DNA from: Microbulbifer guangxiensis
GTDB taxonomy: Bacteria > Pseudomonadota > Gammaproteobacteria > Pseudomonadales > Cellvibrionaceae
DNA: 64,000 nucleotides
Direction: 5' to 3'
Assembly (NCBI RefSeq): GCF_021729075.1
Contig: NZ_JAJSAQ010000001.1
Location: forward strand, 815,997 to 879,996
The stretch's first letter is position 1; each line of letters begins with the position of its first letter. A model generated the notes under the pieces. That model did no database searches, had not been told where the DNA came from, and worked only from the letters and a program-made list of their open reading frames with translations. Position numbers and translations under genes: made by a program. Below are positions 1 through 64,000 of the stretch, piece after piece.

Positions 1-632
1 CTGACGCGAACGCCCTGGGACTCCCACAGGCGACGCACCTCGCGATTGCGCCCTTCCATCACCACGCAGTAGAACCAGCGGTTGTTGCCCTCACCGCCGC
101 TCTCGACGATATCGGTGAAACGGGCAACCCCGTCTTCCAGCAGCACGCCCTCGAGCAGGTGCTTTTTCATTTCATCGGTGACCTGGCCCTGAATGCGTAC
201 CAGGTACTCGCGATCGATCACCGATGAAGGGTGCATCAACCGGTTCGCCAGCTCACCGCTGTTGGTGAACAGCAGCAGGCCACTGGTGTTGAAGTCCAGG
301 CGGCCCACGGAAATCCAGCGACCCGAGCGCAGTTTCGGCAGGCGATCATAGACCGTCGGCCGCCCTTCCGGGTCGTGCCGGGAACAGATCTCGCCGACAG
401 GCTTGTTGTACACGATCACCCGGCAACGGTTTTCTTCGGCGGCGGGCAGACGGCGGCCATCTAGCTCGATATGCTCGTCGCCGGTGACCCGCTCACCGAG
501 CTCTGCCACCTTGCCGTTGACGGTCACCCGGCCAGCCTCGATCGCCCGCTCCATTTCACGGCGGGATCCGAGTCCTGTGCGCGCCAGCACCTTCTGTAAT
601 TTTTCCCCTTGCGGGGCCGTTTCGTCACTCAT
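1..632 (-). CDS. rluB: 23S rRNA pseudouridine synthase B, 3' end outside window
   Basis: RluB isomerises a uridine of the 23S rRNA peptidyl-transferase region to pseudouridine. About 210 residues are visible and the C-terminus runs off the left edge. An S4-like RNA-binding domain lies at residues 8-60. The catalytic region follows with the GRLDFNTSG motif, whose Asp is the family nucleophile, and then a LMHPSS segment typical of RluB. The ATG at 632 overlaps the scpB stop by one base (TGATG), so the two genes are translationally coupled. This gene is the last member of the rnm-yciO-scpA-scpB-rluB run, an order common in Pseudomonas relatives. Identification by motif is strong; the choice of RluB over RluE/F rests on context and the N-terminal S4 domain. 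Confidence 0.93.
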
Positions 633-1759
633 CAGGTTGCCGGTTCCAGTTCATTCCGTCGCCGCACCACACTCTCCTCTGCCGCGGGTTCTTCCTGTTT
701 GGTGGTTGACTCGGGAGAATCCCCATTCAGGGGCTCTGCCGTGGCCTCCGGTGCATGCGGCAGTTCGGCTGAGGATTCCTCCTGCTCCGGCACAGATTCC
801 TCTGTCTCTTTGGCCGCCGCTTCGGGAGCCTCACCGCCGGACACAGTGTCAAATCCGGTCAGGGGCTCCAGATCATCGGGAACCTCGGGGTGACTGTCGT
901 CAGCAGGGAGCCGTGCTTCCGGCATATCCTCACCGGGCCCGACCTCAGGGCCGGTCTCACTGCCCTCTTCCGACTGTTCGCTCTCGCCGGCGATCGCGGT
1001 ATCAGCCACAGACTCATCGCCAAACGGCTCTTTCACCGACTCGACACCCGATTCGGATCCGTCATACGTATCGGGCTCATCGGCGACTTCGGCAGCCGCT
1101 TCCGCGTGTTCAGCGGATTCAGGGGCTGCATGCTCCGCGGCAACCTCGCCCTCCGGCGCCTCTCCGTCAGAAGCAGCGCCCCCCTGATCCATGTGTTGAT
1201 CGAGGTCCAGGGCCTGGTTGAGGCTGTCGATATCACGGATCTCCGCCAGGGTCGGCAGATCGTCCAGGGTGCGGAGGTTAAAGTAGTCGAGGAATTCCCG
1301 GGTAGTGGCGTAGAGAGACGGCCGGCCCGGCACATCCCTCTGACCCACCACCTTGATCCAGCCGCGCTCGGACAGGGTCTTGACGATATGGGAGCTCACC
1401 GCGACCCCGCGGATCTCCTCGATATCACCGCGGGTGATCGGCTGCCGGTAGGCAATGATCGCCAGGGTCTCCAGCACCGCGCGGGAATACTTCTGCGGCT
1501 TTTCCTCCCACAGGCGGTTCACCCAGGGCGCCAGGTCCTCGGGCACCTGGAAACGCCAGCCGCTGGCCACCTCGCACAGCTCGAAACCACGTTCGGCACA
1601 GTTCTCGGCGATCTCCTGCAGGACTTCGCGCAGCGCGCTCTTTTCCGGGCGTTCACCTTCGTCGATCAGGGACAGCAGGCGGTCCTCCGACAGCGGCTGG
1701 CCCGATGCCAGCAGGGCGCCTTCGACGATGCGGCGCAGTAATTCCGGGGCAATGGTCAT
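632..1759 (-). CDS. scpB: Segregation and condensation protein B with long acidic tail
   Basis: ScpB is the winged-helix dimer that joins ScpA and Smc in the condensin complex. The first ~190 residues hold two winged-helix domains, including the conserved block around [19 protein letters not shown]. The rest, about 185 residues, is a low-complexity tail rich in Glu, Asp, Ala, Ser and Pro with no visible fold, so the protein is nearly twice the usual length of about 200. I chose the ATG at 1759 (MTIAPELL); a TTG six codons upstream (1777) is also open but has no better ribosome site. It follows scpA by 84 bases and overlaps rluB by one base. Confidence 0.93.
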
Positions 1760-1843
1760 TGCTTCACTCTGGTTCAAGATAGGCCACGCAAAGGCGCGGC
1801 CTCAATTGTTTCTAGTCTGCATCATTAATGATGATGTGTCGGG

Positions 1844-2869
1844 TCACTCCGCCGGATCGGCCGGCTCGGTGGCCGGTTCCAGCAGGGCTTCCTGCGGACC
1901 ATCGTTCTCACCCGCCTCTGCGGAGAACTCCCCGTCACCATCGTCCTCAGCTCCCTGGCCGGCCGCGCGCACGTGAATGGCGCCAAAGGGCTCGTTCTGG
2001 ATCAGCTCTACCAGTGATTCCTTCACCAGTTCCATCACTGCAAGGAAGGTCACGACTACGCCGAGACGCCCTTCTTCGACCTTGAACAGGCTGACGAACG
2101 GGACAAACTGGCGGTGGCGGATGCGGTCCAGCACCTGGGTCATGCGCTCACGGGTAGAGAGTTTCTCCCGCGACACCTGGTGGCTCTCGAACATATCCGC
2201 CCTGCGCAACACCTGCGACAGCGCCACCAGCACTTCCTGCAGCGACACTTCCGGGTCGGGGCGGGTGATACTGCGATCCGGGGCCTTGGCGCTGGCCTGG
2301 TGGATATCCCGCCCCATGCGGGGAATCTCATCGATATCCTCGGCGGCGGTCTTGAAACGTTCGTACTCCTGCAGGCGCCGGATCAGCGCTGCACGGGGAT
2401 CCTCACCGTCCTCTTCCTCGGATTCCGGCGGTCGCGGCAGCAGCATGCGCGATTTGATCTCCGCCAGCATGGCGGCCATGACCAGGTATTCGGCCGCCAG
2501 CTCGAAACGCATGGCGGTCATCATCTCCACATAGCCCATGTACTGACGGGTGATGTCAGCGACATTGATCTCGAGGATGTCGAGGTTCTGCCGGCGGATC
2601 AGGTACAGCAGCAGGTCCAGGGGGCCCTCGAAGGCCTCCAGGATGACTTCCAGGGCGTCGGGTGGGATGTACAGGTCCGCAGGCAGCTCAGTAAACGCCT
2701 GGCCCTGTACCATGGCGAATGGCATCTCGCCCTGCCGGGGCCCGTCGGGAGAAGCGGCACTGACTGCCGCGTCATCTCCAGCGTCGCCTTCGGCAGCCGG
2801 CTCCGCGGCCTCGGCCACGTCGGCGAGAATCTGCTGCTCTGCCTCGGCTAGTAACTCTTCACTGGACAC
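1844..2869 (-). CDS. scpA: Segregation and condensation protein A
   Basis: ScpA is the kleisin that bridges the Smc heads. The diagnostic FEGPLDLLLYLIRRQ motif sits near residues 79-93 and is followed by the conserved EYLVMAAMLAEIKSRMLLP helix. A C-terminal winged helix precedes an acidic tail. At 341 residues it is longer than most homologues (250-300) because of an N-terminal extension of about 65 residues and an acidic C-terminal tail. The start is a GTG at 2869 with an AGGG a few bases upstream; a later Met near residue 49 is possible. It lies between the yciO-like gene and scpB in the same operon. Confidence 0.94.
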   Translation of the reverse strand: MSSEELLAEAEQQILADVAEAAEPAAEGDAGDDAAVSAASPDGPRQGEMPFAMVQGQAFTELPADLYIPPDALEVILEAFEGPLDLLLYLIRRQNLDILEINVADITRQYMGYVEMMTAMRFELAAEYLVMAAMLAEIKSRMLLPRPPESEEEDGEDPRAALIRRLQEYERFKTAAEDIDEIPRMGRDIHQASAKAPDRSITRPDPEVSLQEVLVALSQVLRRADMFESHQVSREKLSTRERMTQVLDRIRHRQFVPFVSLFKVEEGRLGVVVTFLAVMELVKESLVELIQNEPFGAIHVRAAGQGAEDDGDGEFSAEAGENDGPQEALLEPATEPADPAE

Positions 2870-2927
2870 GCTGCCCTACCCTCGAAATGCAAACGCGGGA
2901 TTATACACCGCTACCCTGACAGCGTCG

Positions 2928-3596
2928 TCAGCTGATGATCTCATCGATGGCCCCGCACCCCTGGCGAATCAGCTCCGGCTCATCACCGGTGAGGTCCACC
3001 ACGGTCGTCGCCTCCAGGCCGCAGAAACCGCCATCGATAATCAACTCCACCTGGTGCTCGAGCAGGTCGCGAATCTCGTAGGGGTCGGTCAGCGGTTGGG
3101 TGTCACCCGGCATGATGAGGCTGCAGCTCATCAGCGGTTCGCCCAGTTCCTCGATGATGGCCTGCACAATCGCATGGTCGGGCACTCGCAGCCCGATGGT
3201 CTTGCGCTTGGGATGGATGAGCCGCCGCGGCACTTCAGCGGTTGCCGGCATGATGAAGGTGTATGGCCCGGGGGTATGCGCCTTGAGCAGGCGGAACATC
3301 TGGTTGTCCACCTTGGCGTAGCTGGCCAGTTCGGACAGGTCCCGGCACATGAGGGTGAAATTGTGCTGCTTGTCCAGCTGTCGCAGGACACGGATACGCT
3401 CTACCGCCAGCTTCTCCCCCACCCGGCAGCCGATGGCATAGGCAGAATCCGTGGGGAAGACGATCACGCCGCCGGCGGCGACGATGTCCGCAGCCTGCCT
3501 CACCAGCCGTGCCTGCGGGTTGTCCGGATGAATCTGGAAAAACTGCGCCAAAGTGACCCCCTGAGAATGCTCTCGCCGACCGCCCGGACCGGTCAT
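2928..3596 (-). CDS. yciO: YciO-type member of the Sua5/YrdC family
   Basis: This belongs to the Sua5-YciO-YrdC fold, whose best-known members make L-threonylcarbamoyladenylate for tRNA t6A; the role of the YciO branch is less settled. YciO hallmarks are FFQIHPDNPQARL near the start, VIVFPTDSAYAIG, HNFTLMCRDLSEL, and PGPYTFIMPAT with RKTIGLRVPDH. The protein is 222 residues. The ATG at 3596 overlaps the rnm stop by one base, and the homologous part begins about 15 residues later, so an internal start is possible. The operon continues into scpA after 58 bases. Confidence 0.88.
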   Translation of the reverse strand: MTGPGGRREHSQGVTLAQFFQIHPDNPQARLVRQAADIVAAGGVIVFPTDSAYAIGCRVGEKLAVERIRVLRQLDKQHNFTLMCRDLSELASYAKVDNQMFRLLKAHTPGPYTFIMPATAEVPRRLIHPKRKTIGLRVPDHAIVQAIIEELGEPLMSCSLIMPGDTQPLTDPYEIRDLLEHQVELIIDGGFCGLEATTVVDLTGDEPELIRQGCGAIDEIIS

Positions 3597-4507
3597 CAGT
3601 CGCGGGTTGCGGCCGTTTCATTGGCACTAGTTTGCCACAGATTCCAGACCGGCTCGACGTCCGCAGGCAACTGCGCACAGCCCAGTTCCCGCCACGGCTG
3701 ATCCGGCTGGTGGAAGTCACTGCCCACCGAGCAGCGGAGCGCTTGCGGGGCGTCCGTTGCGGCCGACGCCTTCGCCATCAACTGCGCCACCTCACGGGTC
3801 TGCACCGGGTTCTGGCGCCCACTGAGCAGCTCTACCGCATCGCCGCCGGCGCCGTGGAACTCGGTCATCAGTCGCAGCAACCGGGTGCGCGTCATGCCGT
3901 ACTTGAGGGGGTGCGCCAGCACTGCCATTCCACCGGCGCTGTGGATTTCCGCCACGGTCTGTTCAAGTTGTGGCCACTCGACCGTCACATCGCCGCACTT
4001 GCCTGCCCCGAGGTACCGTTTGAACGCGCGGGCGGTATCTTCGACATGACCGGCCTCCGCCAACCAGCGGGCAAAGTGCGGCCGCCCCAGGACCCCGTCG
4101 CCCGCCAGTCGACGGGCCCCGTCAAGAGCCCCCGTAAAACCCCGTTTCTCGAGGCGCGCGGCAATGCGCTCCCCACGCTCGGCCCGCAGCTGGTCACGCT
4201 TTTGGATGGCATGCTGCAGCGCGACTGACTCCGGATCCACCCCCAGCCCCACCAGGTGCACCTGCTGCTTGCCCCAACGGCTGGAGAATTCGATCCCGGG
4301 CAACAGCGTGATGCCGGCCTCCCTTGCAGCGGTCTGGGCTTCGGGGATGCCGGCCACCGTATCGTGATCGGTGAGGGACAACAGGCTCACTCCCCGTGAT
4401 TTCGCCCTCGACACCAGCTGTGCAGGACTTAAAATACCGTCCGACGCCGTGCTGTGGCAGTGCAGGTCGACCAGACCGGTTAACGCAGTCGGCGGCAGGG
4501 CTTTCAC
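3596..4507 (-). CDS. rnm: PHP-domain nuclease/phosphatase, RNase AM (YciV) family
   Basis: Members of this family are metal-dependent PHP-fold enzymes; E. coli Rnm (YciV) is a 5'-3' exoribonuclease that trims 5' ends of small rRNA precursors and also acts on 3',5'-nucleotide bisphosphates. Metal-binding motifs are visible at VDLHCHSTASDG and LTDHDTVAG near the N-terminus, then VLAHPLKYG and a C-terminal GSDFHQPDQPW. The length of 303 residues is usual. The start is GTG at 4507, preceded by a GAGAGAGG stretch. It is the first gene of the minus-strand operon and diverges from the membrane protein gene at 4690. Confidence 0.88.
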   Translation of the reverse strand: MKALPPTALTGLVDLHCHSTASDGILSPAQLVSRAKSRGVSLLSLTDHDTVAGIPEAQTAAREAGITLLPGIEFSSRWGKQQVHLVGLGVDPESVALQHAIQKRDQLRAERGERIAARLEKRGFTGALDGARRLAGDGVLGRPHFARWLAEAGHVEDTARAFKRYLGAGKCGDVTVEWPQLEQTVAEIHSAGGMAVLAHPLKYGMTRTRLLRLMTEFHGAGGDAVELLSGRQNPVQTREVAQLMAKASAATDAPQALRCSVGSDFHQPDQPWRELGCAQLPADVEPVWNLWQTSANETAATRD

Positions 4508-4689
4508 ATCGGCCTCTCTCTATCTCTCGGCAGCGGATCGGATAATCCGCGTTGAACCAACGGGCAAAAAAGCTGTCATAGCTGCGCCCGCAACTGTCGG
4601 CGGCCAGGCCACCGACCCGGACACCGGCAGGCAGGATGGGCCCCGGCGGTGTCGTTTCTCGACCGCGGGCATTATCACCGGAACCGAGC

Positions 4690-5406
4690 ATGACCGAAAC
4701 CAACCCCACTACCACTGTTCAGCAACCGAAGCGGGAGAGCCTACTGCTCAACCTGCTGCTCAATATCGTCATCCCGACGCTGATCTTGACCAAGCTGTCC
4801 GGAGATGACTGGCTGGGCACAAAGTTGGCGATTGTCGTGGCCCTGGCGTTTCCGCTGGTCTATGGCCTGCGCGACTTCACCCAGTCCGGCAAAATCAACT
4901 TCTTTTCGGCACTCGGCATCATCAGCATCCTGCTTACCGGTGGCATCAGTCTGCTGGAGCTGGACGCCAAATACATCGCCATCAAGGAAGCCGCGATACC
5001 CGGTCTCCTGGGCCTGGCCACACTGGGATCCCTCTACACCCGCTGGCCGCTGGTGCGGACCCTGCTGTACAACGACCGGATTCTCGATACCGCCAAGATC
5101 GCCCGCGAACTCGAGGGGCGCGGCAACCTGCCGGCCTTCGAGCGCAGCCTGCAGCACGCATCGTGGATGATCGCCGGGTCCTTTTTCCTGTCGTCCGCCC
5201 TGAACTACATCCTCGCCAAGGTGCTCTTGCAGAGCCCGCCGGGTACTGCGGCATTTAATGAGGAGCTGGGTAAGATGACGGCTCTCAGCTTCCCGGTCAT
5301 TGCCCTGCCGGCCACCATCATCCTGATGGGCGCCCTGTTTTTCCTGTTCCATCGCATCGGCAAACTCACGGGCCTCAAGCTCGAAGAAGTGATGGTAGTG
5401 CAGTAA
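4690..5406 (+). CDS. VC0807-family-like integral membrane protein
   Basis: This 238-residue protein is mostly hydrophobic, with about six membrane segments (for example VIPTLILTKLS, AIVVALAFPLVYGL, LGIISILLTGGISLLEL, AIPGLLGLATLGSLYT, and a last one near FPVIALPATIILMGALFFLF). It resembles the VC0807 family, often annotated loosely as MFS transporter; no transport substrate can be read from it. I started at the ATG at 4690 (MTETNPTT) because 18 upstream in-frame codons look non-coding. In related genomes the septation protein YciB occupies this position beside the yciI-like gene, so it may sit where YciB usually does without being YciB. Confidence 0.75.
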   Translation: MTETNPTTTVQQPKRESLLLNLLLNIVIPTLILTKLSGDDWLGTKLAIVVALAFPLVYGLRDFTQSGKINFFSALGIISILLTGGISLLELDAKYIAIKEAAIPGLLGLATLGSLYTRWPLVRTLLYNDRILDTAKIARELEGRGNLPAFERSLQHASWMIAGSFFLSSALNYILAKVLLQSPPGTAAFNEELGKMTALSFPVIALPATIILMGALFFLFHRIGKLTGLKLEEVMVVQ

Positions 5407-5448
5407 CTTCCCGACAACTTTTCCAGAACATAAGAGCATAAATTGACC

Positions 5449-5748
5449 ATGTGGTATGCCATTATCAGTGAAGACGTGAGCGACAGCCTGGCCAAGCGCA
5501 AGGTCGCACGCCCGGACCACCTGGCGCGCCTGAACCGGCTCAAGGATGAGGGGCGCCTGCTGGTCGCCGGCCCGCACCCGGCCATCGACAGTGAGGAACC
5601 CGGTGAGGCCGGCTTTACCGGCAGCCTGGTGATCGCCGAATTCCCCTCCCTCGATGAGGCGCAGGCCTGGGCCGATGCCGACCCCTACGTTGACGCCGGC
5701 GTGTACGCCAGAGTCACCGTCAAACCCTTCAAGGCCGTGCTGCCCTGA
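5449..5748 (+). CDS. YciI family protein
   Basis: This 99-residue protein has the ferredoxin-like YciI fold. Visible signatures are [25 protein letters not shown], which carries the conserved His, and the segment [14 protein letters not shown] with the conserved Asp near the dimer cavity. YciI proteins are small putative hydrolases or binding proteins of unknown substrate. The ATG at 5449 matches the usual MWYAII start; an upstream in-frame TTG at 5443 adds only two residues. It follows the VC0807-like gene by 42 bases and is probably co-transcribed. Confidence 0.88.
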
Positions 5749-5789
5749 CTGGCACCGAACCGCAAACCGATAAAAAACGCTGTATCAAA

Positions 5790-6476
5790 ATGATGAAAAC
5801 ACTGACCGGACTCGCTTCCGCCGCCCTGCTTGCGGCGAGCTTCAACACATTCGCGCAAAGCGGGGGCAATCGCTACATCACCGACCAGCTACATGTGCCG
5901 CTGCGCTCTGGCATGGGCAATGAATTCCGCATCCTCCACCGGGGCCTGCCGAGTGGTACCAAGCTGGTGCTACTGGAAGACAAATCGGAGCAGGGCTGGG
6001 CCCGGGTTCGCACCCCCGCAGGTGAGGAGGGCTGGATTCGCAGCCAGTACCTGGTGGGTGAACCCACGGCCGAGATCAAACTCCAGCGCGCCCAGGCCAA
6101 CCTGGAACGGTTTGAGAAAATGGAAGGCAACCTCGGTGGAGAGGTGCGCCGCCTGGAAGCGGAAAACCAGGAGCTGGCCAGCAAGCTGTCCAGCGCAGAG
6201 GAAAACGCTGACCAGCTGGCGAAAGAGCTCAAGGAGCTGAAAAATCTCTCCGCCGATGCGGTGGCCCTGAACGAGCGCCACCAGAAGCTGCTGCATCAGC
6301 ACGAGCTGCTCAAGCAGAAGCAGATCATGGCTGAGGCGGAAATCCAGCGTCTTTCCGCCAGTGAGCAGCACAAATGGTATATGTATGGTGCCGTGTCTGT
6401 GGCAGCCGGTGCTATCCTCGCCATGATTGCACCCCATTTCCGCCGGCGTCGCCGCCACTCTGAGTGGGCCAACTGA
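5790..6476 (+). CDS. SH3-domain envelope protein (TIGR04211/YgiM family)
   Basis: This 228-residue protein has a signal peptide (cleavage after NTFA), a bacterial SH3 domain at about residues 28-92 (PLRSGMGNEFRILHRGLPSGT, then GWARVRTPAGEEGWI), a Glu/Lys/Leu-rich coiled coil at about 98-190, and one membrane segment near the C-terminus followed by a run of arginines. The layout fits YgiM-type proteins, anchored by the C-terminal helix with the SH3 domain in the periplasm. The exact role in the envelope is not known. It stands between yciI and the cyclophilin gene on the same strand. Confidence 0.88.
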   Translation: MMKTLTGLASAALLAASFNTFAQSGGNRYITDQLHVPLRSGMGNEFRILHRGLPSGTKLVLLEDKSEQGWARVRTPAGEEGWIRSQYLVGEPTAEIKLQRAQANLERFEKMEGNLGGEVRRLEAENQELASKLSSAEENADQLAKELKELKNLSADAVALNERHQKLLHQHELLKQKQIMAEAEIQRLSASEQHKWYMYGAVSVAAGAILAMIAPHFRRRRRHSEWAN

Positions 6477-6542
6477 CGCACTTTTGCAGGTATCGACGCG
6501 CCCCCGCCCGATGGGGGCGCATCCAAGGACAAGGAAAACCCA

Positions 6543-7127
6543 ATGCGTATCCTGTGCGCGCTTATCCTGAGTGTACTGGCGGCTCTTCCCGCCGCCGCAG
6601 CCAACCCCAAAGTGGCCCTGCAGACCGACCTGGGCACCATCCGGGTCGAACTGTTCACCGACAAGGCACCGGTCACCGTTGAAAACTTCCTTGGCTACGT
6701 AGACAGCGGCTTCTACGACGGCGTGATCTTCCATCGCGTGATTCCCGGTTTCATGGCCCAGACCGGCGGCCTGACGTTTGACTTTCAGAAGAAAGAAACC
6801 GGCGAGTCCATCGCCAACGAATCCGACAACGGGCTGCGAAATAAACGCGGCACCCTCGCCATGGCGCGCCACAGCGACCCGGACAGCGCCACCTCGCAAT
6901 TTTTCATCAACCTGGCGAACAACACCCATCTGGACGCCGGAGAAGACAAGCCCGGTTATACGGTTTTTGGGCGGGTTGTCGATGGAATGGAAGTCGTGGA
7001 AAAGATCGCCGCAGAACCTCAGGGCTTGTACCGGGCCTATCCCAATGCACCCAATGTGCCAGTCAGGATCCTCAAGGCAGAGCGTCTCGACGGCGCCGGG
7101 CCAAACCAACAGTCAAAGGAGGGCTGA
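6543..7127 (+). CDS. ppiA: Periplasmic peptidyl-prolyl cis-trans isomerase (cyclophilin)
   Basis: The enzyme catalyses cis-trans isomerisation of prolyl bonds in exported proteins. The first ~20 residues are a signal peptide ending PAAAA. The cyclophilin core shows FHRVIPGFMAQTGG, carrying the catalytic Arg, then MARHSDPDSATSQFFINL and GYTVFGRVVDGMEVV. At 194 residues it matches PpiA. An AAGGACAAGGA stretch precedes the ATG. The pdxJ start follows its stop by only 3 bases, so the two genes are likely one transcript. Confidence 0.92.
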   Translation: MRILCALILSVLAALPAAAANPKVALQTDLGTIRVELFTDKAPVTVENFLGYVDSGFYDGVIFHRVIPGFMAQTGGLTFDFQKKETGESIANESDNGLRNKRGTLAMARHSDPDSATSQFFINLANNTHLDAGEDKPGYTVFGRVVDGMEVVEKIAAEPQGLYRAYPNAPNVPVRILKAERLDGAGPNQQSKEG

Positions 7128-7130
7128 GCC

Positions 7131-7889
7131 ATGATCGACCTGAGCGTCAATCTGAACAAGATCGCCCTGATCCGCAATTCCCGCGAGGGTAATTTCCCGG
7201 ATGTCGTTGCCCACGGCCGCATCTGCCTGGAAACCGGTGCTCAGGGAATTACCGTGCACCCACGCCCGGACCAGCGGCATATCCGCCCGGGGGACGTGCG
7301 CGACCTGGCCAGACTCTGCGCGGGCCATGACGGTATCGAATTCAATGTGGAGGGCAACCCCTTCGCCGGCCCCCAGGGCGACTATCCGGGCCTGATGCCA
7401 CTGGTCCTGGAGACAGCACCGGATCAGTGCACCCTGGTACCGGACAGCAACGACCAGCTCACTTCCGATCACGGCTTTGACCTGAAGCGCGATGGCAGCC
7501 GGCTCGAACCGATCATCCGGCAACTCAGGGATGCCAACATTCGTGTGAGCCTGTTCATGGATCCGGACCTGGAGCAGATCAGCCTTGCCCGTGATGTCGG
7601 TGCCGACCGCATCGAACTCTACACCGGCCCCTATGCGGAAGCTGTGGCCAAACAGAACGACCAGCTGGAAGCGATTTTTGCCGCTCACTGCGCCGCGGCG
7701 GAACACGCCCGCACACTCGGCCTGGGGATCAATGCGGGCCACGACCTGAACCTGATCAACCTGCCCCGCTACCGGACACTGCCGGGCCTGCAGGAAGTTT
7801 CGATTGGCCATGCACTGACAGTCGATGCCCTGAATATGGGTCTTGCCAACGCGGTTTCGGCCTACCTCAACTGCCTCAGCGGCAAGTGA
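7131..7889 (+). CDS. pdxJ: Pyridoxine 5'-phosphate synthase of the alphaproteobacterial/Bacteroidetes type
   Basis: PdxJ condenses 1-deoxyxylulose 5-phosphate with 3-amino-2-oxopropyl phosphate in vitamin B6 synthesis. The TIM-barrel signatures are present: ITVHPRPDQRHI, IEFNVEGNP, CTLVPDS, RVSLFMDPD, RIELYTGPYAEA, GINAGHDLN and VSIGHALTVDAL. The N-terminus (LSVNLNKIALIRNSR) and the HPRPDQRHI wording differ from the E. coli type (GVNIDHIATLRNARG, HLREDRRHI) and resemble sequences I know from alphaproteobacteria. It also stands apart from the usual rnc-era-recO-pdxJ operon. A GGAGG lies upstream of the ATG, inside the end of the cyclophilin gene. A short GC palindrome follows the stop (7896-7910). 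Confidence 0.9.
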   Translation: MIDLSVNLNKIALIRNSREGNFPDVVAHGRICLETGAQGITVHPRPDQRHIRPGDVRDLARLCAGHDGIEFNVEGNPFAGPQGDYPGLMPLVLETAPDQCTLVPDSNDQLTSDHGFDLKRDGSRLEPIIRQLRDANIRVSLFMDPDLEQISLARDVGADRIELYTGPYAEAVAKQNDQLEAIFAAHCAAAEHARTLGLGINAGHDLNLINLPRYRTLPGLQEVSIGHALTVDALNMGLANAVSAYLNCLSGK

Positions 7890-7997
7890 CTCCGGGCGGG
7901 CCCGGCCCGCCATTTCACCCCGGCCTGACAACCACATTGCGGGGACGGGGAAATTTTCAGCGGGCCCCAACGGGGCCGCTCGCGGAAGACTGCACCA

Positions 7998-8879
7998 ATG
8001 AGAACCCTGAATATCATCGGCGCCGGCAAACTCGGCCGTACTCTCGGCCGTCTGTGGCAGGAGCGCAGCTTTTTTCACGTGCACGGGGTCTGCAATCGCT
8101 CACTGGAAAGCAGCCGCCATGCGGTGGATTTCATCGGTGCCGGTGAGGCCAGAAGCTCCCTCGACTCCATGCCCGCCGCCGACTGCTGGCTGATTGCCTC
8201 GCCAGACAGCGAGATCGAGCGCCTGGCCGCAGTGCTGGCTTCGCACCTCGATACCCTGGCTACACGGTCCGCCCAAACGACGGTCTTTCACTGCAGCGGC
8301 GCCCTGGGTTCCGAGGTGCTGGAAGTTTGTCATCCGGCAAGCATTGCCAGTGCCCATCCGGTGCACAGTTTTGCCAACCCGGCCCGTTCGCTGGAAACCC
8401 TGTCCGGCAGTGCCGTGGCCATGGAGGGTGACGAGAATGCCGTGGCGATCCTGAAGGATGCCTTTTCTGCGCTGGGCTGCAGGACATTATCGATTGCCTC
8501 TGAACACAAAAGCCTGTACCACGCGGGCTCGGTCTTCGCCTGCAACTACCTCACGGTATTGATGGGTCTCAGCCTGCAATGCCTGGAGCGTGCGGGAATC
8601 CGACAGGAAGATGCCCTGGCGCTACTGCAACCCATCGTGCTGCAGACCGCCCGCAACAACATGGAGCTGGGTCCCGAGGCATCTCTAACCGGCCCCATTG
8701 CCCGCGGCGATACAATGACGGTCAGTAAGCAGCTCCGGGTCCTGGCAGAAACTTCCCCGCTACTGGCCGACAACTATCGCCACTTGGGGCTGGCCTGTGT
8801 AGAGTTGGCCCGCCGCGGCTCGCTCGATGATGATGCCGCGGAGAGACTCACGGCCATATTGAACGGAACCACACGGTGA
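7998..8879 (+). CDS. Rossmann-fold DUF2520 oxidoreductase-like protein
   Basis: The 293-residue protein begins with a dinucleotide-binding motif (LNIIGAGKLGRTLGRL). It continues as the two-domain F420-dependent-NADP-oxidoreductase-like fold, with the DUF2520 region in the second half (HPVHSFANPARSLETLSGSAVAMEG; HAGSVFACNYLTVL). Family members are assumed to be NAD(P)-linked reductases, but no substrate is established. The stop overlaps the GTG start of the next gene (GTGA), so it is coupled to the SpoU methyltransferase. Confidence 0.85.
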   Translation: MRTLNIIGAGKLGRTLGRLWQERSFFHVHGVCNRSLESSRHAVDFIGAGEARSSLDSMPAADCWLIASPDSEIERLAAVLASHLDTLATRSAQTTVFHCSGALGSEVLEVCHPASIASAHPVHSFANPARSLETLSGSAVAMEGDENAVAILKDAFSALGCRTLSIASEHKSLYHAGSVFACNYLTVLMGLSLQCLERAGIRQEDALALLQPIVLQTARNNMELGPEASLTGPIARGDTMTVSKQLRVLAETSPLLADNYRHLGLACVELARRGSLDDDAAERLTAILNGTTR

Positions 8880-9643
8880 CAGATTCCCCCGAGTACCTGC
8901 AGAGACGCGCCTTCTATGACAGTCTGCTGACCATCTATGGCCGCAAGCCGGTCTTGGAAGCGCTGGAGGACCTGTCCCTGCCGGTGCACAAACTGCACCT
9001 GGCCACCAGCAACCGCAGGGACCAGTTGATCGCACGGATGGAGCAGCTGGCCACGGAACGGCAGATCGAGATTGCCCACTGGGACCGCAAGGGCCTGTCG
9101 CGTATTTCCAAGAACGCCCGCCAGGACCAGGGCGTTGCACTGGACCTGGCGCTGCCCCACTACGGCACCGCCGAACGCTTTCTCAAAGAAAATACGAAAG
9201 ACTACGAGCTGCTGGCACTGGATGGCATCACCAATCCACAGAACCTGGGCATGATCATCCGCTCCGCCTGTGCCGGCGGCATCGACGGCATCCTGCTGCC
9301 CCGCAAGGGCTGCGCGCAGATCGATCCGCTGGTGATCAAGGCCAGTACCGGCACCCTGTTCAAGACGCGCATCCTGCGCTGCGAGGCCCTTGCTCCCACA
9401 CTGGAACAGTTCCGGTCCGCCGGTGCTGAGGTATATGGACTCTCTTCCCATGCCGAGCGGCAGCTGTCCGATATCCAGAGCCATGGGCCGAGCATCTTTG
9501 TGCTCGGCAACGAGACGCGCGGGGTCAGCGAGGACGTCGCCAGACAGTGCTCGCGACTGGTCCGCATCCCGATGCAAAACCAGGTCGAGAGCCTCAATGT
9601 GGCCGTCACCGCTGCGCTGATCAGCTTCCGCCACCAGCTGTAG
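8876..9643 (+). CDS. SpoU (TrmH/RlmB) family RNA 2'-O-methyltransferase
   Basis: SPOUT-fold enzymes methylate ribose 2'-OH groups of tRNA or rRNA using S-adenosylmethionine. The three conserved motifs are present: LDGITNPQNLGMIIRSA, IFVLGNETRGVS and IPMQNQVESLNVAVTAALISF. An N-terminal substrate-binding region begins at YGRKPVLEAL. The start is GTG at 8876, overlapping the upstream stop. At 255 residues it fits TrmH/RlmB relatives, but the modified nucleotide cannot be deduced. Confidence 0.9.
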   Translation: MTDSPEYLQRRAFYDSLLTIYGRKPVLEALEDLSLPVHKLHLATSNRRDQLIARMEQLATERQIEIAHWDRKGLSRISKNARQDQGVALDLALPHYGTAERFLKENTKDYELLALDGITNPQNLGMIIRSACAGGIDGILLPRKGCAQIDPLVIKASTGTLFKTRILRCEALAPTLEQFRSAGAEVYGLSSHAERQLSDIQSHGPSIFVLGNETRGVSEDVARQCSRLVRIPMQNQVESLNVAVTAALISFRHQL

Positions 9644-9728
9644 AACCACCGCCGCTACAGCGCGGGTGTCGCGCGCCACCAATGCCAATGCAATTCCCGC
9701 CAAAGACACATTTTTTTGCGCCAGCGAC

Positions 9729-9757
9729 TTGGCGCTGACGCCCAATTGGTCTACATA
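9729..9757 (+). promoter_or_regulatory. Candidate sigma-70 promoter for the OmpA-family gene
   Basis: TTGGCG (9729-9734) and TACATA (9752-9757) are separated by 17 bases. This would give a 5' leader of about 84 bases before the ATG at 9848. It is read by eye only; each hexamer departs from consensus. Confidence 0.4.
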
Positions 9758-9847
9758 AGGCTTGAAACGCTATCCCAACAAAAAGGATTACAGGGAAGTT
9801 GTTGTGCCCTGGCGCCCGGAAGGAATAAAACAAAACAAGGAAGACCC

Positions 9848-10912
9848 ATGCGTCGATTTCTCGCTCACTCGCTCGCCATCTCCACTGCCGTGCTCACCGC
9901 GACCAGCGCCCTGGCAGAGGGGCCGGAGGACGGTTACCTGGACCTGATGCCGTACTTCACCCGGGTCGACAGCGACCGCAATACCGAACTGCAGAACGGC
10001 GGCCTGCGCGCCGCCTATGGCTGGGGCTGGACCGGTCCCTGGTACTCCGAAGTACAGGTGTTCGGTGCCATTCTGGAAACCGAGGACGTCTTCGAGACCG
10101 GGGAGTTCACCGACCAGTCCGACTTCTACATGGCCGGCATCGGCTTCGACACCACCTACCAGTTTGGCGACCGCGACTGGTACACCCCCTACGTCCTCGC
10201 AGGCTTTGGTGCGGTATACGACGACGTCCTTCCCGACGATCAGGACGAAACCAATGCTTTCATCAACGTGGCGGCAGGCCTCACCACCCAGGAGATCTCC
10301 CGCCGGGGCATCCGCCTGCGGGCAGAAGTCCGCTATATGCACGATTTCTTTGAGAACGGCATGAACGACTGGCAGTTTGGCTTCGGCATCAGCATTCCCC
10401 TGCGCTGCCCGCCACCGCCCCCGCCTCCCGTCTATGCAAAAGCTCCCGTCGACCGCGGGCCGGTTGAAGTCAACCTGGTGGACTCCGATGGCGACGGCGT
10501 ACTGGACCGGGACGATCGCTGCCCCGACACCCTGCCCGGCGCCCAGGTGGACAGCGACGGCTGCGTGATCGCCAACCAGACCATCACGCTGGCGGATATC
10601 CACTTCGAAACCGGCTCCAGCAACCTCAAACCCTCCGCACAGGAAGCACTTCTCGATGTCGCGCAGGCGCTGCGCAGCCAGCCCGATACCCGTGCGGAAA
10701 TCGCCGGCCACACCGACAGCCAGGGCAATGATGCCTTTAACCTGCGGCTCTCACAGCAGCGGGCCAACAGTGTGCGCGCCTTCCTGATCCGCAACGGCGT
10801 AGCCGCCGAGCAGTTGTCAGCCAATGGCTACGGCGAGACACAGCCGGTCGCCACCAATGACACGGCCGAGGGACGCGCAGCCAACCGGCGCGTGGAAATG
10901 CGCTTCCGGTAA
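9848..10912 (+). CDS. OmpA-family outer membrane protein
   Basis: This 354-residue porin-like protein tethers the outer membrane to peptidoglycan. A signal peptide ends at ALA before EGPEDGY. An N-terminal eight-stranded barrel domain follows to about residue 185. A proline hinge (PPPPPPPVY) and a calcium-binding TSP3-like stretch (DSDGDGVLDRDDRCPD) lead to the C-terminal OmpA domain with IHFETGSSNLKPSA and the peptidoglycan-binding HTDSQGNDAFNLRLSQQRA. I chose the ATG at 9848 because it opens the signal peptide and follows AAGGAAG. A clear terminator follows the stop. Confidence 0.93.
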   Translation: MRRFLAHSLAISTAVLTATSALAEGPEDGYLDLMPYFTRVDSDRNTELQNGGLRAAYGWGWTGPWYSEVQVFGAILETEDVFETGEFTDQSDFYMAGIGFDTTYQFGDRDWYTPYVLAGFGAVYDDVLPDDQDETNAFINVAAGLTTQEISRRGIRLRAEVRYMHDFFENGMNDWQFGFGISIPLRCPPPPPPPVYAKAPVDRGPVEVNLVDSDGDGVLDRDDRCPDTLPGAQVDSDGCVIANQTITLADIHFETGSSNLKPSAQEALLDVAQALRSQPDTRAEIAGHTDSQGNDAFNLRLSQQRANSVRAFLIRNGVAAEQLSANGYGETQPVATNDTAEGRAANRRVEMRFR

Positions 10913-10948
10913 ATACAGCCCGTTTTCGGGACATTCGCTCCTTCGATT

Positions 10949-10975
10949 ACCCGGCCACTGGCCGGGTATTTTTTG
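10949..10975 (+). terminator. Rho-independent terminator of the OmpA-family gene
   Basis: A perfect 8-bp stem (ACCCGGCC, loop ACT, GGCCGGGT) is followed immediately by ATTTTTTG. It lies 37 bases after the stop codon. Confidence 0.88.
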
Positions 10976-11065
10976 TCTCAGGTATGGCCGGCGGCCACTA
11001 TTCGGGGAATTTCGCGCCGACTTTGTTTTTTTATTCGACAGATAGTGAAGGGGGGACTACGCCGT

Positions 11066-11080
11066 CCACAGAATCTGTGG
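11066..11080. repeat. 15-bp palindrome CCACAGAATCTGTGG
   Basis: Two perfect 7-bp arms flank a single A. It lies inside an AT-rich intergenic stretch and could be a protein-binding site or a small hairpin; there is no gene start close by on either strand. Confidence 0.5.
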
Positions 11081-11475
11081 ATATCTCTGTGAGCAATTGC
11101 CGGGAAAAGGCCGCCAACCCCCATGACACCGTTGTAACCTTAGAGTGAAGAATTTTTAATCAAAGAAATAGTTGCTTAATAATCAATGAGTTAGGCGATC
11201 CTCTAAAACAGTCTTGACAACTATTGAAGCTAAATTCAGCTATTGAAAGGTCCAGTGAGCGCTGTGGAAAGGCTTGCGGAATCAGGCTCAGGAAGTCAAT
11301 GCCCCGCATCAAGCGGAGAGCTCTTTTGGCGCAAAATATTCCGTAAGATGTGCCGGTTTCTGGCCAGACCACGGGTAGGAATATCACCGCTCCCTTTCGC
11401 AGTGATGCCGAAGCACAGGGGCGATGAAGTGCAGAAGCAAGTGAAGCCGGACACAGTACCGGCAGGCGGTGAATT

Positions 11476-11504
11476 GCCCACCGCCGGATCAGCCGGAGGT
11501 GGGC
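11476..11504 (-). terminator. Stem-loop downstream of guaA
   Basis: GCCCACC and GGTGGGC arms, extended by CCGG/CCGG after one mismatch, form a GC-rich hairpin 8 bases past the guaA stop. There is no T-run on the minus strand, so termination is only likely, not shown. Confidence 0.45.
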
Positions 11505-11511
11505 CTGCCAC

Positions 11512-13089
11512 TCACTCCCACTCGATGGTGGCGGGCGGTTTGCTGGAGACGTCGTAGACCACCCGCGAGACATTCTCGATCTCGTTGATGATGCGGTTGG
11601 AAACCTTTTCGATCAGCTCGTACGGCAGGTGCGCCCACCGGGCGGTCATGAAGTCGATGGTTTCCACGGCGCGCAGGGCCACCACGTACTCGTAGCGGCG
11701 ACCGTCGCCGACCACGCCGACGGACTTCACCGGCAGGAATACCACGAACGACTGGCTGGTTTTGTGGTACCAGTCGGCCTTGTGCAGCTCTTCGATAAAG
11801 ATGGCGTCCGCTTCGCGCAGGATATCCGCGTATTCCTTCTTCACCTCGCCGAGAATCCGCACGCCCAGGCCAGGGCCGGGGAAGGGATGGCGGTAAACCA
11901 TGTCGTAGGGGAGGCCCAGCTCCAGGCCGATCTTACGCACCTCGTCCTTGAACAGCTCGCGCAGCGGTTCCACCAGCTCCATTTTCATGTCTTCCGGCAG
12001 GCCACCCACATTGTGGTGTGACTTGATCACGTGAGCCTTGCCGGTCTTGGCGGCGGCGGACTCGATCACGTCCGGGTAGATGGTGCCCTGAGCGAGGTAG
12101 TTCACGTCTTTGAGCTTGGCCGCCTCTTCATCGAAGATCTCGATAAAGGTGTTGCCGATGATCTTGCGCTTGGCTTCCGGCTCGTCCACGCCGGCGAGGC
12201 GGGAGAGGAACTGATCCTCGGCGTCAGCGCGGATTACCTTGACGCCCATATTCTCGGCAAACATCTCCATGACCTGGTCGCCTTCATTCTTGCGCAGCAG
12301 GCCATTATCCACGAAGACACAGGTCAGCTGGTCGCCGATCGCCCGATGCAACAGTGCGGCCACCACAGAGCTGTCCACCCCGCCGGAAAGGCCCAGCAGC
12401 ACTTTGCCGCTGCCCACCTGCTCACGCACTTTGGCGATAGAGTCCTCGATAATGTTGGCCGGCGTCCACAGCTTTTCACAGCCACAGATTTCGATCACGA
12501 AGTGCTCGTAAATACGCATGCCCTGCAGGGTATGGGTGACCTCCGGGTGAAACTGTACGCCGAAGAAGTTTTTCTCCGCGTGGTACATACCGGCGATCGG
12601 GCAGGACGGCGTGGAGGCCATCAACTCGAAGCCCTCAGGCATGGCCACTACTTTGTCCCCGTGGCTCATCCACACGTCCAGCAGCGCGTGGCCGTCGCCG
12701 TCCAGGTGATCCTTGATATCGTGCAGCAGGGCGGAGCTGCCCTCCACTTTCACCTGGGCGTAACCGAATTCACGGATATCACTGCCCTGCACGGCGCCGC
12801 CCAGCTGGTGGGCCATGGTCTGCATGCCGTAGCAAATACCCAGCACGGGCACGCCCAGCTCGAATACCACCTCCGGAGCCCGCGGGGAGCCCTCCTCCGG
12901 GACGGATTCCGGGCCACCGGCGAGGATGATGCCCTGCGGGTTGTACTCGCGGATTTCCTCTTCCGTCATGTCGAAGGCGCGGATTTCGGAGAAGACACCC
13001 AGTTCGCGCACGCGGCGGGCAATCAGCTGTGTGTACTGGGAACCGAAGTCCAGGATCAGGATTCGGCTGGCATGAATATCTTGGGACAT
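11512..13089 (-). CDS. guaA: GMP synthase (glutamine-hydrolysing)
   Basis: GuaA converts XMP, glutamine and ATP to GMP. The N-terminal class I amidotransferase has [18 protein letters not shown] and the catalytic Cys86 in GICYGMQ, with the His-x-Glu partner in FHPEVTHT. The ATP-pyrophosphatase domain follows with the PP-loop LSGGVDSSV. The C-terminal dimerisation domain ends in PPATIEWE. The length of 525 residues matches E. coli. It is the second gene of a guaB-guaA operon, 120 bases after guaB. Confidence 0.97.
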
Positions 13090-13126
13090 GGCTTACTCGG
13101 TCGATCAGGGGTTGTACCCAGAAACT

Positions 13127-13153
13127 GCGAACGGACCCTAAGGGTCCGCTCGC
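13127..13153 (-). promoter_or_regulatory. Stem-loop in the guaB-guaA spacer
   Basis: CGGACCC and GGGTCCG pair across a TAA loop, and the flanking GCG/CGC can extend the stem. It lies between the guaB stop and the guaA start and has no T-run, so it may be a partial terminator, a processing site or an mRNA-stabilising element. Confidence 0.5.
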
Positions 13154-13209
13154 CTACAAATAAACAGATTAGATGCTACCGCGACAGGGCTGTCGTCACG
13201 GCGCTGCCA

Positions 13210-14697
13210 TCAACGGCCGCCGATGGGATAGTTCGGCGCTTCCTTGGTGATGGTCACGTCGTGCACATGGGACTCGCCCATACCGGCCGAGGTAACCCGC
13301 ACAAACTCAGGGCGGGTACGCATGGTTTCGATCGTCGAGCTACCGGTATAACCCATGGCGGAACGCAGGCCACCCATCATCTGGTGCACGATAGCGGCAA
13401 TGGGCCCCTTGTACGGCACACGTCCCTCGATGCCCTCCGGCACCAGCTTCTCTGCGCCCTTGCTGGCATCCTGGAAGTAGCGGTCGGAGGAACCCTGGGT
13501 GCGTGACATGGCGCCCAGGGAGCCCATGCCGCGATAGGATTTGTAGGTACGGCCCTGGTACAGCTCCACCTCGCCCGGCGCCTCTTCGGTACCGGCGAAC
13601 ATGGAGCCCATCATCACGGAGCTGGCACCGGCGACGATGGCCTTGGCGATATCACCGGAGAAACGGATGCCGCCGTCGGCGATCAGGGGGATATCGGTGC
13701 CTTCCAGCGCCTTGGCCACCTCGGCGATGGCGCTGATCTGGGGTACACCGACACCGCTGACGATCCGGGTAGTACAGATAGAGCCGGGGCCAATGCCTAC
13801 TTTGACTGCATCTGCACCCGCTTCCATCAGCGCCCTGGCTGCTTCTGCAGTGGCGATGTTGCCACCGATCACGTCCACCTGGGGATGCATCTCCTTGATG
13901 CGGCGCACACGCTCGATCACGTTGCGGGAATGGCCGTGGGCCGTATCCACCACCAGCACATCGACGCCGGCCTCAACCAGTGCGGCCACGCGGTCATCGG
14001 TGTCGGGGCTGGTACCCACGGACGCACCGACACGCAGACGGCCGTCGGCATCTTTACAGGAATTCGGGTACTGCTCCGCCTTGTTGAAATCCTTGACCGT
14101 GATCAGGCCGCGCAGCTCGAGGTCATTGTTGACCACCAGCACTTTCTCGATACGGTGCTTATGCAGCAGTTCCTGAACCTTGTCGGGGGCGGCGCCCTCC
14201 TTCACGGTTACCAGGCGCTCGCTGGGGGTCATAATGCTGGCGACCGTCGCATCCAGGTCGGTCTGGAAACGCACATCGCGGCTGGTCACGATCCCCACCA
14301 GGTTACCCTTTTCCATGACCGGCACGCCGGAGATGTTGTGGTGGGTGGTCAGGGCGATCAGTTCGCGCACCGAGGCATTGGACTCGATGGTGATCGGGTC
14401 CTTGACCACGCCGGCCTCGAACTTCTTGACCGCGCGCACTGCCAGCGCCTGATCCTCGATCGACATGCTCTTGTGGATGATACCGATACCGCCTTCCTGG
14501 GCCAGGGCAATGGCCAGGCGCGACTCGGTCACGGTATCCATGGCAGCGGATACCAGGGGAATATTCAGGGAAATGTTGCGAGACAGCTTGGTCTTCAGGG
14601 AAACATCCTTCGCGGTCACCTCGGAATAGCCGGGGACCAGCAGGACGTCGTCAAAAGTGAGAGCTTCGCGCGCAATGCGCAGACCGGATTCAGACAT
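13210..14697 (-). CDS. guaB: Inosine-5'-monophosphate dehydrogenase
   Basis: GuaB oxidises IMP to XMP with NAD+, the committed step of guanine nucleotide synthesis. It shows [14 protein letters not shown] near the start, two CBS domains at about residues 95-205 as an insertion in the TIM barrel, the catalytic Cys loop [15 protein letters not shown], and the flap region around [11 protein letters not shown] chose the ATG at 14697 (495 residues). A GTG two codons upstream (14703) sits closer to the GAGG and is an alternative start. The gene diverges from xseA, as in E. coli and Pseudomonas. Confidence 0.96.
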
Positions 14698-14739
14698 GGA
14701 CACTCAAACCTCGAAAGTGCGGGATTGGGTATCGGCGCG

Positions 14740-14768
14740 ATTATAGCCGCAAGTTCCCGGGCAACGAA
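14740..14768 (-). promoter_or_regulatory. Promoter of the guaBA operon
   Basis: On the minus strand a perfect TATAAT (14740-14745) lies about 36-40 bases upstream of the guaB start. The -35 at 17-base spacing is a poor TTCGTT. The position, directly in front of guaB and divergent from xseA, supports it. Confidence 0.6.
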
Positions 14769-14881
14769 AGCCCATTTTTGCTCCATTCCGCACCGGTCTG
14801 GCGGCGCGACTGGCACAGCCCTTTACCTCAATTGCGGATAATGGAATATTGGCCCACCCAATTGATCCGTGCGAGTCAGAA

Positions 14882-16222
14882 ATGCCATCGACCCCGCCCA
14901 GCTCCGGCCCCCAGCGCAGTGTCCTGTCGGTCAGCGACCTCAACCGGGAGGTCAAGCACCTGCTCGAAAGCAGTGTGCCGCTGCTGTGGATCAGCGGGGA
15001 GATCTCCAACTTCGCAGCGCCCAGCTCCGGACACTGGTACTTCACTCTCAAGGATTCCCGCGCCCAGGTGCGCTGCGCCATGTTCCGGGGCCGCAACCGC
15101 AGTGTGCGCTTCCGGCCCGAGAACGGTCGCGAGGTGCTGATCCGGGCCCGGGTCAGCCTCTATGAGGGCCGCGGCGAGTTCCAGCTGATCGTTGAGCACA
15201 TGGAAGAAGCGGGCCTGGGTGCCCTGATGCGCCAGCTGGAAGTCTTGAAGGCCAGGCTGCAGGCTGAGGGCCTGTTCGACCCGGCGCGCAAGAAGCCGCT
15301 GCCCTACCTGCCCGCCAATATCGGCATTGTCACCTCCCCCACCGGTGCCGCCGTCCGCGACATGATCCAGGTGCTGGGACGGCGCTATCCTGCTGCCGAC
15401 ATCGAATTGTGGCCGGTGCAGGTGCAGGGCCAGGGAGCTGCCGAGCAGATCGCCGATGCCATCCGCAAGGCGGGCCGGTCCGGACGCCATGACCTGCTGA
15501 TAGTTGGCCGCGGTGGCGGCTCCCTCGAGGACCTGTGGGCCTTCAACGAGGAAATCGTCGCCCGCGCCCTGGCCGAATGCCCGGTTCCCACCATTTCAGC
15601 CGTGGGCCACGAGACCGATACCACCATCGCGGATCTGGTGGCGGACCTGCGCGCACCGACACCATCGGCCGCAGCAGAGATCGCCAGCGCCAATGCGGCC
15701 GAATTGCTGGCGACCTTCAACGAAATCCGCCAGCGCCTGCACCGCGGATTGCAACTGCAGCTACGACACCTGCGCCAGCAGGTACAGCTGACCGGCAACC
15801 GTATCCGCCATCCGCGGGAACAGCTGCAGAACCGCGCCCAGCGCTTGGATCACCTTGAGCTTCGCCTCAAGGGGGCGATGAGGCAGGGCCAGCAGAATCG
15901 CCGCCGGCAATTACAGCTGGTCACCAGCGCCTTTGCCCATGTGCATCCGGAGCGGGAGCTACGCAACCGCCAACAGCAGCTGGCATCGCTTAATGAACGG
16001 TTGCAACGGGATATCCGCTTGCAGCTCGAACGGCGCGGCGAGCGACTGTCGCACCACGCTCAGCTGCTGCACAACGTGAGCCCCCTTGCCGTGCTGGAAC
16101 GCGGCTATGCCATTGTCCGTGACGAAAAGCAGCAGGTCATCAAGCGAGCGGATGCCGTCCGCCCGGGCCAGCGAATCTACGCGAAACTGGCGGATGGCGA
16201 ACTGTCAGCGACAGTGGACTAG
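14882..16222 (+). CDS. xseA: Exodeoxyribonuclease VII large subunit
   Basis: XseA is the large, catalytic subunit of the single-strand exonuclease VII. An OB-fold DNA-binding domain spans about residues 15-110 (LSVSDLNREVKHLLE, LWISGEISNF). The nuclease core carries GIVTSPTGAAVRDM, LIVGRGGGSLEDLWAFNEE and PTISAVGHETDTTIADLVADLRAPTPSAAAE. A long coiled coil follows. The ATG at 14882 gives 446 residues, close to the usual 450; an upstream in-frame TTG at 14849 is less likely. Confidence 0.95.
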   Translation: MPSTPPSSGPQRSVLSVSDLNREVKHLLESSVPLLWISGEISNFAAPSSGHWYFTLKDSRAQVRCAMFRGRNRSVRFRPENGREVLIRARVSLYEGRGEFQLIVEHMEEAGLGALMRQLEVLKARLQAEGLFDPARKKPLPYLPANIGIVTSPTGAAVRDMIQVLGRRYPAADIELWPVQVQGQGAAEQIADAIRKAGRSGRHDLLIVGRGGGSLEDLWAFNEEIVARALAECPVPTISAVGHETDTTIADLVADLRAPTPSAAAEIASANAAELLATFNEIRQRLHRGLQLQLRHLRQQVQLTGNRIRHPREQLQNRAQRLDHLELRLKGAMRQGQQNRRRQLQLVTSAFAHVHPERELRNRQQQLASLNERLQRDIRLQLERRGERLSHHAQLLHNVSPLAVLERGYAIVRDEKQQVIKRADAVRPGQRIYAKLADGELSATVD

Positions 16223-16408
16223 CCTCACCCACCGGGCCCGGCTCCCAGACACCGGGTCGCAGGGCCAAACCCGCCACACTACTCTTTGTGTCTACTGATA
16301 GGCCGCCGCATCTGATCCACGCCATCCAGAGTCCGGTGCGCCGCCAGCAATTTTCAACACCGTTACCGTCGGACCGCTGGTTCGGTTGTGAAGGTACGGG
16401 AGTTTCCT

Positions 16409-18694
16409 ATGGGTACTGTCAATCCCAGCCGGATAGCCAGTCGTCCTCACCAGCTTTTCCTGACGATGCTCCCGGCACTGCTTGTGGCCGCTCTTATAGC
16501 CTGTGGTGAGAAAGAGACCGGGGAAGCGGGTTCCGCTCGCAGCTTGCCACGAGATGACTCCCCCGCGCGAGATCTCGCTGAGATTCAGGAAAGTGGCGTT
16601 ATACGCTTCGTGCGCTTCGAAGAAGACACGCTGGGCATGTTGCCAAGAACAGAAATAGTCAGCCAGAGCAACCTCCAGCTGGCCCGGCGACTGGCAGAAC
16701 GGCTCGGTGTCAAAGCACATTTTCTTGTTGCCGTCACTCCCCAGCAGGCTATGGAGATGGTTGTCAGCGGCAAAGCCGATGTCATCGCTGACAACTTTGG
16801 CGCGACCGAAGAGCGCGACGAGCTTCTCGGCCTGACCGAACCGCTGCAGCAAACCGAGGAAGTCCTGGTCACCGGCAAAAACGGGCCGGACATCAGCAAC
16901 ATCAACGCGCTGAAGGATATCGAAATCGCGGTCCTCGCTGACAGCCTGCCAGCGGAGAGGATCAACCGATTTGCCAGGGAAAACCCGTCTGCGAATATCA
17001 CCGTGCGTGAAATGCCCACAAGGAAGCTGTGGCCGGCGCTGCTGAACTCACTGGATGACGAGGAGCCAATCGTCACTTTGATGCCCCGCAACTGGGCCGA
17101 TACCCTGGCCAGTCTTCGCGACAACGTCAAGATCGGTGACAGTCTCGGAGAGCCGGTCGCTGTGGTCTGGGCTGTCAGGAAAGATGCAACACAGCTGAAA
17201 ACACGCATCAACAACTTCCTGACCAGAACACTGGTGACCACTACGCCAGTGCGGGACTCCGACTGGAACAGCATCAAGAAGTCCGGCGTTCTGCGTCTTG
17301 CCACTCACAATGGACCCGGCTACCTACTATGGAAAGGCGTGCACTATGGGCTGGACTATGAACTGGTAAGCCGATTTGCCAAAGACAATCAACTGGAGCT
17401 GGAGGTAATCGTCGTACCGGAGAAAATGGATCTGACCGAATTGCTCGAATCCGGCCAAGCTGATATTGCTGCAGCGGTCACGACGATGACGGAAAGCCGC
17501 CGCAAACAGGGAGTGAAATTCACGACTCCGATACTCGCTACCGCTCAGCGAGTTGTTAGTAACAGGAATTCAGCCCCGATCGAAAGGCTGCGGGATCTGG
17601 ACGGTCGAACCCTGACCGTTCAGGCAAACTCCGCCTTTGTCGACACAGCCAAAAAACTGCGCAAGCAAGGTATTGACGTCAAGGTTGAAGTCGCTCCTCA
17701 GGATCTATCGTTCGGTGACATCCTCAGCGGTGTTTCCAGTGGTGAGTTCGACGCAACGCTCGAGGACAGCAACCTGGCCGGCCTGCAATCCGCTCTTCAC
17801 CCGAACCTGGTGGCCGGCGCGGTAGTCACCGAACCACTACCCCAGGGATGGATGGTGGCGCAGGGCAACGACAGTCTGCTCAAGCGGGCCAATCAGTTCC
17901 TCCGGTCATTTCTCTCGATAAAAGAGAACCGGGCCATGGTGGAGAATTATTTCAGGCCCAACCCCCGACTGCTTGCCAAAGCACAGACGAGGATTCAACC
18001 AGGGGGACCATTGTCACCCTACGACGACCTGGTAAAGCGGTTTGCACTGGAGCATGACCTCGACTGGCGCCTGGTGGTGGCCCAGATGTGGCATGAAAGC
18101 AACTTTGAGCCGAATGCCGAGTCGCATGTGGGCGCCCAGGGTTTAATGCAGGTCATGCCGAGAACCGCCCAGGAGATGGGATTCAAGCCCCCCCTGTTCG
18201 ATCCCGAGGATTCATTACATGCGGGAACCAAGTACCTCAACCGGGTAAGAGAGCGTCTCGACGAGGATCTGCCGGCCGATGAAAAGCTGTGGTTCGCGCT
18301 GGCCGCCTACAACGCCGGTATCGGGCACTTGCAGGACGCCAGAGTGCTGGCAACGAAACTGGGATTGGACCCGGACCGGTGGTTCGACAATGTGGAAGTC
18401 GCCATGCTGAAACTGTCCGAGCCACGCTACTTCGAACAGGCGCGTTACGGATATGCCCGCGGTGAGGAGCCAGTACTCTACGTCCGCCGCATCAGGGATC
18501 TGTATCGAACCTACACCCAGATCCGGTCTGGCGACATCAGTCACACCGGGGGCAAGCCCGAGGGGCCTGCAGCCTTCACAGCCCGCCGCCTGTCCGCTGG
18601 TATACCCGCCAGCACAGACCCGGGCATTCAGCAAAAGGGGCTCACCATAAGTGGTGAACCACCCGCTCCACCGGCTGGGGCGCACTCACCTTAA
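16409..18694 (+). CDS. MltF-like lipoprotein: two solute-binding domains plus lytic transglycosylase (paralogue 1)
   Basis: The protein is predicted to sit in the outer membrane facing the periplasm and cleave peptidoglycan glycan strands. The signal peptide ends in the lipobox IAC with lipidated Cys32. Unlike MltF, which has one family-3 solute-binding domain, this 761-residue protein has two: residues ~57-284 and ~285-535, each opening with a SGVIRF/SGVLRL-type strand. The SLT domain (~540-690) has the catalytic Glu563 in HESNF and the motifs GAQGLMQVMP and AYNAGIGH. The ATG at 16409 is preceded by GGGAG at good spacing. A second paralogue follows after 32 bases. Confidence 0.87.
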   Translation: MGTVNPSRIASRPHQLFLTMLPALLVAALIACGEKETGEAGSARSLPRDDSPARDLAEIQESGVIRFVRFEEDTLGMLPRTEIVSQSNLQLARRLAERLGVKAHFLVAVTPQQAMEMVVSGKADVIADNFGATEERDELLGLTEPLQQTEEVLVTGKNGPDISNINALKDIEIAVLADSLPAERINRFARENPSANITVREMPTRKLWPALLNSLDDEEPIVTLMPRNWADTLASLRDNVKIGDSLGEPVAVVWAVRKDATQLKTRINNFLTRTLVTTTPVRDSDWNSIKKSGVLRLATHNGPGYLLWKGVHYGLDYELVSRFAKDNQLELEVIVVPEKMDLTELLESGQADIAAAVTTMTESRRKQGVKFTTPILATAQRVVSNRNSAPIERLRDLDGRTLTVQANSAFVDTAKKLRKQGIDVKVEVAPQDLSFGDILSGVSSGEFDATLEDSNLAGLQSALHPNLVAGAVVTEPLPQGWMVAQGNDSLLKRANQFLRSFLSIKENRAMVENYFRPNPRLLAKAQTRIQPGGPLSPYDDLVKRFALEHDLDWRLVVAQMWHESNFEPNAESHVGAQGLMQVMPRTAQEMGFKPPLFDPEDSLHAGTKYLNRVRERLDEDLPADEKLWFALAAYNAGIGHLQDARVLATKLGLDPDRWFDNVEVAMLKLSEPRYFEQARYGYARGEEPVLYVRRIRDLYRTYTQIRSGDISHTGGKPEGPAAFTARRLSAGIPASTDPGIQQKGLTISGEPPAPPAGAHSP

Positions 18695-18726
18695 GATAAA
18701 GCCCGTGAAGGTTGCCGGAGTTAGAT

Positions 18727-21297
18727 ATGGTGACTGGCAAAATGGAATCTGTACGCACTTTGCACCGCGCTCTCGCATTTGCACTGACTGCGACCCTGAT
18801 TCTGTGGCTGGCAGGCTGCGACCGCGATACAGCCTCTCCACAGGCGCCAGTGCAGACAGGGGACACTGTCGAAGCAGTGCAGCAGGAAACCGCCCCCCCC
18901 TCTGAGGCGAGTTCAACCAGCGGTGATGGCCCACAAGAGCTCCCCGGGGAAGCGGCTACCACCGCGGCGGAAGAATCCGCTGAGCAGTTTTATGGCACAG
19001 CCTCCGGGAAGCCTGCACAGGAGGAGCCCGTTGAGAAGACGGCGTACGTGGAGACCGGCGACCTGAATGCCCTGAAAGAGCGGGGCATCATCCGCTTTGT
19101 CAGCCTGACGGGGGACAATCAAGGCTACCTGCCGAGAAAGGCAATCGTAACCCAGACACACTGGGAGCTGGCCGAGAGACTGGCAAAGCGACTGAAACTT
19201 GAGCCCCGATGGCTCATCGCGCAGACGCCCGAGCAGGCAATCCAGATGGTACAGGAGGGCCGCGCGGACATTGTCGCCGAGAACCTGACCGATACCGAGG
19301 AGCGGCGAAAACTGGTTGCCTTCAGCCAGCCGATCACACAAACCGCAGACGTGCTGGTGACCGGCCTTAATGGCCCTGATATCAGCGACGTGAAGAATCT
19401 GCGCGGCACCGAGTTTATCGTGCTCGCCGGCAGCACCTACGCCGAGACAGCCCACCGGCTCGTCGCCGAAAATCCTGAAGCCAACCTCAGGGTGCGGGAA
19501 GTTTACCTGAACGACGAACGCGATACGCTTTTCGACATGGTCACCAAAGTCGACAATGCAGTGACTGTGCTGCACAAGAGTATCGCTGAGGATACCCTGC
19601 AATACCGCGATGACCTGAAAGTTGGAGAGGTTGTCAGTGAGCCCCTGGATATTGCCTGGGCCATGCGCCTCGACGCCAAACGACTGAAGACCCGGGTCAA
19701 CAACTTCCTCACCCGCACACTGGTGACCGCACTGCCGGAGCGCACTTCCCACTGGCACGCGATCAAGAAATCCGGAGTACTGCGGTTCGCTACCTATAAC
19801 GGTCCAACCAGCTACTTCCTCTGGCGGGGTACCCTGCGCGGCTTTGACTATCAGATGGCCAAGGCATTCGCAGACAAACACAAACTGGAGCTGAAGGTGA
19901 TCGTTGTCCCCCATGACGAGGACCTGACGGAATGGATTGCCCAGGGTAAGGCTGATATCGGCGGTGCGTCTACCACCATCACCGACGCGCGAAAGAAAAA
20001 AGGGGTCGACTTCAGTGAACCCTTCATCGAGACACCACAGAACATCATCAGTAACCGCAATCAGCCACAAATCGCAGCGCTCGCTGACCTGGCGGGCAGA
20101 ACCATTGTTCTGCGCGCCTACTCTGCCTTCATCGATACCGCACAGACGCTGCAGGAAAATGGCCTCGACGTGGAAATTAAAATTGCCCCGCCGGAGGAAT
20201 CCTTTGCCGAGGTGCTGAATAAGGTCGCTTCTGGCGAGTACGATGCGACCATTGAGGATGGCTACATTGCCGAAATCCAGGCTGCACTGCGGCCGGAACT
20301 GCAGATCGGGCTGCAGGTCAGTGATCCACTGCCCCAGGGGTGGATGATCAAACGAGGCAACGGCGACCTTCTCAAGCAAGTGAATCGATTCATGGGTCGC
20401 TTCAGTCGCGGGGAGGAGTTCGACAGACTGGTGGCAGCTTATTTCAAGCCCGACAAACACCTGGTGCAGCGTATCAGCGCCCGGGTAGTACCGGGAGAAG
20501 ACCTCTCCCCCTTCGACAAGCTGGTGAAAAAGTCCTCTCTCAAACGCGACTTTGACTGGCGCCTGATCACTGCGCAGATGTGGCAGGAGAGTAACTTCAA
20601 CCCCAAAGCGGTCTCCCCCGTCGGTGCCCAGGGTCTTCTGCAGGTAATGCCGCGCACCGGCGCGGACATGGGTTACCCTCCGCCCCTGTTCGAACCCGAC
20701 CGCAATATCGAAGCCGGCGTGAAGTACATGGAATGGATTCGCAACCGGTTCAAGGATCCGCTCCCCCTCAGTGAAAAACTGTGGTTTACCCTCGCTTCCT
20801 ACAATGCCGGGCTCGGCCATGTCTACGATGCCCAGCGACTGGCGGAGCAGCTGGGGCTCGATCCGAACAAGTGGTTCGACAATGTTGAGGTGGCCATGCT
20901 GAAGCTGTCCGAGCCGCGCTACTTTGAGAAGGCCCGCTATGGCTATGCCCGCGGCGCAGAGCCTGTCGCCTATGTGCGCAAAATCAGCCGGCTCTATGTG
21001 GCCTATACCGATGTCGCTGAAGGTGAGATCGCCATGACAACGGAACCTGCCAGCCGCACAACAGCCAGCCGGTTTACAGTGTCAGGACAATCTTGCCGAT
21101 ATGACTGCTGGACTCCATCAGCCTGTGGGCTGCCTGCACCTCCTCGAGAGAAAAGGTCGCCGCAATCTGAGGCCGCACCCTGCCCGCTTCAATCAGCGGC
21201 CAGACTTTCTCTTCAAGGGCCCGGGCAATCTCCGCTTTCACCGCTGCCGGCTGCGGCCGCAGCGTTGAACCGGTCAGGCTCAGGCGCTTCACCATGA
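18727..21297 (+). CDS. MltF-like lipoprotein with two solute-binding domains (paralogue 2), C-terminus read through qor antisense
   Basis: The domain plan matches the upstream paralogue: lipobox WLAGC (Cys31), a low-complexity acidic/Ala linker to about residue 110, two solute-binding domains (~115-345 and ~345-595), then SLT with catalytic Glu621 in QESNF, GAQGLLQVMP and SYNAGLGH. The ATG at 18727 has GGAG six bases upstream. Residues from about 783 to the end (about 74) are encoded opposite the 3' end of the quinone oxidoreductase gene, have an odd Cys/Pro/Ser-rich composition and no counterpart in paralogue 1. This suggests that the original stop was lost. Confidence 0.85.
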   Translation: MVTGKMESVRTLHRALAFALTATLILWLAGCDRDTASPQAPVQTGDTVEAVQQETAPPSEASSTSGDGPQELPGEAATTAAEESAEQFYGTASGKPAQEEPVEKTAYVETGDLNALKERGIIRFVSLTGDNQGYLPRKAIVTQTHWELAERLAKRLKLEPRWLIAQTPEQAIQMVQEGRADIVAENLTDTEERRKLVAFSQPITQTADVLVTGLNGPDISDVKNLRGTEFIVLAGSTYAETAHRLVAENPEANLRVREVYLNDERDTLFDMVTKVDNAVTVLHKSIAEDTLQYRDDLKVGEVVSEPLDIAWAMRLDAKRLKTRVNNFLTRTLVTALPERTSHWHAIKKSGVLRFATYNGPTSYFLWRGTLRGFDYQMAKAFADKHKLELKVIVVPHDEDLTEWIAQGKADIGGASTTITDARKKKGVDFSEPFIETPQNIISNRNQPQIAALADLAGRTIVLRAYSAFIDTAQTLQENGLDVEIKIAPPEESFAEVLNKVASGEYDATIEDGYIAEIQAALRPELQIGLQVSDPLPQGWMIKRGNGDLLKQVNRFMGRFSRGEEFDRLVAAYFKPDKHLVQRISARVVPGEDLSPFDKLVKKSSLKRDFDWRLITAQMWQESNFNPKAVSPVGAQGLLQVMPRTGADMGYPPPLFEPDRNIEAGVKYMEWIRNRFKDPLPLSEKLWFTLASYNAGLGHVYDAQRLAEQLGLDPNKWFDNVEVAMLKLSEPRYFEKARYGYARGAEPVAYVRKISRLYVAYTDVAEGEIAMTTEPASRTTASRFTVSGQSCRYDCWTPSACGLPAPPREKRSPQSEAAPCPLQSAARLSLQGPGQSPLSPLPAAAAALNRSGSGASP

Positions 21298-22051
21298 CGG
21301 GCAGCATGTTCAACTGGACTTTCGCGCCCTGCAGGAACGCGATATTCACGATACGGCCGTCCCTGGCGGCCAGCTGAATGTTGCGTTCTACGTAGTCCCC
21401 GCCGACCATATCCAGAATGACGTCAGCACCGTGACCGCCGGTAGCCTCGCGCACCACCTCGACATAGTCCTGCTTGCGGTAATTGACGGCTTTCTCTGCC
21501 CCCAGGCTCTCACAGGCTGCACATTTTTCGTCAGAGCCAGCGGTCGCAAAAACCCGCGCGCCGAAAGCACTGGCCAGTTGGATGGCGGTGGTGCCGATTC
21601 CGGAAGAGCCACCGTGGACCAGGAATGTCTCACCGGATTTCAGCTGTGCCCGATCGAATACATTGCTCCAGACAGTGAACAGCGTTTCGGGTAGTGCGGC
21701 GGCTTCGGCCAGACTCAGGTCTTTGGGCACCGGCAGACATTGTGTCGCAGGCACGGTCACGTACTCCGCGTAGCCACCGCCATTGGTCAGGGCGCAAACC
21801 AGATCGCCGACTTGCCAGCGCTGAACCCCCTCCCCCAGTGCAGTGATCTCACCGGCGACTTCCAGCCCCAGAACCGGGGAAGCACCCGGGGGCGGCGGAT
21901 AGAGTCCCTGCCGCTGGACAATGTCGGGCCGGTTGACACCCGCTGCGGCGACTCGGATCAGTACCTCCCCTTTGCCAGGCCGTGGCACTGCCATCTCAGC
22001 GACACACATCACTTCCGGCTCACCGTACTCCGGCAACTCGATATAGCGCAT
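21074..22051 (-). CDS. NAD(P)H-quinone oxidoreductase, medium-chain (QOR/PIG3 type)
   Basis: This 325-residue zinc-free medium-chain dehydrogenase reduces quinones with NAD(P)H. It opens with MRYIELPEYGEPEVM, has GVNRPDIVQRQGLYPPPPGASPVLGLEVAG, the cofactor loop FLVHGGSSGIGTTAIQLA, and ends SSSHIGKIVLTL. This wording matches the PIG3-like subgroup. I used the ATG at 22051, which has GGAGG four bases upstream; 25 upstream codons lack support. The last 224 bases overlap the 3' end of the MltF-like gene on the other strand. Confidence 0.92.
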   Translation of the reverse strand: MRYIELPEYGEPEVMCVAEMAVPRPGKGEVLIRVAAAGVNRPDIVQRQGLYPPPPGASPVLGLEVAGEITALGEGVQRWQVGDLVCALTNGGGYAEYVTVPATQCLPVPKDLSLAEAAALPETLFTVWSNVFDRAQLKSGETFLVHGGSSGIGTTAIQLASAFGARVFATAGSDEKCAACESLGAEKAVNYRKQDYVEVVREATGGHGADVILDMVGGDYVERNIQLAARDGRIVNIAFLQGAKVQLNMLPVMVKRLSLTGSTLRPQPAAVKAEIARALEEKVWPLIEAGRVRPQIAATFSLEEVQAAHRLMESSSHIGKIVLTL

Positions 22052-22096
22052 GGAACCTCCAGATTGGGTGAAGACAAGGCTGCTATCAGTAGAAAC

Positions 22097-22123
22097 AAAA
22101 AAAGCCCGGCGATGCCGGGCTTT
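22097..22123 (-). terminator. Terminator of the TonB-dependent receptor gene
   Basis: A 10-bp stem (AAAGCCCGGC, loop, GCCGGGCTTT) is followed on the minus strand by a run of T. It lies 15 bases past the receptor's stop codon. Confidence 0.88.
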
Positions 22124-22137
22124 CATTTTAGGCGGGG

Positions 22138-24408
22138 TTAAAGGTCGTAGGTCAACTCGATGCCCATTACCCGGCCCTTGTTCAGCGGAGTGAAGCTCGC
22201 ACCGAGACCGCCGAGATTGGCGGGCAGCTGGGTATTGTTGCCCTCCGTCACCTCGTCGAGCATGTTGCGGCCGAAGAACGCCAGCTGATAGTCGCCGGTT
22301 TCCGGAGCAAAACCGATGCTGAAGTCGAGCATGTCGGCCTCGGACAGCATGCCACGATTATTGTCAGTATACGGAGCCGCATCCCGGTGATTGAAGTTCA
22401 GGCGCGACGTCAGGGTACCCACGGAACCCAGCGACAGGTCATGTACAAGTCCGACGCCGTAAGTCCAGGGCGCCAGGCGCGGAATATCCAGGCCAAGATC
22501 CACCTGGTTGACAACACCGTCGCCACTGATGTCACCGAGCACCTTGTCGTAGTCACCGTCCACGTAGCCGGCGTTCAGGGTGAACAGCAGGTTGTCGCTG
22601 GCAACCGCCATCGCCTCGAATTCCGCACCGCGGATGGTGGCGTCGGCGGTGTTGCGGATGATCTGCACAACACCCACGAAGGGATTACTCAGGTTCTCCT
22701 CCCGCTGCATATCCTCGATGGTGTTATGGAACAGCGCGAAGTTGGTCCGGAGGCGACCATCCAACCACTCCGCCTTGCCGCCGATTTCGAAGCTGGTCTG
22801 TTCTTCCTGGTCGGTCGGGCCCGGCAGTTCGCCCGGCCCCGTATTGCGCATGTTGTAACCACCGCTGCGGAAGCCCTTGGTCCAGAACGAGTACAACTGG
22901 GCATTGTCTGCCAGGTTCCATTGCAGCCCGACCTTCGGGGTAAACGCATTCCAGGACTCGCTGTCGTCGAAATCGTACGCAGCGCAGCCGTCGAGGGTAC
23001 ACAGGTCCACGGGGATCGTGGCGATCTGGGCATCTTTGTCCTCGGTGGAGTAGCGCCCACCGAGGGTCAGCACCCAGGATTCATTCAGGTCGATATCCGC
23101 CTGAGCAAACACTCCCATCGCCTGGTGATCCTGGTTGCCGCCGCCAGTCCAGTCGAGACCACCCGGCGCGGAAAGCGGCAGGATACGGTTTTCCAGATAA
23201 GTGAGGTCCTGATCGAACCAGTAGACCCCGGTCGTCAATGCGGTAGGACCGAAGCGGCCGGCGTAGCGCAGCTCGTTGGAAAGCTGGCTCTGTTCCACCC
23301 GCGTGTTGGCATGGAAGGCAGTGATCGGCAGGGAGTCGATGTCACCGAGACCGACGGCATCGTACGAGCGCCAGGCGAGAATATTGGTGATGGTACCGTT
23401 ACCGAAGGCCACATCCTGATTGAACTCGGTAATCACCTGGGACCACTCGTCCTCCTGGAAGCCGCGCTCGTTCTGCGCCACTTCAAAGGAGTCATCGCTG
23501 TTGTCCCAGTCGGTCACGCCGAACAGACCGGCAATCTGCTGTGCCCCTGGCGCCACCAGAGAACCGTCCGGAGCAAAGATTGGCTGCCCGCGGTTCTGTG
23601 CCACGACGCCATCGGAATCCATGCGGCCGTGCTCCATGCGCACCAGCAATTCGGCCGACTCACTCAAGGCGACACTGAAGCTCGGCCGGACAAACCAGGT
23701 ATCGGAAGCTCCGAGATCGTCGTCGCCAGTGAAAACGTTTTCGAACCAGCCCTGGTCATTGTTGTAGTAGGCCGTCAGGCGGCCATTGACGGTCTCGGAA
23801 ATGGCACCGTTGATACTGGCCGCGGCGATGGAATCCAGATTATCAGTGGTCGAAACTTTGAACTTGCTGGAAAATTCCTCCGTGGGGCGCGCGGTGCGGA
23901 TGACCACTGCACCACCGGTGACGTTGCGACCAAACAGCAGACCCTGCGGCCCGCGCAGGATCTCGATACCCTCGAGGTCGAAGAGATCCGTCACAACACC
24001 AGCGTTGATGCCCATGTACATGCCATCCACGAACACACCCACCGTCGGGTCGATGGAGGGAATGGAGCTGTTAACCCCGAGGCCGCGGACGGTAAAGTTG
24101 GCGGTATTTTTCACCGTGCCGATATCGTCGAGCTGCACATTCGGCATTTTGAAGGACAGGCTCTGCAGGTCCTTGGTCTGCAGTGCCTCCAGCTGCTCAC
24201 CGGAAAATGCCGTGGCGGCTACCGGAACTTCCTGCAGCCGCTCTGCCTCGGCGCGCTTGCGGGCGGTTACCTGCACCTCCTCCATGATGGTGCCCACTGC
24301 ACCTTCGGCCGCGTGGGCTGCACCGATGCCGCTGGCCAGCCAGAGTGCGGCCACCGAGCAGGTGGACAACATGACAGATACACTGCCACTGTTGAATTGA
24401 CGTCCCAT
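22138..24408 (-). CDS. TonB-dependent outer membrane receptor
   Basis: This 756-residue protein would import a large nutrient through the outer membrane using TonB energy. A signal peptide ends near AHAAEG. The TonB box is in the segment MEEVQVTARKRAE, and the plug domain has VRGLGVNSS, DGMYMG and the EILRGPQGLLFGRNVTGGAV motif. The barrel ends in a C-terminal Leu after YDL. A calcium-loop-like segment DISGDGVVNQVDL lies in a late extracellular loop. The start at 24408 follows GGAGAGAG. It resembles receptors of the Caulobacter/Sphingomonas type; the ligand is unknown and no regulator or enzyme cluster adjoins it. Confidence 0.9.
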   Translation of the reverse strand: MGRQFNSGSVSVMLSTCSVAALWLASGIGAAHAAEGAVGTIMEEVQVTARKRAEAERLQEVPVAATAFSGEQLEALQTKDLQSLSFKMPNVQLDDIGTVKNTANFTVRGLGVNSSIPSIDPTVGVFVDGMYMGINAGVVTDLFDLEGIEILRGPQGLLFGRNVTGGAVVIRTARPTEEFSSKFKVSTTDNLDSIAAASINGAISETVNGRLTAYYNNDQGWFENVFTGDDDLGASDTWFVRPSFSVALSESAELLVRMEHGRMDSDGVVAQNRGQPIFAPDGSLVAPGAQQIAGLFGVTDWDNSDDSFEVAQNERGFQEDEWSQVITEFNQDVAFGNGTITNILAWRSYDAVGLGDIDSLPITAFHANTRVEQSQLSNELRYAGRFGPTALTTGVYWFDQDLTYLENRILPLSAPGGLDWTGGGNQDHQAMGVFAQADIDLNESWVLTLGGRYSTEDKDAQIATIPVDLCTLDGCAAYDFDDSESWNAFTPKVGLQWNLADNAQLYSFWTKGFRSGGYNMRNTGPGELPGPTDQEEQTSFEIGGKAEWLDGRLRTNFALFHNTIEDMQREENLSNPFVGVVQIIRNTADATIRGAEFEAMAVASDNLLFTLNAGYVDGDYDKVLGDISGDGVVNQVDLGLDIPRLAPWTYGVGLVHDLSLGSVGTLTSRLNFNHRDAAPYTDNNRGMLSEADMLDFSIGFAPETGDYQLAFFGRNMLDEVTEGNNTQLPANLGGLGASFTPLNKGRVMGIELTYDL

Positions 24409-24830
24409 AGTTCTCTCTCCATTGCCAACTGAAATTTTTATTGGCAGCAACGGACTCACCGCGATCGGTACTGCTTTGCCCCGTTTATTGTTGTTATTGG
24501 AGCTCCGACCAGTGACCGCGCTGAACATCATCGACTGAAAGCCGACGCACTCAAGATTACCCCCCTGTCGTGACCAGAGGAAGATAATTCGTCGGGAAAA
24601 CCACTCGATTCATGCACTTTCTTCTACGGCAGACGAGGCTTTTCGGATTGTCATCCTGACATGACTGACTTACTTGCCGGCGCGCCCGCTTATGGTGCAT
24701 CTCCCTCGGTCATCGAGAACTGAGATACCGCAGAAAAATGATGCGAAAACGGGCATTGTGAGAACAGGGGCAACGGGAAGGCAGCTACAGCGGGGGGATT
24801 GGTGATGCCCTGCGGTTGGCGGGCACAGGC
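24409..24830. other. Gene-free interval upstream of the TonB-dependent receptor
   Basis: About 420 bases separate the receptor start from the 3' end of the cupin gene. They hold the receptor's 5' region and the inverted repeat at 24649-24661. No gene, tRNA or known riboswitch was recognised; no Fur-like box was seen. Confidence 0.6.
24649..24661. repeat. Inverted repeat TGTCA-TCC-TGACA
   Basis: Two perfect 5-bp arms are spaced by 3 bases, about 240 bases upstream of the receptor start. It could be an operator for the receptor gene, but short repeats of this size also occur by chance. Confidence 0.3.
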
Positions 24831-25112
24831 TCAGGGTTTCCGATAGCCGTAATACCAGCGCGCCGTGGTGCCGCCAAGATTGCGCACCGAGTGCACGGCG
24901 CCGGCGGGAATCAACAGTTCCTGCCCGATCTCCGGCCGCATGATGTCACCGTCAATTTCGATTTCCAGCACGCCTTCCGCCGGTACCAGCAACTCATCGA
25001 CGTCGTGCACGAATCCCTCCCAGCACTGCCCGGGAGGGTCTGTCCACAAATCACAGGAAAAGCCCCGCTGCGCCCAGTCGTGTCCGAGCGCGCGGGCATT
25101 GACGCCACTCAC
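24831..25112 (-). CDS. Small cupin-domain protein
   Basis: This 93-residue single-domain cupin has the two motif regions: GFVHDVDELLVPAEGVLEIEIDGDIMRPEIGQ (motif 1) and IPAGAVHSVRNLGGTTARWYYGY (motif 2), with His/Glu residues that could bind a metal. The substrate is unknown. Its GTG start at 25112 overlaps the pdxH stop (GTGA), so it is translationally coupled to the vitamin B6 oxidase gene. Confidence 0.8.
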   Translation of the reverse strand: MSGVNARALGHDWAQRGFSCDLWTDPPGQCWEGFVHDVDELLVPAEGVLEIEIDGDIMRPEIGQELLIPAGAVHSVRNLGGTTARWYYGYRKP

Positions 25113-25747
25113 GGCGACAGGCGCTCTACCTGCCAGCTGTCGTCGTCCTGGCGGCGGTAGATAAAACGGTCATGCAGACGACTGGCCCGGCCCTGCCAGA
25201 ACTCCACTGCGTGATGTACCACCCGGTAACCGCCCCAGAATTCCGGTAGCGGGATCTCTCCGTCGCCAAAGCGACTTTTCATCGCCTCGAAGTCCTGCTC
25301 GAGCTGCGTCCGGGATTCGATTGTCGCACTCTGGTGAGAAGCCCAGGCTGCGAGCTGGCTCTCTCGCGGACGGGTGTGGAAATAGGTCTCGGCCTCTTCG
25401 CGGGTCAGGCGCTCAGCACGTCCATAAACGATGACCTGACGCTCCACAGACTGCCAGGGGAACAACAGCGATACGCGGGGGTTCTGCTCGATATCCCTCG
25501 CCTTGTGGCTGGCCAGATTGGTATAGAAAGCGAAACCACGCGCGTCGTAACCCTTGAGGAGAACGATGCGCTGTGAGGGTTGCCCGTCACTGTCGACGCT
25601 GGCCAGGCTCATACAGCTGGGATCGGACAGGTCCGTTTCCACCACCTCCTGCAACCACTGCTCAAACTGCAGTATCGGATCGTCCTGCAGGTCCTTCCGG
25701 TTGAGACCGCCGCGCAGATACTCCCGGCGCCACTGATCGATTTCCAT
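25109..25747 (-). CDS. pdxH: Pyridoxine/pyridoxamine 5'-phosphate oxidase
   Basis: PdxH uses FMN and oxygen to make pyridoxal 5'-phosphate. The 212-residue protein shows WRREYLRGGLNRKDLQDDPI, SLASVDSDGQPSQRIVLLKGYD, FYTNLASHKARDIEQNPR with the FMN-binding residues, VIVYGRAERL, and the C-terminal RLHDRFIYRR. The ATG at 25747 matches the family start; longer open frame upstream is non-coding. It diverges from the AruI-like gene across 223 bases. Together with pdxJ at 7131 this gives two B6 genes in the window, though not adjacent. Confidence 0.95.
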   Translation of the reverse strand: MEIDQWRREYLRGGLNRKDLQDDPILQFEQWLQEVVETDLSDPSCMSLASVDSDGQPSQRIVLLKGYDARGFAFYTNLASHKARDIEQNPRVSLLFPWQSVERQVIVYGRAERLTREEAETYFHTRPRESQLAAWASHQSATIESRTQLEQDFEAMKSRFGDGEIPLPEFWGGYRVVHHAVEFWQGRASRLHDRFIYRRQDDDSWQVERLSP

Positions 25748-25970
25748 AATACTCCGTCCTCTCTGGCTGTGCCGTAAGTGTACTGCCTCCACGGTATTTT
25801 CCCAGACGCCCTTTGGCACAGAGTTTTCTGTCCGTCGCCGGGGTAAATCCGTATTTTCCAGTGAATCACGCGCCCCAGGTGCAGAGTCTGCGGGCGCTTG
25901 CGTGCTTCCTGCGGTGCGGCTAGGCTCGGCCCTCATTCGAACAAACAACAGACAGGGAATAAGAGCAGTT

Positions 25971-27575
25971 ATGTCCTCCGCACCCACTTGTGCCCAGGTA
26001 TTGATGCGCCTGCTGCGCGAATACCAAGTTGAAAAAGTTTTCGGCATCCCCGGTGTCCACACCATCGAATTGTATCGGGGCCTGCCGGGCAGTGGCCTGC
26101 AGCACGTAACCCCCCGGCACGAGCAGGGTGCCGCCTTCATGGCCGACGGTTACGCCCGCGCCAGTGGCAAGATCGGTGTCTGCTTCCTGATCACCGGTCC
26201 GGGGCTGACCAATGCCGCCACCGCCATGGCCCAGGCCTATTCCGACTCCATCCCCATGCTGGTGATCTCCGCGGTCAACCGCCGCGAGGACCTGGGCATG
26301 GGCCGCGGACGCCTGCATGAACTTCCGCGCCAGAGTGACGTGAGCCGCGGTTATTGCGTCTGGCAACACAGCGTGACCCAGGCGGAGCAGCTGCCGGAAG
26401 TCATGCACCGCGCATTCCAGCTGCTCAATTCCGGGCGCCCGGGGCCGGTACACATCGAAATCCCCATCGACCTGTTCCCCGCCCCCATGCCCGGCTCGAT
26501 GGATGATTACCGCGCGGCCCCCACAGCAGCGAGGCCCGCAGCCAGCGACGCTGCCGTCACTACTGCTGCCGAATGGCTGCAGAAGGCGGAGCGCCCGGTA
26601 ATCCTGCTGGGTGGCGGCGCTCAGGCCTGTGCCGTCGATGCCACCGCACTGGCAGACAAGCTGGCGGCACCGGTGTTCGAGTCTCTCGCTGCCAAGGGCA
26701 TCGTCGACGAGCGCCATCCGCTCTGCGGCGGCGCCAACCTGAGCTTCGATGCCGTGCGTAACCGGATTGAGAACGCCGATGTGGTTCTCGCCGTAGCAAC
26801 AGAGCTGGCGGAAACGGACCGCAATCTGGTGCGTGAGAACTACAACTTCAAGGGCAAGCTGATCCGCGTCGACATCGATGCCGGCCAGCTGGTCTGCAAC
26901 GCCAGCCCGGACCTGGCCATCTGTGCGGATGCGGCCGAGACCCTGGCCCAGCTGAACCGCGCCCTGCCCGAGGGTAACGCCGAGCGCCGGGACCAGGCCG
27001 CCGACGAGCTGGCAGAGATCCTGCAAGCGTGCCGCAAGGAGTGGTGGCCGGGTTCCGAGGAACGCTTCCCCTGGGTGCAGGCCCTGCGTGCCGCCCTGCC
27101 CGAGGATGGCGTGCTGGTTACCGACTCCACCCAGTTGGCCTACAACACCAATCATGCCCTGCCGCTGTACCGGGCTCGCAGCCATGTGACCTGCACCACC
27201 GGTTACGGCACGCTCGGCTTTGCCCTGCCGGCGGCGATCGGCGCCCGCCTTTCCACCGAACGGGATGTGGTGGCATTGATCGGCGACGGCGGTCTGATGT
27301 TTACTCTCGGCGAGCTGGCCGTGGCGGTGGAACAGGAACTGCCGCTGCCGATCCTGGTGTGGAACAACGCTGGCTATGGCGAAATCCGCGACTTCATGGA
27401 TGATGCCCAGGTGCCCCAGGAAGGCGTCAACCTGCGCACCCCGGACTTTGTGGCACTGGCCAAGTCCTTCGGCGCCGAGGGGTGCCGGATCGATCGCCCG
27501 GAACAACTGGGCCCGGCAATTGCTGAGGCGCTGTGCCGCAACACACCGACCTTTATCGAAATCACCGCGCCCTGA
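25971..27575 (+). CDS. aruI: ThDP-dependent 2-oxoacid decarboxylase, likely 5-guanidino-2-oxopentanoate decarboxylase
   Basis: This 534-residue enzyme has the acetolactate-synthase-like ThDP fold. FGIPGVHTIELYRGL, the catalytic Glu in RHEQGAAFMADGYAR and the diphosphate motif from GDGGLMFTLGELAVAVE to NNAGYGEI are all present. The wording is closest, from memory, to AruI, which turns 5-guanidino-2-oxopentanoate (from arginine transamination) into 4-guanidinobutanal. The next gene, an aldehyde dehydrogenase 23 bases downstream, fits the following oxidation. No AruH transaminase is nearby, so the substrate is an inference. It starts at the ATG at 25971. Confidence 0.78.
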   Translation: MSSAPTCAQVLMRLLREYQVEKVFGIPGVHTIELYRGLPGSGLQHVTPRHEQGAAFMADGYARASGKIGVCFLITGPGLTNAATAMAQAYSDSIPMLVISAVNRREDLGMGRGRLHELPRQSDVSRGYCVWQHSVTQAEQLPEVMHRAFQLLNSGRPGPVHIEIPIDLFPAPMPGSMDDYRAAPTAARPAASDAAVTTAAEWLQKAERPVILLGGGAQACAVDATALADKLAAPVFESLAAKGIVDERHPLCGGANLSFDAVRNRIENADVVLAVATELAETDRNLVRENYNFKGKLIRVDIDAGQLVCNASPDLAICADAAETLAQLNRALPEGNAERRDQAADELAEILQACRKEWWPGSEERFPWVQALRAALPEDGVLVTDSTQLAYNTNHALPLYRARSHVTCTTGYGTLGFALPAAIGARLSTERDVVALIGDGGLMFTLGELAVAVEQELPLPILVWNNAGYGEIRDFMDDAQVPQEGVNLRTPDFVALAKSFGAEGCRIDRPEQLGPAIAEALCRNTPTFIEITAP

Positions 27576-27598
27576 GGGGCCGCAGACGGAATGGTGTT

Positions 27599-29032
27599 AT
27601 GACTGATTTGAGCAAACTGCATACCGACAAGCTGTATATCAATGGCCAGTGGCAGGAATCCCGCGGCGGCGACCTGCATGCCGTCATCTGCCCGGCCACC
27701 GAGGAGAAAATCTGTGATGTCGTCCAGGGCACGGCCGAGGACGTCGATCTGGCCGTAAATGCTGCGCGCGAGGCCTTCAAGACCTGGCGCAATACCACCG
27801 CTGATGAACGCGCCGCCTTCCTGAACGCCATTGCCGATGGCATGGAGGCCCGCAAGGAAGAACTGATCCAGGCAGTTTCAGTCGCCCTGGGCTGCCCGGC
27901 GCACATCACCGAATGGCTGCACGTGGATGGCCCCATTTACGCGACCCGCTTTTATGCCAAGCGCGCGCACCTGATGGAAGAGACCGAGAAAGCCGGCCAC
28001 TCCCTGATCATGCGCGAGCCGGTAGGTGTATGTGGATTCATCACCCCATGGAACTACCCCCTGCACCAGTTCGTCGGCAAGGTGGCTCCCGCCATCGCCG
28101 CCGGCTGCACCATGATTGCCAAGCCTTCGGAGATGACGCCGCTGCAGGACTATGTGATGGCGGAAATCATCGACTCTGTGGGCCTGCCCGCCGGTGTCTT
28201 CAACCTGCTTCCCGGCGCCGGCCCGATCGTCGGCGCGGCCCTGTCCGCCCATCCGGATATCGACATGGTGTCCTTCACCGGCTCCACCCGTGCCGGCGTG
28301 GAAGTCGCCCGCGCAGCGGCACCGACGGTGAAGCGCGTGTGCCAGGAACTGGGCGGCAAGTCGCCGTTCATCATCACCCCGGATGCGGATCTCGAAGCCG
28401 CGGTGCGCTGGGGCTGTGAAGATGTGTTCATCAATACCGGGCAGACCTGTACGGCTCTGACCCGCATGCTGGTACCGGCAGAGCGCTACGAAGAAGCCGT
28501 GGAGATTGCCAAGCGCGTGGCCGAGGAAGTGCAGCTCGGCCAGGGTGGCGATGCCTTTATGGGGCCGCTGTCTTCCGCTCGCCAGCGCGATATCGTGCGC
28601 AGCTACATCGACAAGGGCATCAGTGAGGGCGCACGCCTGGTGACCGGCGGTGCCGAGGCGCCCGAGGGCCTGGAGAAGGGCTTCTACGTCAAGCCCACGG
28701 TCTTTGCCGACGTCAGCAACGATATGGCCATCGCCCGCGAGGAGATCTTCGGCCCGGTCACCTGCCTGATCCCCTACAAGGACCTGGACGAGGCCATCGC
28801 CATCGCCAACGACAGCGAGTACGGTCTCTCCAGCGGGGTCTGGGCCAGGGATGCCGAGAGCGCGCTGCCGGTGGTGCGTCGCCTGGAGGCGGGTCTGTGC
28901 TTCGTCAACGGCGGTGAGTTCAACTACGATGCGCCCTTCGGCGGCTACAAGCGTTCCGGCAACGGGCGCGAGTTCGGCGAGGCCGGCCTCGATGAGTTTA
29001 TCGAACTGAAATCCGTGCAGATGCCGGCATAA
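27599..29032 (+). CDS. NAD(P)-dependent aldehyde dehydrogenase
   Basis: This 477-residue ALDH would oxidise an aldehyde to its acid. It shows EPVGVCGFITPWNYPLHQF, SFTGSTRAGVEVA for cofactor binding, the general-base Glu in CQELGGKSPF, and the catalytic Cys in NTGQTCTALT. The end of the sequence has PFGGYKRSGNGREFGEAGLDEF. Coupled to the AruI-like decarboxylase, its likely substrate is 4-guanidinobutanal or a related omega-substituted aldehyde. I used the ATG at 27599; about 22 upstream codons overlap the previous gene. Confidence 0.9.
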   Translation: MTDLSKLHTDKLYINGQWQESRGGDLHAVICPATEEKICDVVQGTAEDVDLAVNAAREAFKTWRNTTADERAAFLNAIADGMEARKEELIQAVSVALGCPAHITEWLHVDGPIYATRFYAKRAHLMEETEKAGHSLIMREPVGVCGFITPWNYPLHQFVGKVAPAIAAGCTMIAKPSEMTPLQDYVMAEIIDSVGLPAGVFNLLPGAGPIVGAALSAHPDIDMVSFTGSTRAGVEVARAAAPTVKRVCQELGGKSPFIITPDADLEAAVRWGCEDVFINTGQTCTALTRMLVPAERYEEAVEIAKRVAEEVQLGQGGDAFMGPLSSARQRDIVRSYIDKGISEGARLVTGGAEAPEGLEKGFYVKPTVFADVSNDMAIAREEIFGPVTCLIPYKDLDEAIAIANDSEYGLSSGVWARDAESALPVVRRLEAGLCFVNGGEFNYDAPFGGYKRSGNGREFGEAGLDEFIELKSVQMPA

Positions 29033-29040
29033 ACCTCTGC

Positions 29041-29062
29041 GCTGCCCCCGCCCGGGGGCAGC
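29041..29062 (+). terminator. GC-rich stem-loop ending the decarboxylase/aldehyde dehydrogenase unit
   Basis: GCTGCCCCC and GGGGGCAGC form a perfect 9-bp stem with a 4-base loop 8 bases after the stop. There is no T-run, but a promoter for the next unit starts 4 bases later, which supports a unit boundary here. Confidence 0.55.
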
Positions 29063-29066
29063 CGTG

Positions 29067-29095
29067 TTGACTGTCCATTCCCGCCCCGCTATCTT
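29067..29095 (+). promoter_or_regulatory. Sigma-70-type promoter for the small ORF-kbl-tdh operon
   Basis: TTGACT (29067-29072) and TATCTT (29090-29095) are exactly 17 bases apart. Transcription would begin near 29102, giving a leader of about 196 bases before the ATG at 29298. Confidence 0.6.
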
Positions 29096-29101
29096 TCCTC
29101 C

Positions 29102-29297
29102 CGACATCAAGAGAGTGGCTGACGCCAACGCCAACCTGCCAACCGGGGCAAGGTGGTTGCTCTCTCACCGCCGAACGCGGGGAGAGAGGATGGGACTCGA
29201 TTTTCCACAAGAAAATCTCGGGTAATCCAACCGGAATCGCGAACCGCGCTTCGCAGCTTCCACGTCAGCCCTCCAAAGCTTTTACCTTGGAGGGACC
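29102..29297 (+). ncRNA. Highly structured mRNA leader, candidate cis-regulatory RNA
   Basis: The leader holds a series of hairpins. CTCTCTC (29160-29166) pairs with GAGAGAG (29182-29188) over an inner CCGC/GCGG stem. GATTTTC (29199-29205) pairs with GAAAATC (29211-29217). GGAA plus GCGAA (29233-29243) pair with TTCGC plus TTCC (29250-29261). CCCTCCAA (29269-29276) pairs with TTGGAGGG (29287-29294). An earlier GAGAG (29111-29115) can compete for CTCTCTC, so two exclusive folds are possible. The 5' part has GCCAAC three times (29123-29142). I could not match it to a riboswitch class I know. Confidence 0.55.
29269..29294 (+). promoter_or_regulatory. Hairpin sequestering the ribosome-binding site of the 71-residue gene
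   Basis: Arms CCCTCCAA and TTGGAGGG are a perfect 8-bp match around a 10-base loop. The right arm contains the only good Shine-Dalgarno (GGAGGG), 3 bases before the ATG at 29298. When folded the site would be masked, so translation should depend on opening this stem. Confidence 0.6.
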
Positions 29298-29513
29298 ATG
29301 TCCGAATCACCGAATTCCAGCACAGTATTCGTCGAAATACAGATCGCCAACCAGCGCAGCCGCACCGCCGTCCGCGCCGTGCGACAGGGTGACCGCCAAC
29401 TGCTGTGGCAGCTGCTGTTCGACACCGCGGAAGAAGCGTTAGAATTCGCCACCACCTGCCGCACCAGTGACAGACCGGTCACGGCCCACAAGGCCTGTGA
29501 GATGGCGGGATGA
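29298..29513 (+). CDS. Small conserved-looking protein, unknown function, upstream of kbl
   Basis: This 71-residue protein is not one I recognise. It has no signal peptide or membrane helix, and a soluble alpha/beta pattern (VFVEIQIANQRSRTAVRAV, then ALEFATTC). A strong GGAGGG precedes its ATG, and that site is enclosed in a hairpin. It is the first gene after the promoter and leader of what looks like an operon with kbl and tdh. It may be a regulator or sensor coupled to threonine degradation, but nothing in the sequence shows this. Confidence 0.6.
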   Translation: MSESPNSSTVFVEIQIANQRSRTAVRAVRQGDRQLLWQLLFDTAEEALEFATTCRTSDRPVTAHKACEMAG

Positions 29514-29534
29514 ACGCTAACCTTGTGTATTCGC

Positions 29535-29565
29535 CAGTGTGTCCGGGCAAATTGTGGATACACTG
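29535..29565 (+). repeat. Inverted repeat in the spacer before kbl
   Basis: CAGTGT (29535-29540) and ACACTG (29560-29565) can pair, in the 95-base gap between the 71-residue gene and kbl. The stem is short. Confidence 0.35.
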
Positions 29566-29608
29566 CCGGGCGCCACAAGCGCAACTCTGAGGAGCCAACA
29601 AGAACACC

Positions 29609-30808
29609 ATGTCCAAGTCTGAGCAATTCTTCCAGCATCTGCGCGAGGAGCTGAAGCAGATCGAGGCCGATGGCCTGTACAAGCGCGAGCGCATCATTAC
29701 CTCGCAGCAGGCAGCCGAAATCCAGGTCAACAACGAACTGCCGGTGCTGAACTTCTGCGCCAACAACTACCTGGGCCTCGCCAACCACCCGGACCTGATC
29801 GAAGCGGCGAAAGAGGGCCTGGACCAGTATGGCTTCGGCATGGCATCGGTGCGCTTTATCTGCGGCACCCAGGACATCCACAAAGCACTGGAATCCCGCC
29901 TGTCCGAATTCCTGCGTACCGAGGACACCATCCTCTACACCTCGTGCTTTGATGCCAACGGCGGCCTGTTCGAGACCCTGCTCGGCCCCGAGGATGCGAT
30001 CATTTCCGATGCACTGAACCACGCCTCCATCATCGACGGTGTGCGCCTGTGCAAGGCCAAGCGCTTCCGCTACGCCAACAACGATATGGCGGACCTGGAA
30101 GCCAAACTGAGGGAAGCAGATGCCGCGGGTGCGCGCACCAAACTGATCGCCACCGACGGTGTCTTCTCCATGGACGGTGTGATCGCAGACCTGAAGACAT
30201 TGTGTGACCTGGCCGACAAGTACGACGCCCTTGTCATGGTGGACGACTCCCACGCGGTGGGCTTCCTCGGCGAGCACGGCCGCGGTACCCATGAACATTG
30301 TGACGTGATCGACCGCGTCGACATCATTACCGGCACTCTGGGCAAGGCCCTCGGCGGCGCCTCCGGCGGCTACACCTCCGGTCGCAAAGAAATCATCGAC
30401 ATGCTGCGCCAGCGCTCGCGCCCCTACCTGTTCTCCAACTCCGTGGCCCCGGCCATCGTCACCGCCTCCCTGAAGGTGCTGGACATGCTGATGGAGGGCG
30501 GCGAACTGCGGGAGAAGCTGCAGGAAAACTCCGCCTACTTCCGCCACCGCATGACCGAGGCCGGCTTCACCCTGGCGGGGGCCGATCATCCGATTATTCC
30601 GGTGATGGTGGGCGATGCCGCCCTCGCCCAGAAGATGGCCGACAAGATGCTGGAACGCGGTATCTATGTCGTGGGCTTCTTCTACCCGGTGGTGCCCAAG
30701 GGCCAGGCCCGCATCCGCACGCAGATGTCCGCCGCGCACACCCGCGAGCAGCTGGACCGCTGCATCGATGCCTTCGTGGAAGTTGGCAAAGAGCTCAATA
30801 TCATTTAA
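29609..30808 (+). CDS. kbl: Glycine C-acetyltransferase (2-amino-3-ketobutyrate CoA ligase)
   Basis: Kbl is a PLP enzyme that splits 2-amino-3-oxobutyrate with CoA into glycine and acetyl-CoA, the second step of threonine breakdown. The 399-residue sequence follows the E. coli enzyme closely: [43 protein letters not shown] and the PLP lysine in [14 protein letters not shown]. The GAGGAG upstream is 14 bases from the ATG, which is longer than usual spacing. tdh follows after 90 bases. Confidence 0.96.
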
Positions 30809-30824
30809 CCCATTCATTCACCGC

Positions 30825-30857
30825 GGCCCGGGTTCCGTCACGAGCGGACCCCGGGCC
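30825..30857 (+). repeat. Stem-loop between kbl and tdh
   Basis: GGCCCGGG (30825-30832) and CCCGGGCC (30850-30857) form a perfect 8-bp stem with a 17-base loop. It lacks a T-run and may tune the amount of tdh relative to kbl. Confidence 0.5.
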
Positions 30858-30898
30858 TTGTGCTGGCCGGTCCATCACCGCCAGAAACGGGATTACGC

Positions 30899-31924
<1,026 letters not shown>

Positions 31925-31930
31925 GTCCTT

Positions 31931-31964
31931 CGCGCCGGGTTCACCTGCAGGTGGGCCCGGCGCG
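31931..31964 (+). terminator. Stem-loop after tdh
   Basis: CGCGCCGGG pairs with CCCGGCGCG (9 bp) around a nested CACCTG/CAGGTG arm, 7 bases past the stop. No T-run follows, so this is a probable rather than proven terminator. Confidence 0.55.
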
Positions 31965-32132
31965 GTTGTCCCATCCCCTCCCCCGATATTGAAACGGCAT
32001 TCGCCGGATCCTGCGGAATTGGGCAAACAGGCCCAACTGCTTCTAGACTCAGGTAACAGGTCCCAAGCACGAATTTACGCGCCAACCCCAATGCGGTGAA
32101 CCGCATCGGCCGGCGTCACGGAGGAGCACACC

Positions 32133-32663
32133 ATGAAACTGAGTTGTCGTTATCTGCTGGGCGCTGCAGCGCTGAGCCTCGCGTCCCTGGCCCGGGCCGA
32201 CATTGTCATCGAGATGCACTCCGTCAGCGCCGATGGTGTGGGCAAATCCCTGGGCAAGGTGATCGCGACCCAGTCCAAGTACGGCGTAATATTTACTCCG
32301 ATGCTTGAGGGCCTACCCGCCGAGGGCACCCTGCACGGCTTCCATGTGCACCAGAATCCCAGCTGTGAACCCGCAGAGAAAGAAGGGAAGATGGTGCCGG
32401 CCCTGTCCGCCGGCGGACACTATGATCCCAAGAAGACCAACCGCCACAGTTTTCCATGGGGCACCGGGCATCTGGGTGACCTGCCGGCGCTCTATGTCGA
32501 TATGGACGGTAAAGCCACCAGCCCCGTCCTGGCACCGCGACTGAAACTCTCCGACCTCAAGGGTCGTGCACTGATGATTCACGCCGGCGGCGACAATTAC
32601 TCGGATCAACCGAAACCCCTGGGCGGCGGCGGCTCGCGGGTCGCCTGTGGCGTGGTGCGCTAG
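32133..32663 (+). CDS. sodC: Periplasmic Cu,Zn superoxide dismutase
   Basis: SodC dismutates superoxide in the periplasm. A signal peptide of about 22 residues precedes the mature protein. Copper ligands are His71 and His73 in FHVHQNPSC, the bridging His96 in GGHYDP, and the His in [11 protein letters not shown]; zinc residues lie around HLGDLP. The conserved disulfide cysteines are in PSCEP and RVACG. At 176 residues it matches the bacterial family. A GGAGGAG lies upstream of the ATG. A 52-residue membrane protein follows after 25 bases. Confidence 0.95.
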
Positions 32664-32688
32664 GGAAGTTCAGAAGCGGAGAGCCGCA

Positions 32689-32847
32689 GTGAAACGCATC
32701 ATCATCCCGCTGTTGATCGCTGTGCTCCTGCTGGCCCTTGCCGGCACCATTCAGCAGTGCACCAAGGGCGAGCGTGAGGCCAGCGGGGATGAGATAAGCC
32801 GGAGTGTGCCGGCTCCCGACAGATCCGTGCTGGCGCCGGGCCGATGA
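32689..32847 (+). CDS. Small single-pass membrane protein downstream of sodC
   Basis: The 52-residue product starts at a GTG with GGAGAG five bases upstream. It has one hydrophobic segment (IIIPLLIAVLLLALAGTI) followed by a polar tail. A Cys in IQQC is not in a proper lipobox. No family is recognised. Position suggests co-transcription with sodC. Confidence 0.5.
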   Translation: MKRIIIPLLIAVLLLALAGTIQQCTKGEREASGDEISRSVPAPDRSVLAPGR

Positions 32848-32865
32848 GCCCGGCGCGCTTAACCC

Positions 32866-33579
32866 TCACTGGATCAGGGACACCTGGCGATCATAGGTGT
32901 ACGACTGCAGTCCGAAGTGGCCATAGGGGTAGGTGTAACTTGCACGCTCCCCGGCAATCTGGCTCGAGTGCACCCCGCCTACGGTGCACACCCCGGTGGT
33001 ACAGACGATCTGGTCAGACCAGCTCTTGATCGAATAGACACGACTGGCGATGGTCTTGCCGTACAGCCAGTCGAGGAAGGGACTGGATACCGAGAGGCCG
33101 TAGTAGCCGCAGGTGCTGTTGTAGACATTGAAGGGATAGGTACCACAGCTCCAGAGGCCGCGGTAGGCACCGGCAATCCCGACGAAGGCATCGACCTTGT
33201 CCTTCACACCCGCTTTCACGATCTGCTGCGCCGCCAGTGTCACCCCCATGGAATGGCCGATGACATCGATCTTGCCGGTGCAGGAAGCAGCGATGGCGCT
33301 CTGGATCGCATTGCGCACCGGTGTTTCCTCCGAGCCGTTGTGATCGTTACAGGCCGCACAGCTTTTGGAACCCCAGTTCGGCAGGTAGATCTGGCCAGTG
33401 GAAAAACCCTGGCTTTTCAGTTCCTGCACCGTATTGTCCCAGTCGGAAGGCGAGCCGGAGTTTCCGTGCACGAGTACGATATTGTCTGTGCAGGCAGCAT
33501 AACCGGCTGTTGCCAGCAACCATGAACCCAGAAAGCCAATAATGCCGACGGCGCGCACCGTCAGTGAGCGGTATGACAT
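32866..33579 (-). CDS. Secreted lipase/esterase (class 2, Bacillus LipA-like)
   Basis: This 237-residue alpha/beta hydrolase has a signal peptide ending GYA, the oxyanion segment IVLVHGNSGS, the nucleophile Ser110 in GHSMG, the acid Asp in SWSDQIV and the His in YGHFGLQ. The small size and the spacing of SDQIV and GHFGL resemble Bacillus LipA-type lipases. Eight or more cysteines (for example SCAAC, SCGTYPF, STCGYYG, CTTGVC) suggest several disulfides in the secreted enzyme. It converges with the sodC unit. Confidence 0.85.
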   Translation of the reverse strand: MSYRSLTVRAVGIIGFLGSWLLATAGYAACTDNIVLVHGNSGSPSDWDNTVQELKSQGFSTGQIYLPNWGSKSCAACNDHNGSEETPVRNAIQSAIAASCTGKIDVIGHSMGVTLAAQQIVKAGVKDKVDAFVGIAGAYRGLWSCGTYPFNVYNSTCGYYGLSVSSPFLDWLYGKTIASRVYSIKSWSDQIVCTTGVCTVGGVHSSQIAGERASYTYPYGHFGLQSYTYDRQVSLIQ

Positions 33580-33879
33580 GGTGTTTTCCTCTGTTTTCTC
33601 TCATTATTTTTATGTGGCGCAACCCTACCGCTGGCAGCGTCCTGTCCCTCTGCGCGGGGTTGGCAACCCGGCTCTTATGGAGCGAATGCCCTCCCACCCG
33701 ACAGAAATGGCATGGATGGGCTCGGGGCAGTATCCGACCAAGGTCGTAGATGGCGGCGGTTTGATTGACCTGGCGCACAATCTGAAGCCGATGGCGCTGC
33801 ATTTTTCTGTAGCAGACTGCCCTACCCCCTCACGCACGCCGGGCAAAGTCAGCCGCAAGCCGGGATGGAAAGACGCAAT
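33580..33879. other. Intergenic interval between the lipase and DUF1439 genes
   Basis: About 300 bases separate the two divergent starts. Both promoters must lie here, but no hexamer pair stands out and no gene is supported. Confidence 0.5.
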
Positions 33880-34434
33880 ATGAAAACCGGTCTTGTCACC
33901 CTGTGTATCGCCCTGCTGCTACTGGCAGCGGTCGGCTATCTGTTTTACGCCAATCGCGAACACCAGATCCGTATTCCCGAAGCACGGCTTCAGCAACGAT
34001 TTGAACAGCGCCTGCCGCTGACAAAAACCTATCTGAAGATTTTCGATGTGACGCTGGAAAATCCCCGTGTCCAGCTACAGGAAGAGACCGGACGCATCGG
34101 CGCCGGCATGGATATCCAGGTGGAACTCCGCACGCCGAACAAAACGCGGCAGATTCAAGGCACCGTGGATATGACTGGGCTGGTCCGATATGAAGCGGGC
34201 AGTGGAACCTTCTACCTCAATGAGCCCCGGATCGAACGGCTGGAACTTGGAAACCTGGAAGAGCCGACCCTTGAGCGGGTACGCACACTCATTCAGAGAG
34301 CGCTCGAAGAATATTTCTCCCTTCAGCCCCTGTACGAATTGAAACCCGGCGATATCCGCCAGCGGGCAGCACGCATGGTGCTGCGAAAGGTAGAGGTTCA
34401 GGGCGACGAGCTGGTGATTACCCTCGGTCTCTAG
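33880..34434 (+). CDS. DUF1439-like membrane-anchored periplasmic protein
   Basis: The 184-residue product has an N-terminal hydrophobic anchor (LVTLCIALLLLAAVGYLFYA) and a periplasmic beta-rich domain like the DUF1439/YceB group (RIPEARLQQRFEQRLPLTKTYLKIFDVTLENPRV; an FYLNEPRIERLEL strand). The role is unknown. The ATG at 33880 has GGAAAG upstream; an ATG at 33865 is the alternative. Its stop overlaps the 3' end of the antiporter gene by 4 bases. Confidence 0.7.
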   Translation: MKTGLVTLCIALLLLAAVGYLFYANREHQIRIPEARLQQRFEQRLPLTKTYLKIFDVTLENPRVQLQEETGRIGAGMDIQVELRTPNKTRQIQGTVDMTGLVRYEAGSGTFYLNEPRIERLELGNLEEPTLERVRTLIQRALEEYFSLQPLYELKPGDIRQRAARMVLRKVEVQGDELVITLGL

Positions 34435-35714
34435 GTATCTTTCGACGACTCGCTACTGGTCGCGCCGACCGCAGGTTTATTCAGCAGCCAGCGACAGGTG
34501 GTGCCCTGCACCAGCAGGGAGAACAGCACCACCCCGAATACCATGGATTGAATGGTCCACCAGTAGGGCAACTCCTCCGGCAGGGACAGCACCAGCGCAA
34601 CCGCCACGACTCCGCGCAGTCCACCCCACCCCATCACCAGGCGCCACTCCTTGGGAATCGGCGGGCCGATAAAACGCGCGGCCGGTGCCAACATGAAAAT
34701 GGTCAGCGCACGGGCACCGACCGCGGCGGCGACGGCAATGATCATCGCCAGCCAGCGCTCGCTGAACATCTCCCACGTAATAACCAGTCCCATGATGACA
34801 AAAATAAGGGCACTGAACATCAGGCTGAGCCACTCCCAGGTCGGCGCCGCATGGGCCAGGAAAGTGTCGCGCTGCTCCCGCAGGCAGGCTCGCGCCACGA
34901 TGCCGCAGGTCATCACCGCCAGAATGCCGGAGACATGCACCATACGCTCCGCCAGGTAAAAACTGCCAAAGGCTGCCAATAGCAGTACCACCAGAGCAGC
35001 GCCGGCGGAGCGCAGGAACAACACCACAATTGCCGTCAGCAGGCCACAGACCAGCCCCACTGCCAGCCCGCCAAAGAAAGTGGCGAGGAAATACACCGTC
35101 ACGGCGCCATATCCCTCAAGCGCATCACCGGTGCTTGCGCCGCCTTCCATCACCGTATGCAGCGCAACGCCGAGGGTAAGGCTGTAGAGGACGATGGCAG
35201 CGGCGTCGTTGAACAGGCTCTCCCCTTCCACCAGGGTAATCAGGTCCTCGCCAGACTCCCCCGTACGCAACTTGTTGACCACGGACACGGGGTCGGTTGC
35301 GGCGAGAATCACGCCGGTCAGGAAGGCGGCAATCCAGGGAAAGTCCTGCGGGCGATCGATACCGTAATAAGTCAGCAGTCCGATCAGGATGGCTGAGATG
35401 AGAACCCCAAGGGTAGAGAACAGCAGCACCGGACCCAACCAGCGTTTCAGCACGGCGGGCTCGATCTGCCAGGCGGCCTCGAATATCAGCACCGGCAGGA
35501 TCACGAAGAACACCAGCTCACGCATGTTGTGGGCGCGCAGGCCGGTATCGAAATTGATGGCCGGCAGCAGCATGCCCGCGAGCACTCCGGCAATCAGGCA
35601 ACCGAGGGTGTTGTCCGTACGCAGGATCCGCGCCAGTGCCAGGCCCACCACTGCGGCCAGTGCCATGTAAAGCCCCTGCCCAACCAGCGTGATCACACCA
35701 TTGGCAGATTCCAT
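34431..35714 (-). CDS. CPA1-type Na+/H+ antiporter
   Basis: This 427-residue protein has about 12 membrane segments. ILAATDPVSVV and EGESLFNDAAAIVLYS are the conserved ion-binding core of NhaP/CPA1 exchangers, with the Asp pair in TDP and ND. A late GWGGLRGVVAVALVLSLP helix is also typical. It likely exchanges cytosolic Na+ or K+ for protons. The ATG at 35714 follows GGGAGAAGG. It lies 52 bases downstream of the glutamate-synthase-like gene. Confidence 0.9.
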   Translation of the reverse strand: MESANGVITLVGQGLYMALAAVVGLALARILRTDNTLGCLIAGVLAGMLLPAINFDTGLRAHNMRELVFFVILPVLIFEAAWQIEPAVLKRWLGPVLLFSTLGVLISAILIGLLTYYGIDRPQDFPWIAAFLTGVILAATDPVSVVNKLRTGESGEDLITLVEGESLFNDAAAIVLYSLTLGVALHTVMEGGASTGDALEGYGAVTVYFLATFFGGLAVGLVCGLLTAIVVLFLRSAGAALVVLLLAAFGSFYLAERMVHVSGILAVMTCGIVARACLREQRDTFLAHAAPTWEWLSLMFSALIFVIMGLVITWEMFSERWLAMIIAVAAAVGARALTIFMLAPAARFIGPPIPKEWRLVMGWGGLRGVVAVALVLSLPEELPYWWTIQSMVFGVVLFSLLVQGTTCRWLLNKPAVGATSSESSKDT

Positions 35715-35766
35715 TGCCTTCTCCCTTTTGCTCCGACTGCCCCGAATTCCCGTCGCGGCCCGCTGA

Positions 35767-37311
35767 TTATTCGGCGCCCCGGTCTGAGGCAATCACCGAT
35801 TTGGGCTTTACCTCCGGCACCAGCTCGGCCAGCGGTGTGGCCAGCCCGCGCTCGTTGATGACCTCCACGTGATGGCGCCGCAGCTGCCGCGGCTCACGCA
35901 CACCACAGGAGTGGGCGATGGTGCCCACCTCGTAGGCGAGATTGCGGGCGTAATTGCTGACCCGCTCGGCCTTGTCCACCGGATCCAGACCCTGCTGCAG
36001 GTCCGGGTTATGGGTCGTCACGCCGGTGGGACAGGTATTCTTGTTGCACTGCATGGCCTGAATGCAGCCCAGGGCAAACATGAAGCCGCGACCACAGTTG
36101 ACGAAATCCGCACCCATCGCCAGGGCCCAGGCCACCATTGACGGCGTCAGCAACTTGCCGGACGCAATCACCCTGATCCGGTCCCGCAGCCCGTACTGGG
36201 CCAGAAGGTCGACCACCAGTGGCAGGCTGCGGTTGATGGGCAGCCCCATGTAATCCATCAGGCTCTGGGGTGCGGCGCCGCTGCCCCCATCGGCACTGTC
36301 GATGGTGATGAAGTCTGGCGCGTATTCGAGGCCCCGCAGCTGGATGCGCTCACACAGCTCGTGCAGCCAGTCACTGGTGCCGATCACACACTTGAATCCG
36401 GTGGGTTTGCCGGTGACCGCGCGAATACGGTGGATCATATCCAGCAGGCCATCGACGTCCCTGAATTCCGGGTGACCGTTGGGGCTGATGGAATCCTGCC
36501 CCACCGGAATACCCCGCACGCGGGCGATCTCTTTCGTCACCTTGATGCCGGGCAGAATCCCCCCCTTGCCCGGTTTGGCGCCCTGGGAAAGCTTCAGCTC
36601 GAACATCTTCACCTGGCGCAATTCCGCCACCCTGCGGAGCTTTTCATCGCTGAGGCTCCCCTTCAGGTCGCGCACGCCGTATTTGGCGGTGCCGATCTGG
36701 AACACGATGTCGCAGCCTCCGCTCAGGTGATGATCGGACAGTCCGCCCTCACCGGTGTTGAGCCAGATCCCGGCCCTTGCCGCGCCGTGAGACAGGGCTG
36801 TCACCGCCGGCACCGACAGAGCGCCAAAGCTCATGCCGGAAATATTGACGATAGCACTGGTGGTATAGGGGTGCTCCGCAAAGCCCTCTCCCAGTGTCAC
36901 CTCCCGCGGTGGCACCGCGTCCTTTGTCAGGGTGGGAAAGGGATGGTTGAGAAACAGTACGTCACCCGGCTGGTTCAGCGGGCGCGTGGAGCCGAAAGCG
37001 GAGGTTGAATCCACATTCTTGGCCGCGCGGTAAACCCAGCTGCGCTGGGCGCGGTTGAACGGCAGCTCTTCCCGGTCGAGGGAAAAGAAATACTGGCGGA
37101 AAAACTCGCCCAGGTGCTCAAACTTGTAGCGGAAACGGCCCAGCACCGGAAAATTGCGTCGGATGGCGTGTTTCGACTGGCTGATGTCCGACAGGTACAT
37201 GTAGAGCACATAGAGCACCAGCACCACCAGTGCGAAGGCGAACAACAGTGCGAAAACCTCCAGCACCTGCATCGCAAACGCTCGTATCGCCGCAACTGCC
37301 TTCAAGTCCAT
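35767..37311 (-). CDS. FMN-binding glutamate synthase family protein, membrane-anchored
   Basis: The 514-residue protein has an N-terminal membrane segment (VFALLFAFALVVLVLYVLYMYL) and the FMN-binding TIM barrel of the GltS large subunit. NISGMSFGALS, NTGEGGLSDHHL, LKLSQGAKPGKGG, TIDSADGGSG and CNKNTCPTGVTTHNP are visible. It lacks the amidotransferase and beta subunit, so it is not a full glutamate synthase. The physiological reaction of such stand-alone proteins is unclear. The ATG at 37311 has GGGAG upstream. It diverges from the SOS-boxed radical SAM gene. Confidence 0.88.
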   Translation of the reverse strand: MDLKAVAAIRAFAMQVLEVFALLFAFALVVLVLYVLYMYLSDISQSKHAIRRNFPVLGRFRYKFEHLGEFFRQYFFSLDREELPFNRAQRSWVYRAAKNVDSTSAFGSTRPLNQPGDVLFLNHPFPTLTKDAVPPREVTLGEGFAEHPYTTSAIVNISGMSFGALSVPAVTALSHGAARAGIWLNTGEGGLSDHHLSGGCDIVFQIGTAKYGVRDLKGSLSDEKLRRVAELRQVKMFELKLSQGAKPGKGGILPGIKVTKEIARVRGIPVGQDSISPNGHPEFRDVDGLLDMIHRIRAVTGKPTGFKCVIGTSDWLHELCERIQLRGLEYAPDFITIDSADGGSGAAPQSLMDYMGLPINRSLPLVVDLLAQYGLRDRIRVIASGKLLTPSMVAWALAMGADFVNCGRGFMFALGCIQAMQCNKNTCPTGVTTHNPDLQQGLDPVDKAERVSNYARNLAYEVGTIAHSCGVREPRQLRRHHVEVINERGLATPLAELVPEVKPKSVIASDRGAE

Positions 37312-37362
37312 TCCGCTGCTCCCTGGTCTGTCGAATCCCTATTGTATGTGGCGTCCACGCAC

Positions 37363-37392
37363 TTGCACCAGCTGACCCGCCCAACCTAAACT
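37363..37392 (+). promoter_or_regulatory. Possible promoter of the radical SAM gene
   Basis: TTGCAC (37363-37368) and TAAACT (37387-37392) are 18 bases apart. The -10 touches the LexA box, which is the usual geometry for LexA repression. Confidence 0.4.
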
Positions 37393-37406
37393 GTACATCC
37401 ATACAG
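37391..37406 (+). promoter_or_regulatory. LexA (SOS) box
   Basis: CTGTACATCCATACAG fits CTG-N10-CAG with the AT-rich core of the gammaproteobacterial SOS box. It lies 17 bases upstream of the TTG start. The orthologue PA0069 of Pseudomonas aeruginosa is, to my knowledge, a member of the LexA regulon. Confidence 0.82.
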
Positions 37407-37423
37407 ATTTCAGGACTGCACGC

Positions 37424-38513
37424 CTTGGCCAACGACCATCCGGACAACCCCACCCGGTACCATCGGGGACGCGGTGCGGTCAGCAACCTGGCCGGACGCT
37501 TCGCCTCCTCTACCAGTACCCTCGAGAATGATGGCTGGGATCTTGAGGAAGCGTTGCCGGGACGGCCGCAGACCATGGCGCTGCCGGAACGGGCAAAGAG
37601 TATCATTGCCACAAACCGCTCCCCGGACATTCCCTTCGACCAGTCCATCAACCCCTATCGGGGCTGTGAGCACGGTTGCATCTACTGCTATGCCCGCCCG
37701 GCCCACGCCTACGTGGACCTCTCGCCGGGACTGGACTTCGAGACCCGGCTGTTCTTCAAACCCGATGCACCGGCACTACTGGAACAGGCGCTGCGCAAAC
37801 CGGGCTACCGCTGCAGCCCCATCGCGCTCGGCTCCAACACGGATCCCTATCAGCCGCTGGAACGCCAGCACCGTATTACCCGGCAGCTGCTGGAGGTGAT
37901 GCTGCGCTTCCGCCAGCCGGTCACCATCGTCACCAAGGGACAGCTGATCCTCGACGATCTGCCACTACTGGCAGAACTGGCCCGGGAAAACCTGTGCCGG
38001 GTGGCGATCAGTGTCACGACTCTCGATAGCGAACTCAAGCGCCGGCTGGAGCCGCGCACCGCCGGCCCCGCGGCACGGCTGCGTATCATCGAGGCACTGA
38101 GCGGTGCCGACATCCCGGTGGCGGTGATGGCCGCGCCGATGATCCCTGCAATCAATGACGGTGAACTGGAGGCGATCCTCTCGGCTGCACGGGATGCGGG
38201 CGCCGACCAAGCGGCCTATATCCTGCTTCGCCTTCCCCACGAGGTAGCGCCGCTCTTTCGCCAGTGGCTGCAGGAACATTATCCCCAGCGCATGACCCAT
38301 GTGATGAGTCTCGTGAACCAGAGCCGCGGCGGCCGTGACTACGACAGCGATTTTACTCAGCGGCAAACCGGCAGCGGGGTTTTCGCCCAGCTGCTGCAAC
38401 AGCGTTTTCGTGTTGCCTGCCGACAGCTGGGCCTCAACAGGCGCCGCCGCGATCTCGATTGCAGCCGCTTTGCCCTACCACCCCGGGCCGGCGACCAGCA
38501 ATCGCTGTTCTAG
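37424..38513 (+). CDS. PA0069-family radical SAM protein (SplB-like)
   Basis: The 362-residue protein has the radical SAM cluster motif in RGCEHGCIYCYARPAH, where three cysteines bind the 4Fe-4S cluster. LGSNTDPYQPLE and VTIVTKGQLILDDL follow, and AISVTTLDSELKRRLEPRTA is also diagnostic of the PA0069 group, distantly related to spore photoproduct lyase. The reaction is unknown. I chose the TTG at 37424, with AGGA upstream and just after the LexA box; an earlier GTG frame upstream crosses the box. SOS control points to a DNA-damage role. Confidence 0.88.
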
Positions 38514-38524
38514 AGAACCTCCGT

Positions 38525-38562
38525 CAATTCGCCCCGGGTGTTTTCAAAAGCACGGCGAATTG
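38525..38562. repeat. Inverted repeat before the GIY-YIG gene
   Basis: CAATTCGCC and GGCGAATTG are perfect 9-bp arms around a 20-base loop. They lie between the radical SAM stop and the GIY-YIG start and could act as a weak terminator or mRNA element. Confidence 0.45.
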
Positions 38563-38591
38563 CGGACAATGTGGCGACGGAGGACAGGCGA

Positions 38592-38879
38592 TTGAGCGAC
38601 TGGTTTGTTTATCTGATCCGCACCGGGCGGGGTGCCCTCTACACCGGCATCACCCGCGATGTGGAGCGCCGCTTCAGGGAGCACAGCGGCGGTGGCCTGA
38701 AGGCGGCCAAGGCCCTGCGCGGGCGCGGCCCACTGGAACTGGTATTCCAGTGCGCACTGCCGGACCACTCCACGGCACTGGTGGTGGAAGCGAGAATCAA
38801 GAAATGGCAGAAAGCCAGAAAAGAAGCGCTGGTGCGCGGTGACATCACCTTGCCCGAGGCCGGGACAACCGGGCTATGA
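38592..38879 (+). CDS. GIY-YIG domain nuclease, YhbQ-like
   Basis: This 95-residue single-domain protein has YLIRTGRGALYTGITRDVERRFREH, which contains the GIY-YIG equivalents and the catalytic Arg, and a late Glu in VEARIKKWQKARKEAL. YhbQ-type proteins are small nucleases of uncertain biological role. TTG at 38592 has GGAGGA seven bases upstream, which favours it over the GTG at 38538. It lies 78 bases after the SOS-boxed radical SAM gene and could share its transcript. Confidence 0.85.
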   Translation: MSDWFVYLIRTGRGALYTGITRDVERRFREHSGGGLKAAKALRGRGPLELVFQCALPDHSTALVVEARIKKWQKARKEALVRGDITLPEAGTTGL

Positions 38880-38906
38880 ACGATGTTGAGGGTGACACCC
38901 CGGGGC

Positions 38907-39104
38907 TCACTCCCTGCCGGAGTTTCCCTCGTCCCGACGGGCGTAAGCACGGCATATTTTTCGCAGTGTGGCCATCTGTTCGGCAAAGTTGCGACAACCG
39001 CGGCACATGGCCAGATGCATACGCAAGCCCATGCGCTCGGACAGGCTCAGCTCTCGCTCCTGGGCTTCTGACAGGAGTCGGGTGATTTCTCGACAGTTCT
39101 TCAC
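38907..39104 (-). CDS. Small soluble zinc-binding anti-sigma factor
   Basis: The 65-residue protein has Cys4 and the H-x3-C-x2-C motif (His30, Cys34, Cys37), the zinc-binding anti-sigma signature. There is no membrane segment, so it would act in the cytoplasm, possibly as a redox- or zinc-sensitive switch like RsrA-type factors. Its ATG overlaps the sigma gene's stop by 4 bases (ATGA), strong evidence for a cognate pair. Confidence 0.8.
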   Translation of the reverse strand: MKNCREITRLLSEAQERELSLSERMGLRMHLAMCRGCRNFAEQMATLRKICRAYARRDEGNSGRE

Positions 39105-39760
39105 GATTCCTCCCGGGCCTCACCGGCCTGAAACCAGTTGTTCTCGAGGCACTCCCGCAGACGCATGCGCGCCCGGTGCAGGGTGACATTGAGGTTACTG
39201 ACCGAGATCTCCGCAGCGGCGCAGATTTCCGGTGTTTCCAGCTCGATGAATTCCCGCATCATGAACAGCCGTGCCTGCTGCCCCGGTAACCGGTCGAGGC
39301 ATGCCTCGAACACTCGCCAGAAATGGCGATCGTGAACAGCGGACTCCGGATCCTCCCAGTGCGCAGGGCGCTCATCGCGTCGCCAGTGGCCGCGGGCATT
39401 GAACAGCTCGTCCAGGTCCCGGTGTTCCTCATCGCTGCTCAGCAGGCTCTGCGCGTCAGGCTGCCTGCCGCGGGCCCTCAGGAGATCGGCGATTTTGTTC
39501 TTCAGGATGGCGAACACCCAGGTCTTGAGCGCCGCGCGGCCATTGAAGCTGCGCGCACTCTTCAGCGCCCCGAGCAGGGCCTCCTGAACCGCATCTTCTG
39601 CGAGGTCCGCATCGCCCAGTTGCAGAACCGCAAAGCGCTGCAACTGTCGCCTCAGCTCTTCCAGGTATACGGGATCCTGCAGGTGCGCCGCCTCTCCCTG
39701 TGCGGCGTGTGCCAGATTGCGGCCCACCTCCCCGGATTTGGTGCCTGAATCCTCTACCAC
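39101..39760 (-). CDS. ECF sigma factor
   Basis: The 219-residue protein has region 2 (DAVQEALLGALKSARSFNGRAALKTWVFAILKNKIADLLR) and region 4 (ETPEICAAAEISVSNLNVTLHRARMRLRECL) of extracytoplasmic-function sigma-70 proteins. The wording, ending RMRLRECLENNW, recalls the TIGR02943 group. The best start is the GTG at 39760, with GGAGGA six bases upstream; an ATG at 39796 is alternative. It is co-translated with the zinc anti-sigma gene. Confidence 0.9.
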   Translation of the reverse strand: MVEDSGTKSGEVGRNLAHAAQGEAAHLQDPVYLEELRRQLQRFAVLQLGDADLAEDAVQEALLGALKSARSFNGRAALKTWVFAILKNKIADLLRARGRQPDAQSLLSSDEEHRDLDELFNARGHWRRDERPAHWEDPESAVHDRHFWRVFEACLDRLPGQQARLFMMREFIELETPEICAAAEISVSNLNVTLHRARMRLRECLENNWFQAGEAREES

Positions 39761-39940
39761 CGTTTGTCCTCCGGTGCCGTGCCACTGAGCCCCCACAACC
39801 GGGTACCGGCTGATTTGCTATCCGGTAACGCGGCCGGTCAGTGAGCCTTCGCTACCTCAACCTGCTCTGTCGTCCGGTTCAGGGGGATTATTACAGTGAC
39901 CTAGCTTTGAATATCCGACTTTGTTCCGTGACAGGCATTG

Positions 39941-40636
39941 CTACCAGGGAATCGGGCTGCCGTCATAGTTCAGGAAGGAGCCACTCTTTTCTGACTTCGT
40001 GGTGAGCAGCACCTGCTTGAGGCCGCTGACACTCTCTTCGGGGGAAATCAGCGCATTGGGGCCGCCCATATCCGTCTGCACCCAGCCCGGGTGCAGGGCA
40101 ATGACCGTAATGCCGCGCTCAGCCAGGTCGACCGACAGGCTTTTCACCACCTGATTGACTGCCGTTTTCGAGGTCCGGTAGATATACCCCCCGCCCGATG
40201 CGTTGTCGGCAATACTGCCCACCTTGCTGCTGATGACAGCAATCAGCTTGCGCTCACTGGCGGCGACATTGGCGCAGAAGGTCTCTGCCAGCATATAGGG
40301 GGCAATGGTGTTGGCCTCCAGCACCTTGCGCCATTCGTCCCGGTCCACCCGTCCAAACAGGGTTCCCTTGGGGCCGTAATAGCCGGCGTTGCTGAGCAGG
40401 ATATCGATAGGCTGGTCCTTCAGGCGCTCCGCCAGCTGCGCCATCTGCCGGTAATCGGTCACATCCAGCGTGTAGACCTGCAGCTTCGGGTACTGCCGCT
40501 CCAGCGCCTTGAGTTCCTCGGCCCGGTCCAGGTCGCGGCAGGTCGCCACGACCTTCCAGCCATCGGCGGCAAACTGGCGGGTCAACTCGAGGCCAAGGCC
40601 GCGGTTGCACCCGGTAATCAGAATCGTTCCCGGCAT
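39941..40636 (-). CDS. Short-chain dehydrogenase/reductase
   Basis: This 231-residue SDR has TGCNRGLGLEL for cofactor binding, LSNAGYYGP, the catalytic Ser in VISSKVGSI and the YRTSKTAVNQ Tyr-x3-Lys pair. It is close to C-factor-like NAD(P) reductases. The substrate is unknown. The ATG at 40636 has AAGGAG five bases upstream. It diverges from the DUF3301 gene. Confidence 0.9.
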   Translation of the reverse strand: MPGTILITGCNRGLGLELTRQFAADGWKVVATCRDLDRAEELKALERQYPKLQVYTLDVTDYRQMAQLAERLKDQPIDILLSNAGYYGPKGTLFGRVDRDEWRKVLEANTIAPYMLAETFCANVAASERKLIAVISSKVGSIADNASGGGYIYRTSKTAVNQVVKSLSVDLAERGITVIALHPGWVQTDMGGPNALISPEESVSGLKQVLLTTKSEKSGSFLNYDGSPIPW

Positions 40637-40689
40637 CACAACTCCTTCGTGTTATTCTCGCGTCCCTGAATGATAACAACTGAGTGTCG

Positions 40690-41010
40690 ATGCTTTACTC
40701 ATTGAGCGATCTTTTCTGGCTATTCCTGCTTGCTCTGGTTGGCTGGTACCTGTGGAACGGCATGGCTGCCAAGGAACAGGTGCGCCGCGCCGCCGCGAGG
40801 CACTGTATGCAGCTGGGTGTGCAACTGCTGGACGACACCGTCGTCCTGGTGCGCACCCGCCTGCGCCGGGACGACCGCGGCCAACTGCGGCTGCAGCGCA
40901 ATTACGAATTCGAGTTCACCTCCACGGGTGAAAGGCGCTACAGCGGCGTAGTCACCCTGCACGGCCAGCGTATCACCCAGATGCAGCTGTCCCCCCACCA
41001 CCTGGCGTGA
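40690..41010 (+). CDS. DUF3301 membrane-anchored protein
   Basis: The 106-residue protein has one N-terminal membrane segment (LFWLFLLALVGWYLW) then a cytosolic or periplasmic domain with RHCMQLGVQLLDDTVVL and NYEFEFTSTGERRYSG, the DUF3301 signature. The function is not known. The ATG at 40690 is preferred over a GTG at 40684. A DUF1653 gene follows after 13 bases. Confidence 0.85.
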   Translation: MLYSLSDLFWLFLLALVGWYLWNGMAAKEQVRRAAARHCMQLGVQLLDDTVVLVRTRLRRDDRGQLRLQRNYEFEFTSTGERRYSGVVTLHGQRITQMQLSPHHLA

Positions 41011-41023
41011 CGATGGACCGGCG

Positions 41024-41254
41024 ATGACGGCGACCTGCACCTGCCCGCGGGGCATCTACCGCCACTACAAGGGCCTGCTCTACGAAGTCATGGAAGTCGC
41101 CCGGCACAGCGAGACCGGCGAGCTGCTGGTGGTCTACCGGGCACTCTACGGGGAATACGGTGTCTGGGCGCGCCCGCTGTCGATGTTCACCGGATCCGTG
41201 GAACGCGACGGTGCCCTGGAGCCGCGCTTTGCGCTGGTACAGGCATTTGACTAG
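41024..41254 (+). CDS. DUF1653 protein
   Basis: The 76-residue protein carries GIYRHYKGLLYEVMEVARHSE and VVYRALYGEYGVWARPLSMF, the DUF1653 signature. It is a small soluble beta-rich protein of unknown function, usually next to DUF3301 or dehydrogenase genes. Confidence 0.88.
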   Translation: MTATCTCPRGIYRHYKGLLYEVMEVARHSETGELLVVYRALYGEYGVWARPLSMFTGSVERDGALEPRFALVQAFD

Positions 41255-41326
41255 TTCGCTGACTCGCCAGTAAGGTTGCGTCACCATTTTCCACCCCCAA
41301 ACCCCCAATGAGAGCAGGGCCCATCG

Positions 41327-42394
41327 GTGAACAATAAAAAAATCATGATCTACGGCGCCTACGGTTATACCGGGGAGCTGATCGCCCGTGAGGCCGTATC
41401 CCGTGGCTACCAGCCCATCCTGGCCGGTCGCAGCGCCGAGAAACTGCAACCCCTGGCCCAGGAGCTGGGCCTGGCGGCCATGGCCATCTCCCTCGACGCC
41501 AGTGAAACCCTGGAGCGCACCCTGCGGGATATGGACGTGGTGATTCACTGCGCGGGACCGTTTTCTGCCACTGCCGAACCGATGATGCGCGCCTGTATCG
41601 CTGCCGGCACCCACTACCAGGACATCACCGGCGAGATGCAGGTATACCAGCGGGCCCACAACCTGCATGAAGAGGCCAGGGCAGCCGGTATCGTGCTCTG
41701 CCCCGGCACCGGCTTTGACGTGATTCCCACGGACTGCCTGGCCGCGGCCCTGCACGAGGCCATTCCCACCGCCACCCACCTGACCCTGGGCTTTGACTCC
41801 GATTCCGGCCTGAGCCCGGGGACAGCCAAGACATCCATCGAGAGCCTGGGCGTCGGCGGCGCCGTGCGGCGCAATGGTTCCATCGAGGTGATCGGCCACG
41901 GCGAACTGACCCGCACCATCGACTTCGGCCGCGGGGAGAAGTTCGCCGTCGCCATTCCCTGGGGGGATGTGGCCACCGCCTATTACACCACCCGGATTCC
42001 CAACATCGAGGTATACATTCCCATGAGCCCCCGCAGGGCCAAAAAGCTGAAGCGTCTCAATGCCTTCCGCTGGCTGCTGAAAATGCCTTGGGTGCAGAAC
42101 TGGCTGAAACAGAAGGTCGACAAATCGGTGCAGGGTCCCAGCGAGGAAAAGCGTGCCGGACAGAAAACCTGGGTGTGGGGCGAAATCCGCAACGACCGCC
42201 GCGGCGAGCGCAAGATCGGCCGCGTGGAGACCGCCAACGGTTACGACGTCACCGTGCACGGATCCCTGGCGGTGATGGAGTTCCTGCTGAGCTACAAGGG
42301 CGACGGCGGCTACTTTACCCCGTCAGCGCTGTGCGGCTGGGAGCTGGTGGAGCGACTGCCCGGCTCCAGTATGATCAAGATCGGTATCGACTGA
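41327..42394 (+). CDS. Saccharopine-dehydrogenase-like NADP-binding protein
   Basis: This 355-residue protein starts with the Rossmann motif MIYGAYGYTGELIA and continues with CAGPFSATAEPMMRACIAAGTHYQDITGE and CPGTGFDVIPTDCLAAALHEA. These belong to the saccharopine dehydrogenase-related family, including trans-acting enoyl reductases. The substrate is unknown; lysine metabolism should not be assumed. It starts at the GTG at 41327. Confidence 0.85.
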   Translation: MNNKKIMIYGAYGYTGELIAREAVSRGYQPILAGRSAEKLQPLAQELGLAAMAISLDASETLERTLRDMDVVIHCAGPFSATAEPMMRACIAAGTHYQDITGEMQVYQRAHNLHEEARAAGIVLCPGTGFDVIPTDCLAAALHEAIPTATHLTLGFDSDSGLSPGTAKTSIESLGVGGAVRRNGSIEVIGHGELTRTIDFGRGEKFAVAIPWGDVATAYYTTRIPNIEVYIPMSPRRAKKLKRLNAFRWLLKMPWVQNWLKQKVDKSVQGPSEEKRAGQKTWVWGEIRNDRRGERKIGRVETANGYDVTVHGSLAVMEFLLSYKGDGGYFTPSALCGWELVERLPGSSMIKIGID

Positions 42395-42552
42395 CCGCCC
42401 GCAACCAGGGCAGAGTTCGACGGGCGCGCTAGGCGCCCGGAGCCCCGTTCCTGTCCGGGCACCAGCGCCGTCCGGCGCGAATCCCGCCATCTTTCATGTT
42501 CCTGACATAAATCGTTCAAGTCAGCGCAATATTGCGTTCGTAACTTGGCGGC

Positions 42553-43083
42553 ATGAAAAGCTTACCCGTCACCCTGAAAGCATTCGATGTGTCACTGGTA
42601 CTGCACATGGCACAACGGGCATCGCGCCCCGCCTCCCGACAGCGCTTCCTGTGGCTGTCCAGGTCTGCAGACGGCTGGCTTTACCTGATATCACCGCTGC
42701 TGGTGGCACTGGCCAACACCGCCAGTGCGGCGGCCCAGTTCTTTACCGTTTGCGGTACGGCCTTCGCGCTGGAACGTTCCCTCTACTGGACCATCAAGAA
42801 CACCACCCGGCGCCTGCGCCCGCCTCAGGCAATTCCCGGCCTGCGCTCGGTGGTCGTGGCCAGCGATCGCTTCAGCCTGCCCTCCGGACATACTTCCGGG
42901 GCCTTCCTGTTCATCACCCTGTTATCCCAGTTACTCAGCCCCCTGTGGCTACTGGGCTACTTTTGGGCTGCGGGGGTGGGTGCTTCCCGGGTTGGCCTGG
43001 GCGTTCACTTTCCCACCGATGTCTGCGCCGGTGCTGCCCTCGGCACCAGCGTAGGCCTGTTGATCAGCGGAGCAATGCTTTGA
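42553..43083 (+). CDS. PAP2-family membrane phosphatase
   Basis: This 176-residue integral membrane phosphatase has the three PAP2 motifs: KNTTRRLRP (residues 82-90), PSGHTS (110-115) and SRVGLGVHFPTD (~144-155). It should dephosphorylate a lipid phosphate or polyprenyl diphosphate at the membrane. It overlaps the next gene (TTGA), a glycosyltransferase, which suggests work on the same lipid-linked product. Confidence 0.88.
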   Translation: MKSLPVTLKAFDVSLVLHMAQRASRPASRQRFLWLSRSADGWLYLISPLLVALANTASAAAQFFTVCGTAFALERSLYWTIKNTTRRLRPPQAIPGLRSVVVASDRFSLPSGHTSGAFLFITLLSQLLSPLWLLGYFWAAGVGASRVGLGVHFPTDVCAGAALGTSVGLLISGAML

Positions 43084-44147
43084 AGATACTCTACGGCGTT
43101 CAGGGCACCGGAAACGGCCATATTTCCCGCGCCAGGGCGATGGCCCGCGCCCTGCAATCTCACCCGCAACTGCAGGTGCAATGGCTGTTCTCCGGCCGCA
43201 GCCCGGAAAAACTGTTCGGCATGGAACCCTTCGGGGACTATTGGTGGCGCGAGGGACTGACATTCGTGCACCGTGGAGGCAGGATCGACCAGCTCGCCAC
43301 TGCCCGTCAGCTGAACCCACGCCAGCTGATCCGCGATATACGCGAGCTGCCGGTCAGGGACTTCGACCTGATGATCACCGACTTTGAACCGGTCACCGCC
43401 TGGGCGGCCAAACGGGCTGGCGTCCCCAGCCTTGGCCTGGGCCATCAGTACGCATTCAACTTCGCCATTCCCGCGCCGCGCTTCAACTGGATGGCCCGGG
43501 CCATCATGCGGGCTTTTGCCCCCGCGCAACACAGCCTCGGCATGCACTGGTATCACTTCGGCCACCCGATACTGCCTCCTATCGCCCAGCCTCACCACAG
43601 CCCAGACAACGGTGAGCACATCCTCGTCTACCTGCCATTCGAGAACCACTCGCAACTGCTCAAGGAGCTCGCCAGGCTGCCACAACGATTTATCGTCTAC
43701 GGCGCCCCTGAAGAGCTGCCGGCGGCGGATAACCTCGAGCTCAAGGCACCCTCAATCGATGGATTCCAGCGGGACCTCGCCAGTGCCCGCGCGGTCATCT
43801 GCAACAGTGGTTTCGAGTTGATTGCGGAGACATTGGCCCTGGGCAAACCGATTCTCACCCGCCCCCTGAGTGGCCAGTTCGAGCAGGAGGCAAACGCCCG
43901 CGCACTGAACGAACTGCAACTGGCCACGGTGGTGCCAGCGATTGATGCCACCGGTATTCGTCGCTGGCTCGACTGCCAACCCACCGGCGTGCAGATCCAG
44001 TGGCCCGACGTGGCGGGCAGCATTGCCCAGTGGCTGGCTTCCGGTCGCCAGCAAACTGCCGGGGAGCTCGCGGATGGTCTGTGGGAGCAGGTGGTACCGG
44101 GCCGCCGCACCAACGCCGTCGAAGCAACAGGAGTAGCCCTGGACTGA
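43080..44147 (+). CDS. MJ1255/VC2487-type glycosyltransferase
   Basis: The 355-residue protein starts MKILYGVQGTGNGHISRARAMARAL, the GT-B family opening of the MJ1255/VC2487 group. The C-terminal half has HILVYLPFEN, VICNSGFELIAETLALGKPILTRPL and a GQFEQEANA segment, typical of nucleotide-sugar binding in UDP-sugar transferases. The donor and acceptor are unknown. The start is TTG at 43080, overlapping the PAP2 stop. Confidence 0.83.
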   Translation: MKILYGVQGTGNGHISRARAMARALQSHPQLQVQWLFSGRSPEKLFGMEPFGDYWWREGLTFVHRGGRIDQLATARQLNPRQLIRDIRELPVRDFDLMITDFEPVTAWAAKRAGVPSLGLGHQYAFNFAIPAPRFNWMARAIMRAFAPAQHSLGMHWYHFGHPILPPIAQPHHSPDNGEHILVYLPFENHSQLLKELARLPQRFIVYGAPEELPAADNLELKAPSIDGFQRDLASARAVICNSGFELIAETLALGKPILTRPLSGQFEQEANARALNELQLATVVPAIDATGIRRWLDCQPTGVQIQWPDVAGSIAQWLASGRQQTAGELADGLWEQVVPGRRTNAVEATGVALD

Positions 44148-44223
44148 CTGTCCGTATCCGCCCCGCCCGCTGGCCCGATTCATCATTGCCGCCCGGCCCC
44201 TGCCCCGCTAACGTCTGTCCCTG

Positions 44224-44250
44224 ATTCACCCCGCGTGCCGCGGGGTGAAT
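44224..44250. repeat. Perfect 11-bp inverted repeat just before the acyl-CoA dehydrogenase gene
   Basis: ATTCACCCCGC and GCGGGGTGAAT flank a 5-base loop (GTGCC). It lies 33 bases before the ATG at 44284 and 76 bases after the glycosyltransferase stop. It could be a terminator without T-run or an operator for a dimeric repressor such as a TetR-type regulator. Confidence 0.55.
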
Positions 44251-44283
44251 GCCGGCGAAATGACGATCAACGGTGGAGCGCAC

Positions 44284-46086
44284 ATGGATACACCCCTACT
44301 CAACGAGCGGGATATCGACTTCCTGCTGTATGAACTTCTCGACACCGAATCCCTGCTGCAGCGGCCACGTTACCGGGAACACTCGCGGGAAATTTTCGAT
44401 GCGACCCTGAATACCGCGCGCGCCATCGCCGGAAAATATTTCGCCAACCACAATGCCAGTGGCGATGCCAACGAACCCCACTTTGATGGCGAGAAGGTAC
44501 ACCTGATACCCGAGACCAAGCAGGCCTGGGACGCTTTTGCCGCGGCGGGCTTCTTCGCCGCCCACTGTGACGAGGAAGAGGGCGGGCTGCAGCTGCCGGA
44601 GGTGATCCTGCGCACGGCAATGGCCTATATCAGTGCCGCCAATGTGGCCTCCGCGGCCTACCCTTTCCTGACCATCGGTGCCGCGAACCTGATCCGCTCA
44701 TTCGCCGGGGAAGAACTCAAGTCCCGCTTTCTGGGGCCCATGCTGGAGGGACGTTTTGCCGGCACCATGGCACTGACCGAGCCCGACCAGGGCTCGGCAC
44801 TGGGTGACCTCCGCACCACTGCCACACCAACTGAAGATGGCAGGTTTCGGTTGCGCGGCCAGAAGATGTATATCTCCGGCGGCGACCACTCCCTGACCGA
44901 CAACATCGTGCACATGGTGCTGGCGCGAATCGATGGTGCACCCGCCGGGTTCAAGGGGATCTCATTGTTCCTGGTACCCAAATTCCTGGTCAGTGAACAG
45001 GGGCAGGTCGGTGAGCGCAATGATGTGCAGCTGGCCGGCCTGTTGCACAAAATGGGGTACCGCAACACCACCTCCACAGTGCTCAGTTTCGGTGAGCACG
45101 GCGGTGCAGTGGGCTACCTGGTCGGGGAACCCAACCGCGGCCTCTCCTACATGTTCCAGATGATGAACGAGGCCCGTATCGGTGTCGGCATGGGGGCGAC
45201 GGTACTCGGCTACCAGGGCTACAACCACGCCCTCGACTATGCGCGCTCGCGACCCCAGGGCCGCCCGCCGTCGAACCGCGATCCGTCCTCACCGCAGGTG
45301 CCGATCATCCGTCACGCCGATGTGCGCCGCATGTTGCTGGCCCAGAAGACCTATGTGGAGGGGGCACTGGCACTTTGCCTCTACGCCTCATCCCTGCACG
45401 AGGACTCGCACACCGCTGCCGATGCGGCGCAGAGGGAAAGTGCCGCCCTGCTGCTGGACCTGTTGACGCCGGTGGTGAAGTCCTGGCCCTCGCGCTACGG
45501 CGTCGTCGCCAACGATCTCGCCATCCAGGTGCTGGGCGGCGCAGGCTATACCCGCGAATATCCCCTGGAGCAGCTCTACCGGGACAACCGGCTCAACCCA
45601 ATCCATGAAGGCACCGAGGGAATCCAGGCGCTGGACCTGCTCGGCCGCAAAATACCCGCGGGCGGGCTGGCCGCTTTCCAGCTTCTTCAGGAGGTAATCG
45701 GCCAGACCCTGATGGAGGCGCGGGACTGCCCGGCACTGGTGGCTCAGGCAGAGGCGCTGGAACACTCCTTGCAACAGCTGGGCGAGACGACCCTGCAGCT
45801 GATGGGTCAGTTGCAAACGGATGTCGACCGGGGCCTTGCCAACGCCAGCCTCTACCTGGATGCCTTTGGACGCGTGGTGTTGGCGTGGATGTGGTTGCGA
45901 CAGGCGCTGGCGGCGCAGCGAGGCCTCGAATCAGCCAGCGGCCATTCGGAGCAGGATTTCTATCGCGGCAAGCTACAGGCAGCGCACTATTTCAGCGAGT
46001 GGGAGTTGCCACAGGTCGGCCCGCAGCTGGCCTTGCTGGCAGCGGGCAACAGCACCCCGTACGACATGGAGGACGCCTGGTTCTGA
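44284..46086 (+). CDS. Acyl-CoA dehydrogenase, 600 residues
   Basis: The enzyme introduces a double bond into an acyl-CoA with FAD. ALTEPDQGSALGDL, YISGGDHSLTDNIVHMVLAR and the catalytic Glu in NPIHEGTEGIQALDLLGRKI are visible. At 600 residues it belongs to the long FadE-like/C-terminal-extended group (similar in size to AidB-type and DUF-extended forms), with about 130 residues after the core. The ATG at 44284 has GGAG five bases upstream. The preferred chain length is unknown. Confidence 0.92.
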   Translation: MDTPLLNERDIDFLLYELLDTESLLQRPRYREHSREIFDATLNTARAIAGKYFANHNASGDANEPHFDGEKVHLIPETKQAWDAFAAAGFFAAHCDEEEGGLQLPEVILRTAMAYISAANVASAAYPFLTIGAANLIRSFAGEELKSRFLGPMLEGRFAGTMALTEPDQGSALGDLRTTATPTEDGRFRLRGQKMYISGGDHSLTDNIVHMVLARIDGAPAGFKGISLFLVPKFLVSEQGQVGERNDVQLAGLLHKMGYRNTTSTVLSFGEHGGAVGYLVGEPNRGLSYMFQMMNEARIGVGMGATVLGYQGYNHALDYARSRPQGRPPSNRDPSSPQVPIIRHADVRRMLLAQKTYVEGALALCLYASSLHEDSHTAADAAQRESAALLLDLLTPVVKSWPSRYGVVANDLAIQVLGGAGYTREYPLEQLYRDNRLNPIHEGTEGIQALDLLGRKIPAGGLAAFQLLQEVIGQTLMEARDCPALVAQAEALEHSLQQLGETTLQLMGQLQTDVDRGLANASLYLDAFGRVVLAWMWLRQALAAQRGLESASGHSEQDFYRGKLQAAHYFSEWELPQVGPQLALLAAGNSTPYDMEDAWF

Positions 46087-46134
46087 AGCGGGAGTTTTAT
46101 TGGACGAAACCGGGCCCGGGGAGGCGGGCGCGAG

Positions 46135-47481
46135 TCAGAGGGTGATGGAGATCTGCGCCCCGCCCAGTTCGGCAGCACGCACCGCAATCTCACCTTCGTA
46201 ACTGGAGACGATATCCACCACCACCGCCAGCCCGATGCCCTGCCCCGGCTGCTGCTGGTCCGCCCGCACACCGCGGCGGGTGATCGACTGCCAGGCCTCG
46301 GCATCGATGCCCGGACCATTATCGGAAACGTCAATATGCAGCCGGCGGCCTTCCTCGCCGTTGGCGAGCCGTACCTGGATTTTGCCGTTACCGTACTTGT
46401 AGGCGTTGTCCAGCAGGTTGCCCAGCAGCTCCATCAGGTCGCCCTCGTCACCGTAAAACAGTGGCTCACCGTGGCACTCCACTCGCACATCGGCCGGCCT
46501 GTCCCGATAAACTTTTTCCAGGGCATCGAGAATCTTCTGCAACAACGGCGCCACGGGTACCCCGCGCAGGATGGACTTCGGTGAGCTGGTCACGGCACGC
46601 TGCAGCTGGTAGCTGATAATGCTGTCCATCCGCTGCACCTGCTCGATCAGTGCGGTATAGGCAGCGCGGTGGTCGCGGCTGAAATTGAGTCCTTTCAGCA
46701 CCGCCAGCGGCGTTTTCAGGCTGTGGGCCAGGTCGGCGAGAGTGTGGCGGGTCTTCTCCCGTTGCCGCCGCTCGTTCTCGATCAGCAGGTTGAGGTTGTC
46801 CGTGAGCGGTTTCAGCTCCCGCGGAAAACGGCCTTCCAGCCGGTCGCTGCCACCCTCCTGCATCTCCTTCAGTGAGGCCGCCACCCGGCCCAGCGGCGCC
46901 AGTCCCCAGCGCAACACCAGCCACTGGCTCAGCACCAGCAACAGGGCACCGAGGCCGAGCCAGCGCCACAGGGTGCCGCGAAACTGGGCGACCTGGCCCC
47001 GCAGGGGTTCCGCATCCTCGAGCACCACGAAGGTGAACTGCGGTTCGTTGTCGAGTCCCCAGGCAATGCCCTGGCGCAAACTCATGAAATCACCGGCCCC
47101 GGGAATGCCCACCGTGCCGAATGCCTCGCGGTCCTGCGGCAGGGGGTGAGAGGGCAGCTGCGGCAGCGTCAGTGCCGACTCCGAGCGCCAGATCACCCGC
47201 CCGCGGGCATCGATCACTGCCCCCACGAGTCCCGAGTCCGGCTGGTTGAAACGCTGCTCCCTCAGTACCGGCGGAAACCACAGCGAATTCCCATCGAGCT
47301 CCGCCACCGCCAGCAGGGTATAGATATGCAACTGCAGCTCACGCTGCTTGGCTGCATCCAGAGATGTGCGGTAGGCGTGTTCCAGCGCACCGGAAATGAG
47401 TAACAGGAACACCACCAGCACGGCAGAGGTGAGCAGGGACAGGCGCCCCTTGAGGGAGTGTAACCAGCTGGAAAAGCCCAA
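46135..47481 (-). CDS. Sensor histidine kinase, PhoQ-like
   Basis: The 448-residue protein has membrane segments at about 12-32 and 172-190 enclosing a periplasmic sensor domain. A HAMP-like linker leads to DHp with phosphorylated His253 in LADLAHSLKTPLAVL, the PhoQ-type H-box. The ATPase domain has NLLDNAYKYG, DVSDNGPGID and GQGIGLAVV. The periplasmic domain lacks an obvious acidic patch in the region I can read, so magnesium sensing is not assured. It follows the response regulator in the same operon. Confidence 0.9.
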   Translation of the reverse strand: MGFSSWLHSLKGRLSLLTSAVLVVFLLLISGALEHAYRTSLDAAKQRELQLHIYTLLAVAELDGNSLWFPPVLREQRFNQPDSGLVGAVIDARGRVIWRSESALTLPQLPSHPLPQDREAFGTVGIPGAGDFMSLRQGIAWGLDNEPQFTFVVLEDAEPLRGQVAQFRGTLWRWLGLGALLLVLSQWLVLRWGLAPLGRVAASLKEMQEGGSDRLEGRFPRELKPLTDNLNLLIENERRQREKTRHTLADLAHSLKTPLAVLKGLNFSRDHRAAYTALIEQVQRMDSIISYQLQRAVTSSPKSILRGVPVAPLLQKILDALEKVYRDRPADVRVECHGEPLFYGDEGDLMELLGNLLDNAYKYGNGKIQVRLANGEEGRRLHIDVSDNGPGIDAEAWQSITRRGVRADQQQPGQGIGLAVVVDIVSSYEGEIAVRAAELGGAQISITL

Positions 47482-47498
47482 AGTACGAGCGCCGCTGG

Positions 47499-48173
47499 TC
47501 AGGCCGGAGCCACGAAGCGGTAGCCGCGGCCGCGCAGTGTCTCGATCGGTTTGAGTCCGCCGGCCACGTCGAATTTTTTCCGCAGGCGGCCGATAAACAC
47601 CTCGATCACATTACTGTCGCGGTCACAGTCCTGTTCGTAAATATGTTCCGTGAGTGCGGTCTTTGACACCACCTCGTCCGGATGCAGCATCAGGTATTCG
47701 AGCACCTTGTATTCGAAGGAAGTGAGATCCAGTTCCACGTCACCCACGGCAACCCGGTGGGAACTGGTATCGAGGGAAATAGGACCGGCCTTGACCACCG
47801 GTGAGGAGAAGCCGGCCGAGCGGCGTACCAGGGCGTTGAGACGGGCCAGTAATTCCTCGGTGTGAAAGGGCTTTACCAGATAGTCATCGCCACCGGCTTC
47901 CAGCCCGTTGACCCGCTCCTGCCAGTGGCCGCGGGCGGTCAGGATCAGGATTGGGAAGTGGCGGTCTTCGCCGCGCAGGGTTTTGATGACCTCGATGCCG
48001 TCCATCTTCGGCAACCCCAGGTCCATCACCGCCACATCGTAGGGAAACTCACGGCCCAGGTAGAGAGCCTCCTCTCCATCCGGGGCCTCGTCCACGGTGT
48101 AGCCGGCTTCGCGTAGCGATGCCGCCAGTTGCTGGCGCAGCAGCACCTCGTCTTCCACTAACAGAGCGCGCAT
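47499..48173 (-). CDS. OmpR/PhoP-family response regulator
   Basis: The 224-residue regulator has a receiver domain with the phosphorylated Asp51 in VMDLGLPKMDG, the acidic pair in VEDE, and a winged-helix DNA-binding domain with LTSFEYKVLEYLMLHPDEVVSK and LRGRGYRF at the end. It pairs with the PhoQ-like kinase 17 bases downstream and is preceded by the PepSY gene. Confidence 0.93.
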   Translation of the reverse strand: MRALLVEDEVLLRQQLAASLREAGYTVDEAPDGEEALYLGREFPYDVAVMDLGLPKMDGIEVIKTLRGEDRHFPILILTARGHWQERVNGLEAGGDDYLVKPFHTEELLARLNALVRRSAGFSSPVVKAGPISLDTSSHRVAVGDVELDLTSFEYKVLEYLMLHPDEVVSKTALTEHIYEQDCDRDSNVIEVFIGRLRKKFDVAGGLKPIETLRGRGYRFVAPA

Positions 48174-48200
48174 AGCTCCCCTCCCCCTGAAAAACCGAAT

Positions 48201-48542
48201 CTAGCGGACGATGCGTCCGTTTCGCTTGTCCACGTAGACCACGTAAACCTGACTTTTATCCGACAGGCCTTTTACCCGGTACATGGGGCGACCATTTTTT
48301 TCCACTGCGGAAACCGCGAGAATCTTGCCGCCGAAACGCCGTTTGACGATGGCCGCCGCCTCATCCCGCGACACCTCCCCGCGCTGCGCCGGCGCCCAGC
48401 GCTGCAGCGCAGCCGTCCGCACCGGCTCCATCAGTGGCTGCCAGGCAGCGGCCTGTACCGGTGCCACCCCGGCTGCGCCGACACCGCAAAGTGCCAGAGC
48501 CAGCAGAGTGGCAATACTTTTGGACTTACCGGTCAGTTTCAC
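48201..48542 (-). CDS. PepSY-domain periplasmic protein
   Basis: The 113-residue protein has a signal peptide (ALALCGVGAAGVAPVQAAA) and a PepSY domain (SRDEAAAIVKRRFGGKILAVSAVEKNGRPMYRVKGL ... VYVVYVDKRNGRIV). PepSY proteins are thought to modulate proteases or sensor kinases in the periplasm. It starts at a GTG with GGGAGC upstream and is coupled to the two-component genes, a frequent arrangement. Confidence 0.85.
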   Translation of the reverse strand: MKLTGKSKSIATLLALALCGVGAAGVAPVQAAAWQPLMEPVRTAALQRWAPAQRGEVSRDEAAAIVKRRFGGKILAVSAVEKNGRPMYRVKGLSDKSQVYVVYVDKRNGRIVR

Positions 48543-48585
48543 AGTTGCGCTCCCGGGGGCATTGCAGAAAAAGGGCCAATGACGG

Positions 48586-49116
48586 TTACCAAGCGGGTGT
48601 CACGTCGACCCGCACCCGAATTCTATCGCCCGGATGTGTATCCGTGCGAGTCAGATAATGCCGCCCATTATAGCGATAGCGAACATCGTATCCGACCAGT
48701 TCCCGCTCCGTGGTAAATTGGTCCACCACCTGACACCGCTGTTCGGTACCGTAGCGGACCTTGCCGGCACGACTGATTTCGTGGCCGATAGCCGCGCCCA
48801 CAGCAGCCCCGGCCAGTGTCCGCGCATTGCGCCCCCGGTGCCGGTGCCCCGCCTCCCGACCGACAGCCGCGCCGATCAGGCCGCCGATCACGGTACCGGC
48901 GGCAGAACCGGGGCCCGGATAGGCGACGGTTTCCTCCCAGCACTCGGTGCGCGGGCGGCGTACCTGGATGTCCCGGTAAATCGGCGTCACATCGGTGACC
49001 CGGGCAAAATCGTAGCCGTCACCATCGTGGTGGTAGCCACTGCCACCAGCCTGGACACTGGCACTGGCAAGGGCCGCCAGCAGCGCCGGGACGGCCAGTT
49101 TTCGGTGCAGGTGCAT
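48586..49116 (-). CDS. Glycine-zipper 2TM envelope protein
   Basis: The 176-residue protein has a signal peptide ending SVQAGG, then a glycine-zipper region (GTVIGGLIGAAVGREAGHRHRGRNARTLAGAAVGAAIG) characteristic of the 17-kDa surface antigen/SlyB group. The C-terminal part is a small beta domain ending VRVDVTPAW. It lies just upstream of the PepSY and PhoP/Q genes and is probably the first gene of that operon. SlyB is a PhoP target in enterics, which is consistent with the context. Confidence 0.83.
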   Translation of the reverse strand: MHLHRKLAVPALLAALASASVQAGGSGYHHDGDGYDFARVTDVTPIYRDIQVRRPRTECWEETVAYPGPGSAAGTVIGGLIGAAVGREAGHRHRGRNARTLAGAAVGAAIGHEISRAGKVRYGTEQRCQVVDQFTTERELVGYDVRYRYNGRHYLTRTDTHPGDRIRVRVDVTPAW

Positions 49117-49239
49117 TGGATCGTCTCCCTTCGGGTATCAATGGGAGCACTTTAGGGGGGCGTCACTGAATCAAAGCTGAACTGCGCAGCCGGCTTCTGC
49201 CAGCCCGGAGCAATTGCCCGACAACATCCGCCGGAAAAG

Positions 49240-49989
49240 TTATCCGGGAAAGTTATCCAGGGGTGAGGACAGCCAGGTGAGCATGGCATCTGCCAGCGCG
49301 CCGGGGCGCTCCAGGGGAAGCATATGCCCTGCGGCAGGGATTTCCCGCACGGTGAGATCCCGTCGCCGGCGCCGCAGCCCCTGTAGCCATGAGCGGGTCA
49401 CCAGCGTGTCGTGCTCGCCATAGCAGAAGGTGACCGGTAGCGGCAGACTCGCAAGGGCATCGGCCAGGTCCTTCCGCTCGGAGGTGCCCCCCAGCTGCGC
49501 AATGAGGGCCGCCTCGCCGAGTGTTGCATCCATGGCACGCATCGTTCGGGCGATATCCGCGCGCTCGCGACTTTCGGGGCCGAGCATGGCGGCAATCTTG
49601 CGATCGCTGATGCCGCCATAACCGTGACGCCTGACCCAGTTGAGCAGCTGTCGCCGCTGATTCAGTTCTTCCTCTGGCAGGGCGCAGGGCGTGTTAGAGC
49701 AGATGAACAGCCGCCGGATCCGCTGCGGATAAGCTGTCGCCAGGGCCGCGGCCAGGTAGCCACCGAGGGAAAAACCGAACAGGTTGACCGGTTGCTCCGG
49801 CAGACGAGAGAGCAGCCCCTCGACCAGTGCCGCCACGGAATCCCCAGCGGGAATGGGGATATGATGTGGCGCCACACCCGGAAGTTCCGGCAACAGCGAT
49901 TCCCACAGCCGCTCATCACACATGGTTCCGGGAATCATGTGCAGCGGTGTCTTCGTGCCCTCAGTCGCGCTCATGTCGACAGTATTCAT
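49240..49989 (-). CDS. Alpha/beta hydrolase
   Basis: This 249-residue hydrolase has the oxyanion region MIPGTMCDERLW, the nucleophile in GFSLGG, the Asp in YGEHDTLV and the His in AGHMLPLERP. The layout is like BioH or MenH-type esterases but there is no biotin or menaquinone gene nearby, so no substrate is assigned. The ATG at 49989 is taken; a Met five codons later is possible. Confidence 0.86.
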   Translation of the reverse strand: MNTVDMSATEGTKTPLHMIPGTMCDERLWESLLPELPGVAPHHIPIPAGDSVAALVEGLLSRLPEQPVNLFGFSLGGYLAAALATAYPQRIRRLFICSNTPCALPEEELNQRRQLLNWVRRHGYGGISDRKIAAMLGPESRERADIARTMRAMDATLGEAALIAQLGGTSERKDLADALASLPLPVTFCYGEHDTLVTRSWLQGLRRRRRDLTVREIPAAGHMLPLERPGALADAMLTWLSSPLDNFPG

Positions 49990-50034
49990 TCTGGTTCTGA
50001 CCGTTATCGAAACAGTGCTGCTTTCTCAGCCAGC

Positions 50035-51423
50035 TCAGCCAGGCTGGGGCCCATCGGCAGTCTCCTGAGTAGCGGGACCATCGGTTCCCGGATTGCCCAG
50101 CCAGCGCTGGGTGAGTGTGCCCGCAGTCATGGCGCCATTGACGTTCAGGGCAGTGCGGGCCATGTCGATCAACGGCTCAACCGAAATCAGCAACGCGGCG
50201 ATGGTCACCGGCAACCCCATGGCCGGCAGCACCACCAGCGCGGCAAACGTCGCCCCCCCGCCCACACCGGCAATACCGAACGAACTGATCACCACCACCG
50301 TCACCAGGGTCAGCAGCCACAGCGGATCCAGCACGTCGACCCCCATTGGCACCGCGACCATCACCGCGAGCATTGCCGGATAGAGTCCGGCACAACCGTT
50401 CTGCCCGATGGTCGCACCGAAAGAGGCGGAGAAATTGGCAATGGCGGGGCTGTTACCCAGTTTATCGACCTGGGTTTCCACATTGAGCGGAATGGTCGCC
50501 GCACTGGAGCGGGAACTGAAAGCAAAAATCAGCACCGGCCACACGCGGGCGAAATATTGTCGCGGACTGACACCGTTCACCAGCAGCAACAGACCATGCA
50601 CCACGAACATCAGTGCAATGGCGACAAAAGAGGCCACCACAAAGCTGAAAAGATTCAGGATATCCGCCCAGCTGGACTCCGTAATCAGGACTGTTACCAG
50701 CGCCATGACCCCATAGGGCGTAAAGGCCATCACCAGGCGCACCAGCTTCATGATCCACACCTGGGCAATACTCACGAAGTGCTCGATGGCCTTGCCCTGT
50801 TCGGGGCTCTCCCGACGCACCGCCAGGGCAGCGAGCCCAAGTAGTACGGCAAAGATCACCACCGCAATGACGGAAGTATCGCGGGCCCCGGTGAGGTCGA
50901 GGAAAACATTTTTCGGAATGAAGGTCAGTAACATCTGCGCCAGACCCACTCCCTCGACCCGGCCGATGCGCTCACCCAGCTCTTCCGCCCGCGCAGTTTC
51001 GCGGGAACCTTCCACCAGGCCGGCAGCGCTCAATCCGAAAAGTTCGGCCATCAGGATGCCGATCAGTGCGGCCACGGCCGTGGTTGCGAGCAGTATCGAC
51101 AGCACCGACAGGCTGATCTTGCCCAGGGACTCGGCGCTGTGCATTTTCACCACCGCACCGAGTATGGACACCAGAACCAGCGGCATCACCAGTAGGTGCA
51201 GTAAGCGGACATAGCCCTCGCCGACCAGTTCGATCCATGGCAGGAGCGCCTCCGGGCGCAGGCCCCACTCGCGGGAGAATTGCACCAGGGCGCCGAACAA
51301 CACCCCCAGCAACAGACCGGCGAACACTGCCGGCGCCAGGCTTTGCCGGCTGCGCTGCCACAAAAAGAGCGGCCAGAATGTGGCAAAGAAAGCGGCCAGC
51401 AAGAGTAGGGAGCTGAGTTGCAT
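50035..51423 (-). CDS. tcyP: L-cystine:cation symporter, dicarboxylate/amino acid:cation family
   Basis: The 462-residue transporter matches E. coli TcyP (YdjN) almost block for block: VRLLHLLVMPLVLVSILGAVVKMHSA, FIPKNVFLDLTGA, AFSSRSSAATIPLNVETQ, FGATIGQNGCAGLYPAML and PLIDMARTALNVNGAMTAGT. The last four carry the substrate and sodium sites of this fold. It probably imports cystine with Na+ or H+. The ATG at 51423 is preferred over the upstream TTG at 51432. Confidence 0.92.
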   Translation of the reverse strand: MQLSSLLLLAAFFATFWPLFLWQRSRQSLAPAVFAGLLLGVLFGALVQFSREWGLRPEALLPWIELVGEGYVRLLHLLVMPLVLVSILGAVVKMHSAESLGKISLSVLSILLATTAVAALIGILMAELFGLSAAGLVEGSRETARAEELGERIGRVEGVGLAQMLLTFIPKNVFLDLTGARDTSVIAVVIFAVLLGLAALAVRRESPEQGKAIEHFVSIAQVWIMKLVRLVMAFTPYGVMALVTVLITESSWADILNLFSFVVASFVAIALMFVVHGLLLLVNGVSPRQYFARVWPVLIFAFSSRSSAATIPLNVETQVDKLGNSPAIANFSASFGATIGQNGCAGLYPAMLAVMVAVPMGVDVLDPLWLLTLVTVVVISSFGIAGVGGGATFAALVVLPAMGLPVTIAALLISVEPLIDMARTALNVNGAMTAGTLTQRWLGNPGTDGPATQETADGPQPG

Positions 51424-51541
51424 AGGATTCAATTCCGCTGAAGATCTTCCCGGGAGAGCAGAAAAATGTTGGCGGGCATCCTAACAGTCACGGCGCGGAC
51501 CACTTAATACACATTGGTTATAGCGTTATGCGCCCCGTATT

Positions 51542-52015
51542 TCATTCCTTTCCGGACCCGAGTCCCAGTGCAGACTCCAGCGAGTCCGCCGTCTGCGGGC
51601 CAACCAGTGTCGCCCGCCAGCGGTTGTCGGGCCCAATCACCAGAGTGGTGGGCAGCACCTGCGGCCGCGGGCGCTGCCACAGGCCGGCCGGGTCGTTGGC
51701 AAGTACCGGGAATTCAATACCGAGTTTTTCTGCCTGTGCGGCAATTTCCTCTGCGGTCAGTGGATCGTAGTTGACCCCGAGTACCAGCACGTCGTCGTGC
51801 TCTGCGGCAATGAAATTCAACTCCGGAATCTCCTCCCGGCAGGGTTTGCACCACTCCGCCCAGTAATTGATCAGCAGCGTCTTTCCGCCGGTATCCACAG
51901 TTTCACCGGACACGGTGCGGAACGCCGGGTTATCTGCGCGCTCACAGCCGCTTATCACCGCGGCCAACAACAGACAGACTACCAACGGAGTCCTGTTCAG
52001 ACTTCGACTTGCCAC
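51542..52015 (-). CDS. TlpA-like thioredoxin-fold lipoprotein
   Basis: The 157-residue protein has a lipobox (VISGC) and the redox motif WCKPC in YWAEWCKPCREEIPELNF, followed by the cis-Pro segment LPTTLVIG. It would act in the periplasm as a membrane-tethered thiol-disulfide protein. The GTG at 52015 has GGAGG five bases upstream, so its start lies inside the 3' end of the YihY gene, an overlap of 74 bases in another frame. Confidence 0.88.
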   Translation of the reverse strand: MASRSLNRTPLVVCLLLAAVISGCERADNPAFRTVSGETVDTGGKTLLINYWAEWCKPCREEIPELNFIAAEHDDVLVLGVNYDPLTAEEIAAQAEKLGIEFPVLANDPAGLWQRPRPQVLPTTLVIGPDNRWRATLVGPQTADSLESALGLGSGKE

Positions 52016-53333
52016 TCCTTCCTCCACGCTTGTTATCACCGGTTTTACTGGATTTTGTCTGAGCTGTTTTCTTGCCTGATGGCGGCTCCTGCGGTGCCGC
52101 GGGAGAACCACCATCCTGCTCCCACGCCTCGCGGAACAGGTCACCGAGCTTCACTGAGAGTTTTTCATCAGCGAAATCCTGGGATTCGCTGAAGCGCTCC
52201 TCAACGGCGTCATACCAGGGCTGGCCATGAAAATCCCGATGACTGCGCCCGGAGATCGGGCTGGGGTGCAGCCAGTTGACCAGGTCCATCAGTTCGATTG
52301 CGTCCAGGTCGCGGAGCAGCACATAGTCATTGCGCTCGGTCTGGGTCATGACTTTTTCGTCCTGCAGGACTTTACGGATCCGGCGCCACTGTGATGGCTT
52401 GATCCCCGCCCTCGAGATATCGGACTCCCGCAAAGGCTGCCCCTGCTGATAACGTTTGAAGGTCTCCCATAAGAGAACCATCGAGGCCATCACATCCGAA
52501 TACTGCCGCCCCTGGCTCGCGGCGTGATAGGCAGACAGGGTCCTCACCAGCACACAACCGGCCAGCACGATCATCCAGATCAGGTAAATCCAGATCAGAA
52601 ACAGTGGTACGAATGCAAAGGCTCCGTAGATTGCCTGTACCGAACTGCGAGCCACCATGATGCCGAACAGGTGTTTCGCCACCTCAAAGGCGAAAGCTGT
52701 GATGATCCCGCCGGCGATGCCGTGGCGAAATGGCACCCGGCAATTGGGTACGGCGATAAACAGCAGGGTGAAGGCGATGGCATTGAATATCCACGGCAGG
52801 ATACCGAGCAGAATCGGCAGAAGCCCCAGGGTGTCACTCTCTTCCAGGAACACCCGCTGGGAGAACAGGTAGGTGGTGGCTGCCAGCCCGGCACCGAGCA
52901 GGATCGGACCGAGGCTGAGAACCGCCCAGTAGAGCAGGAAACTGGACACGCCGCTGCGCCCGCGGGGAATATCCCAGATCGCGTTGAAGGTATCTTCAAT
53001 GTTGCGCAGCATCAGCCCCGCGGTCACCAGCAGGATAGCGATACCCGGCCCCGTGAGGCGCTGCGCCTGGGCGGAAAAATTGCTGATATATTCCTGCACT
53101 TCCCGCCCACTTTCCGGCACGAAGTGAGAGAAGATCTGCTCCTGCAGCCTGTTTTCCAGGCCGGCAAAGTCCGGGAACAGGGAGAGCATGGCATAACTGA
53201 CCGTCACCAGGGGCACGATGGCGAACAGGGTCATATAGGTGAGGGCTGCTGCGCTCTGGCGGCAGTTCTTCTCGTTGAAGAGTGCCCACAGCGATACGAG
53301 AAAGCGCCGCCAGCGTTGTACGGTCTCCGTCAT
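51942..53333 (-). CDS. YihY/BrkB family membrane protein
   Basis: The 463-residue protein has about six membrane segments over the first 300 residues, with CRQSAAALTYMTLFAIVPLVTVSYAM, GVSSFLLYWAVLSLGPILLGAGL and YGAFAFVPLFLIWIYLIWMIVL, the BrkB/YihY signature. A long polar C-terminus follows and ends in a Lys/Ser/Gly-rich tail; the last 24 codons overlap the TlpA-like gene. Family members were once called RNase BN in error; their function is unknown. The ATG is at 53333. Confidence 0.9.
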   Translation of the reverse strand: MTETVQRWRRFLVSLWALFNEKNCRQSAAALTYMTLFAIVPLVTVSYAMLSLFPDFAGLENRLQEQIFSHFVPESGREVQEYISNFSAQAQRLTGPGIAILLVTAGLMLRNIEDTFNAIWDIPRGRSGVSSFLLYWAVLSLGPILLGAGLAATTYLFSQRVFLEESDTLGLLPILLGILPWIFNAIAFTLLFIAVPNCRVPFRHGIAGGIITAFAFEVAKHLFGIMVARSSVQAIYGAFAFVPLFLIWIYLIWMIVLAGCVLVRTLSAYHAASQGRQYSDVMASMVLLWETFKRYQQGQPLRESDISRAGIKPSQWRRIRKVLQDEKVMTQTERNDYVLLRDLDAIELMDLVNWLHPSPISGRSHRDFHGQPWYDAVEERFSESQDFADEKLSVKLGDLFREAWEQDGGSPAAPQEPPSGKKTAQTKSSKTGDNKRGGRSGKSKSEQDSVGSLSVVGRGDKRL

Positions 53334-53576
53334 GGTGTCTTCCGTTTTTCCTGCCCTTCCAGGGCCGCCGGAGTGCGGTGCGGTACCTCAGCCCACCCCC
53401 CTGCCCGGCCGTTTGATCCTTTTCTGTCCCCCGACACTCCACAACCGCCGGAATCCCGCCTGCGGGTCTCACCGGGCCGGGGACTTTGACCCACCTTTCA
53501 CAGGTCACCCGTCCACTGTGAATTCGCTGCAGCTATTCGGTTAGAATACGGCAAACCTTAACAGGATACCGTTGAT

Positions 53577-54888
<1,312 letters not shown>

Positions 54889-55029
54889 GAGAGTTTCCAC
54901 TGCAGATCATGACTGCCTGCAGTGACCACACGCAGTTCCGCTACGACACAGGCCGTGGCAGGCGCCGCGGCTTCGCAATTGCAGCAACGCGCCCCGGGCT
55001 GAAGATCCCCGCGCACTAAGGAGTGAGGT

Positions 55030-56892
55030 TTGACTGACAACACACATAAAAAGGGATTCATCCGTCGCTTCTTTGGCGCCATTGGCGGTGCCATCACCTG
55101 GCTGCGGCGGGTGTTTACCAACCTGCTGTTCCTTCTGATCCTGGTGTTTGTCCTTGCCGCGATTTTCGGCAAGGAGGAACGGTTGATCGTGCCCCAGGGT
55201 GCGGCGCTGAAGCTGGCCCCGACCGGCTTCCTGGTGGATGAGCGCTCCCCGCCCAGCGGCCTGCCTGCATTCCTGGGTGGCCCGCCCGGACCGGTGGAAA
55301 CGCGGGTCAAGGACCTGGTGGATGCCATTGATTTTGCGGCGAAAGACAAGCGCATTTCGGCCATCGTACTGGAGCTGGATTACCTCATGGGAGGCGGCCT
55401 CAGCAAACTCGAAGAAGTCGGTGCGGCCCTGCAGCGTTTCAAGTCTGCCGGCAAACCGGTGTATGCGGTCGGGGACAACTTCACCCAGGCACAGTATTTT
55501 CTCGCCAGTCATGCCGATGAAATCTACCTCAACCCCATGGGGTCAGTGCTCCTGACCGGTTTCGGTGCCTACCGCAACTACTTCAAGTCCGCGCTGGAAA
55601 AACTGAAGGTCAATTTCCACGTGTTCCGGGTCGGCGACTACAAGGATTTCATCGAGCCCTTTACCCGTGATGACATGTCCCCGGCTTCCAGGGAAAACAA
55701 CCAGCGCTGGCTGCACGAACTCTGGAGCGAGTACACGGAACAGGTCACTGGCCTGCGCAACCTCCCGCCACAGGCTGTCGATACTTTTATCGAGCAACTG
55801 CCCCAGAACCTGCGGCAACAGAACGGCAGCTGGGCTGAAGTCGCGCTCAGCAACCAGCTGGTGGACCAGCTCGCCAGCCGCCGCGTGGCGGTGAAAGACC
55901 TGCAGGAAAAAATCGGCATTGGCGAAGACGACAAGAGCTACAAGTCCATCGATGCACTGCCTTACCTGCGCCACCAGCGCCTGACGGAGATCGCGCCCAA
56001 ACCCGGCACCAACAAGGTCGCCCTGATCAGCGCCTCCGGAGCCATCGTCGACGGCGAGGCTCCCGCCGGCCAGATCGGCAGTGTCACCCTCGGCAACCTG
56101 ATTGCCGAGGCACGGGAGAAAAAGGTGGCGGCGCTGGTATTGCGCATCGACAGCGGCGGCGGCTCGGCATTCGCCTCCGAGGCCATTCGCCAGGAACTGC
56201 TGGCCACCCGCGAAGCCGGAATCCCCGTAGTCGTTTCCATGGGCAGCGTGGCCGCCTCAGGGGGCTACTGGATCGCCGCCGGCGGTGACGAGATCTGGGC
56301 GACGCCGTCGACCATCACCGGCTCCATCGGTGTGTTCGGTGCCTTCCCCACATTCGAGGAGTCCCTGGAATCCGTCGGCATCTTCAATGACGGCGTCGGC
56401 ACCTCGGACCTGGCCGGCACCATGCGGCTCGACCGCGCCCTGCCCGAGCCGGCGGCGGAGGTGCTTCAGTTGGGTGTGGAGAACACCTACGACCGCTTCG
56501 TGCGCATTGTGTCGGAGGCCCGCAGCAGCACTCCTGAGGAGGTCCACAAGATCGCCCAGGGGCAGGTCTGGACCGGGCGTACCGCGCAGCAGCTGGGTCT
56601 GGTTGATGAGCTGGGCAACCTCAACGACGCTATCGCCGGTGCTGCCAGGCTAGCCGAGCTCGAGGACTACGAACTGATCGAGATCAAACGCCAGCTGTCA
56701 CCGGGAGAGCGCTTCATGCGCGCCCTGTCGGACAATGTCGATGCCCGCATCGCGGCCAGCATCCAGGCCAACCTGACGCTGGGAGCCTGGCTCAGCAGCC
56801 TCGAGCCGGCCCTGCAACCGCTGGCCGAACTGCAGAGCTACCGCGATCCCCGCGCCATCTATGCCCGCTGTCTGCCCTGCCGGGCACCCTGA
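55030..56892 (+). CDS. sppA: Signal peptide peptidase SppA, 67K type
   Basis: The 620-residue inner-membrane serine protease degrades cleaved signal peptides. It has one N-terminal membrane segment (LLFLLILVFVLAAIF) and two tandem ClpP-like domains. The catalytic Lys is in GDYKDFIEPFTR and the catalytic Ser in VSMGSVAASGGYWIA; both are in the expected places. A TTG start at 55030 with AAGGAG six bases upstream is the best start. Confidence 0.95.
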   Translation: MTDNTHKKGFIRRFFGAIGGAITWLRRVFTNLLFLLILVFVLAAIFGKEERLIVPQGAALKLAPTGFLVDERSPPSGLPAFLGGPPGPVETRVKDLVDAIDFAAKDKRISAIVLELDYLMGGGLSKLEEVGAALQRFKSAGKPVYAVGDNFTQAQYFLASHADEIYLNPMGSVLLTGFGAYRNYFKSALEKLKVNFHVFRVGDYKDFIEPFTRDDMSPASRENNQRWLHELWSEYTEQVTGLRNLPPQAVDTFIEQLPQNLRQQNGSWAEVALSNQLVDQLASRRVAVKDLQEKIGIGEDDKSYKSIDALPYLRHQRLTEIAPKPGTNKVALISASGAIVDGEAPAGQIGSVTLGNLIAEAREKKVAALVLRIDSGGGSAFASEAIRQELLATREAGIPVVVSMGSVAASGGYWIAAGGDEIWATPSTITGSIGVFGAFPTFEESLESVGIFNDGVGTSDLAGTMRLDRALPEPAAEVLQLGVENTYDRFVRIVSEARSSTPEEVHKIAQGQVWTGRTAQQLGLVDELGNLNDAIAGAARLAELEDYELIEIKRQLSPGERFMRALSDNVDARIAASIQANLTLGAWLSSLEPALQPLAELQSYRDPRAIYARCLPCRAP

Positions 56893-57073
56893 CCTGTCCC
56901 GGGGCCCGGTCATCGCCGGGCCCCTCTTGCACACACCACATTCCCGCCGTGACGCCAATCGCAACTTCTCGAAGTAAAGGCTGTCTGTATTCGCCGAGTT
57001 GGTAAACTGTCCACCCCGCCGGATGGCACATGCCGGATCGGGCCCGGACAGAAGCATAAGAATCGAGGAAGAC

Positions 57074-57799
57074 ATGAAGACATTGACCAGAATGGCCGCT
57101 GTATTGCTGTCCTGCGGCCTTGCCGTTGCGGCCGTGGCAGAGCCGCCGGAGGGGCGGGGCTGGAAGAAGCATAAACACAAGCACAAGCACCATAAATACT
57201 CCGTAGCAGAGGAAGAATACTGGGACGGCAACTGCAAGGTAGAGCGCGAGTGGTACAGCGACGGAAGCTACGAAGAGGAGCGGGAATGCCGCCCCAGTCG
57301 CCGCCACCACCAGCATGCCGTCGTGGTGCTGCCGCCCTGGTTTGACGACCGCGCACCCGAGCCGGAGTACCGTCCTGAATGGCGACCGGCGCCGCAACCC
57401 ACCGGCACCCGTTGTAACAGTGAGAGGGTCGGTAACGTTCTCGGCGGGCTGATCGGCGGCGTACTGGGTCACCAGATCGGCGGCGGCCGCGGTAAAACTG
57501 CGGCGACCATCGGCGGCGCCATTGCCGGTGTCCTGATCGGTGGTGAGGTGGGCCGGCGCATGGACGCCCGAAACCAGGCCTGTGTCGCCCAGGCACTGGA
57601 GTTTGCGCCGGAAGGGCAGCGCATCACCTGGGGGGACCAGGGGCAGCAGCAATACGCAGTGACCCCCGGTCCTGTGCGGCAGCATGGAGACCAATACTGC
57701 CGCTCCTACACCGCAGAGGTCATCAGTGGCGGGCAGCCGCAGGCCACCCAGGGCTCCGCCTGTCGCCAGCCGGATGGCACCTGGATCCAGTCACTCTGA
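57074..57799 (+). CDS. Glycine-zipper 2TM envelope protein with His/Lys-rich segment
   Basis: This 241-residue secreted protein has a signal peptide (LSCGLAVAAVAEP), a KKHKHKHKHHKY run that could bind metal ions, a proline-rich middle and a glycine-zipper 2TM stretch (VLGGLIGGVLGHQIGGGRG ... IGGAIAGVLIGGEVGRRMDARNQAC), then a C-terminal beta domain. It is paralogous in plan to the protein at 48586-49116. The ATG at 57074 follows GAGGAAG. Confidence 0.82.
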   Translation: MKTLTRMAAVLLSCGLAVAAVAEPPEGRGWKKHKHKHKHHKYSVAEEEYWDGNCKVEREWYSDGSYEEERECRPSRRHHQHAVVVLPPWFDDRAPEPEYRPEWRPAPQPTGTRCNSERVGNVLGGLIGGVLGHQIGGGRGKTAATIGGAIAGVLIGGEVGRRMDARNQACVAQALEFAPEGQRITWGDQGQQQYAVTPGPVRQHGDQYCRSYTAEVISGGQPQATQGSACRQPDGTWIQSL

Positions 57800-57825
57800 T
57801 CACGCGCGCTGATACCAGCCGCCAG

Positions 57826-57847
57826 GCCGGCCCGAATACGGGCCGGC
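57826..57847 (+). terminator. Stem-loop after the glycine-zipper gene
   Basis: GCCGGCCCG and CGGGCCGGC form a perfect 9-bp stem with a 4-base loop 26 bases past the stop. No T-run follows. Confidence 0.5.
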
Positions 57848-58233
57848 GTCACATCCTCTCCCTGCCCGACCGCCATCCTGCTCCCGACTATCATCCCACG
57901 TCGTACCCACCATCCTCCTCTGATCCGCTGCCCGCACCACAGTGGCGCCACTTTCTACCTCGGTAAGGTCTACGAACTCCCCTGCACCGCCGTGACGCAT
58001 TAGAGTTTTCCTGCAGAGAAGTGAACACCAATTCGGTGCACTGCTGAATGCCATCAACCGGTAGCGGCCCCAATACCGCTCTGGCAACAACTCCGCCACC
58101 ACCTGCGGCTTCCGAAGGGGCATGGGGGATTTGCGGCAATACACGCCGTACAGCGGGGATTTCTTCGCGCAAAACGGTTCTGGCACTAAATTTGGATTAC
58201 CTGATACAGAAGACGCACACAGACAGGGCAGTG
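57848..58233. other. Interval upstream of the glucosylglycerate cluster
   Basis: Nearly 390 bases hold no supported gene. The start of the phosphatase could lie further upstream in the same open frame (from 58048), but that stretch looks non-coding. A promoter for the cluster must be here, though none is clear. Confidence 0.5.
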
Positions 58234-59136
58234 ATGACAGCGGATCCATCGAACAGGCAAAGTGCTCCCGGAGCAGACAAGGTTTCGGACCACCCCTGGC
58301 TGATTGTGAGCGACCTGGATGGCACCCTGCTGGACCACCACGACTACTCCCACGAGCCGGTTGATCCGCTGCTCAGGGCCCTGGATCGAGCCACCGTGCC
58401 GGTGGTACTCAACAGCAGCAAGACGATTCCGGAGATGCTTGCCCTACGACAGGAACTGGGTAACCGGCATCCCTTTATCTGTGAAAACGGCTCCGCCATC
58501 TTGATTCCCGAGGATTACTTCTCCAGCCCTCCTGCCGAAGCGAAACCCGAGCCCGGCAATACCGGCCTGCTGATCCTGGAGACCGGCAGAACCCGCGATG
58601 TGCTGGTGCGCTATCTTCAGGCGGACGCCATCAAGCACGGTGCGCCCTATCTCGCCTTCTCCCAGGCCTCTACCGCGGATATTGTCGCAGCGACCGGCCT
58701 CTCCCCGGAGCAGGCCGAACTGGCGCAACAGCGACGCTACTCCGAGCCCCTGCTGTGGCGGGGAACGGATGACGAAAGAGCCGCTTTTCGCCAGCGCGCA
58801 CGGGATGCGGGCCTGACCACGCTGCAGGGTGGGCGTTTCCTGCACCTGCAGGGCCCTACCGACAAGGGGCAGGCGACAACAGTACTGCGCCGGTGCTACC
58901 AACAGGACAGCAACGCACAGGTGCCCCTGATCTGCGCCGGTGACAGCGAGAATGACCTGGACATGCTGGCCGTGGCCGATGTGGCAGTCATTATCCGTGC
59001 GGCAGACCGCCCGCCACCTCAACTGGAATCGATTCCCGGACGAAGGGTGATCCACAGCAGTGCCGAGGGCCCCCTGGGCTGGCGCGAGGTCATCGGCGAC
59101 CTGGTCTTTCCCGACACCACCGCAAGACAACAATAA
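58234..59136 (+). CDS. HAD-IIB phosphatase, mannosyl/glucosyl-3-phosphoglycerate phosphatase type
   Basis: The 300-residue phosphatase has HAD motif I in LIVSDLDGTLLDHHDY (Asp27, Asp29), motif II in LNSSKT, motif III with Lys in TDKGQAT, and motif IV in GDSENDLDML. The wording fits the mannosyl-3-phosphoglycerate phosphatase (MPGP) family. Next to a GpgS-like synthase, it would remove the phosphate of glucosyl-3-phosphoglycerate to give glucosylglycerate. The ATG at 58234 is chosen; a GTG at 58231 and an upstream open frame are alternatives. Confidence 0.85.
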   Translation: MTADPSNRQSAPGADKVSDHPWLIVSDLDGTLLDHHDYSHEPVDPLLRALDRATVPVVLNSSKTIPEMLALRQELGNRHPFICENGSAILIPEDYFSSPPAEAKPEPGNTGLLILETGRTRDVLVRYLQADAIKHGAPYLAFSQASTADIVAATGLSPEQAELAQQRRYSEPLLWRGTDDERAAFRQRARDAGLTTLQGGRFLHLQGPTDKGQATTVLRRCYQQDSNAQVPLICAGDSENDLDMLAVADVAVIIRAADRPPPQLESIPGRRVIHSSAEGPLGWREVIGDLVFPDTTARQQ

Positions 59137-59222
59137 CCACCAGTAAACCGCGTACTCGAGAGAAAACCCCCGGCCAACCCAAGAGAAGAAAAGCCGGACC
59201 ATTAAAAGCCCAGGAGCGCAAT

Positions 59223-60446
59223 GTGACAGACTTTTTCCAGAATGGCAGCATCACCACCCTGCACAATCTCTCCCGCCGACCACTGGAGGAGATGGAGCGG
59301 GAACTGATCGAATTTTCCCGCCAGCGCCCCATGTCGCTGCTACTGCCCTCGCTGTATTCAGAACTGGAGGGCGAGGCGCTGCCAAAGATTCTCGATGAAT
59401 TGTCCCGCGTGCCCTATCTCTCCGAAATCGTGATCGGGCTCGACCGCGCCGATGAGAGCCAGTACCGGGAGGCCATGCGTGTTTTCAGCAAACTGCCGCA
59501 GCATGTGCGGGTGCTCTGGAACGACGGGCCGCGTCTGCGCAACCTGGACGCCAAACTGCAGGAACGCGGACTGGCACCTCTGGAACCAGGCAAGGGGCGT
59601 AACGTCTGGTATTGTCTCGGCTATATCCTCTCCTCGCGCCGGGGAGAGGCAGTGGCGCTGCACGACTGCGACATTGTCACCTACGATCGCTCTCTGCTGG
59701 CGCGGCTGTTCTACCCGATTGCCAACCCCAACTTCAATTATGAGTTCTGCAAGGGCTTCTACTCCCGGGTAGCCTCGGGAAAAATCAATGGCCGCGTCTG
59801 CCGGCTGCTGGTGACTCCCTTGATCCGCACCCTGAAAAAAATTTACGGCCACACGGACTACCTGAACTACATGGACAGTTTCCGCTATGCACTGGCCGGA
59901 GAGTTCTCTTTCCGTCGCGATGTGATCAATGACCTGCGCATTCCCAGCGACTGGGGACTGGAGATCGGCGTGCTGTCGGAAATGTATCGCAACTATTCCA
60001 CCAACCGACTGTGTCAGGTGGATATCGCGCACGCCTACGACCACAAGCACCAATCCGTTTCCTTCCATGACGAACAGGGCGGGCTGTCGAAAATGTCCAT
60101 CGATATCTCCAAGTCCCTGTTCCGCAAGCTCGCCACCCAGGGCATCGTGTTCTCCTCGGAAATCTTCCGCAGTATCAAGGCCACCTATTTCCGCATCGCG
60201 CTGGATTTTGTCGAGACCTATCGTAACGATGCCATCATGAACGGACTCGCATTCGATATTCACAAAGAAGAACAGACCGTAGAGCTGTTTGCCCGCAACC
60301 TCATGAAGGCGGGCCAGACCTTCCTGGAAAACCCGATGGAAACGCCATTTATTCCCAGCTGGAGTCGGATTACCAGTGCCGCGCCGGAATTTTTGCTGGA
60401 GCTTAACGAGGCGGTCGAGGCGGACTTCCACGAATACAGTCCCTGA
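59223..60446 (+). CDS. gpgS: GT81-like glycosyltransferase, probable glucosyl-3-phosphoglycerate synthase
   Basis: This 407-residue GT-A enzyme has [36 protein letters not shown] and the metal-binding [11 protein letters not shown] (Asp148, Asp150), followed by ISKSLFRKL and related helices. The pattern is that of GpgS, which transfers glucose from UDP- or ADP-glucose to 3-phosphoglycerate. It starts at a GTG with AGGAG six bases upstream. Its neighbours are the matching phosphatase and phosphorylase. Confidence 0.82.
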
Positions 60447-60459
60447 ACGAGAGAACCCC

Positions 60460-62217
60460 ATGAGCAGTCAACACAGCACCGAGCTACCGATCAGGGAACT
60501 GCTGCAACAGAAAGTCTGCGACCACCTGAAGGTCATCTACCCGCACCTGCAGGACTGCGGCCTGGCCGGGGAACTGGTGCAGGTCATGCGCCTGCATGAG
60601 GACTGCCAGACACCGCTGCACCACAAAAACCTGTGGGACGAGACCGATATGGTGGTGATCACCTACGGCAACACCATCCAGAACGGCAGCCAGCATCCCC
60701 TGAAGACCCTGCACCATTTCCTCAAGACCCACTTCACCATGCTGATCAACAGCGTGCACATACTGCCGTTTTTCCCCTACTCCAGCGACGATGGCTTTGC
60801 AGTGATCGACTACCGGCAGGTGGATCCGGACCTCGGCGACTGGAGTGACATCCTGCGCATCAGCACTGACTTTCACCTGATGGCGGACCTGGTCATCAAC
60901 CACTGCTCCGCCCAGCACCAGTGGTTCCTCAACTTCCAGCAGGACAGGGATCCGGGGCGGGATTACTTCTTCACCGTGCACCCGAACGAGGACCTGACCG
61001 GGGTGGTCCGGCCACGCACTACCCCGCTTTTGAGATCAGTACAGAACGGTGAGGAAACCCGTTGTGTCTGGTGCACCTTCGGCCACGACCAGATCGACCT
61101 GGACTTCCGCAACCCGAAAGTCCTGCTGGAAATGGTGGACATCATCCGCCTTTACCTGGATATGGGTGTGCGTATTTTCCGGCTCGATGCGGTGGCGTTC
61201 CTGTGGAAGAAAATCGGCACCAGCTGCATCAACCTGGAAGAGACCCACGAGATTGTGCGCCTGCTGCGCACATTGATCGAGCACGCCGATCCCAATGCCA
61301 TCATCATCACCGAGACCAACATTCCGAACCGGGAAAACCTGTCCTATTTCGGCAATGCCAACGAAGCGCACCTGATCTACAACTTCTCGCTGCCGCCACT
61401 ACTGGTGCACACCCTGGTGAGTGGCAACTGCCACCACCTGAAAAACTGGCTCATGAGCATGCCGCCAGCACAGAACGGCACCACCTATTTCAACTTTATC
61501 GCCTCCCACGACGGCATCGGCCTGCGCCCGGTGGAGGGGTTACTCAGCGACGATGAGCAGCAGGCCCTCATCCAGACGATGGAAAACTTTGGTGGCAGTA
61601 TTTCCTGGCGCGCGCTGGATGATGGCAGTGCAAAACCCTACGAAATCAACATTGCACTTTACGATGCCCTTAAAGGCACCACCGCCGGCGAGGACCAGTG
61701 GCAGCTGCAGCGGTTTATCTGTGCCCACGCCATCATGCTGGCTCTTGAAGGTATCCCCGCCTTTTATATTCACAGTCTGGTGGGCTCCACCAATGACTAT
61801 GCACGGGTCGAGGAACACGGCCACAACCGCGCCATCAACCGCCGCCAGTGGCAGGAAGAGGAGCTCAATGAGAAACTCGCCGACCGCGGCAGCCATCACC
61901 ACCGGGTGTTCTACCGTCTGCGCGAGTTGATTCAGTTACGGAGGGAACAGGCCGCGTTTCATCCCAATGCCACCCAGTTCACCCTCCACCTGGGGGAACA
62001 GATATTCGCATTCTGGCGCCAGAGCCTCGACCGCCGCCAGAGCATTTTCTGCCTCAACAATATTTCAGACCGCGAACAGACGGTGCTGCTGTCGAGCCTG
62101 AACCTGATCGGTATCGACCAGTGGAAGGACGTCATCAGTGGGCAGGTGTTCGAGGATATGATCGGGGAGATCACCCTCGCGCCCTACCAGACCATGTGGA
62201 TTACCAACCGCTGGTAA
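60460..62217 (+). CDS. GH13_18 sugar phosphorylase, probable glucosylglycerate phosphorylase
   Basis: This 585-residue enzyme is a sucrose-phosphorylase-like GH13 subfamily 18 protein. [29 protein letters not shown] with nucleophile Asp243, ETNIPN with acid/base Glu285, and SHDGIG with the transition-state His-Asp are visible. Family members split sucrose, glucosylglycerol or glucosylglycerate with phosphate to glucose 1-phosphate. The GpgS-like and MPGP-like neighbours make glucosylglycerate the likely substrate. The ATG is at 60460, 14 bases after gpgS. Confidence 0.85.
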
Positions 62218-62238
62218 AGCGCGGGGGATTCGCCGGGC

Positions 62239-63465
62239 TCAATCGTGGCTCTCATGGCTCTCGACCCGGTAGCGACGCAAATCGCCACTGAGGATCAGCA
62301 GCACAAATGCGATCAGGCTGGCGATGCCCGCCCAGCGCAGGGTGGTGAACGGCGCAGCATATTCACTGACCACCCCGGCAGCGAGTGCGCCCAGGGCGGC
62401 CGAGCCGAACAGGGCCAGCTGGTAGATGGAGATGATGCGGCTGCGGTACTCCTCAGGCGCCAGGATCTGCACCACCGCGCGCCCCAGCGCGGCCGAGGCC
62501 GCCGCCACCACGCCCCACAGGGCACACAGCAACAGCAGCCCCAGTGGCGTTGGACCGAAGCTGATCGCCACCAGCAGGACAGCACTGTAGAGCAGACACA
62601 TCAGGATACCGCGCCCCGGCTCCTGTCCCTGGCCGCGCCGCAGCATGGTCACCGTCGCTACCACCGTGCCAGCGATGAATGCCAGCTGCAGCGTGGCGTA
62701 ATAACTGGCTCCCCTGCCATAGTCCTCTGCCAGCAACGGCAGCACCACCAGAAAGACTCCGATGTGAACGAAGCCGTTGAAGGCCACCAGTGCGATCAAC
62801 TCTCGCAGTGCCGGTCGCTGCCAGGCCTGAACCATGCCATCGACGATCAACGCCAGCGGTAACTGCGGCCGCGGACGGCGCTCCCTTGAGCGGAGGCGCA
62901 GGGAGAACAGCAGCAGTGCCGCCACCAGCAGCACGGTGACCTGGATCCCCAGCAGCCGCTCCACCCCCCACTGGTCAAAGCGACTGGCCAGCAGCATGCC
63001 CACCGCCTGACCACCATACTGGGCCAGCATCATCCAGGTCACGGTGTGCTGCACCCCGCTGTGTCCGCCCCGCGCCACCGGGCGGTGTGCACTGCGGTGG
63101 ACGAGATTGTCCCGTGCCGGCTGCAGGAATGCAGTGCAGGTGCCAAGGCTGATTCCGTAGAGCATCAGTACCGGCAGGTTGGGCACACTGTGAGCGAAAT
63201 ACAGCAACAGCGCACCGTGGCAGAGTGCCAGCCCCAGGCACGCGAGACCTGCGACCAGGGCCGGGTCCCGGCGGTCGGCAAGCACACCACCGAACAGCAG
63301 GAAAACCAGGTTCGGTAGCAACACAGAGGCCTGTACCCACCCCAGGTGCAGGGCCGGCAAGTCCACCACGGCAACTGCGATCCAGGGCAACAGGATCACC
63401 TGCAGTCCGGTGGCCAGCGCGGTGCCACCATAGCCGAGTAGGAATCTGGTCAGTCTTGCCGTCAT
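62239..63465 (-). CDS. MFS transporter (MFS_3/EntS-like)
   Basis: The 408-residue protein has about 12 membrane segments. GGVLADRRDPALVAGLA is the conserved loop between helices 2 and 3, and LQPARDNLVHRSAHRP recalls the EntS-type exporters of the MFS_3 family. Substrate is unknown. The ATG at 63465 follows AAGG; longer upstream open frame is non-coding and overlaps the next gene. It converges with the glucosylglycerate cluster. Confidence 0.86.
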   Translation of the reverse strand: MTARLTRFLLGYGGTALATGLQVILLPWIAVAVVDLPALHLGWVQASVLLPNLVFLLFGGVLADRRDPALVAGLACLGLALCHGALLLYFAHSVPNLPVLMLYGISLGTCTAFLQPARDNLVHRSAHRPVARGGHSGVQHTVTWMMLAQYGGQAVGMLLASRFDQWGVERLLGIQVTVLLVAALLLFSLRLRSRERRPRPQLPLALIVDGMVQAWQRPALRELIALVAFNGFVHIGVFLVVLPLLAEDYGRGASYYATLQLAFIAGTVVATVTMLRRGQGQEPGRGILMCLLYSAVLLVAISFGPTPLGLLLLCALWGVVAAASAALGRAVVQILAPEEYRSRIISIYQLALFGSAALGALAAGVVSEYAAPFTTLRWAGIASLIAFVLLILSGDLRRYRVESHESHD

Positions 63466-63517
63466 CGTGCCTTTTTGCCAACGGGTCGTATGGGATTGGA
63501 GAGTCGCCGGGGAATGC

Positions 63518-64000
63518 TCAGGCCTGCGTGCCACCACTGTCCAGCCCGGGGGTGGCAGTGGCACTGGCGACCGGGGATGTCGCCGTCAGCCGCCACTGAC
63601 GCAGTAACCGAGCCAGCTGCCGCTCAGCTGCGGGCTCCTCCGCGTAGGCCGCGCGCTCGTAAGCGGCGGTGACCGCCGCAGCCATCGCCGCCAGCCGGGG
63701 CGCCTCACTGGCGACTCGTGCGGCATAGTCCCGCGGTGCTTCACCCTGGCGGCGCGGGATCCCGGCGCGGGCCATCCTGCGGCAAAAGCGCAGGTACAGG
63801 CGCTGTGCCCGCGGCAGCCGTGCACCGCGACCGGTCCACCAGAGCCACGCCAGCAGCAGCACCAGCCCGACGCCCGCCGGCACCAGCAGGAGGATCGCCA
63901 GACGCAGTGGCGAGACCTCTCCCAGCACCCGCTGCAGGAGGTTCTGCTGACTGTCGCTGTCAAAACTCACCACCGTCTGGTACCAGCGGTAGTTGATCAT
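63518..64000 (-). CDS. C-terminus of a TgpA-like transglutaminase-domain membrane protein (partial)
   Basis: Only the last 160 residues are in the window; the gene continues beyond 64000. The fragment begins MINYRWYQTVVSFDSDSQQNLL, which matches the end of the transglutaminase core of TgpA/DUF3488 proteins, and continues with one membrane segment (LAILLLVPAGVGLVLLLAWLW) and the C-terminal DUF4129-like region. The Met at 64000 is internal, not the start. The gene ends 53 bases upstream of the MFS start. Confidence 0.8.
   Translation of the reverse strand: MINYRWYQTVVSFDSDSQQNLLQRVLGEVSPLRLAILLLVPAGVGLVLLLAWLWWTGRGARLPRAQRLYLRFCRRMARAGIPRRQGEAPRDYAARVASEAPRLAAMAAAVTAAYERAAYAEEPAAERQLARLLRQWRLTATSPVASATATPGLDSGGTQA

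Follow-up and report, generated by a model that had tools for sequence, protein, structure and literature searches.

The leader RNA of a 71-codon ORF that precedes kbl and tdh in Microbulbifer guangxiensis almost certainly contains a diverged aptamer of the SAM-I/IV riboswitch class (RF01725), a class for which a crystal structure is available (4L81). This assignment is made from sequence. The best explanation of the region as a whole, and one that we regard as probable, is a SAM-I/IV riboswitch that turns translation off when SAM is plentiful. The features that enter this reading are collected in Table 1, where positions are those of the window, the whole stretch of 64,000 nucleotides that was analysed. 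An earlier note on this DNA had described a cis-regulatory leader RNA that runs from a promoter onward and buries the Shine-Dalgarno (SD) sequence, and our results support that reading; the ligand and the switching element look different from what was proposed there, and the RNA can now be placed in a class.

Table 1. Features of the leader and of the genes behind it, in window coordinates
Feature	Position	Strand	Description
Sigma-70-type promoter	29067..29095	+	TTGACT-N17-TATCTT; -10 box ends 8 nt before P1 base 29104
SAM-I/IV riboswitch aptamer	29099..29227	+	RF01725, 40.5 bits, E 5.4e-5, model positions 1-99 of 99
P1	29105..29192	+	CAUC 29105-29108 with GAUG 29189-29192; encloses P2, P3 and P4; invariant in 27 leaders
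P2 hairpin	29113..29129	+	no internal loop; four-base loop UGAC
P2 5' strand and loop	29117..29124	+	GGCUGACG; would form one side of the proposed alternative helix
P3	29130..29157	+	carries unpaired AA and U
PK-2	29143..29234	+	P3-loop CCGG 29143-29146 with tail CCGG 29231-29234; invariant in the genus
P4	29160..29188	+	CTCTCTC/GAGAGAG
P5	29195..29223	+	ACUC 29195-29198 with GGGU 29220-29223; inner helix GAUUUUC/GAAAAUC
Anti-P2 strand	29263..29270	+	CGUCAGCC; its final two bases also open the anti-SD
SD-sequestering hairpin	29269..29294	+	CCCUCCAA 29269-29276 / UUGGAGGG 29287-29294
71-aa ORF	29298..29513	+	no Pfam or NCBIfam match; predicted beta-beta-beta-alpha-alpha
SD-like site of kbl	29589-29594	+	GAGGAG; kbl's own
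kbl, glycine C-acetyltransferase	29609..30808	+	NF005394, 717.9 bits, cut-off 460
tdh, L-threonine 3-dehydrogenase	30902..31924	+	NF003808, 626.6 bits, cut-off 380

Class and anatomy of the aptamer

When the whole window was scanned against Rfam at default settings, no match was returned; the leader is missed because its aptamer, at 40.5 bits, lies 0.6 bit below the RF01725 gathering cut-off of 41.1, which is a curated database threshold and not an anatomical feature. In a permissive scan of 28900-29700, RF01725 was the sole convincing match, the three others having E values of 1.2 or more, and no glycine riboswitch, thermometer or any other Rfam riboswitch was matched at E up to 5. The earlier note could place the RNA in no known class and suggested that it might sense threonine, glycine, another metabolite or temperature. 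The match to the SAM-I/IV class supplies the missing assignment and makes SAM, rather than threonine or glycine, the expected ligand, and temperature sensing finds no counterpart among the thermometer families of Rfam. Searches of the window's own genome found neither a match to the SAM-I model RF00162, at E up to 1, nor a match to MetJ.

The RF01725 alignment shows that the SAM-binding core of the class is present in the leader, with AAGAG after P1 and with AA and U in P3. We take these unpaired bases of P3 to be the SAM pocket, in line with their roles in SAM-I. The core is invariant in 27 leaders of the genus, save for aptamer bases 6-7, which are AA, AC or CA. The features that mark SAM-I/IV, namely a P2 without an internal loop, a P4 and a P5, are all found, so that P4, whose absence characterizes SAM-IV, is present here. 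In the papers that describe these architectures (PMC6890682, PMC2864571, PMC5393176), SAM-I/IV is given the core, P3, P4, P5, PK-2 and one P2 hairpin lacking an internal loop, all as in the leader. SAM-I (S-box, RF00162) has the SAM-binding core in common with the leader and is described without PK-2, while SAM-IV, which shares the core, P5 and PK-2, is described with P2a/P2b and PK-1 and without P4 (both from PMC6890682); unlike SAM-IV, the leader forms P2 as one hairpin and has a P4. Differences from SAM-I/IV itself are a score below threshold, a PK-2 tail that contains no SD, a P2-complementary strand ahead of the anti-SD, and a target that consists of a 71-aa orphan ORF followed by kbl-tdh. 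Trausch and colleagues (2014) reportedly made PK-2 part of the SAM-I/IV switch. In the leader the expression platform looks unusual, and the genes behind the riboswitch are unexpected for the class.

Conservation was examined in 58 relatives, 37 from Microbulbifer and 21 from other families. The 71-aa ORF is found in 35 of the 37 genus genomes, and each of these same 35 has one RF01725 match on the same strand just upstream (22 of the 35 copies pass the Rfam cut-off); in the other two, G007 and G025, neither the ORF nor an RF01725 match was found. No match to the 71-aa protein was detected in the 21 genomes of other families, and none to RF01725 in six genomes of the window's family that belong to other genera, the latter in a search whose stricter filters lose weak matches.

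Within the genus alignment, which for the anatomy comprises 27 leaders, P1, P2, P3 and PK-2 are invariant, P4 is variable and P5 covaries, with three of its four pairs changing on both sides and 89.8% of cells paired. Cells changed on both sides number 12, vs 3.9 in shuffles, and the covariation score is 0.055, vs 0.038 (none of 500 shuffles as high in either case); neither the count of doubly changed pairs (168 of 500 shuffles as high) nor that of pair types (412 of 500) stands out. P1, P2, P3 and PK-2, like most of the SD hairpin, do not vary within the genus and so carry no covariation there. Covariation of the SD-hairpin arms, which the earlier note had named as a check, is accordingly neutral: six of the eight pairs never vary and two vary on one side only in the 27 leaders, and in other families the hairpin has different sequences. 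Across 25 families, the P3 loop and tail that form PK-2 match better within loci than when swapped (0 of 20000 permutations), in a comparison where tail windows are approximate and the window's own pair was scored as CCGG/UCGG.

The promoter lies exactly where it had been claimed and is the sole promoter-like match in 28900-29700 (shuffles: mean 0.1, sd 0.4); the same scan found no terminator-like site in the leader region. TTGAC[T/C/G]-N17-TATCTT is present in all 25 named Microbulbifer loci and, since its -10 box is always only 7-9 nt ahead of P1, the leader RNA probably begins at the aptamer. The leader fold is more stable than that of shuffled sequences (z -2.87; 3 of 200 as good). What had been counted as four consecutive hairpins is richer than that: P1 encloses P2, P3 and P4 in a multi-helix aptamer, behind which come P5, a pseudoknot, one more hairpin and the hairpin that holds the SD. 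The SD of the 71-aa ORF does lie within perfect 8-bp arms, CCCTCCAA (29269-29276) and TTGGAGGG (29287-29294).

A candidate switch between P2 and the linker

It had been proposed that CTCTCTC (29160-29166) pairs alternatively with GAGAG (29111-29115) or GAGAGAG (29182-29188). The repeats occur at these positions, but GAGAG falls in J1/2 and at the base of P2, within the conserved core of the aptamer, and CTCTCTC forms P4 with GAGAGAG; we rejected this candidate because its bases already belong to P4 and the core. A likelier switch is the pairing of 29117-29124 with 29263-29270, which are exact complements in the window; in the genus the anti-P2 strand differs in only 3 of 27 leaders, where U replaces C and a G-U pair remains. 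In the mechanism that we propose, without SAM the P2 arm would pair with 29263-29270 and the aptamer would open, the SD hairpin would lose its base, and the 71-aa ORF would be translated. With SAM, the aptamer would retain P2 and leave the anti-SD free, so that the full 8-bp hairpin would hide the SD.

For 39 loci from 23 families, the 5' arm of the aptamer was compared with the linker that leads up to the start codon, four loci with linkers shorter than 12 nt having been dropped beforehand; in L032, L083 (34-aa frame only) and L092 the start codon, and with it the end of the linker, is a guess. With one locus per family, the matched sum is -407.9 vs -291.4 (sd 15.8) for permuted pairs, and 0 of 40,000 permutations are as good. 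Measured against dinucleotide shuffles of the linker, complementarity is at or below the 1% level in 17 of the 39 loci and at or below 5% in 23, and 9 of the 23 families have a member at or below 1%; 22 loci miss 1%, five of six threonine-aldolase-like loci miss 5%, and for L092 as many as 890 of 1000 shuffles reach its complementarity. The window's own 8 bp are only modestly unusual (35 of 1000 shuffles as good). A gapped duplex score gives a weaker result, with 9 of 42 foreign arms matching the window's linker as well, partly because many arms share CUGACG. Long complementarities are found elsewhere (15 bp in L085, 11 bp in L102), and arm-linker pairs that have changed and still match occur in L032, L079, L089 and L090. 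Taken as a whole, we consider it likely that P2 is the switching strand. At two loci, L063 and L064, the linker complements the 5' strand of P1 (GCATCAAG/CTTGATGC) and not P2.

We folded the stretch 29099-29325 at 30 C. Left free, its ensemble (-96.9 kcal/mol) forms the P2-linker helix and leaves the SD unpaired with a probability of 0.29, while enforcing P1, P2 and P3 (-88.9 kcal/mol) lowers this value to 0.001. When the RNA is cut at ATG+25, the mean value in the genus is 0.06 for the whole leader vs 0.01 for the linker alone, with 26 of 30 leaders shifted as expected (window, 0.05), and in 38 other loci it is 0.25 vs 0.17, with 30 of 38 in the expected direction. With this cut the SD is almost closed in both states, so that the effect is larger or smaller according to which stretch is folded. 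Neither SAM nor pseudoknots are part of the energy model, so the OFF direction is drawn from the anatomy and from the usual behavior of the class; we regard a translational OFF switch as probable.

The orphan ORF and SAM-I/IV loci outside the genus

Judging from its substitution pattern, the 71-aa protein is conserved and coding: 29 orthologues differ by 355, 261 and 703 substitutions at codon positions 1, 2 and 3, respectively. Its fold is predicted with confidence (mean pLDDT 86.8, pTM 0.72). Comparison of this predicted fold with the PDB by Foldseek yielded no match at E up to 0.001, while a profile search against PDB sequences produced a single weak one (E 0.047). A resemblance to AP2 or integrase arm-binding domains was considered and is not supported.

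Matches to RF01725 occurred in 33 of the 293 genomes searched in the order, in 3 of 369 in the class and in 19 of 398 in the phylum; each count includes the window's own genome and comes from a search whose stricter filters lose weak matches. The genes downstream vary among these loci, and in other families the riboswitch often precedes a small orphan ORF rather than kbl. We found a Cys/Met-metabolism PLP enzyme (L034), MetA-like proteins (L091, L094 and L099; L094, when tested, scored 459.2 bits vs a cut-off of 460.5), a DUF3293 protein followed by a MetK-like frame (L070), a MetK-like frame alone (L103) and AAA ATPases (L072, L085). Threonine-aldolase-like genes directly follow the riboswitch in L086, L095, L098, L100, L101 and L102, which represent three families that lie outside the order of the window. 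L098 and L086, the pair examined with Pfam, match PF01212, and three proteins tested against the NCBIfam model for low-specificity threonine aldolase reach 45.6-56.2 bits, far below the cut-off of 312, so that threonine is no more than a candidate substrate.

Several loci show other arrangements. L066, L081, L073 and L097 have nearly no linker, and their PK-2 tail is an SD-like GGAG or GGAAG before the start codon. L074 carries tandem aptamers on the - strand (1501-1604 and 1638-1740), both above the cut-off, and in L032 the aptamer (- strand, 1501-1604) precedes a frame that is RadC-like by eye. In L103 and L088 a terminator-like hairpin and T-run, identified by eye, follow the aptamer, and control there is probably transcriptional. 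Proteins of 101-122 aa stand behind the riboswitch in L065, L033, L071, L069, L076, L075, L068, L067 and L061; those tested (L033, L065, L076, L061, L071 and L067) have no Pfam match, and a copy of this family from another taxonomic family, L138, has no riboswitch upstream. This longer family (A4) gave 14 strong matches (E <1e-20) in 293 genomes, 10 of them adjoining a riboswitch, a count that is biased because nine of these ten copies supplied the alignment. The order-wide search with stricter filters placed no RF01725 match at the remaining four copies, one of which was looked at closely. Comparisons of the 71-aa protein with the 101-122-aa proteins did not show homology: the best short match covered 13 columns (P 0.007), and a further comparison gave a probability of 1.0%.

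Possible control of kbl-tdh and alternative explanations

The gene order is kept in all 25 named loci, with an aldehyde dehydrogenase upstream and then the ORF, kbl and tdh. A short GTGCCACAAGCAC-like hairpin recurs before the kbl SD (window 29514-29608; L104-L128). Upstream of the leader, 25971-29032 encodes a 5-guanidino-2-oxopentanoate decarboxylase-type enzyme (over its cut-off) and the aldehyde dehydrogenase (below the cut-offs listed), a neighborhood whose annotation suggests arginine breakdown.

Does the riboswitch reach beyond the ORF? The leader hides only the SD of the ORF and kbl has an SD-like site of its own, so an effect on kbl-tdh would need polarity or coupling, and the weaker step of the proposed mechanism is that kbl-tdh, on the same transcript, would follow in this way. 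It is therefore quite conceivable, though we do not favor it, that the riboswitch controls the 71-aa ORF alone and that kbl-tdh is a separately controlled neighbor. Besides the SD of kbl, this is consistent with the frequent small orphan ORFs behind the riboswitch elsewhere and with an ORF-kbl gap whose length, measured from the stop codon, ranges between 50 and 292 nt among the 25 named loci (125 nt in L120, by coordinates); it is long in some species and contains long palindromic inserts in L118, L119 and L121. Against it stand the constant company of ORF, kbl and tdh and the gap itself, in which no promoter is conserved among the 25 named loci: the best matches differ between species and score 6-9 vs 9.5 in each leader, the gap being lower in 25 of 25. 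On balance we lean slightly towards control of kbl-tdh by the riboswitch.

The other alternatives concern the RNA itself. The aptamer could be correctly assigned and the switch operate through P1/P5 or PK-2, the P2 complement being a by-product. The free fold, in which the 3' strand of P1 is drawn into a lengthened P5, points in this direction, as do the four loci where the partner of the P3 loop is the SD, which PK-2 would hide. In the window, however, PK-2 is separated from the SD behind it by more than 50 nt, and the matched arm-linker pairs of 23 families exceed all permutations, which makes such a switch unlikely here. A riboswitch of a new kind, responding to threonine, glycine or some other metabolite, would suit downstream genes that act on threonine and glycine, but the core matches the SAM-I/IV model over its full length and no other Rfam riboswitch emerged from the permissive scan, so that we regard this as very improbable. 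We give even less credence to an RNA thermometer whose SD hairpin melts with heat: the SD does lie inside an 8-bp hairpin, but this hairpin is GC-rich, no thermometer family was matched, and the long conserved aptamer would be left unexplained.

A SAM-I/IV riboswitch that acts on translation thus remains our preferred reading, and under it low SAM would lead to more threonine-to-glycine conversion, which would supply one-carbon units for the synthesis of methionine and SAM. In mouse embryonic stem cells, threonine dehydrogenase ties threonine-to-glycine flux to SAM; that link is metabolic and belongs to animals, whereas the control proposed here is exerted by RNA, in bacteria. Literature searches, in which the term SAM-I/IV itself was not searchable, found no paper linking a SAM riboswitch with threonine dehydrogenase, kbl-tdh, threonine aldolase or Microbulbifer, and none on the P2 helix of a SAM riboswitch in alternative pairing with a Shine-Dalgarno sequence.

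More generally, we suggest, as a tentative proposal that may well not hold, that many proteobacterial SAM-I/IV riboswitches switch by a downstream strand that invades P2, not by PK-2, and that one branch puts threonine-to-glycine conversion (kbl-tdh; threonine-aldolase-like genes) under SAM, feeding one-carbon units to methionine synthesis. For a leader that was previously unexplained, the analysis offers a metabolite and a testable switch, and it points to a SAM riboswitch concealed just below the Rfam cut-off across a genus. Should switching indeed run through the P2 pairing, the class would possess at least two kinds of expression platform, one with PK-2 at the SD and another in which P2 is invaded. 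The small orphan 71-aa protein becomes a gene to study in SAM metabolism and, if kbl-tdh follow the riboswitch, SAM would set bacterial threonine breakdown.
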